Below, one piece after another: positions 1-49,860 of a stretch of 49,860 nucleotides of DNA; position 1 is the first letter of the stretch; each line of letters begins with the position of its first letter. The DNA comes from a virus. The notes beneath the pieces are model-generated. The model saw only the letters and a program-made list of their open reading frames with translations, searched no databases and was not told where the DNA came from. The position numbers were made by a program, and so were the translations under genes. The DNA lies in the IMG/VR virus record IMGVR_UViG_3300023184_000187, positions 1-49,860 of that record; one strand, written 5' to 3'.

Positions 1-837
1 CTCGTAATACTTCGTGCCAAACTTATTGGTGTGGCTGTAGGCTGAGTTTATGGTCATCTTAATCTCAGACATTGGGAAGTCTGACTGCTCGAACTGACCT
101 ATGATGTACTCTGCCAGCGACTTGTTTATGCCGTAGTCGTTGAAGGCTGCAGCCAGTATGTACACGTTGTGGTTACGCTCACCGTCCACCATACCGTACT
201 TGGATGTCCACCACTTTACAAGTATGTCGACTATCTTGTTCTCGTTGGTGATTGGAATAGTAGGGGCACTCGATGCCTTCTGAATCTCAACGAACTCGTC
301 CTCGTGCATCTGATCCCAGACCTTAGACTCCTTGTTAATGTATATATCCTCGTCATATGATTCGTAACATACCCTTGATATGTTCTTTGACGTGGTGTCG
401 AAGTATTTTGAGTTGAAGTGTCTCTCAAGCGCGTTGAAGTACCTAACGTGGTTCTCTATGTCCTGTGGTATCTTTACCAATACCTTGAGTCCATCTCCAG
501 ACGGAGACACAAAGACAGACATAACATACTCGTCTGACGCAATAGAGCGCTTCTCAGCCATCATCTCCTTCTTGTTGGCATATCCGTCAAAGTCGAGACA
601 GATCAGTCCGCTGTGCTCAGTTATTGAGTTGTCTGCGCGCTTGGTGAATATACCCGAGAAGCATATCGCTGGGAGTGACTTCTTAAGTTCGTTACGTGTT
701 GACTTGTCCTGCTCCTGCTGTATGCTCTCTATGAGCTCCCTGCTAGAGCCGTTCCTTATCCTATCAAGCACCACGTCTATGTGACGATAGAACGGTGTTG
801 AGGTGCTTCGGATGTCTTTAAATATTGTTATTTTCAT
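1..837 (-). CDS. BT4734/VirE-N-like primase-associated protein, C-terminus cut by window edge
   Basis: This leftward reading frame starts at the ATG at 837-835 and stays open to base 1, giving 279 codons with the C-terminus outside the window. Its N-terminal region resembles the BT4734-like (VirE N-terminal, PF08800) domain that precedes primase or helicase modules in Bacteroidota elements. I see ICLDFDGYANKKE (acidic strand) near residue 92 and VSPSGDGLKVLVKIP near residue 125, followed by an all-helical part with DGERNHNVYILAAAFNDYGI near residue 220, which fits a primase C-terminal helical domain. A P-loop helicase domain would be expected beyond the edge. The start overlaps the upstream gene by 20 bases. 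The likely role is replication priming and unwinding, inferred from the family. Confidence 0.68.
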   Translation of the reverse strand, partial: MKITIFKDIRSTSTPFYRHIDVVLDRIRNGSSRELIESIQQEQDKSTRNELKKSLPAICFSGIFTKRADNSITEHSGLICLDFDGYANKKEMMAEKRSIASDEYVMSVFVSPSGDGLKVLVKIPQDIENHVRYFNALERHFNSKYFDTTSKNISRVCYESYDEDIYINKESKVWDQMHEDEFVEIQKASSAPTIPITNENKIVDILVKWWTSKYGMVDGERNHNVYILAAAFNDYGINKSLAEYIIGQFEQSDFPMSEIKMTINSAYSHTNKFGTKYYE

Positions 838-1162
838 TTTGAATAAGTTGTTGTTTATATCTTAGTATAATCCCTAGTATCTCAAGTGCCACAGTGTCAG
901 GTACTTGAATACTTAGTCCGTTGTCCTCTACGTCTTGCTTAATCTCGCTAGAAGAAAAGAAGAACCCTGATGCCGTGGTACTTGTCCACTGCGGTGTACT
1001 CATCTCCTTTAAAAGGTCGCTCTCTAAATCCATAGAGATCCATACGTTTGTGCTGTTGTCAAGTAGCCTCTCTGCTGTAGTCTGAACCTCGGTAATTTCA
1101 AGTTCTATAGCTTGGATCCTCTCGTAAGCCTCTGATATTGCCTTCATTTTCTTTTTGTTCAT
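818..1162 (-). CDS. Hypothetical protein, 114 aa
   Basis: I do not recognise this protein. Its first half is a charged amphipathic helix (KAISEAYERIQAIELEITEVQ), its middle is Ser/Thr/Phe-rich (TTASGFFFSSSE), and it ends in a helix followed by an Asn-rich tail. There is no membrane segment or Cys cluster. It overlaps the primase-like gene by 20 bases and its ATG overlaps the TGA of the next upstream gene region (1159), so it is probably co-translated with replication genes. Confidence 0.65.
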   Translation of the reverse strand: MNKKKMKAISEAYERIQAIELEITEVQTTAERLLDNSTNVWISMDLESDLLKEMSTPQWTSTTASGFFFSSSEIKQDVEDNGLSIQVPDTVALEILGIILRYKQQLIQNENNNI

Positions 1163-1362
1163 AAGTTCTCTATTTCTTGTTTAACTTCTTGCCAGTATTC
1201 TTTTGTCACTGTTTCATCATAGTCACAATAATCAGAAGCAACTTCTATCAATTCATCAACTGCTATTAATGCACATTGTTTGGCAGTATATTCATCAATA
1301 TGACCTTGATAACAATATAACATTTTATCAACTAACTCTTTTGCTTTTTCTTGTGGTGTCAT
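1159..1362 (-). CDS. Small acidic hypothetical protein, 67 aa
   Basis: This is a small, mostly helical, acidic protein. The MTPQEKAKELVDKM opening and the CALIAVDELIEV segment are of a kind common among short early proteins of phages of Bacteroidota. It overlaps both neighbours by four bases (ATGA), a sign of translational coupling. No function can be assigned. Confidence 0.68.
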   Translation of the reverse strand: MTPQEKAKELVDKMLYCYQGHIDEYTAKQCALIAVDELIEVASDYCDYDETVTKEYWQEVKQEIENL

Positions 1363-1559
1363 TCAATTATGTATATATCGTTATAAAATTTTACTTTGTA
1401 AGTATATTTATTATACTTATCATAATCAATTGGCAAACTTTCTATTGAAATTATATATACATTTTCTAAAGATTTTTTTAAATTGTCTATAAATTCATTT
1501 ATCTCTAAATCTGATTTTTTAGTAAACTCTGTAACTGCTACTATTTTACGTCTTATCAT
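1359..1559 (-). CDS. Hypothetical protein, 66 aa
   Basis: This is a short, very AT-rich gene with four-base overlaps to both neighbours. The protein has a basic start (MIRRKIVAVTEF), a helix of alternating charge and a beta-like YTYKVKFYNDIYII tail. I do not recognise the family. The overlap chain is the main support for it being real. Confidence 0.55.
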   Translation of the reverse strand: MIRRKIVAVTEFTKKSDLEINEFIDNLKKSLENVYIISIESLPIDYDKYNKYTYKVKFYNDIYIIE

Positions 1560-1801
1560 AATTCTTGTTTATATATTTCTTTTTTTATAATCTTTCTTTG
1601 TTGCTCTTTATAATCATCATCTATATGATATTGTATACATTCTTTAGCTTCTTCTAAAGTCGAAAAGCCAACTCTATATAAACTCATTGAAATATCTCTT
1701 ACTTCGGATAAGTAACTCCAAAAATAAATCAAAAATCTTTTTTGAATATAGTACCATTTTTTACCACTTAATTCTGTTTCAATAATAATTCTATATTTCA
1801 T
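1556..1801 (-). CDS. Hypothetical protein, 81 aa
   Basis: The N-terminus reads as a beta strand (MKYRIIIETEL) followed by aromatic stretches and GFSTLEEAKECIQYHIDDD, a beta-strand/helix pattern frequent in small host-interacting phage proteins. The gene is linked by ATGA overlaps to the genes on both sides. Family and function are unknown. Confidence 0.58.
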   Translation of the reverse strand: MKYRIIIETELSGKKWYYIQKRFLIYFWSYLSEVRDISMSLYRVGFSTLEEAKECIQYHIDDDYKEQQRKIIKKEIYKQEL

Positions 1802-1965
1802 AATCCTTTTTCTTTTAATTCATCAAATTCAAGTTCATACTTTTCAATTAGTTTTCCATTTTGTACTATTTTGTCAGAAAGTAATGCTGGATATTTATTT
1901 GCAGTTTTTATAACATCATTTCTTAAATGCTGTAATAAAATAACTATTTCTTCTTTTCGTGTCAT
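1798..1965 (-). CDS. Small hypothetical protein, 55 aa
   Basis: This short frame starts at the ATG at 1965-1963 and stops with TGA at 1800-1798. It shares four bases with the gene at each end (ATGA on both sides) and exactly fills the gap between them. The product is helical and charged, starting MTRKEEIVILLQHLRND. No family is recognised. The perfect fit in an overlap chain is strong positional evidence. Confidence 0.62.
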   Translation of the reverse strand: MTRKEEIVILLQHLRNDVIKTANKYPALLSDKIVQNGKLIEKYELEFDELKEKGL

Positions 1966-2210
1966 GATCCTTTTTCTTTTTTATAGATTTCTAATAGTTC
2001 ATTCATTTTATATTTGCTTATATTGCCGTCAATAGTATATGTTTCTCCAATTTCTGTGCTATCAAAGAAGTCTATTCTTTTTTTAATACACCACGATGCA
2101 AATCCAATAGCAAATTCATCTGCTATATCTTCGCATTCTTTTGCAAATACTTTAGCTTCTTTTATAGTATCTATTGAAGATTTTGTTTCAAACTTTTCTT
2201 TTAGTGTCAT
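1962..2210 (-). CDS. Small acidic helical protein, 82 aa
   Basis: A charged helical N-terminus (MTLKEKFETKSSIDTIKEAK) is followed by ECEDIADEFAIGFASW, which resembles short conserved early proteins of Bacteroidota phages. It is the first gene of an ATGA-coupled run that proceeds leftward from 2210 and sits just after the terminator hairpin at 2228-2249. Function is unknown. Confidence 0.65.
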   Translation of the reverse strand: MTLKEKFETKSSIDTIKEAKVFAKECEDIADEFAIGFASWCIKKRIDFFDSTEIGETYTIDGNISKYKMNELLEIYKKEKGS

Positions 2211-2227
2211 AATAATAAATGTTTAAA

Positions 2228-2249
2228 AAGCCCCTCGTGAAAGGGGCTT
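2228..2249 (-). terminator. Intrinsic terminator after the SSB-like gene
   Basis: A seven-pair GC-rich stem (AAGCCCC / GGGGCTT) encloses an eight-base loop. Read leftward it lies a few bases past the TAA of the SSB-like gene and is followed by TTTTTAAA. It would end or attenuate transcription before the small-gene run that starts at 2210. Confidence 0.8.
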
Positions 2250-2256
2250 GGTTAAT

Positions 2257-2520
2257 TTAGAATGGTAGCGTACCATCATTCACTGGCTCTGGCTGTTGAG
2301 CAGGAGCCTGCGATTGTGCCTTAGGCTCGAACGTGTCCAACTCGATGTAGTACTTACCACCCTGCGAGTTCTTAACCTGTAGGTTAACCCATCCGTTCTT
2401 AGCGTGTTGCTTCAAGAAGGCTGTTGCCTCTTCTACCTTAACACTGATTGATCCCACCACGAAGTCTGGTGCCTTTTCGTTTCTCTTGAATACGAAACCG
2501 TCTGCAAAAATTTTCTCCAT
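2257..2520 (-). CDS. Small ssDNA-binding-like protein with SSB-type acidic tip, 87 aa
   Basis: A compact beta-rich body of about 63 residues (GFVFKRNEKAPDFVVGSISVKVE, WVNLQVKNSQGGKYYIELD) is followed by a Gln/Pro-rich linker (QSQAPAQQPEP) and the tail VNDGTLPF. An acidic tail ending in hydrophobic-Pro-Phe is the signature by which bacterial SSB recruits replication proteins. The body is too short for a full OB fold of usual SSB size and I cannot confirm the fold. The gene lies between recombination and replication genes and is followed by a good terminator, which suits an abundant DNA-binding protein. SSB function is inference. Confidence 0.55.
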   Translation of the reverse strand: MEKIFADGFVFKRNEKAPDFVVGSISVKVEEATAFLKQHAKNGWVNLQVKNSQGGKYYIELDTFEPKAQSQAPAQQPEPVNDGTLPF

Positions 2521-2538
2521 TTTTATTTAATTTAATTG

Positions 2539-2802
2539 TTAATACTTATTCCTCTTTATCAGGTCAAACATTCTAGTAAACACGTCGTTTATAAACCTCG
2601 TGAATAACTTCTCCCTCAGCGCGTCTGCGTCCGCGTTCTTCTTTATGTACTCCTTGAACACGAAGCAGTTCTCCTCTGAGATGCCGAACTCTATGTTCAT
2701 ATACTCCTGCTTCTGCACAAATGTAAAATAAAATTTCTTATTATTTGCAGAGGTCTCGTTAAATTTATCAACCAACTGCTTGACTATCTGTTCAGAACTC
2801 AT
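2539..2802 (-). CDS. Hypothetical protein, 87 aa, paralogue-like to next upstream gene
   Basis: This unknown helical protein has a second half (VFKEYIKKNADADALREKLFTRFINDVF) that resembles the same region of the protein encoded at 2792-3019 (VFRQYIMSGEDIDAVKEKFFWYVIENFV). The two overlap by 11 bases, so a diverged tandem duplication is likely. They lie in the recombination/replication cluster. Confidence 0.65.
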   Translation of the reverse strand: MSSEQIVKQLVDKFNETSANNKKFYFTFVQKQEYMNIEFGISEENCFVFKEYIKKNADADALREKLFTRFINDVFTRMFDLIKRNKY

Positions 2803-3019
2803 CTTTTAATCTCATTGGTTTATAATACGACACAAAATTCTCTATAACATACCAGAAAAACTTCTCCTTTACAGCATCAATATCTTCTCCGCTCATTATG
2901 TACTGCCTAAATACATTATCTGAAAACTCTATCTCAAGTAACTTGTCTGTCTCTGTAAACTTAAATGAGTTAGCGCTATCAAACTCCATTATTCTTATTA
3001 ATCTATCTAAATTTTTCAT
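2792..3019 (-). CDS. Hypothetical protein, 75 aa, paralogue-like to next downstream gene
   Basis: A short protein that begins MKNLDRLIRIMEF and shares an F-x-x-Y-I ... D-A-[VL]-[KR]-E-K-x-F pattern with its downstream neighbour. Its ATG overlaps the stop of the exonuclease gene by four bases, suggesting coupled expression with the recombinase pair. No family is recognised. Confidence 0.63.
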   Translation of the reverse strand: MKNLDRLIRIMEFDSANSFKFTETDKLLEIEFSDNVFRQYIMSGEDIDAVKEKFFWYVIENFVSYYKPMRLKDEF

Positions 3020-3747
3020 AATACGTCCTGTATAAAATAATTATTAATATCCTCAGTCGCGTCCTTACTGAAGAACTTCTTGTACACCTCAATGGCTCTC
3101 ATCACCTTATCCCTACCACCTAAGATAAATTCTTCTGAAGGCTCGTATACTCCAAGCCTGTGACTCTTCTTACACACCACGTAAAACACTAGAGGCTTAC
3201 CGAACAACTGGCTGTAGATATAAGCCTGCGAGTCGTAGTTATACTTTTTAGCGGACCAACGAAAGTCGTCGATGTCTGACGTGGTCTTGATGTCGATCAA
3301 AATGTCCTCGCTAACTATATCAGCCTTACCCTTGAACGGCATACCGAATATTTCACCAACTGATGGCTGTTCGAACACGTTGCCATCGCGGTAGATGTTC
3401 TCGTAGAAGAAGAAGTTACCCTTCATCGTGCTTACAAGCGAGTCAAGTTCGTCCTGCTCATTTTTCAATAGCAAAATCGCTGATGATGATTTTGACACGG
3501 CATCCTTGTATATGTTCGTGTTCCTAGTCGAGGCTTCAACTACTTCAAAGTTAACAAGTTTCTCAGGCTCAAGCATAGCCGTGTGCAGGTACGAGCCTTG
3601 AAGCATAGGAACCGTTGGCTCCTCTCTAACCTTGAACATACGCGGGTTCTTTAATAAAGTGTTAATATCGCTGTTGCTGATGTACTTCGAGCCAAACTCA
3701 CCGTAGTAGTTGGCATCGTCTCTTAGTTTTTCTATTACTTTGCTCAT
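3016..3747 (-). CDS. RecE/PD-(D/E)XK-family exonuclease (DUF3799-like)
   Basis: The predicted product is a PD-(D/E)XK nuclease that would resect double-stranded DNA ends for recombination. The nuclease core is visible: D143 in KADIV, D152-I-K154 in LIDIKTT, and a RecB-type QxxxY at Q174-Y178 (DSQAYIY). The upstream GSYLHTAMLEPEK (residues 51-63) matches the GxxxHxxxLEPE motif of phage RecE-like and Cas4-like nucleases. At 243 aa it is a stand-alone domain. It sits one base downstream of a Sak3-type annealing protein, the classic exonuclease plus annealase arrangement, so double-strand-break repair or replication-linked recombination is likely. Confidence 0.85.
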   Translation of the reverse strand: MSKVIEKLRDDANYYGEFGSKYISNSDINTLLKNPRMFKVREEPTVPMLQGSYLHTAMLEPEKLVNFEVVEASTRNTNIYKDAVSKSSSAILLLKNEQDELDSLVSTMKGNFFFYENIYRDGNVFEQPSVGEIFGMPFKGKADIVSEDILIDIKTTSDIDDFRWSAKKYNYDSQAYIYSQLFGKPLVFYVVCKKSHRLGVYEPSEEFILGGRDKVMRAIEVYKKFFSKDATEDINNYFIQDVL

Positions 3748-3748
3748 A

Positions 3749-4330
3749 CTACTTCATTAAATCTCCAAGTGCTTTTTTAGTTGCAGTAGAAAGGTTATAC
3801 TTCACGCTCAAGTTCTTAACGATTGTAGCTAAGTCAAGCTTAGTCTTGTTGGCTGTAATATAGTTGACAACACCTGCCCAGTTCGTGTCATTCACAGCAA
3901 GATCGATCTTTGATGTAGATGCAGGCTTTGATGTCTTTACTGAGTCGATTAGATCTTCTCCACTCCACATTTGCAATCCTAATCCCATCATTGCCAATGC
4001 TTTAACAGTACTTCTCTGAATTGTTTTAGTAACCTCAAACGATGTTACATTATCAAGAGTTAATGATTTGTTATTGTAAGACATAACAGGTAAGTAATCG
4101 ATATGCTCCAAGCCATCTATGATTATTCCTACTTTTACATACGCAGTCTTTCCGTCCTGAAAATAATTAAGCCCTGTGCTTGGATCTTCATAAACTACCC
4201 TCTGAATACTTGGGTATAACTGCTTTGCTAATGCCCAAGCATTACTCCAAGAGATATAGTTTTGATTACCTTTTTTCTCTACCTTGTCAGACACATTTAT
4301 CTCTGACAACTTTTTAAATACATTTTCCAT
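3749..4330 (-). CDS. Sak3/DUF1071-family single-strand annealing protein
   Basis: This 193-aa protein has the DUF1071 pattern: an N-terminal NYISWSNAWALAKQLYP, a central YVKVGIIIDG strand, and the SFEVTKTIQRSTVKALAMMGLGLQMW segment near residues 98-125. This family (Sak3-like) belongs to the phage single-strand annealing proteins, which coat ssDNA and pair complementary strands. The C-terminal 60 residues form a small helical domain. Its partner nuclease follows one base downstream. Assignment is from motif memory, but the context agrees. Confidence 0.8.
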   Translation of the reverse strand: MENVFKKLSEINVSDKVEKKGNQNYISWSNAWALAKQLYPSIQRVVYEDPSTGLNYFQDGKTAYVKVGIIIDGLEHIDYLPVMSYNNKSLTLDNVTSFEVTKTIQRSTVKALAMMGLGLQMWSGEDLIDSVKTSKPASTSKIDLAVNDTNWAGVVNYITANKTKLDLATIVKNLSVKYNLSTATKKALGDLMK

Positions 4331-4389
4331 TTTAATTTAATTTAAGTTTGCTAATATAATACTTTTTTATTTTTTATTTTATTTTTTTG

Positions 4390-4647
4390 TTATTTTTTTT
4401 TATCAATTTCCCTAGCCTTCTCAACATACTTTGTCAGGTCGACGTGTGATTTGAAACTATTAATGTACTGTATACTTGGAATATCCGTAAGATTTCCTTC
4501 CTCGTCAAAGTAAATTTCTTGTTCGTGCATTATCTCGCTTATCAGGTACTCAAGTCCAGACTTGTACATTTCAGCAGCATCTTTAAGCGCTTGATTTGGT
4601 TCGGCAGGGTTCTCTATTCCGTCGATAAATATTTTAATGTCTCTCAT
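4390..4647 (-). CDS. Hypothetical protein, 85 aa
   Basis: An acidic helical protein (MRDIKIFIDGIENPAEPNQALKD, then AAEMYKSGLEYLISEIMHEQE). It ends 60 bases before the annealing-protein gene, across a run of A/T-only sequence on the + strand at 4340-4395. It shares one base with the upstream gene. Function is unknown. Confidence 0.62.
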   Translation of the reverse strand: MRDIKIFIDGIENPAEPNQALKDAAEMYKSGLEYLISEIMHEQEIYFDEEGNLTDIPSIQYINSFKSHVDLTKYVEKAREIDKKK

Positions 4648-5024
4648 TATCTTAATAGTTCTAAGGTTGTTACGAACCTGTGGATGACCGTGTCTCTATA
4701 CTTAACGAGCATATTGTACCTCTTCAGGTTCTTCATTGTTTTAATTTCTTCTTGTATCTTTTCTGATATCATATTCAGAGCCTTGCGGTTATTACTCGTG
4801 GCTACTATATAGCACCCAACACGCCATCCGTTCTTCTCGAATATCGCGTACTCCTCACTTGTTACCTCGTGGTAGTAGTCACCATTAAACTTTGTGTTTA
4901 GTACACGGACTCCGTCCTCGTCCTTAATTATTTTTACACCCTTGTAGATGTATGCCTCAGACGTTGGAGTCGTTAGCCTTGTTGATAAGCCGTCTTGACT
5001 GGCTTGTTTAAATACTTGTTCCAT
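4647..5024 (-). CDS. Hypothetical protein, 125 aa
   Basis: The first half looks like a small beta domain (YIYKGVKIIKDEDGVRVLNTKFNGDYYHEV), the second half like two helices (RKALNMISEKIQEEIKTMKNLKRYN). I do not recognise a family. It sits two bases downstream of a zinc-ribbon protein gene, in the same leftward unit as the recombination genes. Confidence 0.66.
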   Translation of the reverse strand: MEQVFKQASQDGLSTRLTTPTSEAYIYKGVKIIKDEDGVRVLNTKFNGDYYHEVTSEEYAIFEKNGWRVGCYIVATSNNRKALNMISEKIQEEIKTMKNLKRYNMLVKYRDTVIHRFVTTLELLR

Positions 5025-5026
5025 TG

Positions 5027-5428
5027 TTATTTTAATGTTTCTGTTATTATGTTTTCGTTTATAAGTTTTGATACCGATGCATATTCAATATTTTTATCAT
5101 TGTCTATGACGTGATGAACTAAATCATTAAACTCTGACTTGTTAGATAATGAACCACATTGTGTTGCCACGGAATCATAGTGTTTAATTCTATATGCACC
5201 GTAAGGTTCTTTAAGTTCATTTGTTTCTCTTACTACATTATCAATAGCAAAGTCCTTACTCTCATCTATTTTTATCATTTTACCCTCGTCATCTCTTTTT
5301 ATAATAAAAGAGTAATGATAACCACAACTATTGCAGTTAATATATTCTTCATCTGTTTTGTAATAGTAATCACTAAATGCTTCTTGTTTGCAGTTAGGAC
5401 ATTCTATGTAGTCAATTACGCTTCCCAT
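5027..5428 (-). CDS. Zinc-ribbon protein, 133 aa
   Basis: The N-terminus carries two Cys pairs, C10-P-N-C13 and C32-N-S-C35-G, 18 residues apart, typical of a zinc ribbon that binds nucleic acid or protein. The rest (residues 45-133) is charged with no recognised domain. It is the first gene downstream of the structured 150-bp gap at 5429-5581, so it likely begins a transcription segment. A regulatory or replication-accessory role is possible but not shown. Confidence 0.68.
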   Translation of the reverse strand: MGSVIDYIECPNCKQEAFSDYYYKTDEEYINCNSCGYHYSFIIKRDDEGKMIKIDESKDFAIDNVVRETNELKEPYGAYRIKHYDSVATQCGSLSNKSEFNDLVHHVIDNDKNIEYASVSKLINENIITETLK

Positions 5429-5581
5429 TTTATTTTGTTTTTTAAAGTTATATAATAAGCCCGTCTCTCCGAGCAGTCACGCATAAGATGATTTGTGTGT
5501 GTCATGAAAACATTGGCACTACCCACACACAGCGACACGACCATCACCTCGACCTACATTGTAGCGTTTACAAGGACTCCT
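5429..5581. other. Non-coding gap with long inverted repeats
   Basis: No convincing gene lies here. GGCACTACC at 5515-5523 pairs perfectly with GGTAGTGCC at 5586-5594, and GTGTGTG (5494-5500) can pair with CACACAC (5524-5530). The outer pairing reaches into the 3' end of the 47-codon gene at 5582. It could be a terminator, an mRNA leader for the zinc-ribbon gene or a small structured RNA. A 42-codon frame within it is not convincing. Confidence 0.45.
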
Positions 5582-5725
5582 TTATGGTAGTGCCGTTATA
5601 TTCTTGTACACCCTATCGAACGCCTCTGACATTCGCTTGTTGTCTGCATAGTGTATTGATTTTACTCTTGTTCGCATCCACCTATCGAAGCGGTGCATCT
5701 CTTTCTCTGCTCTCTTGTTTTTCAT
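5582..5725 (-). CDS. Small basic hypothetical protein, 47 aa
   Basis: This frame starts at the ATG at 5725-5723, which overlaps the TGA of the upstream gene by four bases, and ends with TAA at 5584-5582. The product is short and basic (MKNKRAEKEMHRFDRWMRTR). Its coupling to the upstream gene supports it. It is the last gene before the structured gap. Function is unknown. Confidence 0.55.
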   Translation of the reverse strand: MKNKRAEKEMHRFDRWMRTRVKSIHYADNKRMSEAFDRVYKNITALP

Positions 5726-5946
5726 ATCTCTCTTAAGTTTTGTATAAATGCTTGTGTGTTTTTAGCCATATCCTCTATGGCTTCTTTGTTTACCCTGTAG
5801 TACTCATCGGGGATGTCTATCTCTATGAGCCTGTTGTCTAACATAAGGTGCTTGAACTTTGGCATAATGAATATATTCCCCGCGTTTCTGAGCGCTATGT
5901 AGTTGTCGTTTGTTACGGCTGAGTGCCTTCTTAATATCACACTCAT
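5722..5946 (-). CDS. Hypothetical protein, 74 aa
   Basis: Small protein with a beta-like start (MSVILRRHSAV) and IDIPDEYYRVNKEAIEDMAK near its C-terminus. It shares four bases with the downstream 47-codon gene and abuts the upstream one. No family is recognised. Confidence 0.6.
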   Translation of the reverse strand: MSVILRRHSAVTNDNYIALRNAGNIFIMPKFKHLMLDNRLIEIDIPDEYYRVNKEAIEDMAKNTQAFIQNLREI

Positions 5947-6096
5947 CTAATAGGCTTTTATAGGGTTACTCGTGGCTTCTTGCCAATGGTATATCTCTTT
6001 CCATAACTTTATAAGGTCGTTGGCTCTAGCCACGTCTTTATTAGTTATAATTGTCTTGTTAAAGATATCCCTTACTTCGTTCTCTATTATCTCCAT
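5947..6096 (-). CDS. Small hypothetical protein, 49 aa
   Basis: The frame runs from the ATG at 6096-6094 to TAG at 5949-5947. The ATG overlaps the TAA of the upstream membrane-protein gene by one base (TAATG). The product is helical (MEIIENEVRDIFNKTIITNK). It lies exactly between two coupled genes, which is the main evidence. Confidence 0.57.
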   Translation of the reverse strand: MEIIENEVRDIFNKTIITNKDVARANDLIKLWKEIYHWQEATSNPIKAY

Positions 6097-6275
6097 TACT
6101 TAGTTTGTTTTGTGCCGTAGTATACACACACGGCTAGGTTAATAATTGAAGGTATAAATACCCATAAGAAATTAGGGAAGGCTTCCTCAAAGCCTTCTAT
6201 AGTGCTTAGAAAGAATATTCCTCCAAACACTAGTGCTGATAATAGGAACCATAGTTCCCAAACTCGTTGATTCAT
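6096..6275 (-). CDS. Small membrane protein with two predicted TM segments, 59 aa
   Basis: The product holds two hydrophobic stretches, LWFLLSALVFGGIFFL (about residues 8-23) and FLWVFIPSIINLAVCVYY (about 36-53), separated by an acidic loop. It would sit in the host inner membrane. Its position among early genes rather than in the lysis cassette suggests host takeover or exclusion rather than lysis, but that is inference. It shares four bases with the gene upstream (ATGA). Confidence 0.63.
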   Translation of the reverse strand: MNQRVWELWFLLSALVFGGIFFLSTIEGFEEAFPNFLWVFIPSIINLAVCVYYGTKQTK

Positions 6276-6634
6276 TTGTTTTCGTTATAATAATTAATAA
6301 ATTCTACTACTGCTTTATAGGTAGCCTCTAGTTTTGTTTTGCCCTCAGCCGATACAATTTCATTCAAGTAATTTCCATTGTTAAAAATAATACAAAGCGT
6401 TGTGTATATTTCAACATAAAAAAATCCATTGTTCTCTTCGTCTCTTGTACTCTCAATCTTATCAACCACTTCCATAAGCCAATTCCAATCCTTGTTGAAC
6501 TTAGTTTGCTCTGCAGTGAAACTCGTCTTAAATTCCCCGTTAGGTCTTATAGTACCAAACTTTGCTAACTCATACGTGCCGTCATTGTTTACGTCCGTGT
6601 TTAAAAACTCTAGTATTAATTTATTATTTTCCAT
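6272..6634 (-). CDS. Hypothetical protein, 120 aa
   Basis: I place the start at the ATG at 6634-6632 (MENNKLILEF), because it is preceded by ACTAAACACA, a leader repeated before several genes here. The alternative ATG at 6667 would overlap the upstream gene. The product has NKDWNWLMEVVDKIE followed by beta strands and EGKTKLEATYKAVVEFINYYN, a pattern I associate with a recurrent unknown protein of Bacteroidota phages. Function is unknown. Confidence 0.7.
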   Translation of the reverse strand: MENNKLILEFLNTDVNNDGTYELAKFGTIRPNGEFKTSFTAEQTKFNKDWNWLMEVVDKIESTRDEENNGFFYVEIYTTLCIIFNNGNYLNEIVSAEGKTKLEATYKAVVEFINYYNENK

Positions 6635-6645
6635 TGTGTTTAGTG

Positions 6646-6909
6646 TTACTGGGCGCATAAGTCCCACGCGTTAATGTTTGTTTTTCTTGTTACTCCTAAC
6701 TCATTACATATGAATTTAGCTAGTTTATTATTCACTGCAGGCATCTCTATTTCAGGGCTACCAATTTGTTTCACAATATAACTAGGCTCCATTTCTAATA
6801 CCCTACTGCAAAATTTAACGTCCTGACCTAGATAGTATTGCTTGCCGTATGCCTCTAACGTCCACTCGTGACCAAAGCCGTAGCTTCCTCGTGTTATGAT
6901 TACTTTCAT
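6646..6909 (-). CDS. Hypothetical protein, 87 aa
   Basis: A small protein starting MKVIITRGSYGFGHEWTLEAYG, with a beta-rich first half and a helical end. It overlaps the upstream gene by four bases. No family can be named. Confidence 0.62.
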   Translation of the reverse strand: MKVIITRGSYGFGHEWTLEAYGKQYYLGQDVKFCSRVLEMEPSYIVKQIGSPEIEMPAVNNKLAKFICNELGVTRKTNINAWDLCAQ

Positions 6910-7202
6910 AGTGTTTTGTATAATGTTTTTAATTCGTTTATGATTGAAGAATAATTAATTATATCATTTCTTTTTTGTTGTGTTAGCCTTTTAATACCCT
7001 GCAGGTCTTTTTGTTTTTGTATCTCATTTTCTATTGCTTTATGCACCGCATCCTTCATTGACGTTTGAAATGAATAACTTTCCCACGTTCTATTTAGATA
7101 ATTACATTTACTAGTGGCTAATAGATTATTGTTATTGTCATATAGTTCACTTGTATGACTGAAGCCACTTCTTGTTTTGTTCCACTCGTTTTTAAATTCC
7201 AT
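6906..7202 (-). CDS. Hypothetical protein, 98 aa
   Basis: The N-terminal half contains strands and the motif NYLNRTWESYSFQTSMKDAV, which I recall from short phage proteins of unknown function. The C-terminal half is a Lys/Gln-rich helix. It overlaps both neighbours and carries the CTAAACACAA leader before its ATG. Confidence 0.65.
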   Translation of the reverse strand: MEFKNEWNKTRSGFSHTSELYDNNNNLLATSKCNYLNRTWESYSFQTSMKDAVHKAIENEIQKQKDLQGIKRLTQQKRNDIINYSSIINELKTLYKTL

Positions 7203-7410
7203 TTGTGTTTAGGTTTTCGTTTGTTGCTACTAAATTAATATGCTCGTTAATATACTCAATAGTCGTTGGACTTGTAAGTGACCAATATAATACGTCCTGC
7301 GCTTGTTCGTCCGTACACTCAAAATTATTTTGTACGTCTCTAACGTGCCAAAGGTTGTCAACGAAGTAACCCTCGTTTCTTAATAATTGTTTTGCTTCTG
7401 CTGTAGTCAT
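7192..7410 (-). CDS. Hypothetical protein, 72 aa
   Basis: The order LLRNEGYFVDNLWHVRDVQ, then CTDEQAQDVLYWSL resembles a widespread small phage protein of unknown function. The ATG follows AACTAAACACA. It overlaps the downstream gene by 11 bases. Confidence 0.68.
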   Translation of the reverse strand: MTTAEAKQLLRNEGYFVDNLWHVRDVQNNFECTDEQAQDVLYWSLTSPTTIEYINEHINLVATNENLNTNGI

Positions 7411-7426
7411 TGTGTTTAGTTTTTAG

Positions 7427-7591
7427 TTAGTATTTATTTGCGAATTCAGTATAGGTTTCTACAGCCATTGTGTCTTCGTTGTCTTCTATTATACTTAAGT
7501 CCATACGAATAAATTCTGCGATAAGTTGAGCGTCCTCTATTAATTGAATAAGTTCCTGCTCAGTCCAAGTTTTGTTATTTATTGTTATCAT
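7427..7591 (-). CDS. Small acidic hypothetical protein, 54 aa
   Basis: The frame runs from the ATG at 7591-7589 to TAA at 7429-7427. The product is very acidic (EQELIQLIEDAQLIAEFIRMD). It is the first gene downstream of the leftward arm of the large inverted repeat (7621-7775), so it probably starts a transcription unit. Very acidic small early proteins often act as inhibitors of host DNA-binding factors, but nothing here shows that. Confidence 0.6.
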   Translation of the reverse strand: MITINNKTWTEQELIQLIEDAQLIAEFIRMDLSIIEDNEDTMAVETYTEFANKY

Positions 7592-7620
7592 TTTTTTAGT
7601 ATTAAAGGTTATGTCAGAAT

Positions 7621-7775
7621 GTCGATTTTATTCTCTCTATTCTCTTATATATATTTTTATTTATTTATTTATTTTTTTTATCTGAAAAGTAAAGAAAAAA
7701 ACAGAATACTAGCATAGAAAATGTAAAGCCTTGATTTCATTGACCTCAAGGCTATGACGTTTCTAAAAAAAATCG
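7621..7775 (-). repeat. Left arm of a ~155 bp imperfect inverted repeat
   Basis: Read on the leftward strand, this stretch matches the rightward sequence at 10734-10889. Shared blocks occur in the same order: CGATTTTTTTT, ACGTCAT, CTATGYTAGTATTCTG, ATAAAAAAAATAAATA, AAAATATATATA and AGAGAATAGA. It lies directly upstream of the leftward gene that starts at 7591, so it may be a promoter or control region. It also contains the hairpin at 7727-7753. Confidence 0.75.
7727..7753 (-). terminator. Stem-loop, possible terminator
   Basis: AGCCTTGA and TCAAGGCT form a perfect eight-pair stem with an 11-base loop. Read leftward it follows the gene ending at 7795 and is followed by TTTACATTTT, a weak U-tract. 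It may end the 9758-7795 unit before the unit that begins at 7591. Confidence 0.5.
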
Positions 7776-7794
7776 ACATTGTTGTGTCGATAAT

Positions 7795-7953
7795 CTAGCA
7801 TAATTCTCGAATTCCGTTTATAATTCTATAGTTTGGATTCGTTTCAAAAAATAATTTCATCGCCTCGACGCTATCGTTGGATTCAATTTCAATTTCTTTT
7901 GTGAAGATATTGTAGTCAACTTCACCCGAATATTCGATTATATATTTATTCAT
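7795..7953 (-). CDS. Small hypothetical protein, 52 aa
   Basis: The frame runs from the ATG at 7953-7951 to TAG at 7797-7795. The product starts MNKYIIEYSGEVDYNIFTKE and has the strand-strand-helix-strand pattern of small beta-alpha proteins. The start codon overlaps the stop of the upstream gene (ATGAATAA). Function is unknown. Confidence 0.58.
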   Translation of the reverse strand: MNKYIIEYSGEVDYNIFTKEIEIESNDSVEAMKLFFETNPNYRIINGIRELC

Positions 7954-8080
7954 TTTCTAATATAAAAGTTATCATTCCGTTTATCTTTAGTCTATCTCGA
8001 TAGTCGAGCGATGTATATTCAGGTACACGTATGTACTTGTAGCCGTGTGTTTTAGCTAAATAGTGCGCTAGTTCTTTCAT
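7946..8080 (-). CDS. Small hypothetical protein, 44 aa
   Basis: The frame goes from the ATG at 8080-8078 to TAA at 7948-7946, overlapping both neighbours. The product is basic and aromatic (MKELAHYLAKTHGYKYIRVP). Support is mainly positional. Confidence 0.52.
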   Translation of the reverse strand: MKELAHYLAKTHGYKYIRVPEYTSLDYRDRLKINGMITFILENE

Positions 8081-8418
8081 AGTTTTATGCTTTTAAAGTA
8101 CTCCATATCGAATTTATATTCGTCGCCATTGTAACTAGGATTGAAGGCTAAGACCTGCATTTTGTCCGTCACTATCGCTATGCTTTCCTGAGTCATCACT
8201 GAGGCGATATTCTCAAATTCCTGCAGGATTTTTGACTGCCTATTATATTTGTACTCCATAAGTCCCACAAAGGTAGGCTCAACGTTTCCGTTAAATTCGC
8301 TGTCGACTATCTGATAAGCCATAAGTCGATACTCTTTATTGCTTGCGATGTAATTGATTACTTCCTCTGCAGTCATTGAATTGTTGTTTAGTCCGATGTT
8401 AATTTGTAGTGTTTGCAT
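8077..8418 (-). CDS. Hypothetical protein, 113 aa
   Basis: The protein begins MQTLQINIGLNNN and continues with alternating helices and strands. No catalytic or metal motif is seen. The ATG follows GACTAAATAAA, one of the repeated early leaders. It overlaps the downstream gene by four bases. Confidence 0.65.
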   Translation of the reverse strand: MQTLQINIGLNNNSMTAEEVINYIASNKEYRLMAYQIVDSEFNGNVEPTFVGLMEYKYNRQSKILQEFENIASVMTQESIAIVTDKMQVLAFNPSYNGDEYKFDMEYFKSIKL

Positions 8419-8423
8419 TTTAT

Positions 8424-8582
8424 TTAGTCTTTAAATGTCCCCTCGTTTGTTGGGACGTGGTTATTAATTAATTCTTTTAATCTTTCTAGGCTTTGCGCTT
8501 CTATGAAGCCTTCACCTACATAGGCACGATAGATAGTCCTAGTCGTGCCGTTAAATTCCTGCTCGTATGTTTCGTAGTTCAT
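8424..8582 (-). CDS. Small hypothetical protein, 52 aa
   Basis: The frame goes from the ATG at 8582-8580 to TAA at 8426-8424. The product (MNYETYEQEFNGTTRTIYRA...) looks like a short beta hairpin followed by a helix. It begins two bases after the stop of the upstream gene. No family is recognised. Confidence 0.57.
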   Translation of the reverse strand: MNYETYEQEFNGTTRTIYRAYVGEGFIEAQSLERLKELINNHVPTNEGTFKD

Positions 8583-8583
8583 A

Positions 8584-9162
8584 TTAGAAATTGTTTTGTA
8601 CTGAATTCCATATTATAGCCTGATACTCGAAGCCCTTCATACCTAACTTCTTAGCCTTGCTTAGTGTTATGCTTTGTAATTGCTTATAAGCCAAGTCACC
8701 TATCGAGCCCATTGTTCTATCGAAACAAGCCCTAAGGTGCCAAACGTCAACCGTTACAAAGTTTTCGTTTAAGTGAGCGATATTCTCACAAAATGCAAAC
8801 GTCTTATTACTTTCGCTTGTTATTGTTACCTTGCCTTGAGCTATGGCAAAGGCTTTGAACTTGTTTGTGTGGAAAGTACTGACTTTAGTATCCGCTGCGC
8901 TGATACTATTTTGTACGGCTTCAAAAACTGAATACGCATCCTGAATATTCTTAGCCCACTTGTTTCTAGGACTAAGCGCGCTGATTACTCCTGAGGCTAC
9001 AAACGTACTCGTGCCGTATTTTTGCGCAATATCTTTGCAAATGTCATTTGCCTGTTGGTACCAAACTAAGCCCGATTTTATATCGCTTTCGTTTGCCAAG
9101 TTAAAATACTTGTCAAGGTTTCTAGATATCTTTTGCAATTGGTATTTAGTTAACTTTTTCAT
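8584..9162 (-). CDS. HhH-glycosylase-like phage protein (DUF7178-like), 192 aa
   Basis: The order of motifs resembles a phage family related in pattern to helix-hairpin-helix DNA glycosylases: GLVWYQQANDICKDIAQKYG (residues 31-50), ALSPRNKWAKNIQDAY (62-77), FHTNKFKAFAIAQG, FAFCENI, and VTVDVWHLRACF (about 136-147). In glycosylases the Asp of a VDxHV motif activates water; D139 in VDVWH stands in the same place. The family usually has no proven activity, so base excision or modification-linked repair is inference. It sits among small early genes. Confidence 0.6.
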   Translation of the reverse strand: MKKLTKYQLQKISRNLDKYFNLANESDIKSGLVWYQQANDICKDIAQKYGTSTFVASGVISALSPRNKWAKNIQDAYSVFEAVQNSISAADTKVSTFHTNKFKAFAIAQGKVTITSESNKTFAFCENIAHLNENFVTVDVWHLRACFDRTMGSIGDLAYKQLQSITLSKAKKLGMKGFEYQAIIWNSVQNNF

Positions 9163-9163
9163 T

Positions 9164-9277
9164 TTAGTTAATTTTAATAATGTTATTTAAGTCTAGTATA
9201 ATTAGTATAACGGCGAACGCCAATACTGTAGCGGTAAAATAAATTTCACCCTCGTTTCTTTTAATAAATTGTTTCAT
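9164..9277 (-). CDS. Small single-TM protein, 37 aa
   Basis: The frame runs from the ATG at 9277-9275 to TAA at 9166-9164, one base before the next start. A basic N-terminus (MKQFIKRNEGEIYF) precedes a hydrophobic stretch ATVLAFAVILIILDL that can span a membrane. The ATG follows AACTAAACAAA. Function is unknown. Confidence 0.55.
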   Translation of the reverse strand: MKQFIKRNEGEIYFTATVLAFAVILIILDLNNIIKIN

Positions 9278-9289
9278 TTTGTTTAGTTT

Positions 9290-9493
9290 TTAGTTATGAA
9301 TTCTAGTTGTAATAGTTTTCCCTTGTATCATTACAATACTTGTTTTTACTCCGTCAATATTAAAAAATACTTCTCTCTCTGTATCGTTTCTATATTCATT
9401 TATCATAGTCCCGTATAAAAAACAATAATTTGTAAAGTTTTCTTCAGTTCCACAAACTGAGTGTTGCTTTTGTAATTTAATTAATTTATTCAT
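9290..9493 (-). CDS. Hypothetical protein, 67 aa
   Basis: Small protein with a basic helix (MNKLIKLQKQHSV) and a beta-rich end (EREVFFNIDGVKTSIVMIQG). No family is recognised. Short A-rich gaps separate it from both neighbours. Confidence 0.56.
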   Translation of the reverse strand: MNKLIKLQKQHSVCGTEENFTNYCFLYGTMINEYRNDTEREVFFNIDGVKTSIVMIQGKTITTRIHN

Positions 9494-9548
9494 TTTAATA
9501 AAGTTTTAAAGTTTCCGTTTCGTCGTTTTAGTGTTTAATTGTTAGTGT

Positions 9549-9758
9549 TTATGCGAACGGAAATAATTTGTTTGAGTCATATATATTTAAACACGACTTA
9601 TAAATATTTTTTATTGATGCGTATATTATTTTTCTTTCATTGTCGTCTGTATCATCATCGTAAAAATATTGTTTATTTACACTTATTGAGTCATATAAAA
9701 ATGGCGCAATAATAAATAGTGCGTTAATTTCTGCTTCTGTTGGTTCGTAACATTTCAT
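9549..9758 (-). CDS. Small acidic hypothetical protein, 69 aa; most upstream leftward gene
   Basis: An acidic protein (PTEAEINALFIIAPFLYD, then DDDTDDNERK). It is the first leftward gene next to the divergence zone, so it would be among the earliest transcribed. Its upstream region holds the TCCCTTTG/CAAAGGGA inverted repeat at 9782-9830. No family is recognised. Confidence 0.58.
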   Translation of the reverse strand: MKCYEPTEAEINALFIIAPFLYDSISVNKQYFYDDDTDDNERKIIYASIKNIYKSCLNIYDSNKLFPFA

Positions 9759-9781
9759 CTTAATAAGGTTTTAAAGTTAGT

Positions 9782-9830
9782 TCCCTTTGTTAGCTTCGCT
9801 CTAATAAACTATATCTATATAGCAAAGGGA
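9782..9830. repeat. Inverted repeat upstream of the first leftward gene
   Basis: TCCCTTTG and CAAAGGGA are perfectly complementary with a 33-base interior that itself holds AGCTTCGCT and CTATATCTATATAG. It lies 24 bases upstream of the leftward ATG at 9758. A structured leader or operator is possible. Rightward reading gives a TTTTTT tract after the second arm, so it could also block transcription entering from the left. Confidence 0.5.
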
Positions 9831-10052
9831 TTTTTTGGTTGTTTATGTTTCAGTCGTTTGACAAGCGTAAACCAACGCAAAGACCTTATATCTTATCTTC
9901 TCGAGTTCCGTACTATCTTACAAAGGATTCCTTTTTTATTCAGGCTTTGTTAACAGGAGGCTAAACTCTTATAAGTATTTCCAGTAATTCAAATAACGTT
10001 GTGTCGTTTTGACATTGCAATAGTATGGCGACTATTCTGCACCGACAAATAA

Positions 10053-10088
10053 AATCGATGAACTGCATAAATAATCGATGAACTGCAT
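10053..10088. repeat. Two iteron-like direct repeats
   Basis: AATCGATGAACTGCAT occurs at 10053-10068 and again at 10073-10088, with a 20-base period (about two helical turns). Each copy contains the palindromes ATCGAT and TGCA. Tandem repeats at helical spacing in a non-coding zone suggest binding sites for an initiator or regulator. Confidence 0.65.
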
Positions 10089-10733
10089 TTTCAGTACAGT
10101 AGATTCCTACAATTATAATTTTAATACTTTTAATATGTTGATAATTAGTAAGTTAATGTTTTTAGATAGTTTGTATATATAGTATTGCGTGCGCGCGTGC
10201 GTGTCGTGTGGAAAGTAATTGCCTGTCTTTAGTTGTCTTTTACAATTTTTTAAACCTATTCAGTTTTTATCTATAACTAAAACGTAGAATTTTCTTACAG
10301 ATTTTTAAAAAACCAGCGTTTTCCTACATTTTTAATTTACCTTTCGCCGTAAGAAAAACCTTAGGAGTAACGAATTCTATTTTACATAATAACCGACAAC
10401 AAACGTTTACAAATGACTACAAACGGGAGAAGGTTTGTCCTACAAAAATAATCGGAAGGCAACCGAGTAAGCAAAGCGCAAAAATAAATGATAGGGACGT
10501 CAAATCTTTATAGTCTATCTAGTAGATAGCCTATGTAGAAAATGCCAAAAAATCTGAAGGAAATTTCTGAAATTAAGAACCCCGTGTCGAAATTGAAGGC
10601 GTTTTCCTACAGCGAATTCGCACGCAAAACCTACATATAACCCAAATACCCCATATTTCTGACCTATTTTTTTACCTCATCCCTTGCTATCATTGACGTA
10701 CGACGTTTTTTATCAAAAAATGACGTCTCCTGA

Positions 10734-10889
10734 CGATTTTTTTTTAAGACGTCATCTCTGTATCCCTTGATTTTACTGGGTTTTTTTACTTCTATGTTAG
10801 TATTCTGATTTTTTTTCTATATTTTATAAAAAAAATAAATATATATAATATAAAATATATATATAGAGAATAGAAGATATAAAATTGTC
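10734..10889 (+). repeat. Right arm of a ~155 bp imperfect inverted repeat
   Basis: This matches the reverse complement of 7621-7775 along its whole length, with the CTATGTTAGTATTCTG and AGAGAATAGA blocks best kept. It lies just upstream of the TATCTTTG promoter at 10930 that leads the rightward genes, as the left arm lies upstream of leftward genes. Part of a TGACGT cluster falls inside it. Confidence 0.75.
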
Positions 10890-10929
10890 ATTTCGACATT
10901 AAGTATATTTTTTATGTTGATTTATTTTA

Positions 10930-10937
10930 TATCTTTG
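10930..10937 (+). promoter_or_regulatory. TATCTTTG -7 box, first rightward promoter
   Basis: The sequence TATCTTTG followed by CAC matches the Bacteroidota housekeeping -7 consensus TANNTTTG. A clear TTTG at -33 is not seen. Transcription would begin near 10943 and run through the HNH leader toward groEL. Confidence 0.7.
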
Positions 10938-10986
10938 CACAGATAATGTTTGGTAGAGAACTCATTATCATTAAAGATATTTTTAA

Positions 10987-11024
10987 ACCCTGCGGTGCGG
11001 AACTCTACTTCCAATCTGCGGGGT
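10987..11024 (+). promoter_or_regulatory. Stem-loop in the leader of the HNH gene, possible attenuator
   Basis: ACCCTGC (10987-10993) pairs with GCGGGGT (11018-11024), with an inner GGAA/TTCC pair (10999-11002, 11009-11012), followed by ATTTTATTT. It looks like an imperfect terminator placed between the promoter at 10930 and the ATG at 11043, so it may attenuate transcription or be part of the endonuclease's insertion footprint. Confidence 0.45.
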
Positions 11025-11042
11025 ATTTTATTTGGTATAGAA

Positions 11043-11651
11043 ATGAAAATTTGTAAAAAGTGTAAATTAGAAAAAGATTTAACTGAGTTTAGAAAAGATA
11101 TTAAAGGAAGGAAAGGTGTTAAGTGTACGTGTAAAATTTGTGATAAGGTTGCAAGAGATTTAAAAAAACCAATAAAAGAAAATAAACCAAAAAAAAGTCA
11201 AGAAGAAATTATTGAAGCGAGAAGAAATTATTATCAAGCTAACAAAGAAAAATTAAATAAATATTCAAGAGAATATAGATTAAAAAATAAAGATAAAATA
11301 AAAGTAATAAGAAATAAATATCAAAAGAAAAGATTGTCAGAAGACTTTGTGTATTCTTTTAAGTTTAAAATTAACAGTTCTATAAGAAAGTCTTTTAAAA
11401 AAAGAAACTGTATAAAGTCAAAAAGAACTGAAGAAATACTTGGATGTACTATTACTGAATTTATAGAATATATATCTTCAAAATTCACAGAAGGAATGAC
11501 TTTAGAAAATTATGGTGAATGGCATTTTGATCATATAATTCCTATATCATCTGCAAAAACAGAAGAGGATGTAATAAGATTAAATCATTATACAAACCTT
11601 CAACCTCTTTGGGCAGAAGATAATTTAAGAAAAGGCACTAAAATTTTTTAA
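11043..11651 (+). CDS. HNH homing endonuclease, 202 aa
   Basis: A free-standing HNH endonuclease. The start is set at the ATG at 11043 (MKICKKCKLEKDLTEF); a TTG-initiated extension to 10950 would only translate the structured leader. A zinc-binding N-terminus (C4, C7, C28, C30, C33 region) is followed by a Lys-rich helical linker and the HNH core HFDHIIPISS (H161, D163, H164) with TNLQPLW and N194. It would cut a specific site in related phages and spread by repair. The gene is much more A-rich than the adjacent groEL, which suggests separate acquisition, and it lies between two promoters. Confidence 0.85.
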   Translation: MKICKKCKLEKDLTEFRKDIKGRKGVKCTCKICDKVARDLKKPIKENKPKKSQEEIIEARRNYYQANKEKLNKYSREYRLKNKDKIKVIRNKYQKKRLSEDFVYSFKFKINSSIRKSFKKRNCIKSKRTEEILGCTITEFIEYISSKFTEGMTLENYGEWHFDHIIPISSAKTEEDVIRLNHYTNLQPLWAEDNLRKGTKIF

Positions 11652-11662
11652 TTAATTTACAC

Positions 11663-11670
11663 TATATTTG
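11663..11670 (+). promoter_or_regulatory. TATATTTG -7 box upstream of the chaperonin unit
   Basis: TATATTTG-CA matches TANNTTTG and lies 26 bases before the 41-codon ORF and 155 bases before groEL. It gives the chaperonin genes their own start downstream of the HNH gene. Confidence 0.68.
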
Positions 11671-11696
11671 CATCATAATAATCTAATTTATTTTAT

Positions 11697-11822
11697 ATGG
11701 AAATTACAATCACACCAAACTATCTTCTGTTTGGTTTATCCTGGTTCTCACCAGACGAGGAGTACGACTACTCCGAGATCAATATCTACATCTTATGTTT
11801 ACACATCAAATTTATATTTTAA
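11697..11822 (+). CDS. Small hypothetical protein, 41 aa
   Basis: The frame runs from the ATG at 11697 to TAA at 11820-11822, three bases before the groEL ATG. The product (MEITITPNYLLFGLSWFSPD, acidic EEYDYSE, then INIYILCLHIKFIF) is hydrophobic at both ends. I have a sense that similar tiny proteins occur in Bacteroidota phages, without a known role. Close spacing to groEL supports translation. Confidence 0.5.
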   Translation: MEITITPNYLLFGLSWFSPDEEYDYSEINIYILCLHIKFIF

Positions 11823-11825
11823 TTT

Positions 11826-13409
11826 ATGAACGACTTAGTATTTGACGAAAAAGGAAGAGACAAACTGATTAATGGTATAACTACAATCAGTAAGGCAGTA
11901 AAGAGCACGTTAGGACCAAGAGGTAAGACGGTGCTAATTGAATCACAGAACCACACGAATGGAATAACAATTACCAAGGATGGTGTTACGGTTGCTAAAT
12001 CAATCAACCTTAAAGATCCAGTTGAGAACCTAGCGGTGCGTATGATGAAAGAAGCAGCTGACAGAACAGCAACGAGTGCTGGTGATGGAACAACCACAGC
12101 GATTGTGCTTACGGAGGCTATGGTCACAAGAGGCAATGAGTTCATCACGGAGAAGAACAACCCGACAGAGGTGCTGCGTAATGTGAACACTGTTGTGGAT
12201 GGTGTGGTGAAGAGTCTGGAGAAGGTGAGTAAGAAGGTGAGCGGTAAGACGCTGAAGGATGTTGCGTCTATATCTGCTAACAATGATAAGGAGCTGGGAG
12301 CGATTATCGCTGACGCGTATAACAAGATCGGTAAGGAAGGGATCGTTACGGTGGAGAACTCACAAACGGACAAGACCTACAGCGAGGTGACTAACGGGAT
12401 AAAGATAGACCGTGGCTACACGAGCAGGCTGTTCGTGAATGATATGAAGAAGGAGGAGTGTATAATGGACGACGTGTACATTATGGTGACTGACCAGGAG
12501 ATAAGTAACATACTGTCGATTGAGAACGTGCTGAAGCCGATCATAAACGGACAGAAGAAATTATTGATTATAGGACCGTGTACTGGCAACGTGATCAACA
12601 CGCTGGCTGCAAACGTGGCGCATAACAACCTTAAGTTCTGTAACATTCAGCCACCACAGTTTGGATACAAGCAGCAGGAGCTGATGCAGGACATTGCGCT
12701 TGCAGTTGGGGCTAAGTACTTCAGCGAGCAGACGGGTGATGACTTGAGTCTAATCACGATAGACCACCTTGGCAAAGCAGACAGAGTGATCGTTGGAAGG
12801 GACAGCACGGTGCTGGTTAGAAGCGAGACATCAAACGAGGCGATTAGAGAGCGTGTTGAGCAGCTATGGATACAGCACAACAACTCAACTAGGAAGAATG
12901 AAAGAGACGCCTTAAAAGAACGTATAGCATCACTTACAGGTGGTGTTGGAGTAATATATGTTGGAGGCGGATCGGACGTGGAGCAGAAGGAGCGCTACGA
13001 TAGGGTTGATGATGCTGTCTGTGCGGTTAGGTCAGCACTAGAGGAGGGTATACTTCCAGGTGGTGGTGTGGCGCTGTATAACATAGCGTCTGATATCATA
13101 GCATACGCTGATGAGAGTATGGAGCACATAAGCCACGACCAGTACACCGCGATGCAGATAGTTGGTTGGGCGATACAGTCACCGCTGCTTCAGATAATGG
13201 ACAACGCTGGCAAGGACGGTTACGAGATGATGTCAGATGTAAACACGCCAGGTCACGGATACGATGTGAAGAACGAGTGCTATGGTGATATGTTTGGGAT
13301 GGGGATCATAGATCCGCTGAAGGTGACGAAGAACGCGCTGAAGAACGCGGTCAGTGTAGCCACTACGATACTAAGCACGAACGCAATTATAACCTTAACA
13401 CGAGCGTAA
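11826..13409 (+). CDS. groEL: Phage chaperonin GroEL
   Basis: A full-length group I chaperonin of 527 aa that uses ATP to fold proteins in a double ring with GroES. Key ATPase residues are all present: KD52GVTV, GD87GTTT and D396 in RVDDAV (matching E. coli D398), plus PGGGVALY at 411-418. The apical domain is the most changed part: YTSRLF at 198-203 where E. coli has YLSPYF, and IQPPQFGY at 274-281 where it has VKAPGFGD. The C-terminal Gly-Gly-Met tail is absent. Codons are richer in G/C (many GTG, CTG) than in neighbours, suggesting acquisition from elsewhere. The likely substrates are phage virion proteins, by analogy with other phage chaperonins. Confidence 0.97.
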   Translation: MNDLVFDEKGRDKLINGITTISKAVKSTLGPRGKTVLIESQNHTNGITITKDGVTVAKSINLKDPVENLAVRMMKEAADRTATSAGDGTTTAIVLTEAMVTRGNEFITEKNNPTEVLRNVNTVVDGVVKSLEKVSKKVSGKTLKDVASISANNDKELGAIIADAYNKIGKEGIVTVENSQTDKTYSEVTNGIKIDRGYTSRLFVNDMKKEECIMDDVYIMVTDQEISNILSIENVLKPIINGQKKLLIIGPCTGNVINTLAANVAHNNLKFCNIQPPQFGYKQQELMQDIALAVGAKYFSEQTGDDLSLITIDHLGKADRVIVGRDSTVLVRSETSNEAIRERVEQLWIQHNNSTRKNERDALKERIASLTGGVGVIYVGGGSDVEQKERYDRVDDAVCAVRSALEEGILPGGGVALYNIASDIIAYADESMEHISHDQYTAMQIVGWAIQSPLLQIMDNAGKDGYEMMSDVNTPGHGYDVKNECYGDMFGMGIIDPLKVTKNALKNAVSVATTILSTNAIITLTRA

Positions 13410-13410
13410 T

Positions 13411-13668
13411 ATGAAGCCACTTGGAAAATATGTGATAATCAACCAGATCGACGAGCAGGTTAAGTCTGACATCGGTCTGATAATGTCTGGTACGGATACA
13501 TCTAAGATGAGGTACAAGAAGGCAGAGATAGTAAAGAAGGGAACAGATGTGAACTCTATAAACGACGGAGACATCGTCTACTACGACAAAAACGCTGGCT
13601 ACAGTATGATGATAGGCGACAAGACCTACACCGTCATAATGGAGAGAGACGTTATCGTGGTGATATAA
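13411..13668 (+). CDS. groES: Phage co-chaperonin GroES
   Basis: A complete 85-aa GroES-type protein. MKPLGKYVII matches the first strand, and residues 18-35 form the mobile loop with IGLIMSG, equivalent to the GGIVL-type tip that binds GroEL. The remainder (AEIVKKGTDVNSINDGDIVYYDKNAG) matches the GroES barrel. It is shorter than E. coli GroES (97 aa) and the roof loop looks reduced. It starts one base after the groEL stop, so the pair is co-expressed. A stem-loop follows immediately. Confidence 0.93.
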   Translation: MKPLGKYVIINQIDEQVKSDIGLIMSGTDTSKMRYKKAEIVKKGTDVNSINDGDIVYYDKNAGYSMMIGDKTYTVIMERDVIVVI

Positions 13669-13670
13669 AG

Positions 13671-13697
13671 TTGGCAATTATTTATATTTTTTGCCAA
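13671..13697 (+). terminator. Stem-loop directly after groES
   Basis: TTGGCAA and TTGCCAA form a seven-pair stem with a 13-base A/T loop two bases after the groES stop region. The downstream tract is AGTTATATTTTTA, so termination efficiency may be modest. It may also protect the groEL-groES mRNA end. Confidence 0.5.
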
Positions 13698-13725
13698 AGT
13701 TATATTTTTAATATATTTACAACAA

Positions 13726-13757
13726 AACCACCTCGTGTACAGGGGTGGTTTTTATTT
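13726..13757 (+). terminator. Intrinsic terminator of the chaperonin unit
   Basis: AACCACC (13726-13732) pairs with GGTGGTT (13744-13750), followed by TTTATTT. The form is that of a standard intrinsic terminator, second in a row after groES. Confidence 0.8.
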
Positions 13758-13791
13758 GATATGTTAACCTCATTGATGAGGTAAACATATC
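13758..13791. repeat. Long near-perfect palindrome, 16-bp arms
   Basis: The left arm GATATGTTAACCTCAT (13758-13773) and right arm ATGAGGTAAACATATC (13776-13791) are complementary at 15 of 16 positions around a two-base centre. With so short a centre it is more like a dimeric-protein operator or a cruciform site than a terminator, and no T-tract follows. It lies between two terminators. Confidence 0.7.
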
Positions 13792-13840
13792 TCAATGCCT
13801 TGCTATTATTAGTATCGTTTATTTGATGGTTATTTGATTT

Positions 13841-13862
13841 ACGGCGATTATCGCCGTGGTTT
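13841..13862. terminator. GC-rich stem-loop terminator
   Basis: ACGGCGA-TTA-TCGCCGT forms a perfect seven-pair stem with a three-base loop. Rightward it is followed by GGTTTTTAT. Leftward it is preceded by the wHTH gene that ends at 13935, but that side lacks a clean T-tract. It is the strongest hairpin in this gap. Confidence 0.75.
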
Positions 13863-13934
13863 TTATATAATATATTATCTAATAATGCCCGTTATACTGC
13901 ACAATATACAGCATATTGTATATTATATGACACA

Positions 13935-14411
13935 TTAATACTGCTTAGCTCTCTGTATTGCCTCATTCATCTCTAGGATCATCTTGCGATACCCGCGCGC
14001 GATATATCCAGCGTCCTTTCTAAAGATTGGGTTCTTAGTTGGGTGGGTTGTGATACCCTCCTCACCGCTAAGCTTCTTATAGACAGCGTTCATCAGCTTC
14101 TTGCCCTTGAACGACAGAGTGTATAGTGCCTTCTCGTTTCCGTTCTTCTCGCGCCAGGGCACGATCCAGTCTCCCTCGACCAGCCTCTTAAACCTGTTTG
14201 TATCCCAGCTCATAATCCTCTCAAACTTCTCGAAGTCGTGCTCAGAAAAGAGGTTCTCGGAGTATAAAAAGAGTAGCATCTCCAGATCTGGGTAGGATAG
14301 TCCATAAGCCTCTGACACCCAGTACCTTACAACACGCCAGTACTTAAGCCAGTCGTGTTTCGGTTCGACGCGTTGGTAGTTCTTAACTATTATTTTCTTT
14401 CTTAATTTCAT
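13935..14411 (-). CDS. Winged-helix-like DNA-binding protein, possible regulator, 158 aa
   Basis: The pattern YWRVVRYWVSEAYGLSYPDLEMLLFLYSENLFSEHDFEKFERIM suggests a helix-turn-helix core (about residues 24-70) and NEKALYTLSFKGKKLMNAVYKKL the wing and following helix, as in MarR-like proteins. It is the only leftward gene inside the rightward block and its start faces the palindromic promoter at 14426-14441, so it probably controls the neighbouring rightward genes or itself. The fold is inferred by pattern; no DNA target is shown. Confidence 0.6.
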   Translation of the reverse strand: MKLRKKIIVKNYQRVEPKHDWLKYWRVVRYWVSEAYGLSYPDLEMLLFLYSENLFSEHDFEKFERIMSWDTNRFKRLVEGDWIVPWREKNGNEKALYTLSFKGKKLMNAVYKKLSGEEGITTHPTKNPIFRKDAGYIARGYRKMILEMNEAIQRAKQY

Positions 14412-14425
14412 TTTGATTTAATTAT

Positions 14426-14441
14426 TATCTTTGCAAAGATA
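14426..14441. promoter_or_regulatory. Palindromic divergent promoter
   Basis: TATCTTTGCAAAGATA is a perfect 16-bp palindrome that contains a TANNTTTG -7 box on each strand. Rightward it precedes the ATG at 14456 by 14 bases; leftward it precedes the ATG at 14411 by 14 bases. The two boxes abut, so polymerase binding on one strand should exclude the other. Confidence 0.78.
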
Positions 14442-14455
14442 AAACATTTAATATT

Positions 14456-14593
14456 ATGCCACTAAAGAAAGGATCAAGCGCTAAAGTGATCAGCGAAAAT
14501 ATAAGAACCGAGATGAAATCTGGAAAAAGCCAAAAGCAAAGTATAGCGATCGCATTGAGTGTAGCAGGTAAAAAAAAGAAAAACAAGCGATAG
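14456..14593 (+). CDS. Small basic protein of the DUF6496-like type, 45 aa
   Basis: The frame runs from the ATG at 14456 to TAG at 14591-14593. The sequence [20 protein letters not shown] followed by [22 protein letters not shown] matches a small Lys-rich phage family (DUF6496-like) commonly encoded near virion genes. It may bind DNA or be a minor virion component. It is driven by the palindromic promoter. Confidence 0.75.
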
Positions 14594-14608
14594 CATTAAA
14601 AAAATGAC

Positions 14609-14616
14609 TATATTTG
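14609..14616 (+). promoter_or_regulatory. TATATTTG -7 box in front of the second HNH gene
   Basis: TATATTTG fits TANNTTTG and lies 17 bases before the ATG at 14633. It is part of an inverted repeat ACTATATTT...AATATAGT (14607-14631), so box and start are within one potential hairpin. The mobile gene appears to carry its own promoter. Confidence 0.65.
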
Positions 14617-14632
14617 TAAAAAAAATATAGTT

Positions 14633-15130
14633 ATGAAACAAAAAAAAGGAATTGATATAAATTGTAAATGTTGTGATAAATTATTTTATGTTCCAAGTTA
14701 CAGATCTAAAACAGCTAAGTTTTGTTCTTTAGATTGTCAGAATCATAAACAATATAATAAATCAAAACATAAATGTAAGCAATGTAATAAAGAGTTTGAA
14801 GACAGTCCAAGTAGAATTGGAAAAAGAGTTTTTTGTTCTCAAGATTGTTATTCTGAAAATCAAAGGATATACAAGGATACAAAATTAAAAAGAAAAGCTC
14901 AAAAAATATTAATTGAAAATAAAAGAGGAATAAATTGGAGTGCAAATAATAGAAAATATGTTTTCGCTTTAAAACCAAAAAAATGTGAAAAATGTGGATA
15001 TGACGAATATGATTTTTGTTTAGATATACATCATATAGATATGAATCCAAATAATAACGATATAAATAATTTAGCTGTTTTGTGTGTTATTTGCCATAAA
15101 AAATTACATAAAGGAATAATAACTTATTAA
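14633..15130 (+). CDS. HNH homing endonuclease with zinc fingers, 165 aa
   Basis: Three Cys-rich parts precede the nuclease: CKCC...CSLDC (residues 11-35), CKQC...CSQDC (48-72) and C118-x-x-C121. The HNH core is LDIHHIDMNPNNNDINNLAVLC with H133-H134 and N146, followed by C151-x-x-C154-H155 and H159. This makes it a free-standing homing endonuclease with DNA-recognition zinc fingers. It splits two small basic-protein genes and is more A-rich than them, in keeping with insertion. Confidence 0.87.
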   Translation: MKQKKGIDINCKCCDKLFYVPSYRSKTAKFCSLDCQNHKQYNKSKHKCKQCNKEFEDSPSRIGKRVFCSQDCYSENQRIYKDTKLKRKAQKILIENKRGINWSANNRKYVFALKPKKCEKCGYDEYDFCLDIHHIDMNPNNNDINNLAVLCVICHKKLHKGIITY

Positions 15131-15160
15131 ATATAAAAAACAAACAAAAAAGAAATAATT

Positions 15161-15307
15161 ATGAAAGCAAAAGTAACAAAGAAGGTAGTAGTTGAAAAAG
15201 CAACTGGAGAGAAGTATATGTCTAAATCTGCAATGATGAAGCACGAAAAGGGTGAAGGAAAGAAGATGCAGATGAAGGAGAAGATGATGGCTAAAAAGAA
15301 AAAATAA
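15161..15307 (+). CDS. Lys/Met-rich small protein, 48 aa
   Basis: The frame runs from the ATG at 15161 to TAA at 15305-15307. The product is strongly basic with Met-Lys repeats (KKMQMKEKMMAKKKK at its end) and has an A-rich leader. It belongs to a run of small basic proteins. Such proteins often bind DNA or enter the virion in phages of this kind, but the role is unknown. Confidence 0.68.
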   Translation: MKAKVTKKVVVEKATGEKYMSKSAMMKHEKGEGKKMQMKEKMMAKKKK

Positions 15308-15309
15308 CA

Positions 15310-15588
15310 ATGCCAGGTAGAACAGCCAAGTATTATGCATCACATCCAGAGGCTCGTAAGAAACGTCTTGAGTATCAGAAGGAGTACAACAAGCAGGACC
15401 GTGAGGTTAAGAAGCGTGTTGAACTAAATGCTGAGAATCGTAAGCGTGGTACTTATGGAAACGGTGACGGTAAGGACGTTGCTCATACCAAATCAGGAAC
15501 AAAATTACAAGCTGCTTCAGTAAATCGCGGTTCGCGATCTGCGATGCCTGGAGACAAAAGAGCAAGAGGAAATGGCAGACAAAAGTAA
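15310..15588 (+). CDS. Basic phage protein, 92 aa
   Basis: MPGRTAKYYASHPEARKKRLEY is followed by KKRVELNAENRKRGTYGNGDGKDVAHTKSG and a Gly/Arg-rich tail (NRGSRSAMPGDKRARGNGRQK). This order matches a small conserved family seen in several environmental phages, function unknown. It begins two bases after the 48-aa gene and overlaps the next by 17 bases. Confidence 0.75.
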   Translation: MPGRTAKYYASHPEARKKRLEYQKEYNKQDREVKKRVELNAENRKRGTYGNGDGKDVAHTKSGTKLQAASVNRGSRSAMPGDKRARGNGRQK

Positions 15589-15862
15589 GATGAAGTGTAA
15601 TGTCCCTCAAAAGAGTGACAGGGCAGGAAAGAAGAGAATGGTTAAGGCTTGTGAGAACGGTCAAGAGAAACTTATTCACTACGGAGCAGTAGGCTATGGA
15701 AACAATTACTCTGACGCAGCTCGTAAGTCATTCAAGGCTAGACACAAGTGCAGCACTGCTGACAGTAAGTTAACGGCTAGACACTGGGCGTGCAAGGATT
15801 TATGGGGAGGAAAGGGTGGAAACACTACTGCTAACCCTAAGAACAGACAAGGGAAGTACTAA
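15572..15862 (+). CDS. Small Cys/Lys-rich phage protein, 96 aa
   Basis: The motifs KMKCNVPQ, GKKRMVKACENGQEKLIHYGAVGYGNN and RKSFKARHKCSTADSKLTARHWACKDLWGG mark a small conserved phage family of unknown function. Three Cys residues (C9, C27, C60 region and C74) could bind zinc. It overlaps the next gene by one base (TAATG). Confidence 0.75.
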   Translation: MADKSKMKCNVPQKSDRAGKKRMVKACENGQEKLIHYGAVGYGNNYSDAARKSFKARHKCSTADSKLTARHWACKDLWGGKGGNTTANPKNRQGKY

Positions 15863-16197
15863 TGAAGGACGCGTGCTACAAAAAAGTAAAGTCATCGTAC
15901 GATGTGTTCCCGTCTGCAAGAGCATCTCAGGCTATAGCCAAGTGCAGAAAGGCATCTGGTAATATAAAGAAAACAGAGGCTGGTAAGGACTTGAAGAGAT
16001 GGGAGAGCGAGAAGTGGGTTGATACAAGAACAAACAAGGCGTGTGGTGCAGGGGGAAAGAACGAGTACTGCAGACCGACCAAGAGGGTTTCAAGTGAGAC
16101 TCCAAAAACAAGGTCTGAGTTAAGTTCAAGTCAACTCAAGCAGAAGAAGGCAGAGAAGTCAAAAGTAGGGATGGGTAAAAGAGTAACTAAGATATGA
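15862..16197 (+). CDS. DUF5872-like small phage protein, 111 aa
   Basis: Two parts can be seen: DACYKKVKSSYDVFPSARASQAIAKC (residues 3-28), and the RWESEKWVDTRTNKACGAGG...YCRPTKRVSSETPKTRSEL part (about 46-86), which matches the DUF5872-type motif found in phages and some large viruses. Its role is unknown. It follows the preceding gene with a one-base overlap and overlaps the next by four bases. Confidence 0.78.
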   Translation: MKDACYKKVKSSYDVFPSARASQAIAKCRKASGNIKKTEAGKDLKRWESEKWVDTRTNKACGAGGKNEYCRPTKRVSSETPKTRSELSSSQLKQKKAEKSKVGMGKRVTKI

Positions 16198-16310
16198 AAA
16201 AAGGAATAGCAAGAGCAAAGCAGTACGAGTCAAAGGCTTCACTTGATGGCAAGATGAAGTACCTAAAGGGTAATGTTGGTAAGATAACTAAAAACAAGAA
16301 ATTATGTTAG
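16194..16310 (+). CDS. Small basic protein, 38 aa
   Basis: The frame runs from the ATG at 16194 to TAG at 16308-16310, overlapping the genes on both sides. It is Lys-rich (MKKGIARAKQYESKASLDGK). The overlap chain supports it. Function is unknown. Confidence 0.6.
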   Translation: MKKGIARAKQYESKASLDGKMKYLKGNVGKITKNKKLC

Positions 16311-16456
16311 GAGATAGCATTGAAAAAATTACAAAGGCTACAGGCATTAAGAAGCTAGTAGAAAAAGCTACAAAGGGCAATTGCGGTTGCGGAGCTAGAA
16401 AAGAAAAGTTGAATAACCCAGAACTAAAAATTAACAAAATACTATATAAAAAATGA
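16304..16456 (+). CDS. Small Cys-motif protein, 50 aa
   Basis: The frame runs from the ATG at 16304 to TGA at 16454-16456. It ends in a NCGCGARKEKLNNPE motif typical of short proteins encoded near phage virion genes. The two Cys residues alone are too few for a zinc finger unless it forms a dimer. It shares four bases with the next gene. Confidence 0.65.
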   Translation: MLGDSIEKITKATGIKKLVEKATKGNCGCGARKEKLNNPELKINKILYKK

Positions 16457-16935
16457 AGTTTTTAAAAACACACTACGGAAGAGCAATAAATGTAATTCCA
16501 AGCGATACAGTAAATATTCCTAATCCAGCTGGACTTGGAAAAGAAGGAGTTACAGATGGAGTTGATGCAAATATATTAATTGATTCAACAGCTAACTTTA
16601 CAACAAACCTATTAGGAGCTATTGTTGTTAATACAACAGCTGGTGCTATAGCAAATGTTGTAGGATTTTATGATCAATATAGATTAATTTTAGATGCAGA
16701 TATTTTTACAACTGGTGGAGACGGCTATGCCATCTACAACTCTGACAATAATCAAGGATGCGCTTTATATATTCCTGCTCAAGAACCAGATACATTAGAA
16801 GTTTTAACAGTTGGAGGTGATATTATTACATTCCAAAATTGTGGAGACTTAAGAGCAAGTTCAATTCTTCCAGTAAATGTATTACGTGTATTTCAAGGTG
16901 GAACTAATTTAACAAACCTAATAGCACTCTGGTAA
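16453..16935 (+). CDS. Beta-rich probable virion protein, 160 aa
   Basis: The sequence is composed of strands with Gly/Asn turns (DSTANFTTNLLGAIVVNTTAGAIANVVGFYDQYR) and ends SSILPVNVLRVFQGGTNLTNLIALW. That ending resembles small head- or tail-associated proteins encoded just before lysis genes in other phages. The role is inferred from composition and position. Confidence 0.55.
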   Translation: MKFLKTHYGRAINVIPSDTVNIPNPAGLGKEGVTDGVDANILIDSTANFTTNLLGAIVVNTTAGAIANVVGFYDQYRLILDADIFTTGGDGYAIYNSDNNQGCALYIPAQEPDTLEVLTVGGDIITFQNCGDLRASSILPVNVLRVFQGGTNLTNLIALW

Positions 16936-16936
16936 G

Positions 16937-17149
16937 ATGAGTAGAAAGAATCTAGATACGCTGATCAACAAGTGGATAAGCAGGAAGCTTTTTGTTTTTA
17001 TTATTGCCACATTACTGCTTTGGTTTGCTGACCTTGAGTCATCAGACTGGACAATGATAGCGGTTACATACCTTGGCAGTCAGACCGTATTAGATTCAGT
17101 TGTTGCATATAATAAATCAAAGAATAACAATGACGGACAAGGAATATAG
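16937..17149 (+). CDS. Holin-like membrane protein, 70 aa
   Basis: A charged N-terminus (MSRKNLDTLINKWISRK) precedes the hydrophobic stretch LFVFIIATLLLWFADL and a second, amphipathic stretch MIAVTYLGSQTVLDSVVAY, ending in a polar tail. Size, topology and place directly before an XhlA-like and an endolysin gene make a holin the best reading. It would form the membrane hole that releases the endolysin. Confidence 0.75.
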   Translation: MSRKNLDTLINKWISRKLFVFIIATLLLWFADLESSDWTMIAVTYLGSQTVLDSVVAYNKSKNNNDGQGI

Positions 17150-17429
17150 TGAAAGACTCGACAGGATCGAGCAGCACCTTAGACTATTAAAGGATAGCGA
17201 TATAGACAAGACTACTCTTCTTTTAAATATACAGAACGCTCTGACTGGAAGTGCACTTAATGGAAACAAGGGCATAGTCAAGCAGATCAACGATATAGAC
17301 GAAAGGGTTGAGGATCTTGAGACATTCAAGGGAGAGATATCTGTATATGTTAACCAGTTTAAGGTAGCGTTTGTCATTATATTCGGAGCACTTGTTACAC
17401 TTATATTTAAGTTATTCTCTTTAAAATGA
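17130..17429 (+). CDS. XhlA-like coiled-coil protein with C-terminal TM, 99 aa
   Basis: The start is set at the ATG at 17130 (MTDKEYSERLDRIEQHL), overlapping the holin gene by 20 bases; an ATG at 17100 is possible but lies deeper in the holin gene. The body is a coiled coil (IVKQINDIDERVEDLETFKG) followed by a single membrane segment, VAFVIIFGALVTLIFKLF. This order is like XhlA-type lysis accessory proteins. Its four-base overlap with the endolysin gene supports a lysis role. Confidence 0.68.
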   Translation: MTDKEYSERLDRIEQHLRLLKDSDIDKTTLLLNIQNALTGSALNGNKGIVKQINDIDERVEDLETFKGEISVYVNQFKVAFVIIFGALVTLIFKLFSLK

Positions 17430-17917
17430 GAACCAGTATTGTAGGTATAAACCTTATCAAGGAGTTTGAGTCACTTCACGATGGTGATCTTTCAAAGATA
17501 GGGCTTCAGCCAAAGATGGATCCGATAGGTATTTGGACTGAAGGGTATGGTAAAGCTATGAGAGGAGATGATGGATGCTTCCTAAAGGGAAAGAAGGATA
17601 AGGATAAGGCGTATGCTAGTACAACAATACATAATGAGGCAGATGCAAATTCTGAGTTGATAAAGAGTTTAGAAGGTCGTGAGTTGACAGTATCTAAGAA
17701 GATAAAGATTCCTCTAACACAGAACCAGTTTGACTCCCTTGTAAGCTATACATATAATACTGGAGGATCTGATACGTTGTTTAAGTTAATAAATAAAAAA
17801 GCTCCAGAGGAACAGATAAGAAAGTGGTTCGAGACAAAGTATATAACAGCAAACGGAGTTAGACTGCAGGGATTGGTAAGAAGGAGAAAGGCAGAGTCTG
17901 ACTTATTTTTTAAATAA
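17426..17917 (+). CDS. Endolysin, GH24 (T4-type lysozyme) family, 163 aa
   Basis: A muramidase that cleaves peptidoglycan at lysis. The catalytic Glu is E15 in EFESLHDG, Asp is D32 in KMDPIG and Thr is T38 in IWTEGYG, so the E-D-T set of T4-type lysozyme is intact, with a longer loop (residues 17-31) between E and D. LTQNQFDSLVSYTYNTG (about residues 97-113) is the conserved family motif. No signal peptide is seen, in line with holin-dependent export. It sits inside the lysis cassette. Confidence 0.92.
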   Translation: MRTSIVGINLIKEFESLHDGDLSKIGLQPKMDPIGIWTEGYGKAMRGDDGCFLKGKKDKDKAYASTTIHNEADANSELIKSLEGRELTVSKKIKIPLTQNQFDSLVSYTYNTGGSDTLFKLINKKAPEEQIRKWFETKYITANGVRLQGLVRRRKAESDLFFK

Positions 17918-18486
17918 TGAATAGAGTACCATACATTGTTATAATTGCATTAGTAGTTATTATAATATTAATGCGAAGTTGCAATAATATTGATAGCAAA
18001 GAAACTACATATGTAAAGACTGATACAATCTGGAAGGAGACTAAGGATACAATCACAAAGAATGTAAAAGTTTTCAGCGTTAAGTATATTCCAGTAAAGG
18101 AAACTATATTTAAAAATATAGACACCTGCAATAAAGAATATAACAAACAGACAATATATAGAGATACTATAAAACTTGACAGCATTGGGGATATAAAGAT
18201 TATAGACACAGTGTTTCAGAACAGGTTAGGTAAAAGAACTATATTTAAGGATTATAAAATACCTCTTGTTACCAAGACAATTACAATTATTAAAGCACAA
18301 CAACCAAACAGACAGCTTTACATAGGAGGTAACTTGTTTGGTGACAGGAGAACCCTACAGATGATAACCCCTGGGTTATTATATAAAGATAAAAAAGATA
18401 GAATATATCAGTTGAATGTTGGAGTTAATTTTGATGGTACTTTTACGTACGGAGTTGGAACCTACTTTAAAATAAAAATTAAATGA
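17917..18486 (+). CDS. Spanin-like single-TM protein, 189 aa
   Basis: An N-terminal membrane anchor, VPYIVIIALVVIIILM (about residues 4-19), is followed by C22 and a long periplasm-type extended domain rich in Lys/Thr/Asp strands. The end (YIGGNLFGDRR, LYKDKKDRIYQLNVGVNFDG, YGVGTYFKIKIK) looks like a small beta domain that might insert in the outer membrane. As the last gene of the lysis cassette it is likely a spanin-type protein that disrupts the outer membrane. Pairing with a second spanin was not found, so a unimolecular form is possible. Confidence 0.5.
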   Translation: MNRVPYIVIIALVVIIILMRSCNNIDSKETTYVKTDTIWKETKDTITKNVKVFSVKYIPVKETIFKNIDTCNKEYNKQTIYRDTIKLDSIGDIKIIDTVFQNRLGKRTIFKDYKIPLVTKTITIIKAQQPNRQLYIGGNLFGDRRTLQMITPGLLYKDKKDRIYQLNVGVNFDGTFTYGVGTYFKIKIK

Positions 18487-21400
18487 CAAAGATAAGTCAG
18501 TATAGTACAGATGTTAACATAACAGGCAATGATAAGTGGATAGGATCTGATGCTCAGAACTATCTTATAACAAAGAACTTTACACCTAACAATCTTGCTA
18601 ATTATTTTAATGGAAATAATGTTATAGATATTGGAACATCTATACGTTATATGTATCAGACTCTAGATCCAGGAGAGGCAAGAGAGCAGGGTACTATATC
18701 ATTTGAGACAGAGATAGGACCACAAGTTAATTTCTCTGATATCACAACATTCTTAATAGCTAAAAATACTCTTAAGGGTAACACGGTTAGTCAGTACTTA
18801 GACTTTTTGGTAGATGGAAAAGTTATTTTATCTAAGGCTAGTAATATAAATGTATTCGGTTATTACAAGATAACAAGCCTAGAACCTTGGATTCCTAACA
18901 CAAACTTCTTTGTTGTTACTGTTGATTTCTTGGCTGGTAATGGATTCATATATGAGGACCTTGATTATTTAGTTAGTTTAGTAGATAAGGTGCAGGATAT
19001 ACCACCTCCAGTATGGGGAAGTATAACTGGAGATATTGAAGATCAAACTGACTTAATTAATTATATAGCGTCACAGATTATTACTCCTACATTATCAGAG
19101 GTGTTAGGAGCTGGTAATACTACAGATGGAAATCTTATAAGCATATCTGATGGTGATTATATTGTATTAGACAATGGATCAAAACTTAAAAAAGGAACAA
19201 CAGATAGTGGTAATGGAGGATTAGGAGGTATTGCATTAAAGTGTTCAGTTGATTACGAATTAAAATGGGATGCTGGTAGATTATTTGTAATGCAACAAGA
19301 CGGATTTACAATTCGTGAAACCCTATACAATTTTAACATCACTCCAAGTGGATTTGATGATAGCACAAAAGGGTATGAAATAGGAAGTAGATGGGTTCTA
19401 GATGATGGTAGTGTTTATCTTTGTACAGATAATATTGCTAATGCTGCAATTTGGGAATTACAATTAACAGATGCACAAAATCTTCAACAAGTTACTGACA
19501 TTGGATCTATAACTACAAACACAATTACGGTAGGATCTTTATCGGGTTTATTTAGTCAAATATTATCATCAGCAATTGGTGCTGAAAATTATACAACAGG
19601 AACATACGCATACTTAGATAGTTCAGGTTATTTAGGATTAAACAATGGAGCTGTAGAGAGTTATTTAAAAAATACTAATGTAACAAATGCAGGTGTTATT
19701 TTAGAGTTTCCTAATAAACCAACAGGTAGTTATACAATAGCTACAACTGTTGATGTTCCAACTACTCCAACACTTCAACAAGTAACTGATGTTGGAAATA
19801 CTAGCACTAATGATATAATTATTCAAGGTGCAAATGATTTTATTGGTCAAATTTCACCACAAGTTGTAACTTCTTATAATACTGTTACAGGTGCGTATGC
19901 TGAAATGTTTGTTGGTACAAGTGCACAATTATCATTATCAGGTGGTACAAGTACAGGTATACTTTCAGTTAATAATATTATAAGTAGCAATGTACAACTT
20001 GAATTTCCAAATAAAACAACAGGAACATATACAATAGCAACTACTGCTGATATTACTACTCCAACACTTCAACAAGTATTAGATAATAATCACGATTTAA
20101 CTAATGGTAATAATTTTCAAGGTACAGGAGCAGGAGTTTTTAATACAGGTAATCAAGTAATTGGTTTTGGTACATCAACTTTAAGTAGTAATAGTGGTGT
20201 AAGTGTAAATGCTTTTGGAGTTCAAGCTTTGCAAGCAAATACAGCTAATCACGTAAATGGTTTTGGACAAGAAGTTGGAGCATCAAACACTTATAAAAAT
20301 GTTAATTTATTTGGTTATAGAGCTTATGCTGATGCAAATAATCAAACAGTATTTTCAAAATGGATTAGTGGATCTACAACATATTTAGGAAGACTATCTT
20401 TTAATAATATTACAGATGCTAGAAAATGGGAATTTCCTGATGCTTCAGGTACTTTAGCATTAACATCCGATATACCAAGTATTACACCTGCTGCTTTAAC
20501 TAAAACAAATGATACGAACGTAACATTAACATTAGGAGGAAGTCCTTCTACTGCTTTATTACAAGGAGTATCATTAACTTTAGGATGGACAGGTACACTT
20601 GCAGATTCAAGAATAGCATCAGCAACAAATTGGAATACAGCTTATAATAATAGAATAACAAGTCTTACAACAACAGGATCAGGAGCAGCTACATTAATAT
20701 CTAATGTATTAAATATACCAACACCTCCTTCTGCTACATTTACATCATTAACTACAATAGGATCTTCAGGATCTTCTACATTATTATCAGGCGTATTAAA
20801 TGTACCTACATATACATTAAGTGGATTAGGTGGACAACCTCTTTCCACAAATCTTACATCATTAAGTGGATTAACTTATGCTTCTGCATCGTTTGTAAAA
20901 ATGACTGCTGCAGGCACATTTGCATTAGATACTAATACATACTTAACCTCAGCTGTTACCTCAGTAGGTGCAACAGGACCTATAACCTCATCAGGAGGAA
21001 ATACACCTACAATATCTACATCAATGTCTACTAATAAACTTATTGGTAGAAGCACTGCAGGTACAGGTGTTATGGAAGAAATAACTGTAGGAACAGGACT
21101 TTCTCTATCTGGAGGTACACTTACTGCTTCAGGCGCTTCTCCACTTACTACCAAGGGAGATTTATATACATTTAATTCAACAAACGCAAGACTACCTGTA
21201 GGACTTGATACACAAATATTAATAGCAGATAGTACAACATCAACAGGATTAAAATGGGGTACTAATACTGCTGCTACACCTACAGGATATTATGCACAAT
21301 ACCAAGACGTATTAACACAAACTGTTGCAGTAATTAATACAGGGTATCCAATTAAGTTTAGAACATTAGACTTAAGTAATGGAGTTACAGTAGTTAGTGA

Positions 21401-22043
21401 TTCTCGTATAACATTTGCTAATACAGGAATATACAACTTACAGTTTAGTGTTCAACTTCAGAATGCTGATACACAAGAGCACGATGTAACAATATGGCTT
21501 AGAAAAAATGGAGTAGATGTAGTTGGATCAGCAGGATTTGTTGGGGCATCATCAAAACATGGAGGAGTTAATGGACACTCATTACCTTCTTGGAATTATT
21601 TATTAGATGTTATTGCAGGAGAATATTATGAATTGGTATGGAGTGCAACAAGCACTCAAGTAACTATGCAATTCTATCCAGCAGGTAGCCCACCACCATC
21701 TACTGCATCTGCAATATTTACTGTTACACAACAGTCAGGTATAATGGCAGGTACAGGAATGACTTCTTTAACCACCACAGGATCAAGTGGTACTGCTACT
21801 TATAACTCAGTTACAGGTGCGTTAAATATACCTCAGTATATGAGTGCATCTACAAGAAGAAACGCAAACAATAGTTCAAACAATAATATCAATTATAACG
21901 GAGTAGCTTTAGGAACTGGAGTTAGTGAAAGTTCAGCAGTATGGACTATTACAAGATTAACAATAGCTGCAAGTGGCTCAATCACTACTGCAACTGCTAC
22001 AAATGTAGCGTGGACGAATAGACAATCAGCAACATATATATAA
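18483..22043 (+). CDS. Large modular tail/appendage fibre, 1186 aa
   Basis: The N-terminal anchor MTKISQY...NDKWIGSD...TKNFT (residues 1-40) is shared with the protein at 23874. The middle carries repeats of LQQVTD(I/V)G units (about residues 338, 430, 530) and WEFPDASGTLALTSDI (near 655). Three copies of LTT(T/I)GSxGxxT...LN(I/V)P follow (near 725, 755 and 1093). Residues about 936-1086 (TGYPIKF..LDLSNGVTV..F..TGIYNLQFSVQLQN) look like a C1q/TNF-type jelly-roll head. It probably binds the host surface. Overlap with the spanin-like gene is four bases. Confidence 0.85.
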   Translation: MTKISQYSTDVNITGNDKWIGSDAQNYLITKNFTPNNLANYFNGNNVIDIGTSIRYMYQTLDPGEAREQGTISFETEIGPQVNFSDITTFLIAKNTLKGNTVSQYLDFLVDGKVILSKASNINVFGYYKITSLEPWIPNTNFFVVTVDFLAGNGFIYEDLDYLVSLVDKVQDIPPPVWGSITGDIEDQTDLINYIASQIITPTLSEVLGAGNTTDGNLISISDGDYIVLDNGSKLKKGTTDSGNGGLGGIALKCSVDYELKWDAGRLFVMQQDGFTIRETLYNFNITPSGFDDSTKGYEIGSRWVLDDGSVYLCTDNIANAAIWELQLTDAQNLQQVTDIGSITTNTITVGSLSGLFSQILSSAIGAENYTTGTYAYLDSSGYLGLNNGAVESYLKNTNVTNAGVILEFPNKPTGSYTIATTVDVPTTPTLQQVTDVGNTSTNDIIIQGANDFIGQISPQVVTSYNTVTGAYAEMFVGTSAQLSLSGGTSTGILSVNNIISSNVQLEFPNKTTGTYTIATTADITTPTLQQVLDNNHDLTNGNNFQGTGAGVFNTGNQVIGFGTSTLSSNSGVSVNAFGVQALQANTANHVNGFGQEVGASNTYKNVNLFGYRAYADANNQTVFSKWISGSTTYLGRLSFNNITDARKWEFPDASGTLALTSDIPSITPAALTKTNDTNVTLTLGGSPSTALLQGVSLTLGWTGTLADSRIASATNWNTAYNNRITSLTTTGSGAATLISNVLNIPTPPSATFTSLTTIGSSGSSTLLSGVLNVPTYTLSGLGGQPLSTNLTSLSGLTYASASFVKMTAAGTFALDTNTYLTSAVTSVGATGPITSSGGNTPTISTSMSTNKLIGRSTAGTGVMEEITVGTGLSLSGGTLTASGASPLTTKGDLYTFNSTNARLPVGLDTQILIADSTTSTGLKWGTNTAATPTGYYAQYQDVLTQTVAVINTGYPIKFRTLDLSNGVTVVSDSRITFANTGIYNLQFSVQLQNADTQEHDVTIWLRKNGVDVVGSAGFVGASSKHGGVNGHSLPSWNYLLDVIAGEYYELVWSATSTQVTMQFYPAGSPPPSTASAIFTVTQQSGIMAGTGMTSLTTTGSSGTATYNSVTGALNIPQYMSASTRRNANNSSNNNINYNGVALGTGVSESSAVWTITRLTIAASGSITTATATNVAWTNRQSATYI

Positions 22044-22054
22044 AAAATAAAATT

Positions 22055-22345
22055 ATGCCAATTACAAGTACAAACCCAATAGAAGTAAACGGAAATATAT
22101 ATCCATATTTTATGGTAAATTTAGCAATATCTCCTTTAGTTAAGCCAACAGATATAGGAGCAAGTGTTGCTATGCGTTTAACACCTTATAGATTATTAGA
22201 AGATGGAAGCTCAATTAGTTTACCTGACAATTCTATTCCTATTACTTATATGGATGTTTTTGAAAGTGGCGATACAGATGCTATCAATTCTGCAATATCT
22301 ATTATGAGTGCTTTGCAGACTTTTATTAACGACAAAAATCTTTAA
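22055..22345 (+). CDS. Small fibre-associated protein, 96 aa
   Basis: This small protein (MPITSTNPIEVNGNIYPYFM...VAMRLTPYRLLEDGSSISLPD) fits, by its size and place, a chaperone or connector for the adjacent fibre and spike. There is no recognised family. It is separated from the next gene by two bases. Confidence 0.6.
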   Translation: MPITSTNPIEVNGNIYPYFMVNLAISPLVKPTDIGASVAMRLTPYRLLEDGSSISLPDNSIPITYMDVFESGDTDAINSAISIMSALQTFINDKNL

Positions 22346-22347
22346 TT

Positions 22348-23604
22348 ATGGCTTTTAGATATGCAGTAGCAAGTGGTAACTGGAGTAATACAGCAACTTG
22401 GGATGGTGGTACATTACCAACAAGTTCTGACGATGTATTTTCAAATAACTTTACAGTAACTATAAATGGAACTTTTACAGTCTTATCAATTAGAAATACA
22501 TTAAACGCAGCATTACCTACTATTGTTGCTGGTGGTCAGTTTATATTTGCAAATGGTGGTAATTTAACTTGTACTGCTGCACAAGCTATTTATGTTGGCT
22601 CAACTACTCCAACTTTGGAAATGACTTTAGTAAGTGGTAATACTGGTACTTTTAATGGTAATGTTTTGATATTGACAAATACTGCAAGTTATATAGCTAT
22701 TAGACATTCAAGTAGTGGTACTTTAAATTTAAACGGGAATTATAATCTTGATAACACTGCTGCAAGAACTTTAATTGCAGTAACTTCAACTGGAACGCTT
22801 AATATTGTTGGCGATGTTTCATCAACTATGACTGGTTCAAGTAATTCTGCTAATACTTTATTAATGTCTACGGCTGGAACTATAAATATAACAGGAAATA
22901 TTACTGCATCAACTAATACTCAATTAGCATCTCCCCCTATTAGTATGAGTGCTGGAACTATAAATATAACTGGAAATACAACTGCTAATATAACACCAGC
23001 TATTTATTTGTCTGGAGCAGTTAATTATACGCAAGTAGGTAATGTAAATGCTTCAACAACACAAGCAGCAATTTATAATATTACAGCTGCTGCAACAATT
23101 TCAATCACAGGAACAATTACAGCATCAACAGGAGCACCAGCTATTTATTCTGCTTTTGCTTTGACAAGTGGGTATTCATCAAGTACTTATGTAAAAGTAA
23201 GTGGTAACGTAGTTAATACTTCTAATAATATGGCTATTGTAGCACCAAGAGTAACAATAGACACAAACACTTCAACTTGGTTATTCCAAATAAGTACAGG
23301 TGGGAATAGAACTTTATATGCTGCTGGAGTAGCTTTAGGAAATCCTGCAACAAACAACGTAAGATTTGGAACTACTTATGGTGCATCAAGTGAATTAACA
23401 GGAACTTTGAGAGTACCAACTGCTGCAAATGTATTAAGTGGAGTTTTAGTAGACAACACAACTGGAACATTATTAATGACACCAGCAGACTTTTGGAATT
23501 ATTTAATAGCAAGTGGATTTACTGCTAATAGTATTGGAGATAGATTACAAAATGCAGCAACAGTAGCAACAACTGGAGGTCAAATAGCTTCTTATAATAT
23601 CTAA
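22348..23604 (+). CDS. Beta-helix tail spike-like protein, 418 aa
   Basis: The opening FRYAVASGNWSNTATWDGG is the tryptophan-containing start of a domain common in Bacteroidota surface and fibre proteins. From about residue 60 on, short Gly/Asn/Thr-rich turns repeat, including GTINITGNITAS and GTINITGNTTAN, as expected for a right-handed beta-helix. The C-terminus NSIGDRLQNAATVATTGGQIAS may be a trimerisation end. It probably recognises or cleaves cell-surface polysaccharide. No catalytic pair could be identified. Confidence 0.72.
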   Translation: MAFRYAVASGNWSNTATWDGGTLPTSSDDVFSNNFTVTINGTFTVLSIRNTLNAALPTIVAGGQFIFANGGNLTCTAAQAIYVGSTTPTLEMTLVSGNTGTFNGNVLILTNTASYIAIRHSSSGTLNLNGNYNLDNTAARTLIAVTSTGTLNIVGDVSSTMTGSSNSANTLLMSTAGTINITGNITASTNTQLASPPISMSAGTINITGNTTANITPAIYLSGAVNYTQVGNVNASTTQAAIYNITAAATISITGTITASTGAPAIYSAFALTSGYSSSTYVKVSGNVVNTSNNMAIVAPRVTIDTNTSTWLFQISTGGNRTLYAAGVALGNPATNNVRFGTTYGASSELTGTLRVPTAANVLSGVLVDNTTGTLLMTPADFWNYLIASGFTANSIGDRLQNAATVATTGGQIASYNI

Positions 23605-23614
23605 AATAATTTTA

Positions 23615-23622
23615 TATCTTTG
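23615..23622 (+). promoter_or_regulatory. TATCTTTG -7 box
   Basis: TATCTTTG-TA matches TANNTTTG and lies 16 bases before the ATG at 23639. It would start the unit running through the small terminase to the portal gene. Confidence 0.72.
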
Positions 23623-23638
23623 TAAAAAATTTAATAAA

Positions 23639-23887
23639 ATGAAAGCAATAGAAAAACAAGAGTTAGAAACATTAAGAGAATTAAACAAAAGCTTCGTAGA
23701 TCTTAGAGCAAAGTTGGCAGATTTAGAAATTGCAAATCGCAATATACAATCTCAGAAGAACTTAGTATTTAATGATTTAGATAAGTTATCATCTGAATTT
23801 AAATCAATAGAGGCTGACTTGTTAGAGAAGTACGGAAACGTAAAGATAAACTTAGAAACAGGAGAAATAACAGATGACAAAGATTAG
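23639..23887 (+). CDS. Coiled-coil protein, 82 aa
   Basis: Almost the whole protein is a heptad-rich helix (ETLRELNKSFVDLRAKLADL), ending in a short strand-like NVKINLETGEI and an acidic tail. Such short coiled-coil proteins near fibre genes may help assemble trimers. It overlaps the next gene by 14 bases. Confidence 0.68.
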   Translation: MKAIEKQELETLRELNKSFVDLRAKLADLEIANRNIQSQKNLVFNDLDKLSSEFKSIEADLLEKYGNVKINLETGEITDDKD

Positions 23888-24317
23888 TCAATACCCTACA
23901 CTTTCAAATCCTACACAGGATGATATATTAATTGGTACAGATGTAAATAGCTCTGACGAGACTAAGAACTTTAGTATCGGTAGTATTGTTAATTTAGTAG
24001 AAAATGGAGGTAGACCTTATAAAGTTTATACTGCATTATTAACACAATCAGGCACAAGTGCTCCTACAGCTACTGTATTAGAGAATACATTACAAGGAAT
24101 ACCTATTTGGACAAGATTTTCAACTGATACTTTTGACTGTACATTAGACGGAGCTTTTTTAGAAGAAAAAACATTTTGTATAATTACTGCAGGTACTGAT
24201 GATTATAGCGCTTTAATAAGTTTAGGCAGGTTTAATTCAGATACTGTTCGTGCTGTTTATACAGAAGGGGTAGGTTCTACTGTTGTTGTTCAGGTAGAGA
24301 TCAGGGTTTACAATTAA
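23874..24317 (+). CDS. Short appendage protein sharing the large fibre's N-terminal anchor, 147 aa
   Basis: Residues 1-40 (MTKISQYPTLSNPTQDDILI, then TKNFSIGSIVN) align with the beginning of the 1186-aa fibre. The remainder is a beta-rich domain (FCIITAGTDDYSALISLG and VVVQVEIRVYN). It could be an alternative or short fibre that docks at the same site on the particle. No receptor-binding motif is recognised. Confidence 0.72.
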   Translation: MTKISQYPTLSNPTQDDILIGTDVNSSDETKNFSIGSIVNLVENGGRPYKVYTALLTQSGTSAPTATVLENTLQGIPIWTRFSTDTFDCTLDGAFLEEKTFCIITAGTDDYSALISLGRFNSDTVRAVYTEGVGSTVVVQVEIRVYN

Positions 24318-24337
24318 ATAATTTAAAATCAAATCAA

Positions 24338-24565
24338 ATGGATATAATAAGAAAGATATCAGTTGGCGCTGACTATAAGAATGGCGCTATGCACTACATA
24401 GTAGGTCAGGATGTTCTTAATGGTAGCCATAGGATAAATCATATCGGAATAAATGAAAACACTGGAGATTTTGAGATCTGGATCGAGAAGGATGACGAGA
24501 TTAAGAAGTGGAAGAAGTTTAACGCTAATATGCCTATATCTACAGAGAATAATATTGACTTCTAA
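24338..24565 (+). CDS. Hypothetical protein of the packaging module, 75 aa
   Basis: A small protein (MDIIRKISVGADYKNGAMHY...GDFEIWIEKDDEIKKWKKFN) that shares one base with the next gene (TAATG). The leader AAATCAAATCAAATGGA is identical to that of the scaffold-like gene at 33172, suggesting matched translation rates. Similar small proteins precede terminase in related phages, but the function is unknown. Confidence 0.65.
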   Translation: MDIIRKISVGADYKNGAMHYIVGQDVLNGSHRINHIGINENTGDFEIWIEKDDEIKKWKKFNANMPISTENNIDF

Positions 24566-25131
24566 TGAAATCGCCATTTTACTTTGTCGTTAGACCTACA
24601 AACGGTAGGAGGTACGACAATATAAAGAAGATAGGCGATATCAACTTTATAACCAGTGTATCTCAGGAGGACCACACAGCAACTAATAGGTTTGCTGAGG
24701 TTGTGTCAGTTCCAAATAATTATGTTGGCGACATCTGTGTCGGTGACATACTTCTAGTTCACCATAACACGTTTAAGATTTACTACGATATGAAAGGTCA
24801 GGAGAGGAGCGGAACTAGCTTCTTGAAGGATGACCTTTTCTTTGTTGATGAGGACCAGTACTTTATGTACAACCACAATGGAGAGTGGAAGACACACTCC
24901 AAGTACTGCTTCATAAAGCCAGTGAAGACTCGTGAGTCATACATAAGCAAGGGTGGAGTATTTGAACCACTTATCGGAATTGTTAAATACTCTAATGACG
25001 AACTTAGAGATTTAGGCATTGTAGAAGGAGATGAAGTTTCATTCGAGCCAGATAGCGAGTATGAGTTTACCATTGATGATGAGAAGCTATATAGAATGTT
25101 CACTAAAAATATTACAATCAAATGGAACTAA
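24565..25131 (+). CDS. GroES-fold-like protein in packaging module, 188 aa
   Basis: The first 130 residues carry a pattern like a chaperonin-10 barrel: FYFVVRPTNGRRYDN, then a possible loop (SVSQEDHTATNR), AEVVSVPNNYVGDICVGDILLVHHNTF and FFVDEDQYFMY. The C-terminal part (residues 135-188, GIVKYSNDELRDLGIVEGDEVSF) reads like a second small beta barrel. It differs strongly from the clear GroES at 13411. It may be a structural or assembly factor. The fold call is by eye only. Confidence 0.5.
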   Translation: MKSPFYFVVRPTNGRRYDNIKKIGDINFITSVSQEDHTATNRFAEVVSVPNNYVGDICVGDILLVHHNTFKIYYDMKGQERSGTSFLKDDLFFVDEDQYFMYNHNGEWKTHSKYCFIKPVKTRESYISKGGVFEPLIGIVKYSNDELRDLGIVEGDEVSFEPDSEYEFTIDDEKLYRMFTKNITIKWN

Positions 25132-25394
25132 CGGATATAAAGAAGAGAATCATAGAGGCTGGATACAAGGCTGTTGATGAACTAATAAAGGTTGCAGAGG
25201 ATAAGATTCTTACTGGTGGAGATGATGATATTTCATCTGACAAGTTGAAGAACGCTGCTGCTACAAAAAGGCTTGCAATAGAAGATGCCTTCGCTATACT
25301 TAATCGAATTGAATTAGAAAAGGAATTAATCAATGGAGAGTCAAAAACAAAAGAGCCAACAATCAAAGGATTCGCAGAGGGAAGGTCTAAGTAA
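25122..25394 (+). CDS. Probable small terminase subunit, 90 aa
   Basis: A helical protein (ELTDIKKRIIEAGYKAVDEL, NAAATKRLAIEDAFAILNRIE) directly before the large terminase, which it overlaps by 62 bases. Size, helical make-up and place fit a DNA-recognising small terminase. The sequence itself does not show a clear HTH, so the call rests mainly on context. Confidence 0.55.
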   Translation: MELTDIKKRIIEAGYKAVDELIKVAEDKILTGGDDDISSDKLKNAAATKRLAIEDAFAILNRIELEKELINGESKTKEPTIKGFAEGRSK

Positions 25395-27609
25395 TGTAGT
25401 CCACAACTTAATCCCTACTGCTATTGTTACTGGCGGAAATAACAAGAAGTCTTGGGAGTATGGATACAATGAGAAGTACGACATAGTTATAATATCTAAG
25501 GACGGTACTATTGGTGAGATATACAACATAAACGGATTGAATATTGCACTACCACTCGTCCCAAATATTGTGTATAAAAGGGACGAAAAGAAGGAGAAAC
25601 AATACTGGGAGGCTGCTGACTATCCAAAAGAACTACACAATATAAAGTCTATATTCCAATGGCACACGATGCAAAAGGACTTCAAGGCTAAGTGGGTTGA
25701 CTACATAGAGAATGAGTTTGTAAGACGTGAGGAGGGTATGTTCTTTATGAATAATGGAGTACCAACTTATATAACTGGGAGTCACTATATGTACCTTCAG
25801 TGGACAAAAATTGACGTAGGTCATCCTGACTTCCGTGAGGCTAATAGAATATTCTTTATATTCTGGGAGGCTTGCAAGGCTGATGATAGATGCTTTGGTA
25901 TGACTTACCTTAAGATTAGACGTTCTGGGTTCTCATTTATGGCATCTTCAGAGTCTGTAAATGTAGCAACACTTGCAAAGAATGCAAGGATTGGGATATG
26001 TTCAAAGACTGGAGGTGATGCTAAGGCGATGTTTACTGATAAGGTTGTACCGATATCAAGCAACTATCCGTTCTTTTTCAAGCCTATTATGGACGGTATG
26101 GATAAGCCGAAGACAGAGTTAGCCTATCGTGTACCAGCATCTAAGATTACTAAGAAGAATATGTACGAGAGCGATAATTCAAACCTTGAAGGTTTGGATA
26201 CATCTATCGACTGGAGTAACACGTCTGATAACTCGTATGACGGTGAGAAGTTGAAGCTTCTAATTGAGGACGAGTCTGGTAAGTTAGAAAAACCAAACAA
26301 TATACTAAATGGTTGGAGGGTTCGTAAGACCTGTTTGCGTTTGGGTAGCAAGATTATCGGAAAGTGCTTGATGGGATCTACAGTTAACGCATTAGAAAAG
26401 GGTGGTGGAAACTTTAAGAAATTATACGAGGACTCTAAGATTAATACTAGAAACGCAAATGGGCAAACAAAGACTGGATTATACGCTCTATTTATTCCTA
26501 TGGAGTGGAATTTTGAGGGTTATATTGATAGGTATGGTATGCCTGTTTTTAGACAACCTAATTTGCCAGTAGAGGGTGTGGACGGAAGACCTATAAAGAT
26601 AGGCGCTATTGACTTCTGGGAGAATGAAGTAGACTCACTTAAGAATGATCCTGACGCACTGAATGAGTTCTATCGTCAGTTTCCAAGGACAGAGAGTCAC
26701 GCGTTTAGAGATGAGAGTAAGGCATCTATATTTAACCTTACTAAAATATATCAGCAGATAGATTACAACGACTCACTTATAAAGGACAGGGTTCTTACAA
26801 GGGGTTCGTTCCACTGGAAGGATGGTAAAGAAGACAGCACGGTTGTCTGGACTCCAGACATAAGGGGTAGGTTCTTAGTGTCTTGGATACCTTCTAATCA
26901 ACTGATGAATAATGTCATAACAAGGAATGGAGTCAAGCACCCTGGCAACGAACACATTGGAGCATTCGGATGCGATCCATACGACATATCTGGAACAGTT
27001 GGTGGTGGCGGATCTAAGGGTGCACTTCACGGACTGACTAAGTTTAATATGGATAATGCACCAAGTAATGAGTTCTTTCTTGAGTATATAGCAAGACCAC
27101 AGACGGCAGAGATATTCTTTGAAGACGTTCTTATGGCGTGTGTGTTTTATGGTATGCCAGTTCTTATAGAGAATAACAAGCAGAGACTACTTTATCACTT
27201 CAAGACAAGAGGATACAGAGCGTTTTCTTTAAACAGACCTGACAAACCCTCTCACAAGCTCTCTAAGACAGAAAAAGAGCTTGGAGGTATACCTAACTCA
27301 TCTGAAGATGTTAAGCACGCTCACGCGTCTGGAATTGAGTCGTATATAGAAAAGTATGTAGGACTTGACTTAGAAGGTACGTATAGAGATCCAGATGAGA
27401 TGGGATCTATGTACTTTACAAAGACTTTAGAGGACTGGGCTAAGTTTGATATAAATGACAGAACCAAGTTTGACGCTGCAATTAGCTCAGGATTAGCGAT
27501 TATGGCTAATCAAAGAAGTACATTCCAGGCAGTTAAAAAAGATTCAAAAATAAGTATTAAATTTGCAAGATATAATAACAACGGAAGATATAGCGAAATA
27601 ATAAAGTAA
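25333..27609 (+). CDS. Large terminase (packaging ATPase-nuclease), crAss-like, 758 aa
   Basis: This is the motor that cuts and pumps DNA into the head. Motifs include YITGSHYMYLQWTKIDVG (about residue 148), a diverged Walker A-like KIRRSGFSFMAS (about 195-206), Walker B-like LLIEDESGK (about 309-317), and nuclease acidic motifs GAFGCDPYDISG (about 541-552) and MPVLIENNK (about 609-617), with a late VKHAHASGIESYI. The opening WEYGYNEKYDIVIISKDGTI and these motifs fit the crAss-like terminase type. It is intact, with its stop directly followed by the ATG of a GIY-YIG gene. Confidence 0.9.
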   Translation: MESQKQKSQQSKDSQREGLSNVVHNLIPTAIVTGGNNKKSWEYGYNEKYDIVIISKDGTIGEIYNINGLNIALPLVPNIVYKRDEKKEKQYWEAADYPKELHNIKSIFQWHTMQKDFKAKWVDYIENEFVRREEGMFFMNNGVPTYITGSHYMYLQWTKIDVGHPDFREANRIFFIFWEACKADDRCFGMTYLKIRRSGFSFMASSESVNVATLAKNARIGICSKTGGDAKAMFTDKVVPISSNYPFFFKPIMDGMDKPKTELAYRVPASKITKKNMYESDNSNLEGLDTSIDWSNTSDNSYDGEKLKLLIEDESGKLEKPNNILNGWRVRKTCLRLGSKIIGKCLMGSTVNALEKGGGNFKKLYEDSKINTRNANGQTKTGLYALFIPMEWNFEGYIDRYGMPVFRQPNLPVEGVDGRPIKIGAIDFWENEVDSLKNDPDALNEFYRQFPRTESHAFRDESKASIFNLTKIYQQIDYNDSLIKDRVLTRGSFHWKDGKEDSTVVWTPDIRGRFLVSWIPSNQLMNNVITRNGVKHPGNEHIGAFGCDPYDISGTVGGGGSKGALHGLTKFNMDNAPSNEFFLEYIARPQTAEIFFEDVLMACVFYGMPVLIENNKQRLLYHFKTRGYRAFSLNRPDKPSHKLSKTEKELGGIPNSSEDVKHAHASGIESYIEKYVGLDLEGTYRDPDEMGSMYFTKTLEDWAKFDINDRTKFDAAISSGLAIMANQRSTFQAVKKDSKISIKFARYNNNGRYSEIIK

Positions 27610-28272
27610 ATGCCATACGTTTATAGACATATAAGGTTAGACAATGATACTGTTTTTTATATTGGAATAGGAAGTGATAACAGATATAATAGGGCTAACG
27701 AAATAAAAAGCAGAAGTTCTCACTGGAAAAATATAGTTAAAAAAACTGATTACGAAGTTGAAATACTTTTCGAACACGATGATTATGACTTTATAAAAGA
27801 AAAAGAAGTTGAGTTTATAAGTTTATACGGAAGAGCTGATTTAGGATTAGGAACTCTGTGTAACAAAACAAATGGTGGAGATGGATGTTTAGGTTTAGTT
27901 CATACTGACGAAGCAAAACTTAAGATGAGCATTCCTAATAAAGGAAAGATAATATCTGAAGAACAAAAGAAAAAAGTTTCAGAATTTCATAAAGGAAAAG
28001 TTTTGACTGAAGAGCATAAATTAAAAATCAGCTTAGCTCATAAAGGTAAAAAACAAAAGCCGCATACAGAGGAACATAAGCAAAAGATAAGAGATAAAAT
28101 GCTCAGAGGTCAAGATAATCCATCTACAAATTTAAAAAATGAAGATGTATTATTATTAAGAGATTTATACTCTACTGAAAAATATAACATTGCTCAATTA
28201 GCTAAAATGTTTAATATATCTAGAGGTTCTGTTTATAACATAACAAAAAGAATAACCTGGAACCATATATAA
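27610..28272 (+). CDS. GIY-YIG homing endonuclease with NUMOD3 repeats, 220 aa
   Basis: The nuclease domain has YVYRH (residues 3-7) and FYIGIG (16-21) as the GIY/YIG pair, Arg at 25/28 and a likely catalytic Glu near 66-68 (KEKEVEF). Next come repeated NUMOD3-type DNA-binding units, each with an EEHKxKIS...HKGK pattern (residues ~100-170), and a C-terminal HTH (AQLAKMFNISRGSVYNITKR). It sits between terminase and portal, directly after the terminase TAA, so it is free-standing rather than in an intron. Confidence 0.88.
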   Translation: MPYVYRHIRLDNDTVFYIGIGSDNRYNRANEIKSRSSHWKNIVKKTDYEVEILFEHDDYDFIKEKEVEFISLYGRADLGLGTLCNKTNGGDGCLGLVHTDEAKLKMSIPNKGKIISEEQKKKVSEFHKGKVLTEEHKLKISLAHKGKKQKPHTEEHKQKIRDKMLRGQDNPSTNLKNEDVLLLRDLYSTEKYNIAQLAKMFNISRGSVYNITKRITWNHI

Positions 28273-28277
28273 AATAA

Positions 28278-30713
28278 ATGAAAGAAGTAACTATAAAAAT
28301 AGATCCTATTGGATTTCCAGGACAATTTGTTTCAGATAAAGAAAAATCTTCTTATGAGTATGGTCTTCAAATTATGCAGGCAATTTCTTATGAGTGGTTC
28401 AAAAGAGATAGTGGAACTTGTAAGTTTTATAATCAGTGGGGTGAGTTTCATCGTCTTAGGTTATACGCAAGGGGAGAACAATCAGTTGCTAAGTATAAGA
28501 ATGAGTTGTCAGTAGATGGTGACCTTTCTCATTTAAATTTAGATTGGACACCAATTCCAATCATACCAAAGTTTGTCGATATCGTTGTTAACGGTATGTC
28601 TGACAGACTTTTTAGAGTTAAGGCTTATGCTCAGGATGCAGTATCTGCCGAAAGACGTAGTAAGTATCAAGATATGATTGAGACCGATATGGTGTCTAAG
28701 GATATTCTGAATCAGATAAAGGATAGTTTTGGTGTTGATGCGTTTGATACAAATGCTGACCAGCTTCCTCAGGATTCAGAGGAGCTTAACTTATTTATGC
28801 AGATAAACTACAAGCCAGCGATAGAGATTGCTGAGGAGACTGCAATTAACACTATACTAGAAGATAACAAGTACTCAGACACAAGAAGCAGAGTTGATTA
28901 CGATTTAGCTGTACTTGGTAAGGGAATAGTTAAGCACCAGTTCCTACCAGGAAGTGGCGTTCAGATTGACTATGTAGATCCTGCTAATATAGTTCACAGC
29001 TACACAGAGGATCCACACTTTAGAGATTGCTTCTACTGGGGTGAAATTAAGACTGTATCTATTACTGAACTACTTAAAATTGATCCTACTCTTACTAATG
29101 AGCAGCTTGAAGAGATTTCAAAGTATAGCCAGTCTTGGTATAATTACTACAACAACGCACAGTTCTATCAGAACAGTTTGTTTAGTAGAGACTCTGCTAC
29201 ATTACTTTATGTAAACTATAAGACAACTAAGAAGTTTGTCTACAAGAAAAAAATACTAGATACAGGCGGTGTTAGAATAATTCAAAAGGATGATACGTTT
29301 AACCCTCCTAACGAGATGATGGAGGATGGTAAGTTCGAGAAAATAGAAAAGACTATTGACGTATGGTATGATGGAATTATGGTGATGGGAACTAACATTA
29401 TGTTGAAGTGGGAGCTTTCCAAGAATATGGTAAGACCTAAATCATCATCTCAGCACGCTCTTCCAAATTATATTGCAGTAGCTCCAAGAATGTATAAAGG
29501 TAACATAGAGTCTTTGGTTAGACGTATGATACCATTTGCTGACTTGATTCAGGTTACTCACTTAAAGCTACAGCAGGTTATATCTAAGGTTGTGCCTGAT
29601 GGTGTATTCATTGATGCTGATGGACTTAACGAGGTTGATTTGGGTAACGGAGCGGCATACAATCCAGAGGACGCATTACGATTATACTTCCAGACTGGTA
29701 GTGTAATTGGTAGAAGTTACACTCAGGATGGTGAGTTTAATAATGCAAGGGTTCCTATTCAGGAACTTAACTCTAATAGTGGTCAGGGTAAGATAGCTTC
29801 GTTAATTGGAAGTTATAATCACTACCTAAGTATGATTAGAGACGTGACGGGATTGAATGAGGCTAGGGATGGTAGTATGCCAGATCCTAACTCTTTGGTT
29901 GGTCTACAGAAGCTTGCAGCAGCAAACTCAAATACAGCCACACGACACATACTAGACGGAAGTTTAAGCATAACTAAGGAATTAGCTGAGGCTATATCTT
30001 ACAGAGTTGCTGATATATTAGAGTACTCTGACTTTGCAGAGACATTCGCGATGCAGATTGGTAAGTATAATGTAAGTCTTCTTGATGAGATTAAGGAGAT
30101 ATACATATACGACTTCGGTATATTTATAGAGATGTCTCCAGACGAGGAGGAAAAAACTAAGCTAGAGCAGAATATTCAGGTTGCACTTTCAAGAGATGCA
30201 ATCACGTTAGAAGATGCTATAGATATTAGAGAGATAAATAATATTAAGCTTGCTAATCAGTTGCTTAAACTTAAGAGACGTAAGAAGCAGGAGCAGGATC
30301 AGCAGAATGCTATGCAGACTCAGCAGATGCAGGCTCAGATTAATGCTCAGTCTCAGCAGATGGCTGCTCAGAATGCTATGCAACAAATTCAAGCAGAGAC
30401 ACAGTCTAAGATGATGATCAAGCAGGCAGAGATTGGATACGAGATAGAGAAGATGAAATCTGAGGCTCAGCTAAAGGTTGAGTTGATGAATGTTGAGTTC
30501 CAGATGAATATGCAGCTTAAAGGCGTTGAGGCTCAGTCTATAACTATGAAGGACGAGATGAAGGAGAAGGCTAAGGATAATAGAATATTAAAACAGGCAA
30601 CAACACAATCTAAGTTAATTGAGCAACGTAAGAATAACTTACCACCTGTTGACTTCGAAAGTAATGATGACAGTTTGGACGGATTTGACTTGGCTGAATT
30701 TGAGCCGAGATAA
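28278..30713 (+). CDS. Portal protein, 811 aa
   Basis: The predicted ring protein at the head vertex through which DNA passes. Size and order after the terminase fit. Motifs include LHLNLDWTPIPIIPKFVDIV-like text (IIPKFVDIVVNGMSDRLF, about residue 95-112), WYDGIMVMGTNIMLKW, and a helical stem around residues 430-560. The C-terminal ~120 residues are Gln/Met-rich and helical (EQDQQNAMQTQQMQAQI), possibly barrel or scaffold contact, and end acidic. Its start lies five bases after the GIY-YIG gene. Confidence 0.87.
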   Translation: MKEVTIKIDPIGFPGQFVSDKEKSSYEYGLQIMQAISYEWFKRDSGTCKFYNQWGEFHRLRLYARGEQSVAKYKNELSVDGDLSHLNLDWTPIPIIPKFVDIVVNGMSDRLFRVKAYAQDAVSAERRSKYQDMIETDMVSKDILNQIKDSFGVDAFDTNADQLPQDSEELNLFMQINYKPAIEIAEETAINTILEDNKYSDTRSRVDYDLAVLGKGIVKHQFLPGSGVQIDYVDPANIVHSYTEDPHFRDCFYWGEIKTVSITELLKIDPTLTNEQLEEISKYSQSWYNYYNNAQFYQNSLFSRDSATLLYVNYKTTKKFVYKKKILDTGGVRIIQKDDTFNPPNEMMEDGKFEKIEKTIDVWYDGIMVMGTNIMLKWELSKNMVRPKSSSQHALPNYIAVAPRMYKGNIESLVRRMIPFADLIQVTHLKLQQVISKVVPDGVFIDADGLNEVDLGNGAAYNPEDALRLYFQTGSVIGRSYTQDGEFNNARVPIQELNSNSGQGKIASLIGSYNHYLSMIRDVTGLNEARDGSMPDPNSLVGLQKLAAANSNTATRHILDGSLSITKELAEAISYRVADILEYSDFAETFAMQIGKYNVSLLDEIKEIYIYDFGIFIEMSPDEEEKTKLEQNIQVALSRDAITLEDAIDIREINNIKLANQLLKLKRRKKQEQDQQNAMQTQQMQAQINAQSQQMAAQNAMQQIQAETQSKMMIKQAEIGYEIEKMKSEAQLKVELMNVEFQMNMQLKGVEAQSITMKDEMKEKAKDNRILKQATTQSKLIEQRKNNLPPVDFESNDDSLDGFDLAEFEPR

Positions 30714-30730
30714 TATAAGAAAATAATTAC

Positions 30731-30738
30731 TAACTTTG
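30731..30738 (+). promoter_or_regulatory. TAACTTTG -7 box
   Basis: TAACTTTG-CA matches TANNTTTG and lies 16 bases before the ATG at 30755. It starts a unit for the collagen-like fibre and head-assembly genes. Confidence 0.7.
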
Positions 30739-30754
30739 CAAAAAAATAAATAAT

Positions 30755-32137
30755 ATGTCAACAGTACCATCAGGAACTAGATTTATAGGTATATCTACAA
30801 ATGTAAATCTTACAGAAAGAAAATCTGCAGTATTAAACGCAGAGACTCAACCATATACAATACAAGACTTAGTCGATACGATTGGAACAGGGGCGCAAGG
30901 ACCACAGGGAGTTCAAGGACCAGCAGGACCTCCAGGACCAGTTGGACCTGCGGGATTAAACTGGCAAGGATCTTGGGTATCTGGAACATCTTACGTGGCA
31001 GATGATGCTGTAGGATATGACGGAGCGTCTTGGTTCTGTATATTAGCTACATCTGGGACAACTGCTCCTGATGTTGATACAACACACTGGGCACTGTTAG
31101 CTTCTCAGGGAGCCATTGGACCACAAGGAGCTCAGGGACCAACTGGACCACAAGGACCTGCTGGAAGTGCTGCTGCACAAACTAATGGTATAATGTATCT
31201 TAACCCAAGTGATTCACCATATCAAACACTTAGTTATGATATAAACAGAATTAATTTGGGTGGATCAGGGTTTAGTGGAGTATACTTACCAGCTGCAGCA
31301 CCTATTGGTAAAGAAATAAGTGTTTTTTTAGAAGTTGGAACTAATCAATTAACTATATTTGGTGATAATGTGTTAAATTTGCCGTTTCCATTCTTGATGG
31401 GTTCTGCAAATCAACAAACAGGACCTTTTACAATTTTTTCTAGCGAATCTTATGTTTTTATTAGTTTAGGAAGTGGTTTGTGGAAAGTTAATACTATATC
31501 TAGAACAATAATGTCTGGTTCTGCTGCTAGAACACTTAATACAAATTCTACTATAAATGGATCAAGTATATCTGTTGAAAATACATCAACACTTAGTAAA
31601 GCAACCTTAGAAACAACTAAAATTACACTTACTAAAAACGCAACTGGTTTAAAGACTACTAATTTACTTCAGGCAGTTACCCCTACAGCAAACAGAACTA
31701 TATATTTTCCAGATGCTGACGGAACTGTTGCTTTGACTAGTGATGTTACAACAAAAACACTAAAAACTACAATTACTTCAGCTCAAGTATTGCAGTTGTT
31801 TACAACTCCTATATCAGTATTACCTACTGCTTCAGCTGGAAAGGTTAATATACCTACAAATATTTATATTAAAAGAAATGCTGGAACTGCATATAGATTA
31901 GATACAAATGCATTTATTTTGTTGGATGGTTTAAATATTGATACTAATACGCAAATAAATCCTAATCCATTAACAAATACATCAAACGGATATATGAATA
32001 ATACCATATATTTAGCAGATAGTGTTAGTGGAAGTACATCAACTGGACCATATAAATTAAAAGCTGCTGGAGGCAATCCAATAGAAGGAACAGGTAATTT
32101 AGATGTATACGTTACTTATATAGAAATAACATTATAA
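30755..32137 (+). CDS. Collagen-like head/appendage fibre, 460 aa
   Basis: Two short Gly-X-Y tracts flank a probable carbohydrate-binding unit: GPQGVQGPAGPPGPVGPAG (about residues 47-66), then WQGSWVSGTSYVADDAVGYD...WFCIL...HWALLAS (about 70-115), then GPQGAQGPTGPQGPAG (about 120-136). A motif IYFPDADGTVALTSD near residue 322 resembles WEFPDASGTLALTSD in the 1186-aa fibre. A beta-rich head follows. As it lies among head genes, it may decorate the capsid and bind polysaccharide. Placement is inferred. Confidence 0.78.
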   Translation: MSTVPSGTRFIGISTNVNLTERKSAVLNAETQPYTIQDLVDTIGTGAQGPQGVQGPAGPPGPVGPAGLNWQGSWVSGTSYVADDAVGYDGASWFCILATSGTTAPDVDTTHWALLASQGAIGPQGAQGPTGPQGPAGSAAAQTNGIMYLNPSDSPYQTLSYDINRINLGGSGFSGVYLPAAAPIGKEISVFLEVGTNQLTIFGDNVLNLPFPFLMGSANQQTGPFTIFSSESYVFISLGSGLWKVNTISRTIMSGSAARTLNTNSTINGSSISVENTSTLSKATLETTKITLTKNATGLKTTNLLQAVTPTANRTIYFPDADGTVALTSDVTTKTLKTTITSAQVLQLFTTPISVLPTASAGKVNIPTNIYIKRNAGTAYRLDTNAFILLDGLNIDTNTQINPNPLTNTSNGYMNNTIYLADSVSGSTSTGPYKLKAAGGNPIEGTGNLDVYVTYIEITL

Positions 32138-32150
32138 TAAATAAACTAAT

Positions 32151-32513
32151 ATGACAACAGAAGATATCGCAGGGAGATTAGCTACGTTTCACGAGCAGTT
32201 TCATATGATTCACTGGGAGACAAGAAGTTTCGCAGAGCATACAGCAACAGGAGGATTCTATGAGTTTTTACAAGACTTCAAGGATGAGGTAGTTGAAAAA
32301 TTAATGGGGTATAGTGGAAAGAGAATCAAGGGTATGCGAATTGAACCTATGAAGTCTGGTCAGGATGCTTTGGAACTTACAGATCAGGTATTAATGTTTG
32401 CTAATGAACTTGAGGTTTATGGTGATATTAATAAGTATCCAGATATCTGTAATATGGCTCAATCACTTTCGGGTGAGGCGGCAAAATTACGTTATTTGTT
32501 AACACTTAGTTAA
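32151..32513 (+). CDS. Dps/ferritin-like protein (DUF5856-like), 120 aa
   Basis: The first helix carries RLATFHEQFHMIHWETRSFAEH and then FYEFLQDFKDEVVEKLMGYSGKR, similar to the Dps opening with its HW...H...F..L..D pattern of ferroxidase residues (H18, H21, D42, E46 as candidates). The remainder is helical. At 120 aa it is shorter than typical Dps. In the virion module it might be a head-associated or DNA-protecting protein. Whether it still binds iron cannot be told. Confidence 0.7.
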   Translation: MTTEDIAGRLATFHEQFHMIHWETRSFAEHTATGGFYEFLQDFKDEVVEKLMGYSGKRIKGMRIEPMKSGQDALELTDQVLMFANELEVYGDINKYPDICNMAQSLSGEAAKLRYLLTLS

Positions 32514-32518
32514 ATTTA

Positions 32519-33133
32519 ATGAGAATCAAAGATATAGTAAATGAATTAATTAAAAATAAATACACTAAAGATGAATTAAACTTATCTTGTGGTGTTTATA
32601 TTTTAACATTAAATAACAAACATTATATAGGAAGTTGTAAGATGTTAAATTATAAAATGTCAAGAAACGGGTTTTATTATAGACTTTATTCACATATATA
32701 TAATTTAATGAGAGGTAAACATCATTCATTAAAATTACAAAATGCAGTTAATAAATACGGAATAAATAATATTGATTTTGACATTATTCAAGAATGTGAT
32801 TCTAAAATAACTACTGATATAGAACAATATTGGTTAAACATAATGAATACTTTTAAAAAAGGGTATAATAGTTGTCCTAATTCAAGAAGTATTTTTGGGT
32901 TTAAACATACAGAAAAATCTAAATTAAAAATGTCAAAATCTAAAATAGGAAAAACTCCTTGGAATAAAGGTTTAAAAGGAGAATCTCCTTCTTTAGAAAC
33001 AAGAAAAAAATTAAGTGATGCTCTTTTAGGTAGAAAAAAAGGACCTATGTCTGAAAAACAAAAAATAGATATTAGTAATACATTAAAAAATAGATATTTA
33101 GAAAAGTCTAATCGTTTAATAGACTTATCGTAA
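32519..33133 (+). CDS. GIY-YIG homing endonuclease with NUMOD3, 204 aa
   Basis: Motifs are G25-V-Y27 and Y36-I-G38 as the GIY/YIG pair, R55 in YYRLYSH, and E102 in DIEQYWL as the catalytic Glu. NUMOD3-type units GFKHTEKSKLKMSKSKIGK and KKLSDALLGRKKG follow. The gene is very A-rich compared with neighbours and inserts between the Dps-like and scaffold-like genes. It is free-standing. Confidence 0.88.
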   Translation: MRIKDIVNELIKNKYTKDELNLSCGVYILTLNNKHYIGSCKMLNYKMSRNGFYYRLYSHIYNLMRGKHHSLKLQNAVNKYGINNIDFDIIQECDSKITTDIEQYWLNIMNTFKKGYNSCPNSRSIFGFKHTEKSKLKMSKSKIGKTPWNKGLKGESPSLETRKKLSDALLGRKKGPMSEKQKIDISNTLKNRYLEKSNRLIDLS

Positions 33134-33171
33134 AATAATAAATAATAATATAATTTAATAAATCAAATCAA

Positions 33172-34272
33172 ATGGAAAATTTTACAGTGCGCGATATTGG
33201 CGCAGGTGAGGAACGCTCTATTCAAGAAATTGAACAAGAGTTATTAGACAAACACGAGGAGAAGTTTAATCAGGATGTTCAACAAGATGAAGTGATCACT
33301 GAAAGTGAACAAGTTGAAACTAATGAACAAATTGAGACTACTCCAGAATTAAAAGACGAGGATGTATTGTCCTATATTAAGGGAAGATACAACAAGGACA
33401 TCAACTCTGTTGATGAATTATTTAAGGAGAGAGAGACTAACGAGGAATTGCCTTCGGATGTTTCAGCATTCTTAAAGTATAAAAAAGAAACTGGCAGGGG
33501 TATTGATGACTTTATGAATTTAAGTAAAGACTTCAGTAAATTATCTCCAGAAAAACTTTTAGCTGAGTATTACTCAGTTACCGAGTCAGACTTGGATGAT
33601 GAGGATATCAATTATATGATCGAAGATAAATTTGGATACGATCCAGACTTTGATGAGGAGAAGGATATTAAGAAGAAAGAAATCGCCAAGAAGAAAGAGC
33701 TTGCCAAAGCTAAGAAGTTTTTTGAAGATCAAAAGGAGCAGTACAAGTCACCACTTGAGTCAAGGGGTAGCTTAGTTCCAGATGAGGATAAGGAAGGCTA
33801 TAATGCTTACAAGAAATACGTTCAAGACGCACAGACAGTGCAGCAAGAGAGTTACAAAAAGTCTGAGTATTTTCAGAAGAAGACTGAAGAACTTTTCAAC
33901 CAGGATTTCAAAGGTTTTGATTTCAACATTGGTGACAAGGATTTAAAGTTTTTACCTGGTGATCCAGCAGACTTAAAGAAGTCTCAATCTGATTTAACAA
34001 ATTATATATCTAAGTTCTTAGATAACGATGGGTTAATTTCAGACACTGTTGGTTATCACAGATCCTTATCTGTAGCTATGAATCCTGAAAAATTTGCTAG
34101 GTTCTTTTATGAACAAGGTAAAGCTGAGGCGTTATTAGATACCGCCAAACAAACTAAAAATATTGATATGGATGTGAGAACATCTCCTCAATCTATCAGC
34201 TCATCAGGAGTTAAAGTGAAAAGTATAGACGATGGTGGTGGTCGTGGACTTAAATTTAAAAGTATAAAATAA
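33172..34272 (+). CDS. Scaffold-like capsid assembly protein, 366 aa
   Basis: The N-terminal ~180 residues are highly acidic and helical (QEIEQELLDKHEEKFNQDVQ and DLDDEDINYMIEDKFGYDPD), with a charged coiled coil (KKKEIAKKKELAKAKKFFED), and the C-terminus is basic (GGGRGLKFKSIK). This acid-to-base arrangement directly before the major capsid gene is characteristic of phage scaffolds that interact with capsid through the C-terminus. No protease motif is seen. It is not recognised by sequence family. Confidence 0.72.
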   Translation: MENFTVRDIGAGEERSIQEIEQELLDKHEEKFNQDVQQDEVITESEQVETNEQIETTPELKDEDVLSYIKGRYNKDINSVDELFKERETNEELPSDVSAFLKYKKETGRGIDDFMNLSKDFSKLSPEKLLAEYYSVTESDLDDEDINYMIEDKFGYDPDFDEEKDIKKKEIAKKKELAKAKKFFEDQKEQYKSPLESRGSLVPDEDKEGYNAYKKYVQDAQTVQQESYKKSEYFQKKTEELFNQDFKGFDFNIGDKDLKFLPGDPADLKKSQSDLTNYISKFLDNDGLISDTVGYHRSLSVAMNPEKFARFFYEQGKAEALLDTAKQTKNIDMDVRTSPQSISSSGVKVKSIDDGGGRGLKFKSIK

Positions 34273-34290
34273 CATTAAAAAATTTAAAAA

Positions 34291-35712
34291 ATGTCAGTAT
34301 TATCTACACCAGGCTTTGATTTGCAGCCTTCAGCAGAGAGAAAAACTCTAGCATCAAATTACATCACAAACTTTGACTTCTTGAATCAGTATCTTCCAGA
34401 TACTTACGAGAAAGAGTTTGAAAGATATGGTAACCGTTCAGTTGCTTCTTTCTTAAGAGCAGTTGGAGCTGAGATGCCATCTATTTCTGACCTTATCAAA
34501 TGGGCAGAGCAAGGTCGTTTACACACAAAATATGTTAACTGTGTTGCTACAGGTTTCCCTGCAGGTTCATTAACAGCTACAATTATTGTTAACGATACTT
34601 TAGTACCAGGTAATGGTGGAATCGCATTTAGAAAAGGACAGACAGTTATATTGTCTTCTAACACTACTGCTGCTAACTCTAACAAAGGTATTATTATCGA
34701 TGTTGACTACGCTAACGGAACTTTTGACGTAGCTTACTACGAGGCTGCAGGTCAAACTTTTGCAGCTACTGATGTAATCACTACATTTGTTTATGGTTCA
34801 GAGTTTAGAAAAGGAACTGAAGGGTTGGAAGAGTCTTTAGAGGCTGATGACTTGATCTTAGAGAATAGCCCAATTATCATCAAAGATAAGTATGCAGTAT
34901 CTGGTTCAGATATGGCTCAAATCGGATGGGTTGAGGTTACTACTGAGAATGGTGCTACAGGTTACTTATGGTACATCAAATCAGAGCACGAAACTCGTTT
35001 GAGATTTGAAGATTACTTAGAGTTAGCTATGATTGAGTCTGTACCAGCTGAAGCTAATTCAGGAGCTGCTACTCAAACTACTTTTACAAACGCTGGTAAC
35101 AAAGGATCTGAAGGTTTATTCTACTCTGTTTCTCAAAGAGGAAACGTATGGGGTGGTGGTAACCCAACTACATTGTCTGACTTCGATACTATTATCCAAC
35201 GTCTTGACAAGCAAGGTGCTATCCAAGAGAATGTGTTATTCGTTAACCGTCAGTTCTCTTTCGATATCGATGATATGTTAGCTGCTCAAAACTCTTACGG
35301 AGCTGGTGGTACATCTTACGGTTTATTCGATAACGATAAAGAGATGGCATTAAACTTAGGATTTACAGGATTCAGAAGAGGTTACGACTTCTACAAAACT
35401 GACTGGAAATACTTAAACGATGCTGCTACTCGTGGTGGTTTAGTTGGTGGTGCTATAAATGGAGTGTTAGTTCCTGCTGGATCTACAACTGTTTATGACC
35501 AAGTATTAGGTAAAAACGCTAAGAGACCATTCTTACACGTACGTTACAGAGCTTCTGAAACAGAAGATCGTCGTTACAAAACTTGGATTACTGGTTCTGC
35601 TGGTGGTGCTGCTACATCTTCTTTAGATGCTATGGAAGTACACTTCTTATCAGAGAGAGCTTTATGTACTTTAGGTGCTAACAACTTCTTCTTATTCGAA
35701 GCTAATAACTAG
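34291..35712 (+). CDS. Major capsid protein, 473 aa
   Basis: The predicted HK97-type shell subunit. It follows the scaffold-like gene and shows strong preference for GCT, TCT, GGT codons, unlike neighbours, as expected for the most heavily translated gene. Motifs: NFDFLNQYLPDTYEKEFERYG (about residues 28-48), FLRAVGAEMPSISDLIKWAEQG and DYLELAMIESVP (about 240-251), with a Gly-rich C-terminal half that would be the A-domain. It is followed by a strong terminator. Confidence 0.88.
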   Translation: MSVLSTPGFDLQPSAERKTLASNYITNFDFLNQYLPDTYEKEFERYGNRSVASFLRAVGAEMPSISDLIKWAEQGRLHTKYVNCVATGFPAGSLTATIIVNDTLVPGNGGIAFRKGQTVILSSNTTAANSNKGIIIDVDYANGTFDVAYYEAAGQTFAATDVITTFVYGSEFRKGTEGLEESLEADDLILENSPIIIKDKYAVSGSDMAQIGWVEVTTENGATGYLWYIKSEHETRLRFEDYLELAMIESVPAEANSGAATQTTFTNAGNKGSEGLFYSVSQRGNVWGGGNPTTLSDFDTIIQRLDKQGAIQENVLFVNRQFSFDIDDMLAAQNSYGAGGTSYGLFDNDKEMALNLGFTGFRRGYDFYKTDWKYLNDAATRGGLVGGAINGVLVPAGSTTVYDQVLGKNAKRPFLHVRYRASETEDRRYKTWITGSAGGAATSSLDAMEVHFLSERALCTLGANNFFLFEANN

Positions 35713-35729
35713 TATTAAATAAATTACCC

Positions 35730-35765
35730 AACAGGGAGATGAGATACTCTCCCTGTTATTTTTTA
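35730..35765 (+). terminator. Intrinsic terminator after major capsid gene
   Basis: AACAGGGAGA (35730-35739) and TCTCCCTGTT (35748-35757) form a perfect ten-pair stem with an eight-base loop, followed by ATTTTTTAA. It ends the capsid transcript or makes it partly stop, matching the need for excess capsid. Confidence 0.9.
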
Positions 35766-35784
35766 ACAAATTAAATTATATCAA

Positions 35785-36522
35785 ATGAAAGAAACTGCAT
35801 TAGTAGATAGAATCTACGTATTAAAAAAAAGAAACACTCCGCTGTCATATATGTTGACATCGAAGAACACTTCAAGAAGTCCGTTATATTACTTTGATGG
35901 ACAATCAAACAGACCACTTAGATATGCAAGAAACCAAAAGACACCTTTTGAGGATGAGCAGGATGGTTCTGCTATTTTAGAGCCTATTGTATTTGTTGAT
36001 GGATCGCTAACGGTACATAAAACAAATCCAGTGCTACAAAAATTCTTAGAGTATCATCCAGGGAACGGTATGATATTTGAGGAAGTAAATACAGAGAAGG
36101 ATGCGTCTGTACAGTTTGACAAGTTAACCACAGAGTTGGATGCACAGTTAGCGGCAAGGGACTTATCTTTAGATATGCTTGAGGCTGTTGCTAGAGTTGT
36201 ATTGGGAGGAAGGATTGACAAGATGTCTACAGCTGAATTAAAGAGAGACGTACTTGTTTATGCAAGAACATATCCTGATAAATTTATGGAGATGTTGAAC
36301 GATCCTATGTTGCAATTACAAAACACGTGTGCTAAGTTATTTGATCAAGACGTGTTAAGACTTAAAAATAAAGGAAGGGATATTTATTTCAACCTTGAGA
36401 CAAACAAGAAGAAGCTGTTGACAGTTCCTTATGGTGAGAATCACTTATTTATTCTTGCCTCTCATCTAAAATCAGATGATGGGATTGAGACACTTAGATT
36501 ACTTGAGAGTCATTTAGATTAA
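35785..36522 (+). CDS. Head-associated protein, 245 aa
   Basis: The first half is beta-like (LSYMLTSKNTSRSPLYYFDG, ILEPIVFVDGSLTVHKTNPVLQKFLEYHPG), the second half helical (DKLTTELDAQLAARDLSLDMLEAVARVVLGG, STAELKRDVLVYARTYPDKFMEML). This arrangement matches an often-seen phage structural protein coded right after the capsid gene. No specific role is established. No promoter is visible between the capsid terminator and this gene, so it may depend on read-through. Confidence 0.65.
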   Translation: MKETALVDRIYVLKKRNTPLSYMLTSKNTSRSPLYYFDGQSNRPLRYARNQKTPFEDEQDGSAILEPIVFVDGSLTVHKTNPVLQKFLEYHPGNGMIFEEVNTEKDASVQFDKLTTELDAQLAARDLSLDMLEAVARVVLGGRIDKMSTAELKRDVLVYARTYPDKFMEMLNDPMLQLQNTCAKLFDQDVLRLKNKGRDIYFNLETNKKKLLTVPYGENHLFILASHLKSDDGIETLRLLESHLD

Positions 36523-36533
36523 TATTTTTTTAG

Positions 36534-36541
36534 TATCTTTG
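36534..36541 (+). promoter_or_regulatory. TATCTTTG -7 box
   Basis: TATCTTTG-CA lies 32 bases before the ATG at 36574 and matches TANNTTTG. With the terminator at 36887 it frames a single-gene unit. Confidence 0.75.
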
Positions 36542-36573
36542 CAAGGATTATTAATCATAAACAAAAGATAAAA

Positions 36574-36858
36574 ATGGAAAAATTTTTAAGTATTCCTGTG
36601 ACTAACGAGCAATTTCAAATTGTTTCTGCTACAGACATTAAACTTATTGAACAAGCATCAACTACTACTGTTACTATTGCTTATGGTGGAGGTAGAACTG
36701 CTACTATCACTCACGCAACTGCTGGAGCTGGTGTTGAAACGCAAAGAGACGCTATTGAGGCAGCTGTTGTTGCAGCCTTAGGTGAGGGATGGACAAAAGT
36801 AACTTACGATGTTACATTATTACCGTTCGCTGTTTCAGGAATAGCTATTTCTGCGTAA
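36574..36858 (+). CDS. Small beta-rich virion-like protein, 94 aa, own transcription unit
   Basis: The protein (MEKFLSIPVTNEQFQIVSAT, TTTVTIAYGGGRTATITHAT) is beta-rich and ends with hydrophobic ALPFAV-like text (TLLPFAVSGIAI). Having its own promoter and strong terminator suggests high expression, as for a capsid cement or decoration protein. No family is recognised. Confidence 0.68.
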   Translation: MEKFLSIPVTNEQFQIVSATDIKLIEQASTTTVTIAYGGGRTATITHATAGAGVETQRDAIEAAVVAALGEGWTKVTYDVTLLPFAVSGIAISA

Positions 36859-36886
36859 TTGTTTTTGTTCTTAAGGAAAGCTAAAG

Positions 36887-36912
36887 GCACTCTAATCAGA
36901 GTGCTTTTTTTT
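36887..36912 (+). terminator. Intrinsic terminator
   Basis: GCACTCT-AATC-AGAGTGC forms a perfect seven-pair stem followed by eight T residues. It ends the single-gene unit 36574-36858. The next promoter starts three bases later. Confidence 0.92.
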
Positions 36913-36914
36913 AT

Positions 36915-36922
36915 TATCTTTG
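36915..36922 (+). promoter_or_regulatory. TATCTTTG -7 box right after a terminator
   Basis: TATCTTTG-TA lies 15 bases before the ATG at 36938 and only three bases beyond the T-tract of the terminator. It opens the unit for the ring and stabilisation proteins. Confidence 0.78.
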
Positions 36923-36937
36923 TAAAAAGTTTTTAAT

Positions 36938-37702
36938 ATGATAAACTCAGTTAGAAATACAGTTCTATCTGTTATAAATAAGAATAACTACGGCTATATT
37001 ACACCTGCTGATTTCAACCTATACGCCAAGCAAGCACAGATGGAATTGTATGAGGAGTACTACTCTTCCTATAACAAAACCATCAATATGGAGAATGCTC
37101 GTATGTCAGGTACTGACTACGCTGATATTGAGCAGCCAATAGCTGAAACTCTTGAGTCTTTTTTAGTTACGTCAATATTAAACTCAGTTCAAAATAATGT
37201 TTGGTACGCACCTTCAGTTAATACAACTGGTAGTGATTCATATATGATACTAAGGATTGATTGTTTAGATCCGCTTAATAAAAGAATCGCTACAGCTGAG
37301 AAGGTTTCCAACGCAAGAATAATGATGCTTTCAGACTCTAACTTGACTGGACCATCGATGATGTATCCATTATACACTTATGAGCAGGATTCAAGTGGAT
37401 TATCTACTATTTCAGTATATCCTGATACTATAGATGATAGTCAAGGATATTCTTTAAAGTGTTCTTACTTTACATATCCTAAAGATCCTAAGTGGACTTA
37501 TGTTACACTTATGAACGGTGAGCCTATGTTTGATCAGTCTCAACCAGATTATCAAGACTTTCAGCTTCCTAATGAGGATGAGTATAAGTTAGTTATGAAG
37601 ATATTACAGTATGCTGGAATATCAATAAGAGAGCAAGAAGTTGCTGCTTACGCATTAGGTCAAGAACAACACGAACAACCAACATTTAGTTTACAACAAT
37701 AA
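36938..37702 (+). CDS. Tail-ring/connector protein, 254 aa
   Basis: The protein begins INSVRNTVLSVINKNNYGYI followed by TPADFNLYAKQAQMELYEEYYSSYNK, a pattern of the first ring proteins below the portal in crAss-like podoviruses. The C-terminal part is rich in Gln/Glu. It would join the head to the tail. Assignment is by order and pattern. Confidence 0.65.
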   Translation: MINSVRNTVLSVINKNNYGYITPADFNLYAKQAQMELYEEYYSSYNKTINMENARMSGTDYADIEQPIAETLESFLVTSILNSVQNNVWYAPSVNTTGSDSYMILRIDCLDPLNKRIATAEKVSNARIMMLSDSNLTGPSMMYPLYTYEQDSSGLSTISVYPDTIDDSQGYSLKCSYFTYPKDPKWTYVTLMNGEPMFDQSQPDYQDFQLPNEDEYKLVMKILQYAGISIREQEVAAYALGQEQHEQPTFSLQQ

Positions 37703-37704
37703 TT

Positions 37705-38622
37705 ATGGCATACTTAACTGGATATCAATATTATGAGAATGCTGGAAATTCTCCAGAGAATGAAAACTGGGGAACGTACCAGTACGTATCATTAAAGGAT
37801 ATAGTTAACAACTTTATGTTGATGTATGTTGGAAACCACAAACTTATTAATAATGTTGATAAGTACGAGGTATTATTTCACGCAAAGAGAGGGATTCAAG
37901 AACTGAACTATGATGCCTTGAAGGAGATTAAGATTGTGGAGCTTAGTATATGTGACGATCTTAAGTTAGTACTTCCGCCAGATTACGTTAACTATGTTAG
38001 AATATCATTATACAAGGATGGTATATTAAGACCACTTACTGAGAATATTCAAACTAATTATAGTAACTCATACCTACAAGACAACAGTTGTAGAATATTA
38101 TTTGATCAAGACGGAAACGTATTAGAGGGTACGTCTATTTTAGATTACGACAGAATACATAAGTTAAACAAGAGCATCTACTTAGGTGATGGCAAGTTTA
38201 ACGGACTAGAAGGATATAACATTGACGGTAAGTGGTATTTTAACTATGCTGTTGGTGCAAGATTTGGTTTAAATACAGAGACTGCAAACGTAAATCCTAC
38301 GTATAGAATAGACAAGAAATCAGGCGTTATAAACTTTGGATCAGGAATGGCAGGTCAACTTTGCATACTTGAGTATGTTACGGATGGTATGGAGGGTGGA
38401 GATGATTCTGAGGTTACTGTAAACAAAATGGCTGAAGAGTTCTTATACGCATACATTAAGTATGTTATTCTTACAAATAAGTACGGAGTTCAGCAGTATG
38501 TAATTGAAAGAGCTAAGAAAGAAAAAACAGCCCTTTTAAGAAACGCAAAAATAAGATTGAGTAACATACACCCTGGAAGATTATTGATGAATATGAGGGG
38601 CAAAGATAAGTGGATTAAATAA
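37705..38622 (+). CDS. Head-tail adaptor/tail-tube protein (P22 gp4-like position), 305 aa
   Basis: The N-terminal helices (YEVLFHAKRGIQELNYDALKE) are followed by LVLPPDYVNYVRISLYKDGI, the common signature of phage adaptor and gp4-like connector proteins. A beta domain follows and the C-terminus is basic (LSNIHPGRLLMNMRGKDKWIK). It starts two bases after the ring-protein gene and ends two bases before the next gene. It likely forms part of the tail hub. Confidence 0.7.
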   Translation: MAYLTGYQYYENAGNSPENENWGTYQYVSLKDIVNNFMLMYVGNHKLINNVDKYEVLFHAKRGIQELNYDALKEIKIVELSICDDLKLVLPPDYVNYVRISLYKDGILRPLTENIQTNYSNSYLQDNSCRILFDQDGNVLEGTSILDYDRIHKLNKSIYLGDGKFNGLEGYNIDGKWYFNYAVGARFGLNTETANVNPTYRIDKKSGVINFGSGMAGQLCILEYVTDGMEGGDDSEVTVNKMAEEFLYAYIKYVILTNKYGVQQYVIERAKKEKTALLRNAKIRLSNIHPGRLLMNMRGKDKWIK

Positions 38623-38624
38623 GT

Positions 38625-41600
38625 ATGGATTTAAATACTACGTTCCTTAAAGGGAGAATGAATAAGTCGCTTGACGAGAGAGTTCTTCCAGATGGAGAAT
38701 ATATTGACGCGTTAAATATAAGAATAGGATCTACTGAAAACAATAGCGTTGGTGCTATTGAAAATTCATTAGGTAACACTAAGATCACTTCTATTCTTTA
38801 TGAAGGAAATCCTTTATCTACCAATGCAAGATGTATTGGTGCATATGAGGATAATCAGCACGAGACAATATACTGGTTCGTAACAGATCCAGGGAATGTA
38901 GATATGGTTCTATCTTATAACGATAAAACAGGTACGCTTATTTATCACGTAATATCTACCACAGTACTTAACTTTAATACTCAGTATTTGGTAAACGGTA
39001 TTGACTTAATTGACGGTCTCTTATTCTGGACAGACAACTATAATCCTCCAAGACGAATAAATGTAAATAGTTCGTACGCATATCCTACTATGGGGGTTGA
39101 TAATATTACAGAGGATGATATATCTGTGATTGTAGCTCCACCGTTAGAATCTCCTTCTATAGTTCCACTGATATCATCAACTGAAAAGAACTATATAATT
39201 GATAAGTTTGTATCTTTTTCTTATAGATATAAATATAAGGATGGAGAGTACAGTGCATTGTCTCAGTTTAGTGATATAGCATTCGTCCCTGATAACTTTT
39301 TTGTTGACTTTACAAGTTATACAAATGGAGCTATGCAAAACGTATTTAATTCTTATAATGTATTTTTTAATACTGGTAGTAAAAATGTTATTCAGGTTGA
39401 TTTATGTTTTAAATTATCCGACTCAAGTATTGTAAATATTATTGAAAGATACAATAAAAATGAACAGGGATGGGGAGACGATCAGATAAAGTCTATTAAT
39501 TTTAATAATAAAAAGATATACACTGCACTTTCAAGTTCAGAACTAACAAGACTATTTGATAATGTACCTCGTATAGCTAAGTCTCAGACCACTATGGGAA
39601 ATAGACTTATGTATGGAAACTATGTTGATGGTTACGATATAGATACTAACATTAATTATGATGTTGTTGGTGTTAGTGAGGCAGTAGGAGGTAAATCTTT
39701 AGATGTTTTTACAGATGATGGATTTTATACTATAAATCCATCAACACCTGCAACTATCCCTAGTGGTATTATAAAAATAGATTTTACTGATACAGAAATA
39801 AAAACTGGAGCATTATTATCAATACAATTTAGATTATTTCACTATTCATTTTCTGGAGATCCTTCATATGCTTTAGAAGGTATTTTAAATGAATTTGATT
39901 TTAGTTTTAATTTTAACATAACAAACGATTTTTCAAGCGCGTATCAATTATCTCAAGATCAAGCATTTATAAATGCAATATATACACATAATCCAATAGC
40001 TGATTGTGGGACTGGTTTCTCTTTAACAGATAAATTTAATTGTAGTATTATAACTGTAGCCACTTCACCTCCAGATTGGGATATTGTTGGAACAGGAATA
40101 AGTGCTGTTGATCAAGGATTTACAATAATATCATCTCCAACAGAACCAAATATTATAAAACTACAGATACCAGCAATAAAATTTGTAGGTGTTCAGGCAG
40201 AAACTCCTGATCTAATAGCGTATGAGTATCTAACAGATATAGGTACTGTTGCTTCATTATCAACATTAGAGAATAAAAGAAGTCTACATAGCAACAGAGA
40301 TTATGAGGTTGCTATTGTTTATCAGGACGAGTATTTAAGAAGCTCTACTGCTCTAGTTTGTAATGATAATACTGTATTTTTTCCAGCATCAGCGTCAGAC
40401 ACAAAAAACTATATAGTATCTACAATACAGAACCTTGCACCTTCTTGGGCTAAGAGATATAAGTTTGTTGTTAAACCTTCTAAGTCTAAGTACGAAACTA
40501 TTTATACTAACCTATTTTTTCAAGATGATGATGGTTTTGTATGGTTTAAACTAGAAGCAGAAAATATAAGCAAGGCAAAGATTGGAGAACAATTAACCGT
40601 TAAAAGAGATTCTAACGGAGCTATGAACAACCTTGTTACTGTAACCGTTCTTGATGTTAAATCTCAGTCTGATAATTTTATATCTGGACCTAATTCTGAT
40701 GATATAGTTTATGAGCCTGCTGGGGTTTATATGAAGATGAGGGTTACTAATTTTGAGGTTATTTACGATAAAAATTCTTTCATACAATTAAAGACTGTAG
40801 GACCTGATGGATACGATTATCCTCAAAGAAGAATAGATCTTTCGTATGCAAATCCAAGTTATGATCCAAGTATACCAATAGATGCAGAAAATCAACCTAG
40901 AATAACTTATGATATACCTGCTGGTAGTATTGTAAAGTTTGATATAAGGATGAATAGAGATGAAGCTAACTTTTTAGATGCTAATTGTGGATCTAGGAAT
41001 TATAAATATATAAGAACTGTTGTGGCTAATCAAGACTACGACAACTTATATTTATTAGCTCAGGGAGAGGGTATAAATTTTGAGGATGGAGTAGTATCTG
41101 GTAATGATGACACTATGAATACCAAAGATTATAATCAGGTCTTAGGGGTTTTTGCTCCGTGCTATTCATTTAGTGGTGTCTCCGATTATATTTGTGGAGA
41201 CAATCCACATCTTCCATTCAATCCAAATCGATTTTATAAGTATTTTATTCCTCCTTACTGGACAGCGCCTCCATATAATACTCCTGGAGTTAATAGATTT
41301 ATGTTTCAGAGGGTTGATCCTGAAAATCCATATGATCAATCGTTAGTAGGTGGGTATTATCTTATTTTAGGATCAGGGACTCCAATGTGTATTGGAAGTT
41401 TTGGTCTTGACAGGAAAGGATCGTATATAGGTGGTGATATTACAATACAGAAGGCAACGTCTCTGATTGTTTTTGAGACAGAAGCGCTTGATGCTGACGG
41501 AGAGATTTATTATGAGGGAAGCGATAGTTTTCCTATAGATGAGAATAGATTTCATATGAGTGGAGACGCTCCTGCAGATAAGGATCAGACATCTTCTACA

Positions 41601-43922
41601 GATCCTGATGGATTTGGGGTTGTAACAATCAACTCATTTGACTGCTTTTCATTTGGTAATGGAGTTGAATCTTATAAAATAAATGATTCAATTGTTGGCG
41701 ATCCTTTTTACTTAGGTTCTAGAGTTACTGCTGTAGCTCAGGAACAATATAAGGAGGCTCATAGGTATGCATCTATAACATATAGTGGAATATATAATGC
41801 AGAGACAAACATAAACAAGTTAAATGAGTTCAACTTATCACTTGCAAACTTTAAGGATTTAGAGAAGTCTTTTGGACCTATCAACAAGTTATATGCAAGA
41901 CGTACAGATGTTCTAGTTCTACAAGAGGACAAGATATCATATACATTAGCTGGTAAGAATTTACTATCTGACTCCGCTGGAGGTGGACAAATTGCGTCTA
42001 TACCAGAGGTGTTAGGTACTCAGATTGCAAGAACTGAGGACTATGGTATTAGTAATAATCCTGAGAGTTTTGCTGTACTAGGTGGAGAGGTTTACTTTAC
42101 TGATATAAAAAGAAACGTGGTGCTTAATCTTAGAGGCGGATCAGCACAGAGCGATGCTCTTAGTATTGTCTCTGATATGGGTATGAAGTACTGGTTCAGA
42201 GACGAGTTCAAGAACTCACAGAACTATTTTAAGATAGGTGGATACGATCCTTATATGGACGAGTACGTACTTCACCTTACTGAAAATTCTATGCCAACAG
42301 AAACAGATGTTTTTGGTTGTGGAATTACAGTGTCTAAACAAAATGTTAATGGATTTTATGAGTTTAATGTAGAGGTTGGTGATCAAATAGGAGAGGTAAC
42401 TATTGATCTATCTTTATTTAGTGGAGAGATGCATATTATAGCAAATTATAATGATGTCGATGTGGTTGATGAAATCCTAACTATTCAGGACAACTACTCG
42501 TTTACATTTGAAAAGTTGTTAGTGTTTCCTAACACGGTTAATATAAAAATAACATCTATTAATGCATCGTTTTCAATAAATACAAACTGCATAAATGTTA
42601 TAGATTATATAAATGTTTATAGAGTTGTTTACAATAACCCAGGGTTAGAGGATCAGACAATACATAACCAGTACAGATGGAGTTTAGGTACTTATAATAG
42701 TCCATTTTTAAATGACTTTATAATTATGGAGGCTGATGGCGTATCGCTATACGATAGTCAGTTCGGTGGATTATCTGATGGTATGATACCAGCTGACGGA
42801 AGTGATATAACACTTGTTTCACAAAAGAGAACTGGAGATACGTTTGTATTTAATCCAGAACTAAACTCATTCAAATATCTAGTATCTAATAACTTATATA
42901 CTCCAAGTGAGTTACTTCCTTTATTGACTCCTATAACTCCTATAACTGGAGAGTATCGTGTTACTATAAATAACGCGGCATTAGCAGGTTATGATTATTT
43001 ATATTTGGTTTGGGATTACAGAAGTATGTCTTCAATAACACTATGTTATGACGAGACTAATCCTTATGTTTTATGTTGTGATTGTACTGTATCAGACTCT
43101 TACTTTATAAACTCAGATTCTTTTATAACTGCTACAAGTATTTGGACTGATGAAAATCAGACAACTGTTGCTGCTGATGGGTTCTATATGATTGATGGAA
43201 CATATAGACAGTTGTTATCTGGTGTTCTTTTAGATCCTGTCCCTTGCAATGGATGTGTTACACAGACCTTATGTTTTGTAGGATTATGGGAAGAGGGAGA
43301 TCCCGAACATCCTGATGGAGGTACTATTACATATGTAAATCCAGCTGGAGAAACAATTATACAGGATCTAATATGGCAAGGTAATTTTGTATCTATAGAA
43401 TTTATAGATATAATTTCTTATGTTGGAATTTATGAAATTAACTGTAATCCACAGACTCAGTGTTTTGAAGGCTTATGGGAATCAGCAGAGCATCCTGAAG
43501 GAGGAAGCGTTACTTATATAAATGTAGATGGATTTACCATAACACAAGACTTAATATTTTTAGGAGATACTGTAACTATACAATACTTAGAAATAATATC
43601 TTTTATTGGAGTTGTAGAGGTTGTGTGTAATATGATATTATCATCAAGAAGTCATACTGGATTACCATATTCTGAAAGAGATAATGGTTGTGAAGAAATA
43701 TTAGATGATAACATATATATTATATCAAATGCAGGTACAGATATTATAGAAAGTGGTGACATAGTATGCAACTCTATAAATTCAAACGATAGATTTAATG
43801 GAGGTGATTTATATTATCTATTAAATAAACAAGCATCTATGCCTGGGTACGAATACGTATGTCAAATAAATAATGATGGAGTTATTACTGTTTACTATCT
43901 TTGCCCAGCACCACCACCATAA
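38625..43922 (+). CDS. Tail stabilisation / muzzle-like protein, 1765 aa
   Basis: The start MDLNTTFLKGRMNKSLDERV and PDGEYIDALNIRIGSTENNS is the hallmark of large P22 gp10-like stabilisation proteins, called muzzle protein in crAss-like virions. The middle resembles beta-propeller blades (YWFVTDPG, LLFWTDNYNPPRRINV). PEVLGTQIARTEDYGISNNPESFAVLGG near residue 1127-1154 is a conserved segment of the family. The C-terminus adds two Cys-flanked repeats of about 60 residues (about 1546-1607 and 1611-1668) and ends CPAPPP. It would form the outer tail end. Confidence 0.82.
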   Translation: MDLNTTFLKGRMNKSLDERVLPDGEYIDALNIRIGSTENNSVGAIENSLGNTKITSILYEGNPLSTNARCIGAYEDNQHETIYWFVTDPGNVDMVLSYNDKTGTLIYHVISTTVLNFNTQYLVNGIDLIDGLLFWTDNYNPPRRINVNSSYAYPTMGVDNITEDDISVIVAPPLESPSIVPLISSTEKNYIIDKFVSFSYRYKYKDGEYSALSQFSDIAFVPDNFFVDFTSYTNGAMQNVFNSYNVFFNTGSKNVIQVDLCFKLSDSSIVNIIERYNKNEQGWGDDQIKSINFNNKKIYTALSSSELTRLFDNVPRIAKSQTTMGNRLMYGNYVDGYDIDTNINYDVVGVSEAVGGKSLDVFTDDGFYTINPSTPATIPSGIIKIDFTDTEIKTGALLSIQFRLFHYSFSGDPSYALEGILNEFDFSFNFNITNDFSSAYQLSQDQAFINAIYTHNPIADCGTGFSLTDKFNCSIITVATSPPDWDIVGTGISAVDQGFTIISSPTEPNIIKLQIPAIKFVGVQAETPDLIAYEYLTDIGTVASLSTLENKRSLHSNRDYEVAIVYQDEYLRSSTALVCNDNTVFFPASASDTKNYIVSTIQNLAPSWAKRYKFVVKPSKSKYETIYTNLFFQDDDGFVWFKLEAENISKAKIGEQLTVKRDSNGAMNNLVTVTVLDVKSQSDNFISGPNSDDIVYEPAGVYMKMRVTNFEVIYDKNSFIQLKTVGPDGYDYPQRRIDLSYANPSYDPSIPIDAENQPRITYDIPAGSIVKFDIRMNRDEANFLDANCGSRNYKYIRTVVANQDYDNLYLLAQGEGINFEDGVVSGNDDTMNTKDYNQVLGVFAPCYSFSGVSDYICGDNPHLPFNPNRFYKYFIPPYWTAPPYNTPGVNRFMFQRVDPENPYDQSLVGGYYLILGSGTPMCIGSFGLDRKGSYIGGDITIQKATSLIVFETEALDADGEIYYEGSDSFPIDENRFHMSGDAPADKDQTSSTDPDGFGVVTINSFDCFSFGNGVESYKINDSIVGDPFYLGSRVTAVAQEQYKEAHRYASITYSGIYNAETNINKLNEFNLSLANFKDLEKSFGPINKLYARRTDVLVLQEDKISYTLAGKNLLSDSAGGGQIASIPEVLGTQIARTEDYGISNNPESFAVLGGEVYFTDIKRNVVLNLRGGSAQSDALSIVSDMGMKYWFRDEFKNSQNYFKIGGYDPYMDEYVLHLTENSMPTETDVFGCGITVSKQNVNGFYEFNVEVGDQIGEVTIDLSLFSGEMHIIANYNDVDVVDEILTIQDNYSFTFEKLLVFPNTVNIKITSINASFSINTNCINVIDYINVYRVVYNNPGLEDQTIHNQYRWSLGTYNSPFLNDFIIMEADGVSLYDSQFGGLSDGMIPADGSDITLVSQKRTGDTFVFNPELNSFKYLVSNNLYTPSELLPLLTPITPITGEYRVTINNAALAGYDYLYLVWDYRSMSSITLCYDETNPYVLCCDCTVSDSYFINSDSFITATSIWTDENQTTVAADGFYMIDGTYRQLLSGVLLDPVPCNGCVTQTLCFVGLWEEGDPEHPDGGTITYVNPAGETIIQDLIWQGNFVSIEFIDIISYVGIYEINCNPQTQCFEGLWESAEHPEGGSVTYINVDGFTITQDLIFLGDTVTIQYLEIISFIGVVEVVCNMILSSRSHTGLPYSERDNGCEEILDDNIYIISNAGTDIIESGDIVCNSINSNDRFNGGDLYYLLNKQASMPGYEYVCQINNDGVITVYYLCPAPPP

Positions 43923-43931
43923 AAATAAATT

Positions 43932-44711
43932 ATGAAGTATACACTAACATATAACAAGAACGTAGAGGGATGGACATCATTCTTTTCATACCACCCAGAG
44001 ATAATGCTTGGTATGAACGGAGCGTTCTATTCCTTTAAGGGAGGTGAGCTTTATAAGCATAATACCAATATAAGTAGGAATACCTTTTATTATGACTGGT
44101 GGGAACAATTAGGGTTTCCTAATAATTCGTTTGAGCCATCAAAGGTAACGTCTGTATTTAATAAGGAGCCCCTGACGATTAAGAACTTCAAGACTATTGC
44201 AACATATGGAAATAGCCCTTGGAACTGTACAGTCATTACAGACCTCTCTACTGGAGAGATAGACTCAAGTTACTTTGTAGAAAAAGAAGGTAACTGGTTT
44301 GCGTATATTCGAAGCTTATCGGGTGATGACAACCTTAGACTTCGTTCCGCTCAGGGTGTAGGATCAGTGGATACTGTAGATAATCCAGGGACTGCTTCTA
44401 CCGTATTAAATTTTACGTTTAATATTGGAACAATCGTAAGTATTGGTGACTTAGCTTATAAAAACAATTCTGGGGTTATAGAGTTTATAGGAACTATTAC
44501 AGGGTTTACAAATACATCTATAGAAATAAATAACACGCCTCCATTAGCTAATCCAGTGAATAACGGAGACTATATACTGTATATAAAGAACAGTGTTGCT
44601 GAGTCTTACGGTGCACGTGGATACTATATGCAGTACGAGCTAGAGAACGGTTCACAAAACAGAGTTGAATTATTCTCAGTTAAATCAAATGTATTTAAAA
44701 GTTATCCTTAA
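43932..44711 (+). CDS. Tail-associated protein, 259 aa
   Basis: The opening NVEGWTSFFSYHPEIMLGMN followed by FYSFKGGELYKHN is a motif I recall at the ends of tail stabilisation proteins and as separate proteins next to them. Much of the remainder is beta-like, with a NNSGVIEFIGTITGFTNTSIE unit. It probably docks on the muzzle protein. Confidence 0.68.
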   Translation: MKYTLTYNKNVEGWTSFFSYHPEIMLGMNGAFYSFKGGELYKHNTNISRNTFYYDWWEQLGFPNNSFEPSKVTSVFNKEPLTIKNFKTIATYGNSPWNCTVITDLSTGEIDSSYFVEKEGNWFAYIRSLSGDDNLRLRSAQGVGSVDTVDNPGTASTVLNFTFNIGTIVSIGDLAYKNNSGVIEFIGTITGFTNTSIEINNTPPLANPVNNGDYILYIKNSVAESYGARGYYMQYELENGSQNRVELFSVKSNVFKSYP

Positions 44712-44717
44712 AATTAT

Positions 44718-44725
44718 TATCTTTG
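44718..44725 (+). promoter_or_regulatory. TATCTTTG -7 box with almost no leader
   Basis: TATCTTTG-CA lies only four bases before the ATG at 44730. Expected transcription starts fall at or next to the ATG, so the mRNA may be leaderless. It opens the unit of internal virion proteins. Confidence 0.72.
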
Positions 44726-44729
44726 CATA

Positions 44730-45125
44730 ATGCATCAGTGTAGATTAGAAAACAAAGAGAATTTTTATAGCACGTTATGTATGTGGTGGGACGAATGGAA
44801 TTTTCCACACGTATCATACACATCGCTGCCTAAGAGGATATTTATTGTTAGTAATGAGGATATTGATTTATATGCTATTCCAGTTTATGTTGGGGATTCA
44901 GATATATGTATGATGGGATTTGTAACAGGAAATAAAAATGCTGAAAAAAAATTAAGAACTGGAGCATTAAATAGTCTTAACAAGTATATTCAAGAGATTA
45001 TGAAGAACTCTGGATATAGAATAATTATTACGGTTACTGGGACTCCAGTTTTAAAAAAAATGTTTTCAGATGAAGACTATATACTATCAGGAAAAGATTA
45101 TAACGAATATATAAAGGTATTATAA
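44730..45125 (+). CDS. GNAT-fold-like small protein, 131 aa
   Basis: The order of WWDEWNFPHVSYTSLPKRIFIV, YAIPVYVGDSDICMMGFVTGN, RTGALNSLNKYIQEIMKNSG and IIITVTGTPVLKKMF fits the strand-helix plan of GNAT acetyltransferases seen in many phages near tail genes, but the usual acetyl-CoA (R/Q-x-x-G-x-G/A) loop is not clear. Its activity, if any, is unknown. It overlaps none of its neighbours and lies one base before the next ATG. Confidence 0.55.
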   Translation: MHQCRLENKENFYSTLCMWWDEWNFPHVSYTSLPKRIFIVSNEDIDLYAIPVYVGDSDICMMGFVTGNKNAEKKLRTGALNSLNKYIQEIMKNSGYRIIITVTGTPVLKKMFSDEDYILSGKDYNEYIKVL

Positions 45126-45126
45126 T

Positions 45127-45978
45127 ATGGGACAACAAGCGGCTTCTGTTACAGCGCCAACTACAAATACAAATACAGATTATGCTATTGATGCTGACAA
45201 TACTATTAATCCTAGTTTTTCACAAGGATCTACTTATACAGCAAACAATGACGCATCAAAAACTTTAGCTGCCGCTGGAGCAGCAACTTCTTTTGTTCCT
45301 ATACTAGGTCTAGGTCTTACAGCCGCTTCAGCGGTTGCATCTGTTATGGAGGCACAAAAAGCTAAAAACGCACAGAGGGCTGCAGAAAGAGATGCGGCAA
45401 AGGCAGCAGAAGAGATGAAGAGGTTAACAGCTCAGAACGAGTATGCGGCAATACAAGTACCAGTGCAGGCTTACGAAAGAGCATTTAGAGAAGGAACCGC
45501 ATCTAATGCAGAGGCTATAAATGCTCTGGCTCAGGATCCACGTACTTTAATTGGTGGAATTCAAGGTGTACAAGAGGCTACAATTGAAGGACAGGCAAAA
45601 AATACAGAGGCTCTAGCTAATAGATTATATAATGACGCTATGACTAAGGCTGGGGTTAGGACGGGAATAAATCAAAACCTAGCTAAAATTGCTTCTGATG
45701 AGGTTCAAGGTGCTCAGATTGCTGCTATGGCTGCTGAGAAGGCTAAGATAGCTCAGCAACAGGCAATGCTTCAGGGGGTAGGAGGTCTTATAACTCAAGG
45801 TGCTGGTATGATTGGTACTTACGGAGGAGTTGCTAACGCAGGAGATCAACTAAAAGGTTTATTAGGAGGGACTATTTTTAGACAGCCAGCAGCTCAATCT
45901 ACTCAAGGGATAGATCCTAAGATGATTCAAGCAATTATGCAATTATTAGGACAACAACAAAAATCAACTATAGGATAA
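45127..45978 (+). CDS. Internal virion (cargo) protein, Ala/Gln-rich, 283 aa
   Basis: After a disordered N-terminus there is a hydrophobic Ala/Gly-rich stretch (ILGLGLTAASAVASVMEAQK, about residues 57-77) and then long Ala/Glu/Lys-rich helices. The C-terminus is Gln-rich. This matches ejected inner proteins of podoviruses (like P22 gp7/T7 gp14 type) that line or form a channel through the cell envelope. The call rests on composition and order. Confidence 0.68.
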   Translation: MGQQAASVTAPTTNTNTDYAIDADNTINPSFSQGSTYTANNDASKTLAAAGAATSFVPILGLGLTAASAVASVMEAQKAKNAQRAAERDAAKAAEEMKRLTAQNEYAAIQVPVQAYERAFREGTASNAEAINALAQDPRTLIGGIQGVQEATIEGQAKNTEALANRLYNDAMTKAGVRTGINQNLAKIASDEVQGAQIAAMAAEKAKIAQQQAMLQGVGGLITQGAGMIGTYGGVANAGDQLKGLLGGTIFRQPAAQSTQGIDPKMIQAIMQLLGQQQKSTIG

Positions 45979-45982
45979 TTTT

Positions 45983-47581
45983 ATGTCAACTTACTATAAG
46001 TATCAGAATCCATCAGAAATAGGTGCAGCTCCAACGCTTGATTGGGGTACTGTAATTAGTAACGTAAATCAGAATCTTCAAGCTCAGGAGCAGCAGCGGT
46101 ACGAGAATAGAGAGGCTGATAAGAAGCTTACAAATGATATCCTTACAAAGGCTAATGAGGTAAGTCTAACAAGCGATCCTAATCTTAATGCACTTATAAC
46201 CAATATGGGTTATGATACTAAAAAAAACATATTTGAATTACAAAAGAAGTTAGAGTCTAATCAGATATCTAGATCTGATTTTACTATAGCTAATCAGAAT
46301 ACATCAGCTAGTATAGCTCAACTAAATCAGTTTACAAAAACTTACGGTGCTGATTATGACAAGTATTTAAAGGATGTTCAGGAAGGAAAGACATCTGCCT
46401 ATGCAGACTTTATGCAGAAGTGGAAGGGTGGATTTCAAAACTTTAAAGATAAGAAACTAATACATAACCCTACGGACGGAAGATTGTACGTTGCTGAATT
46501 AGATAATGAAGGAAAGGTTAAGGAAGGACCTCTTGGGATGGTTCCTATGTCTACACTTGTAGAGGTTAAAAATTTTGACGATAAAAAGATTGACGTTCTT
46601 GCTGAGACAAATAGGTATGCTGAGAAAATGAAACCTTTTGTTGAATTGATTAGAAGCGGTAAGATAGAGAGCTTAGAGGCTCTATCTAATATGCCTAATT
46701 TTAATGAATTTGTAAATAATGTTACAGAGGCTATTGCTAAAAACGAGAAAGGATATGCTAGTATCTTGACAGACACTGACGGTACATACTCTATATATGG
46801 CGAAGGTAAGTCAAGCGGTAAAAACATAGGTCTTAAAAATAATGGATCTGGTGAGATGGTTCCTATTATAGATGACGAACAAAAAACTAGATCTAGAGAT
46901 ATAATTAAGGAATATCTTATAGCTCAGACTGGAATCAAGGAGACAGGAACTGCTGTGTTTGCTCCTCAAAGAGCAGCTGGTGGAGGAGAAGGTAAAGGTC
47001 CTAAACCAGAAGAAGTAGTATCTGCAGGAAAAGTAATACCTATGTATGGTCAAAAAACTAATAAATTAGCAGGTCCAGCATTTAACATTAGTAACGTAAG
47101 AATATCTCAAGGACCTGGAATAACGCAAGAAATAAAATCAGTTGCTTTAAGAAATGGTCAGGTAGTTATTAATGGATATAATGTTGTTGGTAAAACTACA
47201 GGTTCAGGGGTAGATTTTGAAAAAGGAACAGCTACTGAAACTAAAAGAACTAAATTCACAAGTACTCCAATAATAAATGGTAAAAGAACTAAGGCTGAAG
47301 GTTTATGGGAAACTGTTAATGGTGCTCAAATGGAAGACATTATAACTCGTGTTCCAATACCTGGAAGACCAGGGGAAACTTTTCAAAGTTTAGATCAGGC
47401 TAGAGAATTTTTAATAGAAGAACAAAAAAGGTTTAGTTCTACAAAACCTGTGGCAGGAAGTAAAGAAACTAAAATTAACAATGAAGACCAACAAGCTATT
47501 GATTGGTTAAATGCTAATCCAAATGCACCACAAGCATCAGCTATTAGAAAAACATTAAAATCAAAAGGATTAATAAAATAA
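45983..47581 (+). CDS. Internal virion (cargo) protein, 532 aa
   Basis: A polar helical protein starting MSTYYKYQNPSEIGAAPTLD, with Gln-rich helices (VNQNLQAQEQQRYENREADK), a Gly/Lys-rich linker (GGGEGKGPKPEE near residue 335), and a basic C-terminus. It lies between the Ala-rich internal protein and a very large protein, as cargo proteins do in crAss-like virions. No enzyme domain is recognised. Confidence 0.6.
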   Translation: MSTYYKYQNPSEIGAAPTLDWGTVISNVNQNLQAQEQQRYENREADKKLTNDILTKANEVSLTSDPNLNALITNMGYDTKKNIFELQKKLESNQISRSDFTIANQNTSASIAQLNQFTKTYGADYDKYLKDVQEGKTSAYADFMQKWKGGFQNFKDKKLIHNPTDGRLYVAELDNEGKVKEGPLGMVPMSTLVEVKNFDDKKIDVLAETNRYAEKMKPFVELIRSGKIESLEALSNMPNFNEFVNNVTEAIAKNEKGYASILTDTDGTYSIYGEGKSSGKNIGLKNNGSGEMVPIIDDEQKTRSRDIIKEYLIAQTGIKETGTAVFAPQRAAGGGEGKGPKPEEVVSAGKVIPMYGQKTNKLAGPAFNISNVRISQGPGITQEIKSVALRNGQVVINGYNVVGKTTGSGVDFEKGTATETKRTKFTSTPIINGKRTKAEGLWETVNGAQMEDIITRVPIPGRPGETFQSLDQAREFLIEEQKRFSSTKPVAGSKETKINNEDQQAIDWLNANPNAPQASAIRKTLKSKGLIK

Positions 47582-47584
47582 AGT

Positions 47585-49860
47585 ATGGATAATAATTTTG
47601 ATCCGAATAAATATTTGCAAGGAAATAAAACTCAAGAGTTTAATCCTGATGCTTATTTAAAAAAAAAAGAGTCTTCAGAACCTACTGCACAAGAAAAGTC
47701 TGGGGTATCTCCTACGAGACCTACTACTCAAGGTATTTCTTCGGATACAGAGCCACCAACAAGAGCGCAGGCTTCGGTTGCTTTAGGTGGTCCAACTAAA
47801 CTATTTGGACAGGAGGAAGAGAAACGTCCTACATCTATTATGTATGGAAACGAACCTAAAAAAGAAGGGTTTGTCCCTCCATCTACTCCTATTGATACAG
47901 AACAGTCTATAAAATACCTTGAAAAGAAAAACAAAATAAAACCAGGGGAGAAATTTAATGTAGAGGAGTATGAGAGAAATAGAAAGGAAATTGATAGACT
48001 TAAGGCTATTAAAAAGAAAACTCCTATAGAAAAACCTGTTGATGATATTTTTACATATCAGTTCAACAATATAAGAGACTTAAATAATTATACGTCAAAA
48101 GCAAAAGAAGAGGTAGATGCTGAGGTTAATAACACAGGATTTTTAAATGTTATAAAATCTGGACTATCATCTGCATATAACAATGTTGTGTCTGGTATAG
48201 GAAAACTAGCAGACCTAACTCCTCAAGACATAAGTGCTGTTCAAATAGAAAAAAACCCAATAGCCAAAGAAATATCTGAAGTAAAGTCAGATCCTAAAAA
48301 CTCAAAGTTATCAGAGGAAGAGGTTAATTATAAGGCTTATCAGTTAGCTATAGATAATAAAGCTAAGAGTCTTAGAAACTCTCAAACTGATGACTACTTA
48401 GAATCTGTTTCTGAAGATGTAAAAAATAATCTGCAATTTAATAAAGTAGACGAACTTAAAACTATTGATGATAATACTAGGAAAGTAGTAAAGGTTAGAG
48501 ACTCTTATCTAGCATCATTAGAGAATGATTACATAAGATTAAATCAATTACAACAAACAAATCAAGATCCAAACGAAATAGCTAATGTAGAGAATAGAAT
48601 AAAATCTAACACTGAATACATTAAAAAGTTAGACAAATCTATATATGGATTAGATAGAAAGCACGGAAGTGCTGAAGAAGAAGTTGATTTATTAAAAAGA
48701 AACTATGATATGTTATACAACATATCTGGAAGGGTTACTCAAGGAACTTTAAATGCTTTAGTAACTACTGGAGATATGATTGCAGATTTTATACTTCCTG
48801 AGTCTGAAAACAATCCTGAGTATATAAATAAATTAAAAAAATCAAAAGACGAATTAGTTTCAGAAACAGTAAATAGTATAAGTGGTTTAAGTGATGCATT
48901 TAGAAAGGATATAAAGGATGTAAATAATGTTAACGACTTTATTAACTGGTCTTCTGATGTACTTGCTGTTCAAACTCCTAATCTTGTTGCAGCGTCTACT
49001 GGTAATCCAGGATTAGCAATTATGGGAGCTACTAGTATGGCACAGAAAAGGTTTGATATGAAGCAAGAAGTTCTTAATGGAACAGCTAAATATGATGACC
49101 TACAAATGTTTGCTATACCATTACTTTGGGGTGGAGCAGAGGTAGTATCTGAAATACCTACCGTAAATATATTGAAGAAGGCAGGGTTAGCTACATCTGC
49201 AATAAATGCTGATGATATATTGAAAAGAGAGTTAGTTAATTCTACGTTTAATAATTTTTTAAATACTGGAAAAGAATATACTAAGGATCAGTTTAAAGAA
49301 AATGCTGGTGAGTTGTTTACAAATGTAGTTCAGAACTCTATGGATAAGTATTTATTAGATAAAAAGGACGTAGGAATTTTTGATAACTCAGAAGAAATTT
49401 TAAAGGATACGTTTCTTATGACATCAATGCTTCAGTCATCTCCTCACATAGCTGGAGCCGTTATAAAACCATTTACATCACCAGAATATACTAATGTATT
49501 AGATAACAACTCAAAACAGATATTAAGCCTTAATAAATTAATAGGTGATAAGAATGTTTCTGAGGAAGTAAAGTCTGTGGCTAAAAATAAGATAGCTGGA
49601 TTAAATGCTGAGAGCGGAGCTATAGTAAATAAAGTTATTTCTTCTATAGATAATATGTCTGACGCTGGTAAGAGCAGGATAGCAAAAATAGAGAAAGAGC
49701 AGTCTGAACTTAGAGCCAAGGCTTCTGAGATAACAGAAGATAAAACTATTGATGTAAATACAAAGAAAGATTTATTAAATACTTTAAAGTCTCAGTTTAA
49801 ATTAGCTGAAGATGAGCGAGTAAACATAATTAGTGGTAAAACTACCATTGAAGAGATGAG
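47585..49860 (+). CDS. N-terminal part of a very large internal virion (cargo) protein, cut by window edge
   Basis: The frame starts at the ATG at 47585, three bases after the previous stop, and stays open for 758 codons to the edge. The N-terminus has two FxPxxYL units (FDPNKYLQ and FNPDAYLKK), followed by a Pro/Thr-rich disordered part and long charged helices. A hydrophobic part with NLVAASTGNPGLAIMGATSM (about residue 466) and LLWGGAEVVSEI resembles the membrane-active zone of giant ejected virion proteins. The missing C-terminus might hold an enzyme (for example lytic or RNA-polymerase-like) as in crAss-like phages, which cannot be judged here. Confidence 0.72.
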   Translation, partial: MDNNFDPNKYLQGNKTQEFNPDAYLKKKESSEPTAQEKSGVSPTRPTTQGISSDTEPPTRAQASVALGGPTKLFGQEEEKRPTSIMYGNEPKKEGFVPPSTPIDTEQSIKYLEKKNKIKPGEKFNVEEYERNRKEIDRLKAIKKKTPIEKPVDDIFTYQFNNIRDLNNYTSKAKEEVDAEVNNTGFLNVIKSGLSSAYNNVVSGIGKLADLTPQDISAVQIEKNPIAKEISEVKSDPKNSKLSEEEVNYKAYQLAIDNKAKSLRNSQTDDYLESVSEDVKNNLQFNKVDELKTIDDNTRKVVKVRDSYLASLENDYIRLNQLQQTNQDPNEIANVENRIKSNTEYIKKLDKSIYGLDRKHGSAEEEVDLLKRNYDMLYNISGRVTQGTLNALVTTGDMIADFILPESENNPEYINKLKKSKDELVSETVNSISGLSDAFRKDIKDVNNVNDFINWSSDVLAVQTPNLVAASTGNPGLAIMGATSMAQKRFDMKQEVLNGTAKYDDLQMFAIPLLWGGAEVVSEIPTVNILKKAGLATSAINADDILKRELVNSTFNNFLNTGKEYTKDQFKENAGELFTNVVQNSMDKYLLDKKDVGIFDNSEEILKDTFLMTSMLQSSPHIAGAVIKPFTSPEYTNVLDNNSKQILSLNKLIGDKNVSEEVKSVAKNKIAGLNAESGAIVNKVISSIDNMSDAGKSRIAKIEKEQSELRAKASEITEDKTIDVNTKKDLLNTLKSQFKLAEDERVNIISGKTTIEEM

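Follow-up and report, generated by a model that had tools for sequence, protein, structure and literature searches.

A clade-fixed apical groove and altered ring contacts in a phage GroEL encoded with its own GroES and a predicted Cpn20-like second co-chaperonin

The DNA analysed here, referred to as the window, is the 49,860-base IMG/VR record IMGVR_UViG_3300023184_000187. Its ends are linear, and it is probably a fragment rather than a whole genome. Six features of the window are central to this report:

11663..11670, plus strand: promoter-like element TATATTTG, whose position upstream of groEL is kept in most relatives
11697..11822, plus strand: optional 41-aa reading frame starting MEITITPNYLLFGLSWF, located between TATATTTG and groEL and ending 3 nt before groEL
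11826..13409, plus strand: groEL, a 527-aa group I chaperonin (Pfam Cpn60, 222 bits; phrog_5725, 464 bits)
13411..13668, plus strand: groES, an 85-aa co-chaperonin without the roof hairpin (Pfam Cpn10, 39.4 bits; phrog_3188; alignment)
24565..25131, plus strand: predicted second co-chaperonin, 188 aa, Cpn20-like, with two predicted Cpn10-type halves (phrog_13932; AF2 model; PDB fold match)
34291..35712, plus strand: head structural protein, 51.7 kDa (phrog_13704; relatives)

The terminase, portal and structural genes of the window were assigned to PHROG head-and-packaging families by profile matches. Among named genomes, the closest are MW202828.1, a circular 60.9-kb genome of Podoviridae sp. 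ctfjg026 from Manatee Spring, and those of the Elemovirus phages that infect Flavobacterium sp. BAL314, at about 60 kb. Identity of the head protein amounts to 70% with MW202828, 49% with elemo and 40% with Cellulophaga phage Calle. On the basis of these genomes and identities, the host is most likely a flavobacterium, and the lineage probably comprises aquatic phages of flavobacterial hosts. The window shares both the structural module and the chaperonin pair with the Elemovirus-like podoviruses, genus-level membership being a separate question. Low-GC (23–25%) endonuclease VII/HNH genes, likely mobile insertions, flank the chaperonin pair at 10950-11651 and 14633-15130. GIY-YIG/NUMOD3 homing endonuclease genes are located in the terminase-portal gap (27610-28272) and inside the structural module (32519-33133), and a DUF7178 protein (E 2.5e-30) is encoded on the minus strand at 8584-9162.

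The first-pass annotation of this DNA described a complete GroEL-GroES pair with its ATPase residues kept, and both statements hold. The two reading frames are intact and adjacent. The Cpn60 match spans 487 of 490 positions, and group I chaperonins rank first among the PDB matches (E 2e-121), indicating affinity to group I and not to the thermosome. The Cpn10 score of GroES compares with a curated cut-off of 21.1 bits. GroEL carries the sequence GDGTTT and the catalytic residues D52, D87 and D398 in E. coli numbering, the last being D396 of the phage protein, and 86% of the ATP-site positions are retained in the clade alignment. Against its relatives, groEL has a dN/dS of 0.03–0.07 and is thus under strong purifying selection.

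The element TATATTTG, which we take to be a Bacteroidota -7 type promoter element, precedes groEL by 34–166 nt in the window and in the 10 IMG/VR relatives compared. In MW202828, TATCTTTG is located 58 nt before groEL. Because the motif alone is common in the AT-rich window (86 matches vs 62 expected), only its conserved place upstream of groEL carries weight. The 41-aa frame is present in five close relatives (L001, L002, L006, L007 and L010) and absent in three (L005, L009 and L013).

The base composition and codon use of the pair had also been described as different from those of the surrounding genes. GroEL is indeed an outlier, with a GC content of 47.6%, where other window genes of at least 150 aa average 35.2% (z 2.2), a GC3 of 0.55 against 0.29 (z 1.95) and a CAI z of -2.4 relative to other window genes. 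It is not unique, however, as high GC3 is shared by the neighbouring regulator at 13935-14411 (0.63) and by the exonuclease at 3016-3747 (0.57). In MW202828, the GC content of groEL nearly equals that of its flanks (42.5% vs 39.2%). Recent acquisition, as judged from composition, was rejected: nearby genes have a similarly high GC3, and the contrast is inconsistent among relatives.

The apical groove was examined in an alignment of 19 GroELs of the window clade and 82 bacterial GroELs. Three segments of the window protein bear the changes:

12417..12434, plus strand: apical motif YTSRLF (phage residues 198-203; E. coli 199-204, YLSPYF), with P202R and Y203L (alignment)
12504..12536, plus strand: apical helix H, SNILSIENVLK, with L234E and E238K (E. 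coli numbers; ungapped alignment)
12588..12623, plus strand: apical helix I, NVINTLAANVAH, with L259I, A260N, V263A and V264A (alignment)

The replacement of YLSPYF by YTSRLF, reported in the first-pass annotation as part of a remodelled substrate-binding face, is real and extends through the clade: P202 is changed to R, N or K in 18 of the 19 GroELs and Y203 to L in all of them. The remodelling also goes further than had been listed, with L234E and V263A in 19/19, E238K in 18/19 and V264A in 17/19, together with A260N (19/19), K226E (18/19) and A278P (19/19). None of Y203L, L234E and V263A was found among the 82 bacterial sequences; E234, for example, is present in 19/19 clade members and 0/82 bacterial GroELs. 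N265 is kept. Measured against the canonical hydrophobic groove (Y199, Y203, F204, L234, L237, L259, V263 and V264), the window protein departs at Y203L, L234E, V263A, V264A and L259I. Family membership does not hinge on these positions, which differ in other phage GroELs as well, but the mismatch limits any claim that the phage protein binds like GroEL.

The groove has not diverged alone. Conserved groove positions are retained at 0.375 and other conserved apical positions at 0.44 (resampling fraction 0.36), so that the apical domain as a whole has diverged, and a special burst of change or selection on the groove is unsupported relative to those other positions. Conserved positions are retained at 43% in the apical domain and at 60% in the equatorial domain. 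The new groove states are themselves kept, with 95% conservation within the clade. In E. coli GroEL, L234, L237 and V264 touch the IVL tripeptide of GroES (PMC3514286). As the same residues bind GroES, altered co-chaperonin affinity explains the groove changes equally well, and a compensating E234-K238 pair could even keep that affinity normal. The proposal that the chaperonin is adapted to phage clients thus draws support from a changed, clade-fixed groove under purifying selection and is weakened by the divergence of the entire apical domain and by the double role of these residues; it is plausible but unproven.

Residues that join the two GroEL rings are altered as well. According to the alignment, the inter-ring salt bridge K105-D435 is possible in 100% of bacteria vs 16% of the clade, and R452-E461 in 99% vs 11%. 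The intra-subunit bridge D83-K327 is possible in 99% of bacteria and in 0% of the clade, and the R197-E386 bridge is still possible (as R-D) in 95% of the clade. Judged from these residues, ring-to-ring contacts are probably weakened in the phage protein. R452, E461, S463 and V464 are the residues mutated for single-ring E. coli GroEL, which is functional only when GroES binding is partly weakened; human Hsp60 is also without inter-ring bridges, yet its rings can pair (PMC5575113). The chaperonins of phages EL and OBP resemble the window protein in their altered apical domain and lost D83-K327 bridge, and their single-ring states may be counted as a further likeness if the window rings are as their residues suggest. 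They are, however, very distant proteins of jumbo phages; the EL chaperonin showed no interaction with E. coli GroES, and no GroES partner of its own has been identified (PMC7185714). The first-pass annotation missed the altered inter-ring residues, the absent GroES roof and the predicted second co-chaperonin.

The lid retains its contact loop, in agreement with the earlier description of a kept GroES mobile loop:

13477..13485, plus strand: GroES mobile-loop hydrophobic tripeptide LIM (E. coli IVL) (alignment)

The roof beta-hairpin, in contrast, is deleted in the window GroES and its relatives according to the alignment. Its absence is not decisive for GroES/Cpn10 membership, since T4 gp31, which serves head-protein folding, is also a phage GroES without roof loops (PMC6318259). 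Unlike the window phage, T4 has no GroEL of its own and uses that of the host. A structure prediction for the window GroES, made from 7 sequences only (pLDDT 58, weak Cpn10-type matches), was set aside as evidence. The Gly-Gly-Met tail of GroEL, noted earlier as missing, is absent in 19/19 clade members, and the window protein ends two residues (RA) past E. coli position 524.

We place a probability of roughly 0.55 on the reading that the pair is a dedicated phage chaperonin: a functional, anciently acquired and vertically kept group I machine with its own GroES, which would fold virion proteins with a weaker grip and with single or loosely paired rings. At the sequence level, this reading starts from intact genes, a kept ATP site, purifying selection and a fixed groove (L203, E234, A263, mostly A264 and K238). 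In addition, most inter-ring salt bridges and the GGM tail have been lost, GroES has no roof, and every near-complete relative carries the pair. With a less hydrophobic groove, substrate and GroES would both be held less firmly, and the rings may be single or loosely paired. These two properties fit together, given that single-ring E. coli GroEL works only with weakened GroES binding (PMC5575113): weakened binding would let the lid leave without a signal from the other ring. Altered ring contacts combined with a less hydrophobic lid-binding groove would then be the pairing expected of a natural single-ring machine. With no roof on the lid and no tails on GroEL, the chamber may be larger or more open, similar to the case of T4 gp31 and gp23 (PMC6318259), and such a chamber could suit a head protein of 51.7 kDa. 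By analogy with T4, the likeliest main client is this approximately 52-kDa protein encoded at 34291-35712.

Two other readings accept a working chaperonin. The pair could be an ordinary double-ring GroEL-GroES with unchanged clients and cycle, the groove and interface changes being neutral drift or compensated (E234 with K238). The kept ATP site and N265, the still hydrophobic GroES loop and the retained R197-E386 type bridge agree with it, and so does the fact that divergence in the groove does not exceed that at other conserved apical positions. This reading is a serious one, if on the whole unlikely, as the new states are fixed (95% within the clade) at known substrate- and GroES-binding residues and both inter-ring bridges are mostly lost. 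Alternatively, the main effect of the groove changes may be on the choice of clients, which would be narrowed or shifted to phage proteins, leaving ring structure and lid affinity as they were. The changed and fixed substrate-binding residues would be expected in that case; the same residues bind GroES, however, and the inter-ring residues have changed too, which makes a pure client-range shift distinctly unlikely.

The long phage history that the dedicated-chaperonin reading supposes was assessed from phylogeny and gene distribution. In a scan of 84,980 genomes, the closest bacterial GroELs, among the matches listed, belonged to Flavobacteriales at 42% identity. Maximum-likelihood trees placed the window clade outside all bacteria on a long stem (support 100/100), and AU tests rejected trees in which it was joined to Flavobacteriaceae (p 0.012) or to all Bacteroidota (p 0.024). 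The exact placement of the clade, including its grouping with elemo (97/75), is unsure because of the long branches. Nesting of the pair within one host genus with normal apical residues, which the first-pass annotation had named as the mark of recent plain host capture, is rejected by the trees, the AU tests and the alignment. The GroEL of Bacteroides phage DAC20, which nests in Bacteroidales and has a normal groove, is what host capture looks like. Recent capture of a Bacteroidota host groESL operon that still works as the host machine is thus hardly credible: Flavobacteriales are the closest bacterial matches among those listed and groEL differs in composition from most window genes, but the best of those matches reaches only 42%, the phage order groEL-groES reverses the groES-groEL of E. 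coli, the clade falls outside bacteria, the pair is common to the whole phage lineage, and the groove is unlike all 82 bacterial sequences.

Phages with both subunits had been called uncommon, and this is correct overall, a GroEL match being found in 241 of 50,697 GenBank phage records. It does not apply to this lineage, where both subunits are present in 14 of 20 related fragments and in 7/7 of those of at least 58 kb; the 6 fragments without GroEL are shorter contigs of 29–54 kb. One apparent relative, 'Acinetobacter phage MD-2021a' (CAKLQF020000019.1), was discarded as contamination, since pckG, dgkA, acrB and a normal groESL nearby mark it as bacterial DNA. GroEL homologues have been reported in putative Flavobacteriaceae phages (PMC5332604), chaperonin cpn10 is among the core proteins of Pervagoviridae (PMC8776804), and a Maribacter phage carries both chaperonin subunits (PMC11590407). 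Phage GroEL-GroES pairs are already known from Elemovirus, Pervagoviridae and MW202828.

MW202828.1 is like the window in gene order, groove signature (YSSNLF, E234, A263, A264), missing GGM tail, roofless GroES and a co-chaperonin relative before the terminase. It differs in sequence (60% identity for GroEL, 49% for GroES), and its record is without functional description. The Elemovirus phages (Flavobacterium phages elemoA-F) are likewise podoviruses of about 60 kb with a groEL-groES pair, a roofless GroES, no GGM tail and a 180-aa relative of the second co-chaperonin. Their GroELs, however, are only 38–39% identical, with the apical motif YEFEGF, L or V at 234 and R452 kept, and their chaperonin pair is inverted relative to the structural genes, unlike in the window. 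Pervagoviridae (Cellulophaga phages Calle and phi38:1) share a GroEL, a single GroES and a long GroES before the terminase, but have the order cpn10-x-groEL, 38% GroEL identity and the apical motif YYHPSF or YYHPRF.

The predicted second co-chaperonin, encoded at 24565-25131, is covered from end to end by a match to phrog_13932 'co-chaperonin GroES' (E 5e-19). Its AlphaFold2 model, built from 26 relatives (pLDDT 74, pTM 0.71), has as best PDB fold match the Cpn20 chains 7ekq_R/Q, full length (Foldseek; TM 0.58, E 1.1e-3), followed by Cpn10/GroES chains. A PDB sequence search with its profile gave no match. When the halves were compared with the Cpn10 profile, the C-half reached 95–96% and the N-half only 8–19%. 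The window protein scores 13.3 bits with Pfam Cpn10, below the cut-off, which is passed by the homologues in phi38:1 and Calle_3 (24.1) and in phi46:3 (34.2). As no sequence similarity was detected between the two halves, the predicted tandem nature rests on the fold comparison. The modelled likeness to chloroplast Cpn20 is that of a two-domain co-chaperonin with a full-length fold match; in contrast to Cpn20, identity is about 13% and a second-half mobile loop and roof are not evident.

The protein is 55% identical to its counterpart in MW202828, 41% to that in elemo and 31% to that in Calle, and 286 relatives were found among pattern matches in viral contigs. Those in Elemovirus and Callevirus are annotated as 'co-chaperonin GroES' or 'chaperonin cpn10', and beyond such annotations no study of the double-length co-chaperonin was found in the literature covered. 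The long GroES gene directly precedes the terminase in phi38:1, and one short gene lies between them in the window and in MW202828. Cellulophaga phage phi46:3 (NC_021792.1, Pachyviridae) encodes one single GroES and one weaker match to the long GroES, at 28569-28790 and 41912-42397, and GroEL was not found in that genome, which indicates that co-chaperonins can be kept without the chaperonin. In plants and algae, lids of seven domains can be assembled from a mixture of Cpn20 and Cpn10 (PMC3542282). It is conceivable, if quite improbable, that the phage uses a three-part machine, in which one-domain GroES and Cpn20-like two-domain GroES would together form the lid of a single-ring, weak-groove GroEL, the two-domain protein being made with the packaging genes and so tying head-protein folding to assembly.

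New in this study are the combination of a clade-fixed groove and altered ring contacts, and the association with a predicted Cpn20-like co-chaperonin. The biochemically studied phage chaperonins in the literature covered (EL, OBP and AR9) come from jumbo phages, are very distant and have no described cognate GroES. The window clade provides a compact chaperonin that can be aligned with GroEL, is accompanied by its own GroES and carries substitutions at known substrate- and co-chaperonin-binding positions of E. coli GroEL. With it, one can ask experimentally what degree of hydrophobic grip a chaperonin requires, and whether a naturally single-ring group I machine operates via a weakened lid. 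The double-length co-chaperonin is common to Elemovirus and Pervagoviridae and apparently occurs even in a GroEL-less phage; a three-part machine, if true, would parallel, in a bacterial virus, the Cpn60-Cpn10-Cpn20 system of chloroplasts.
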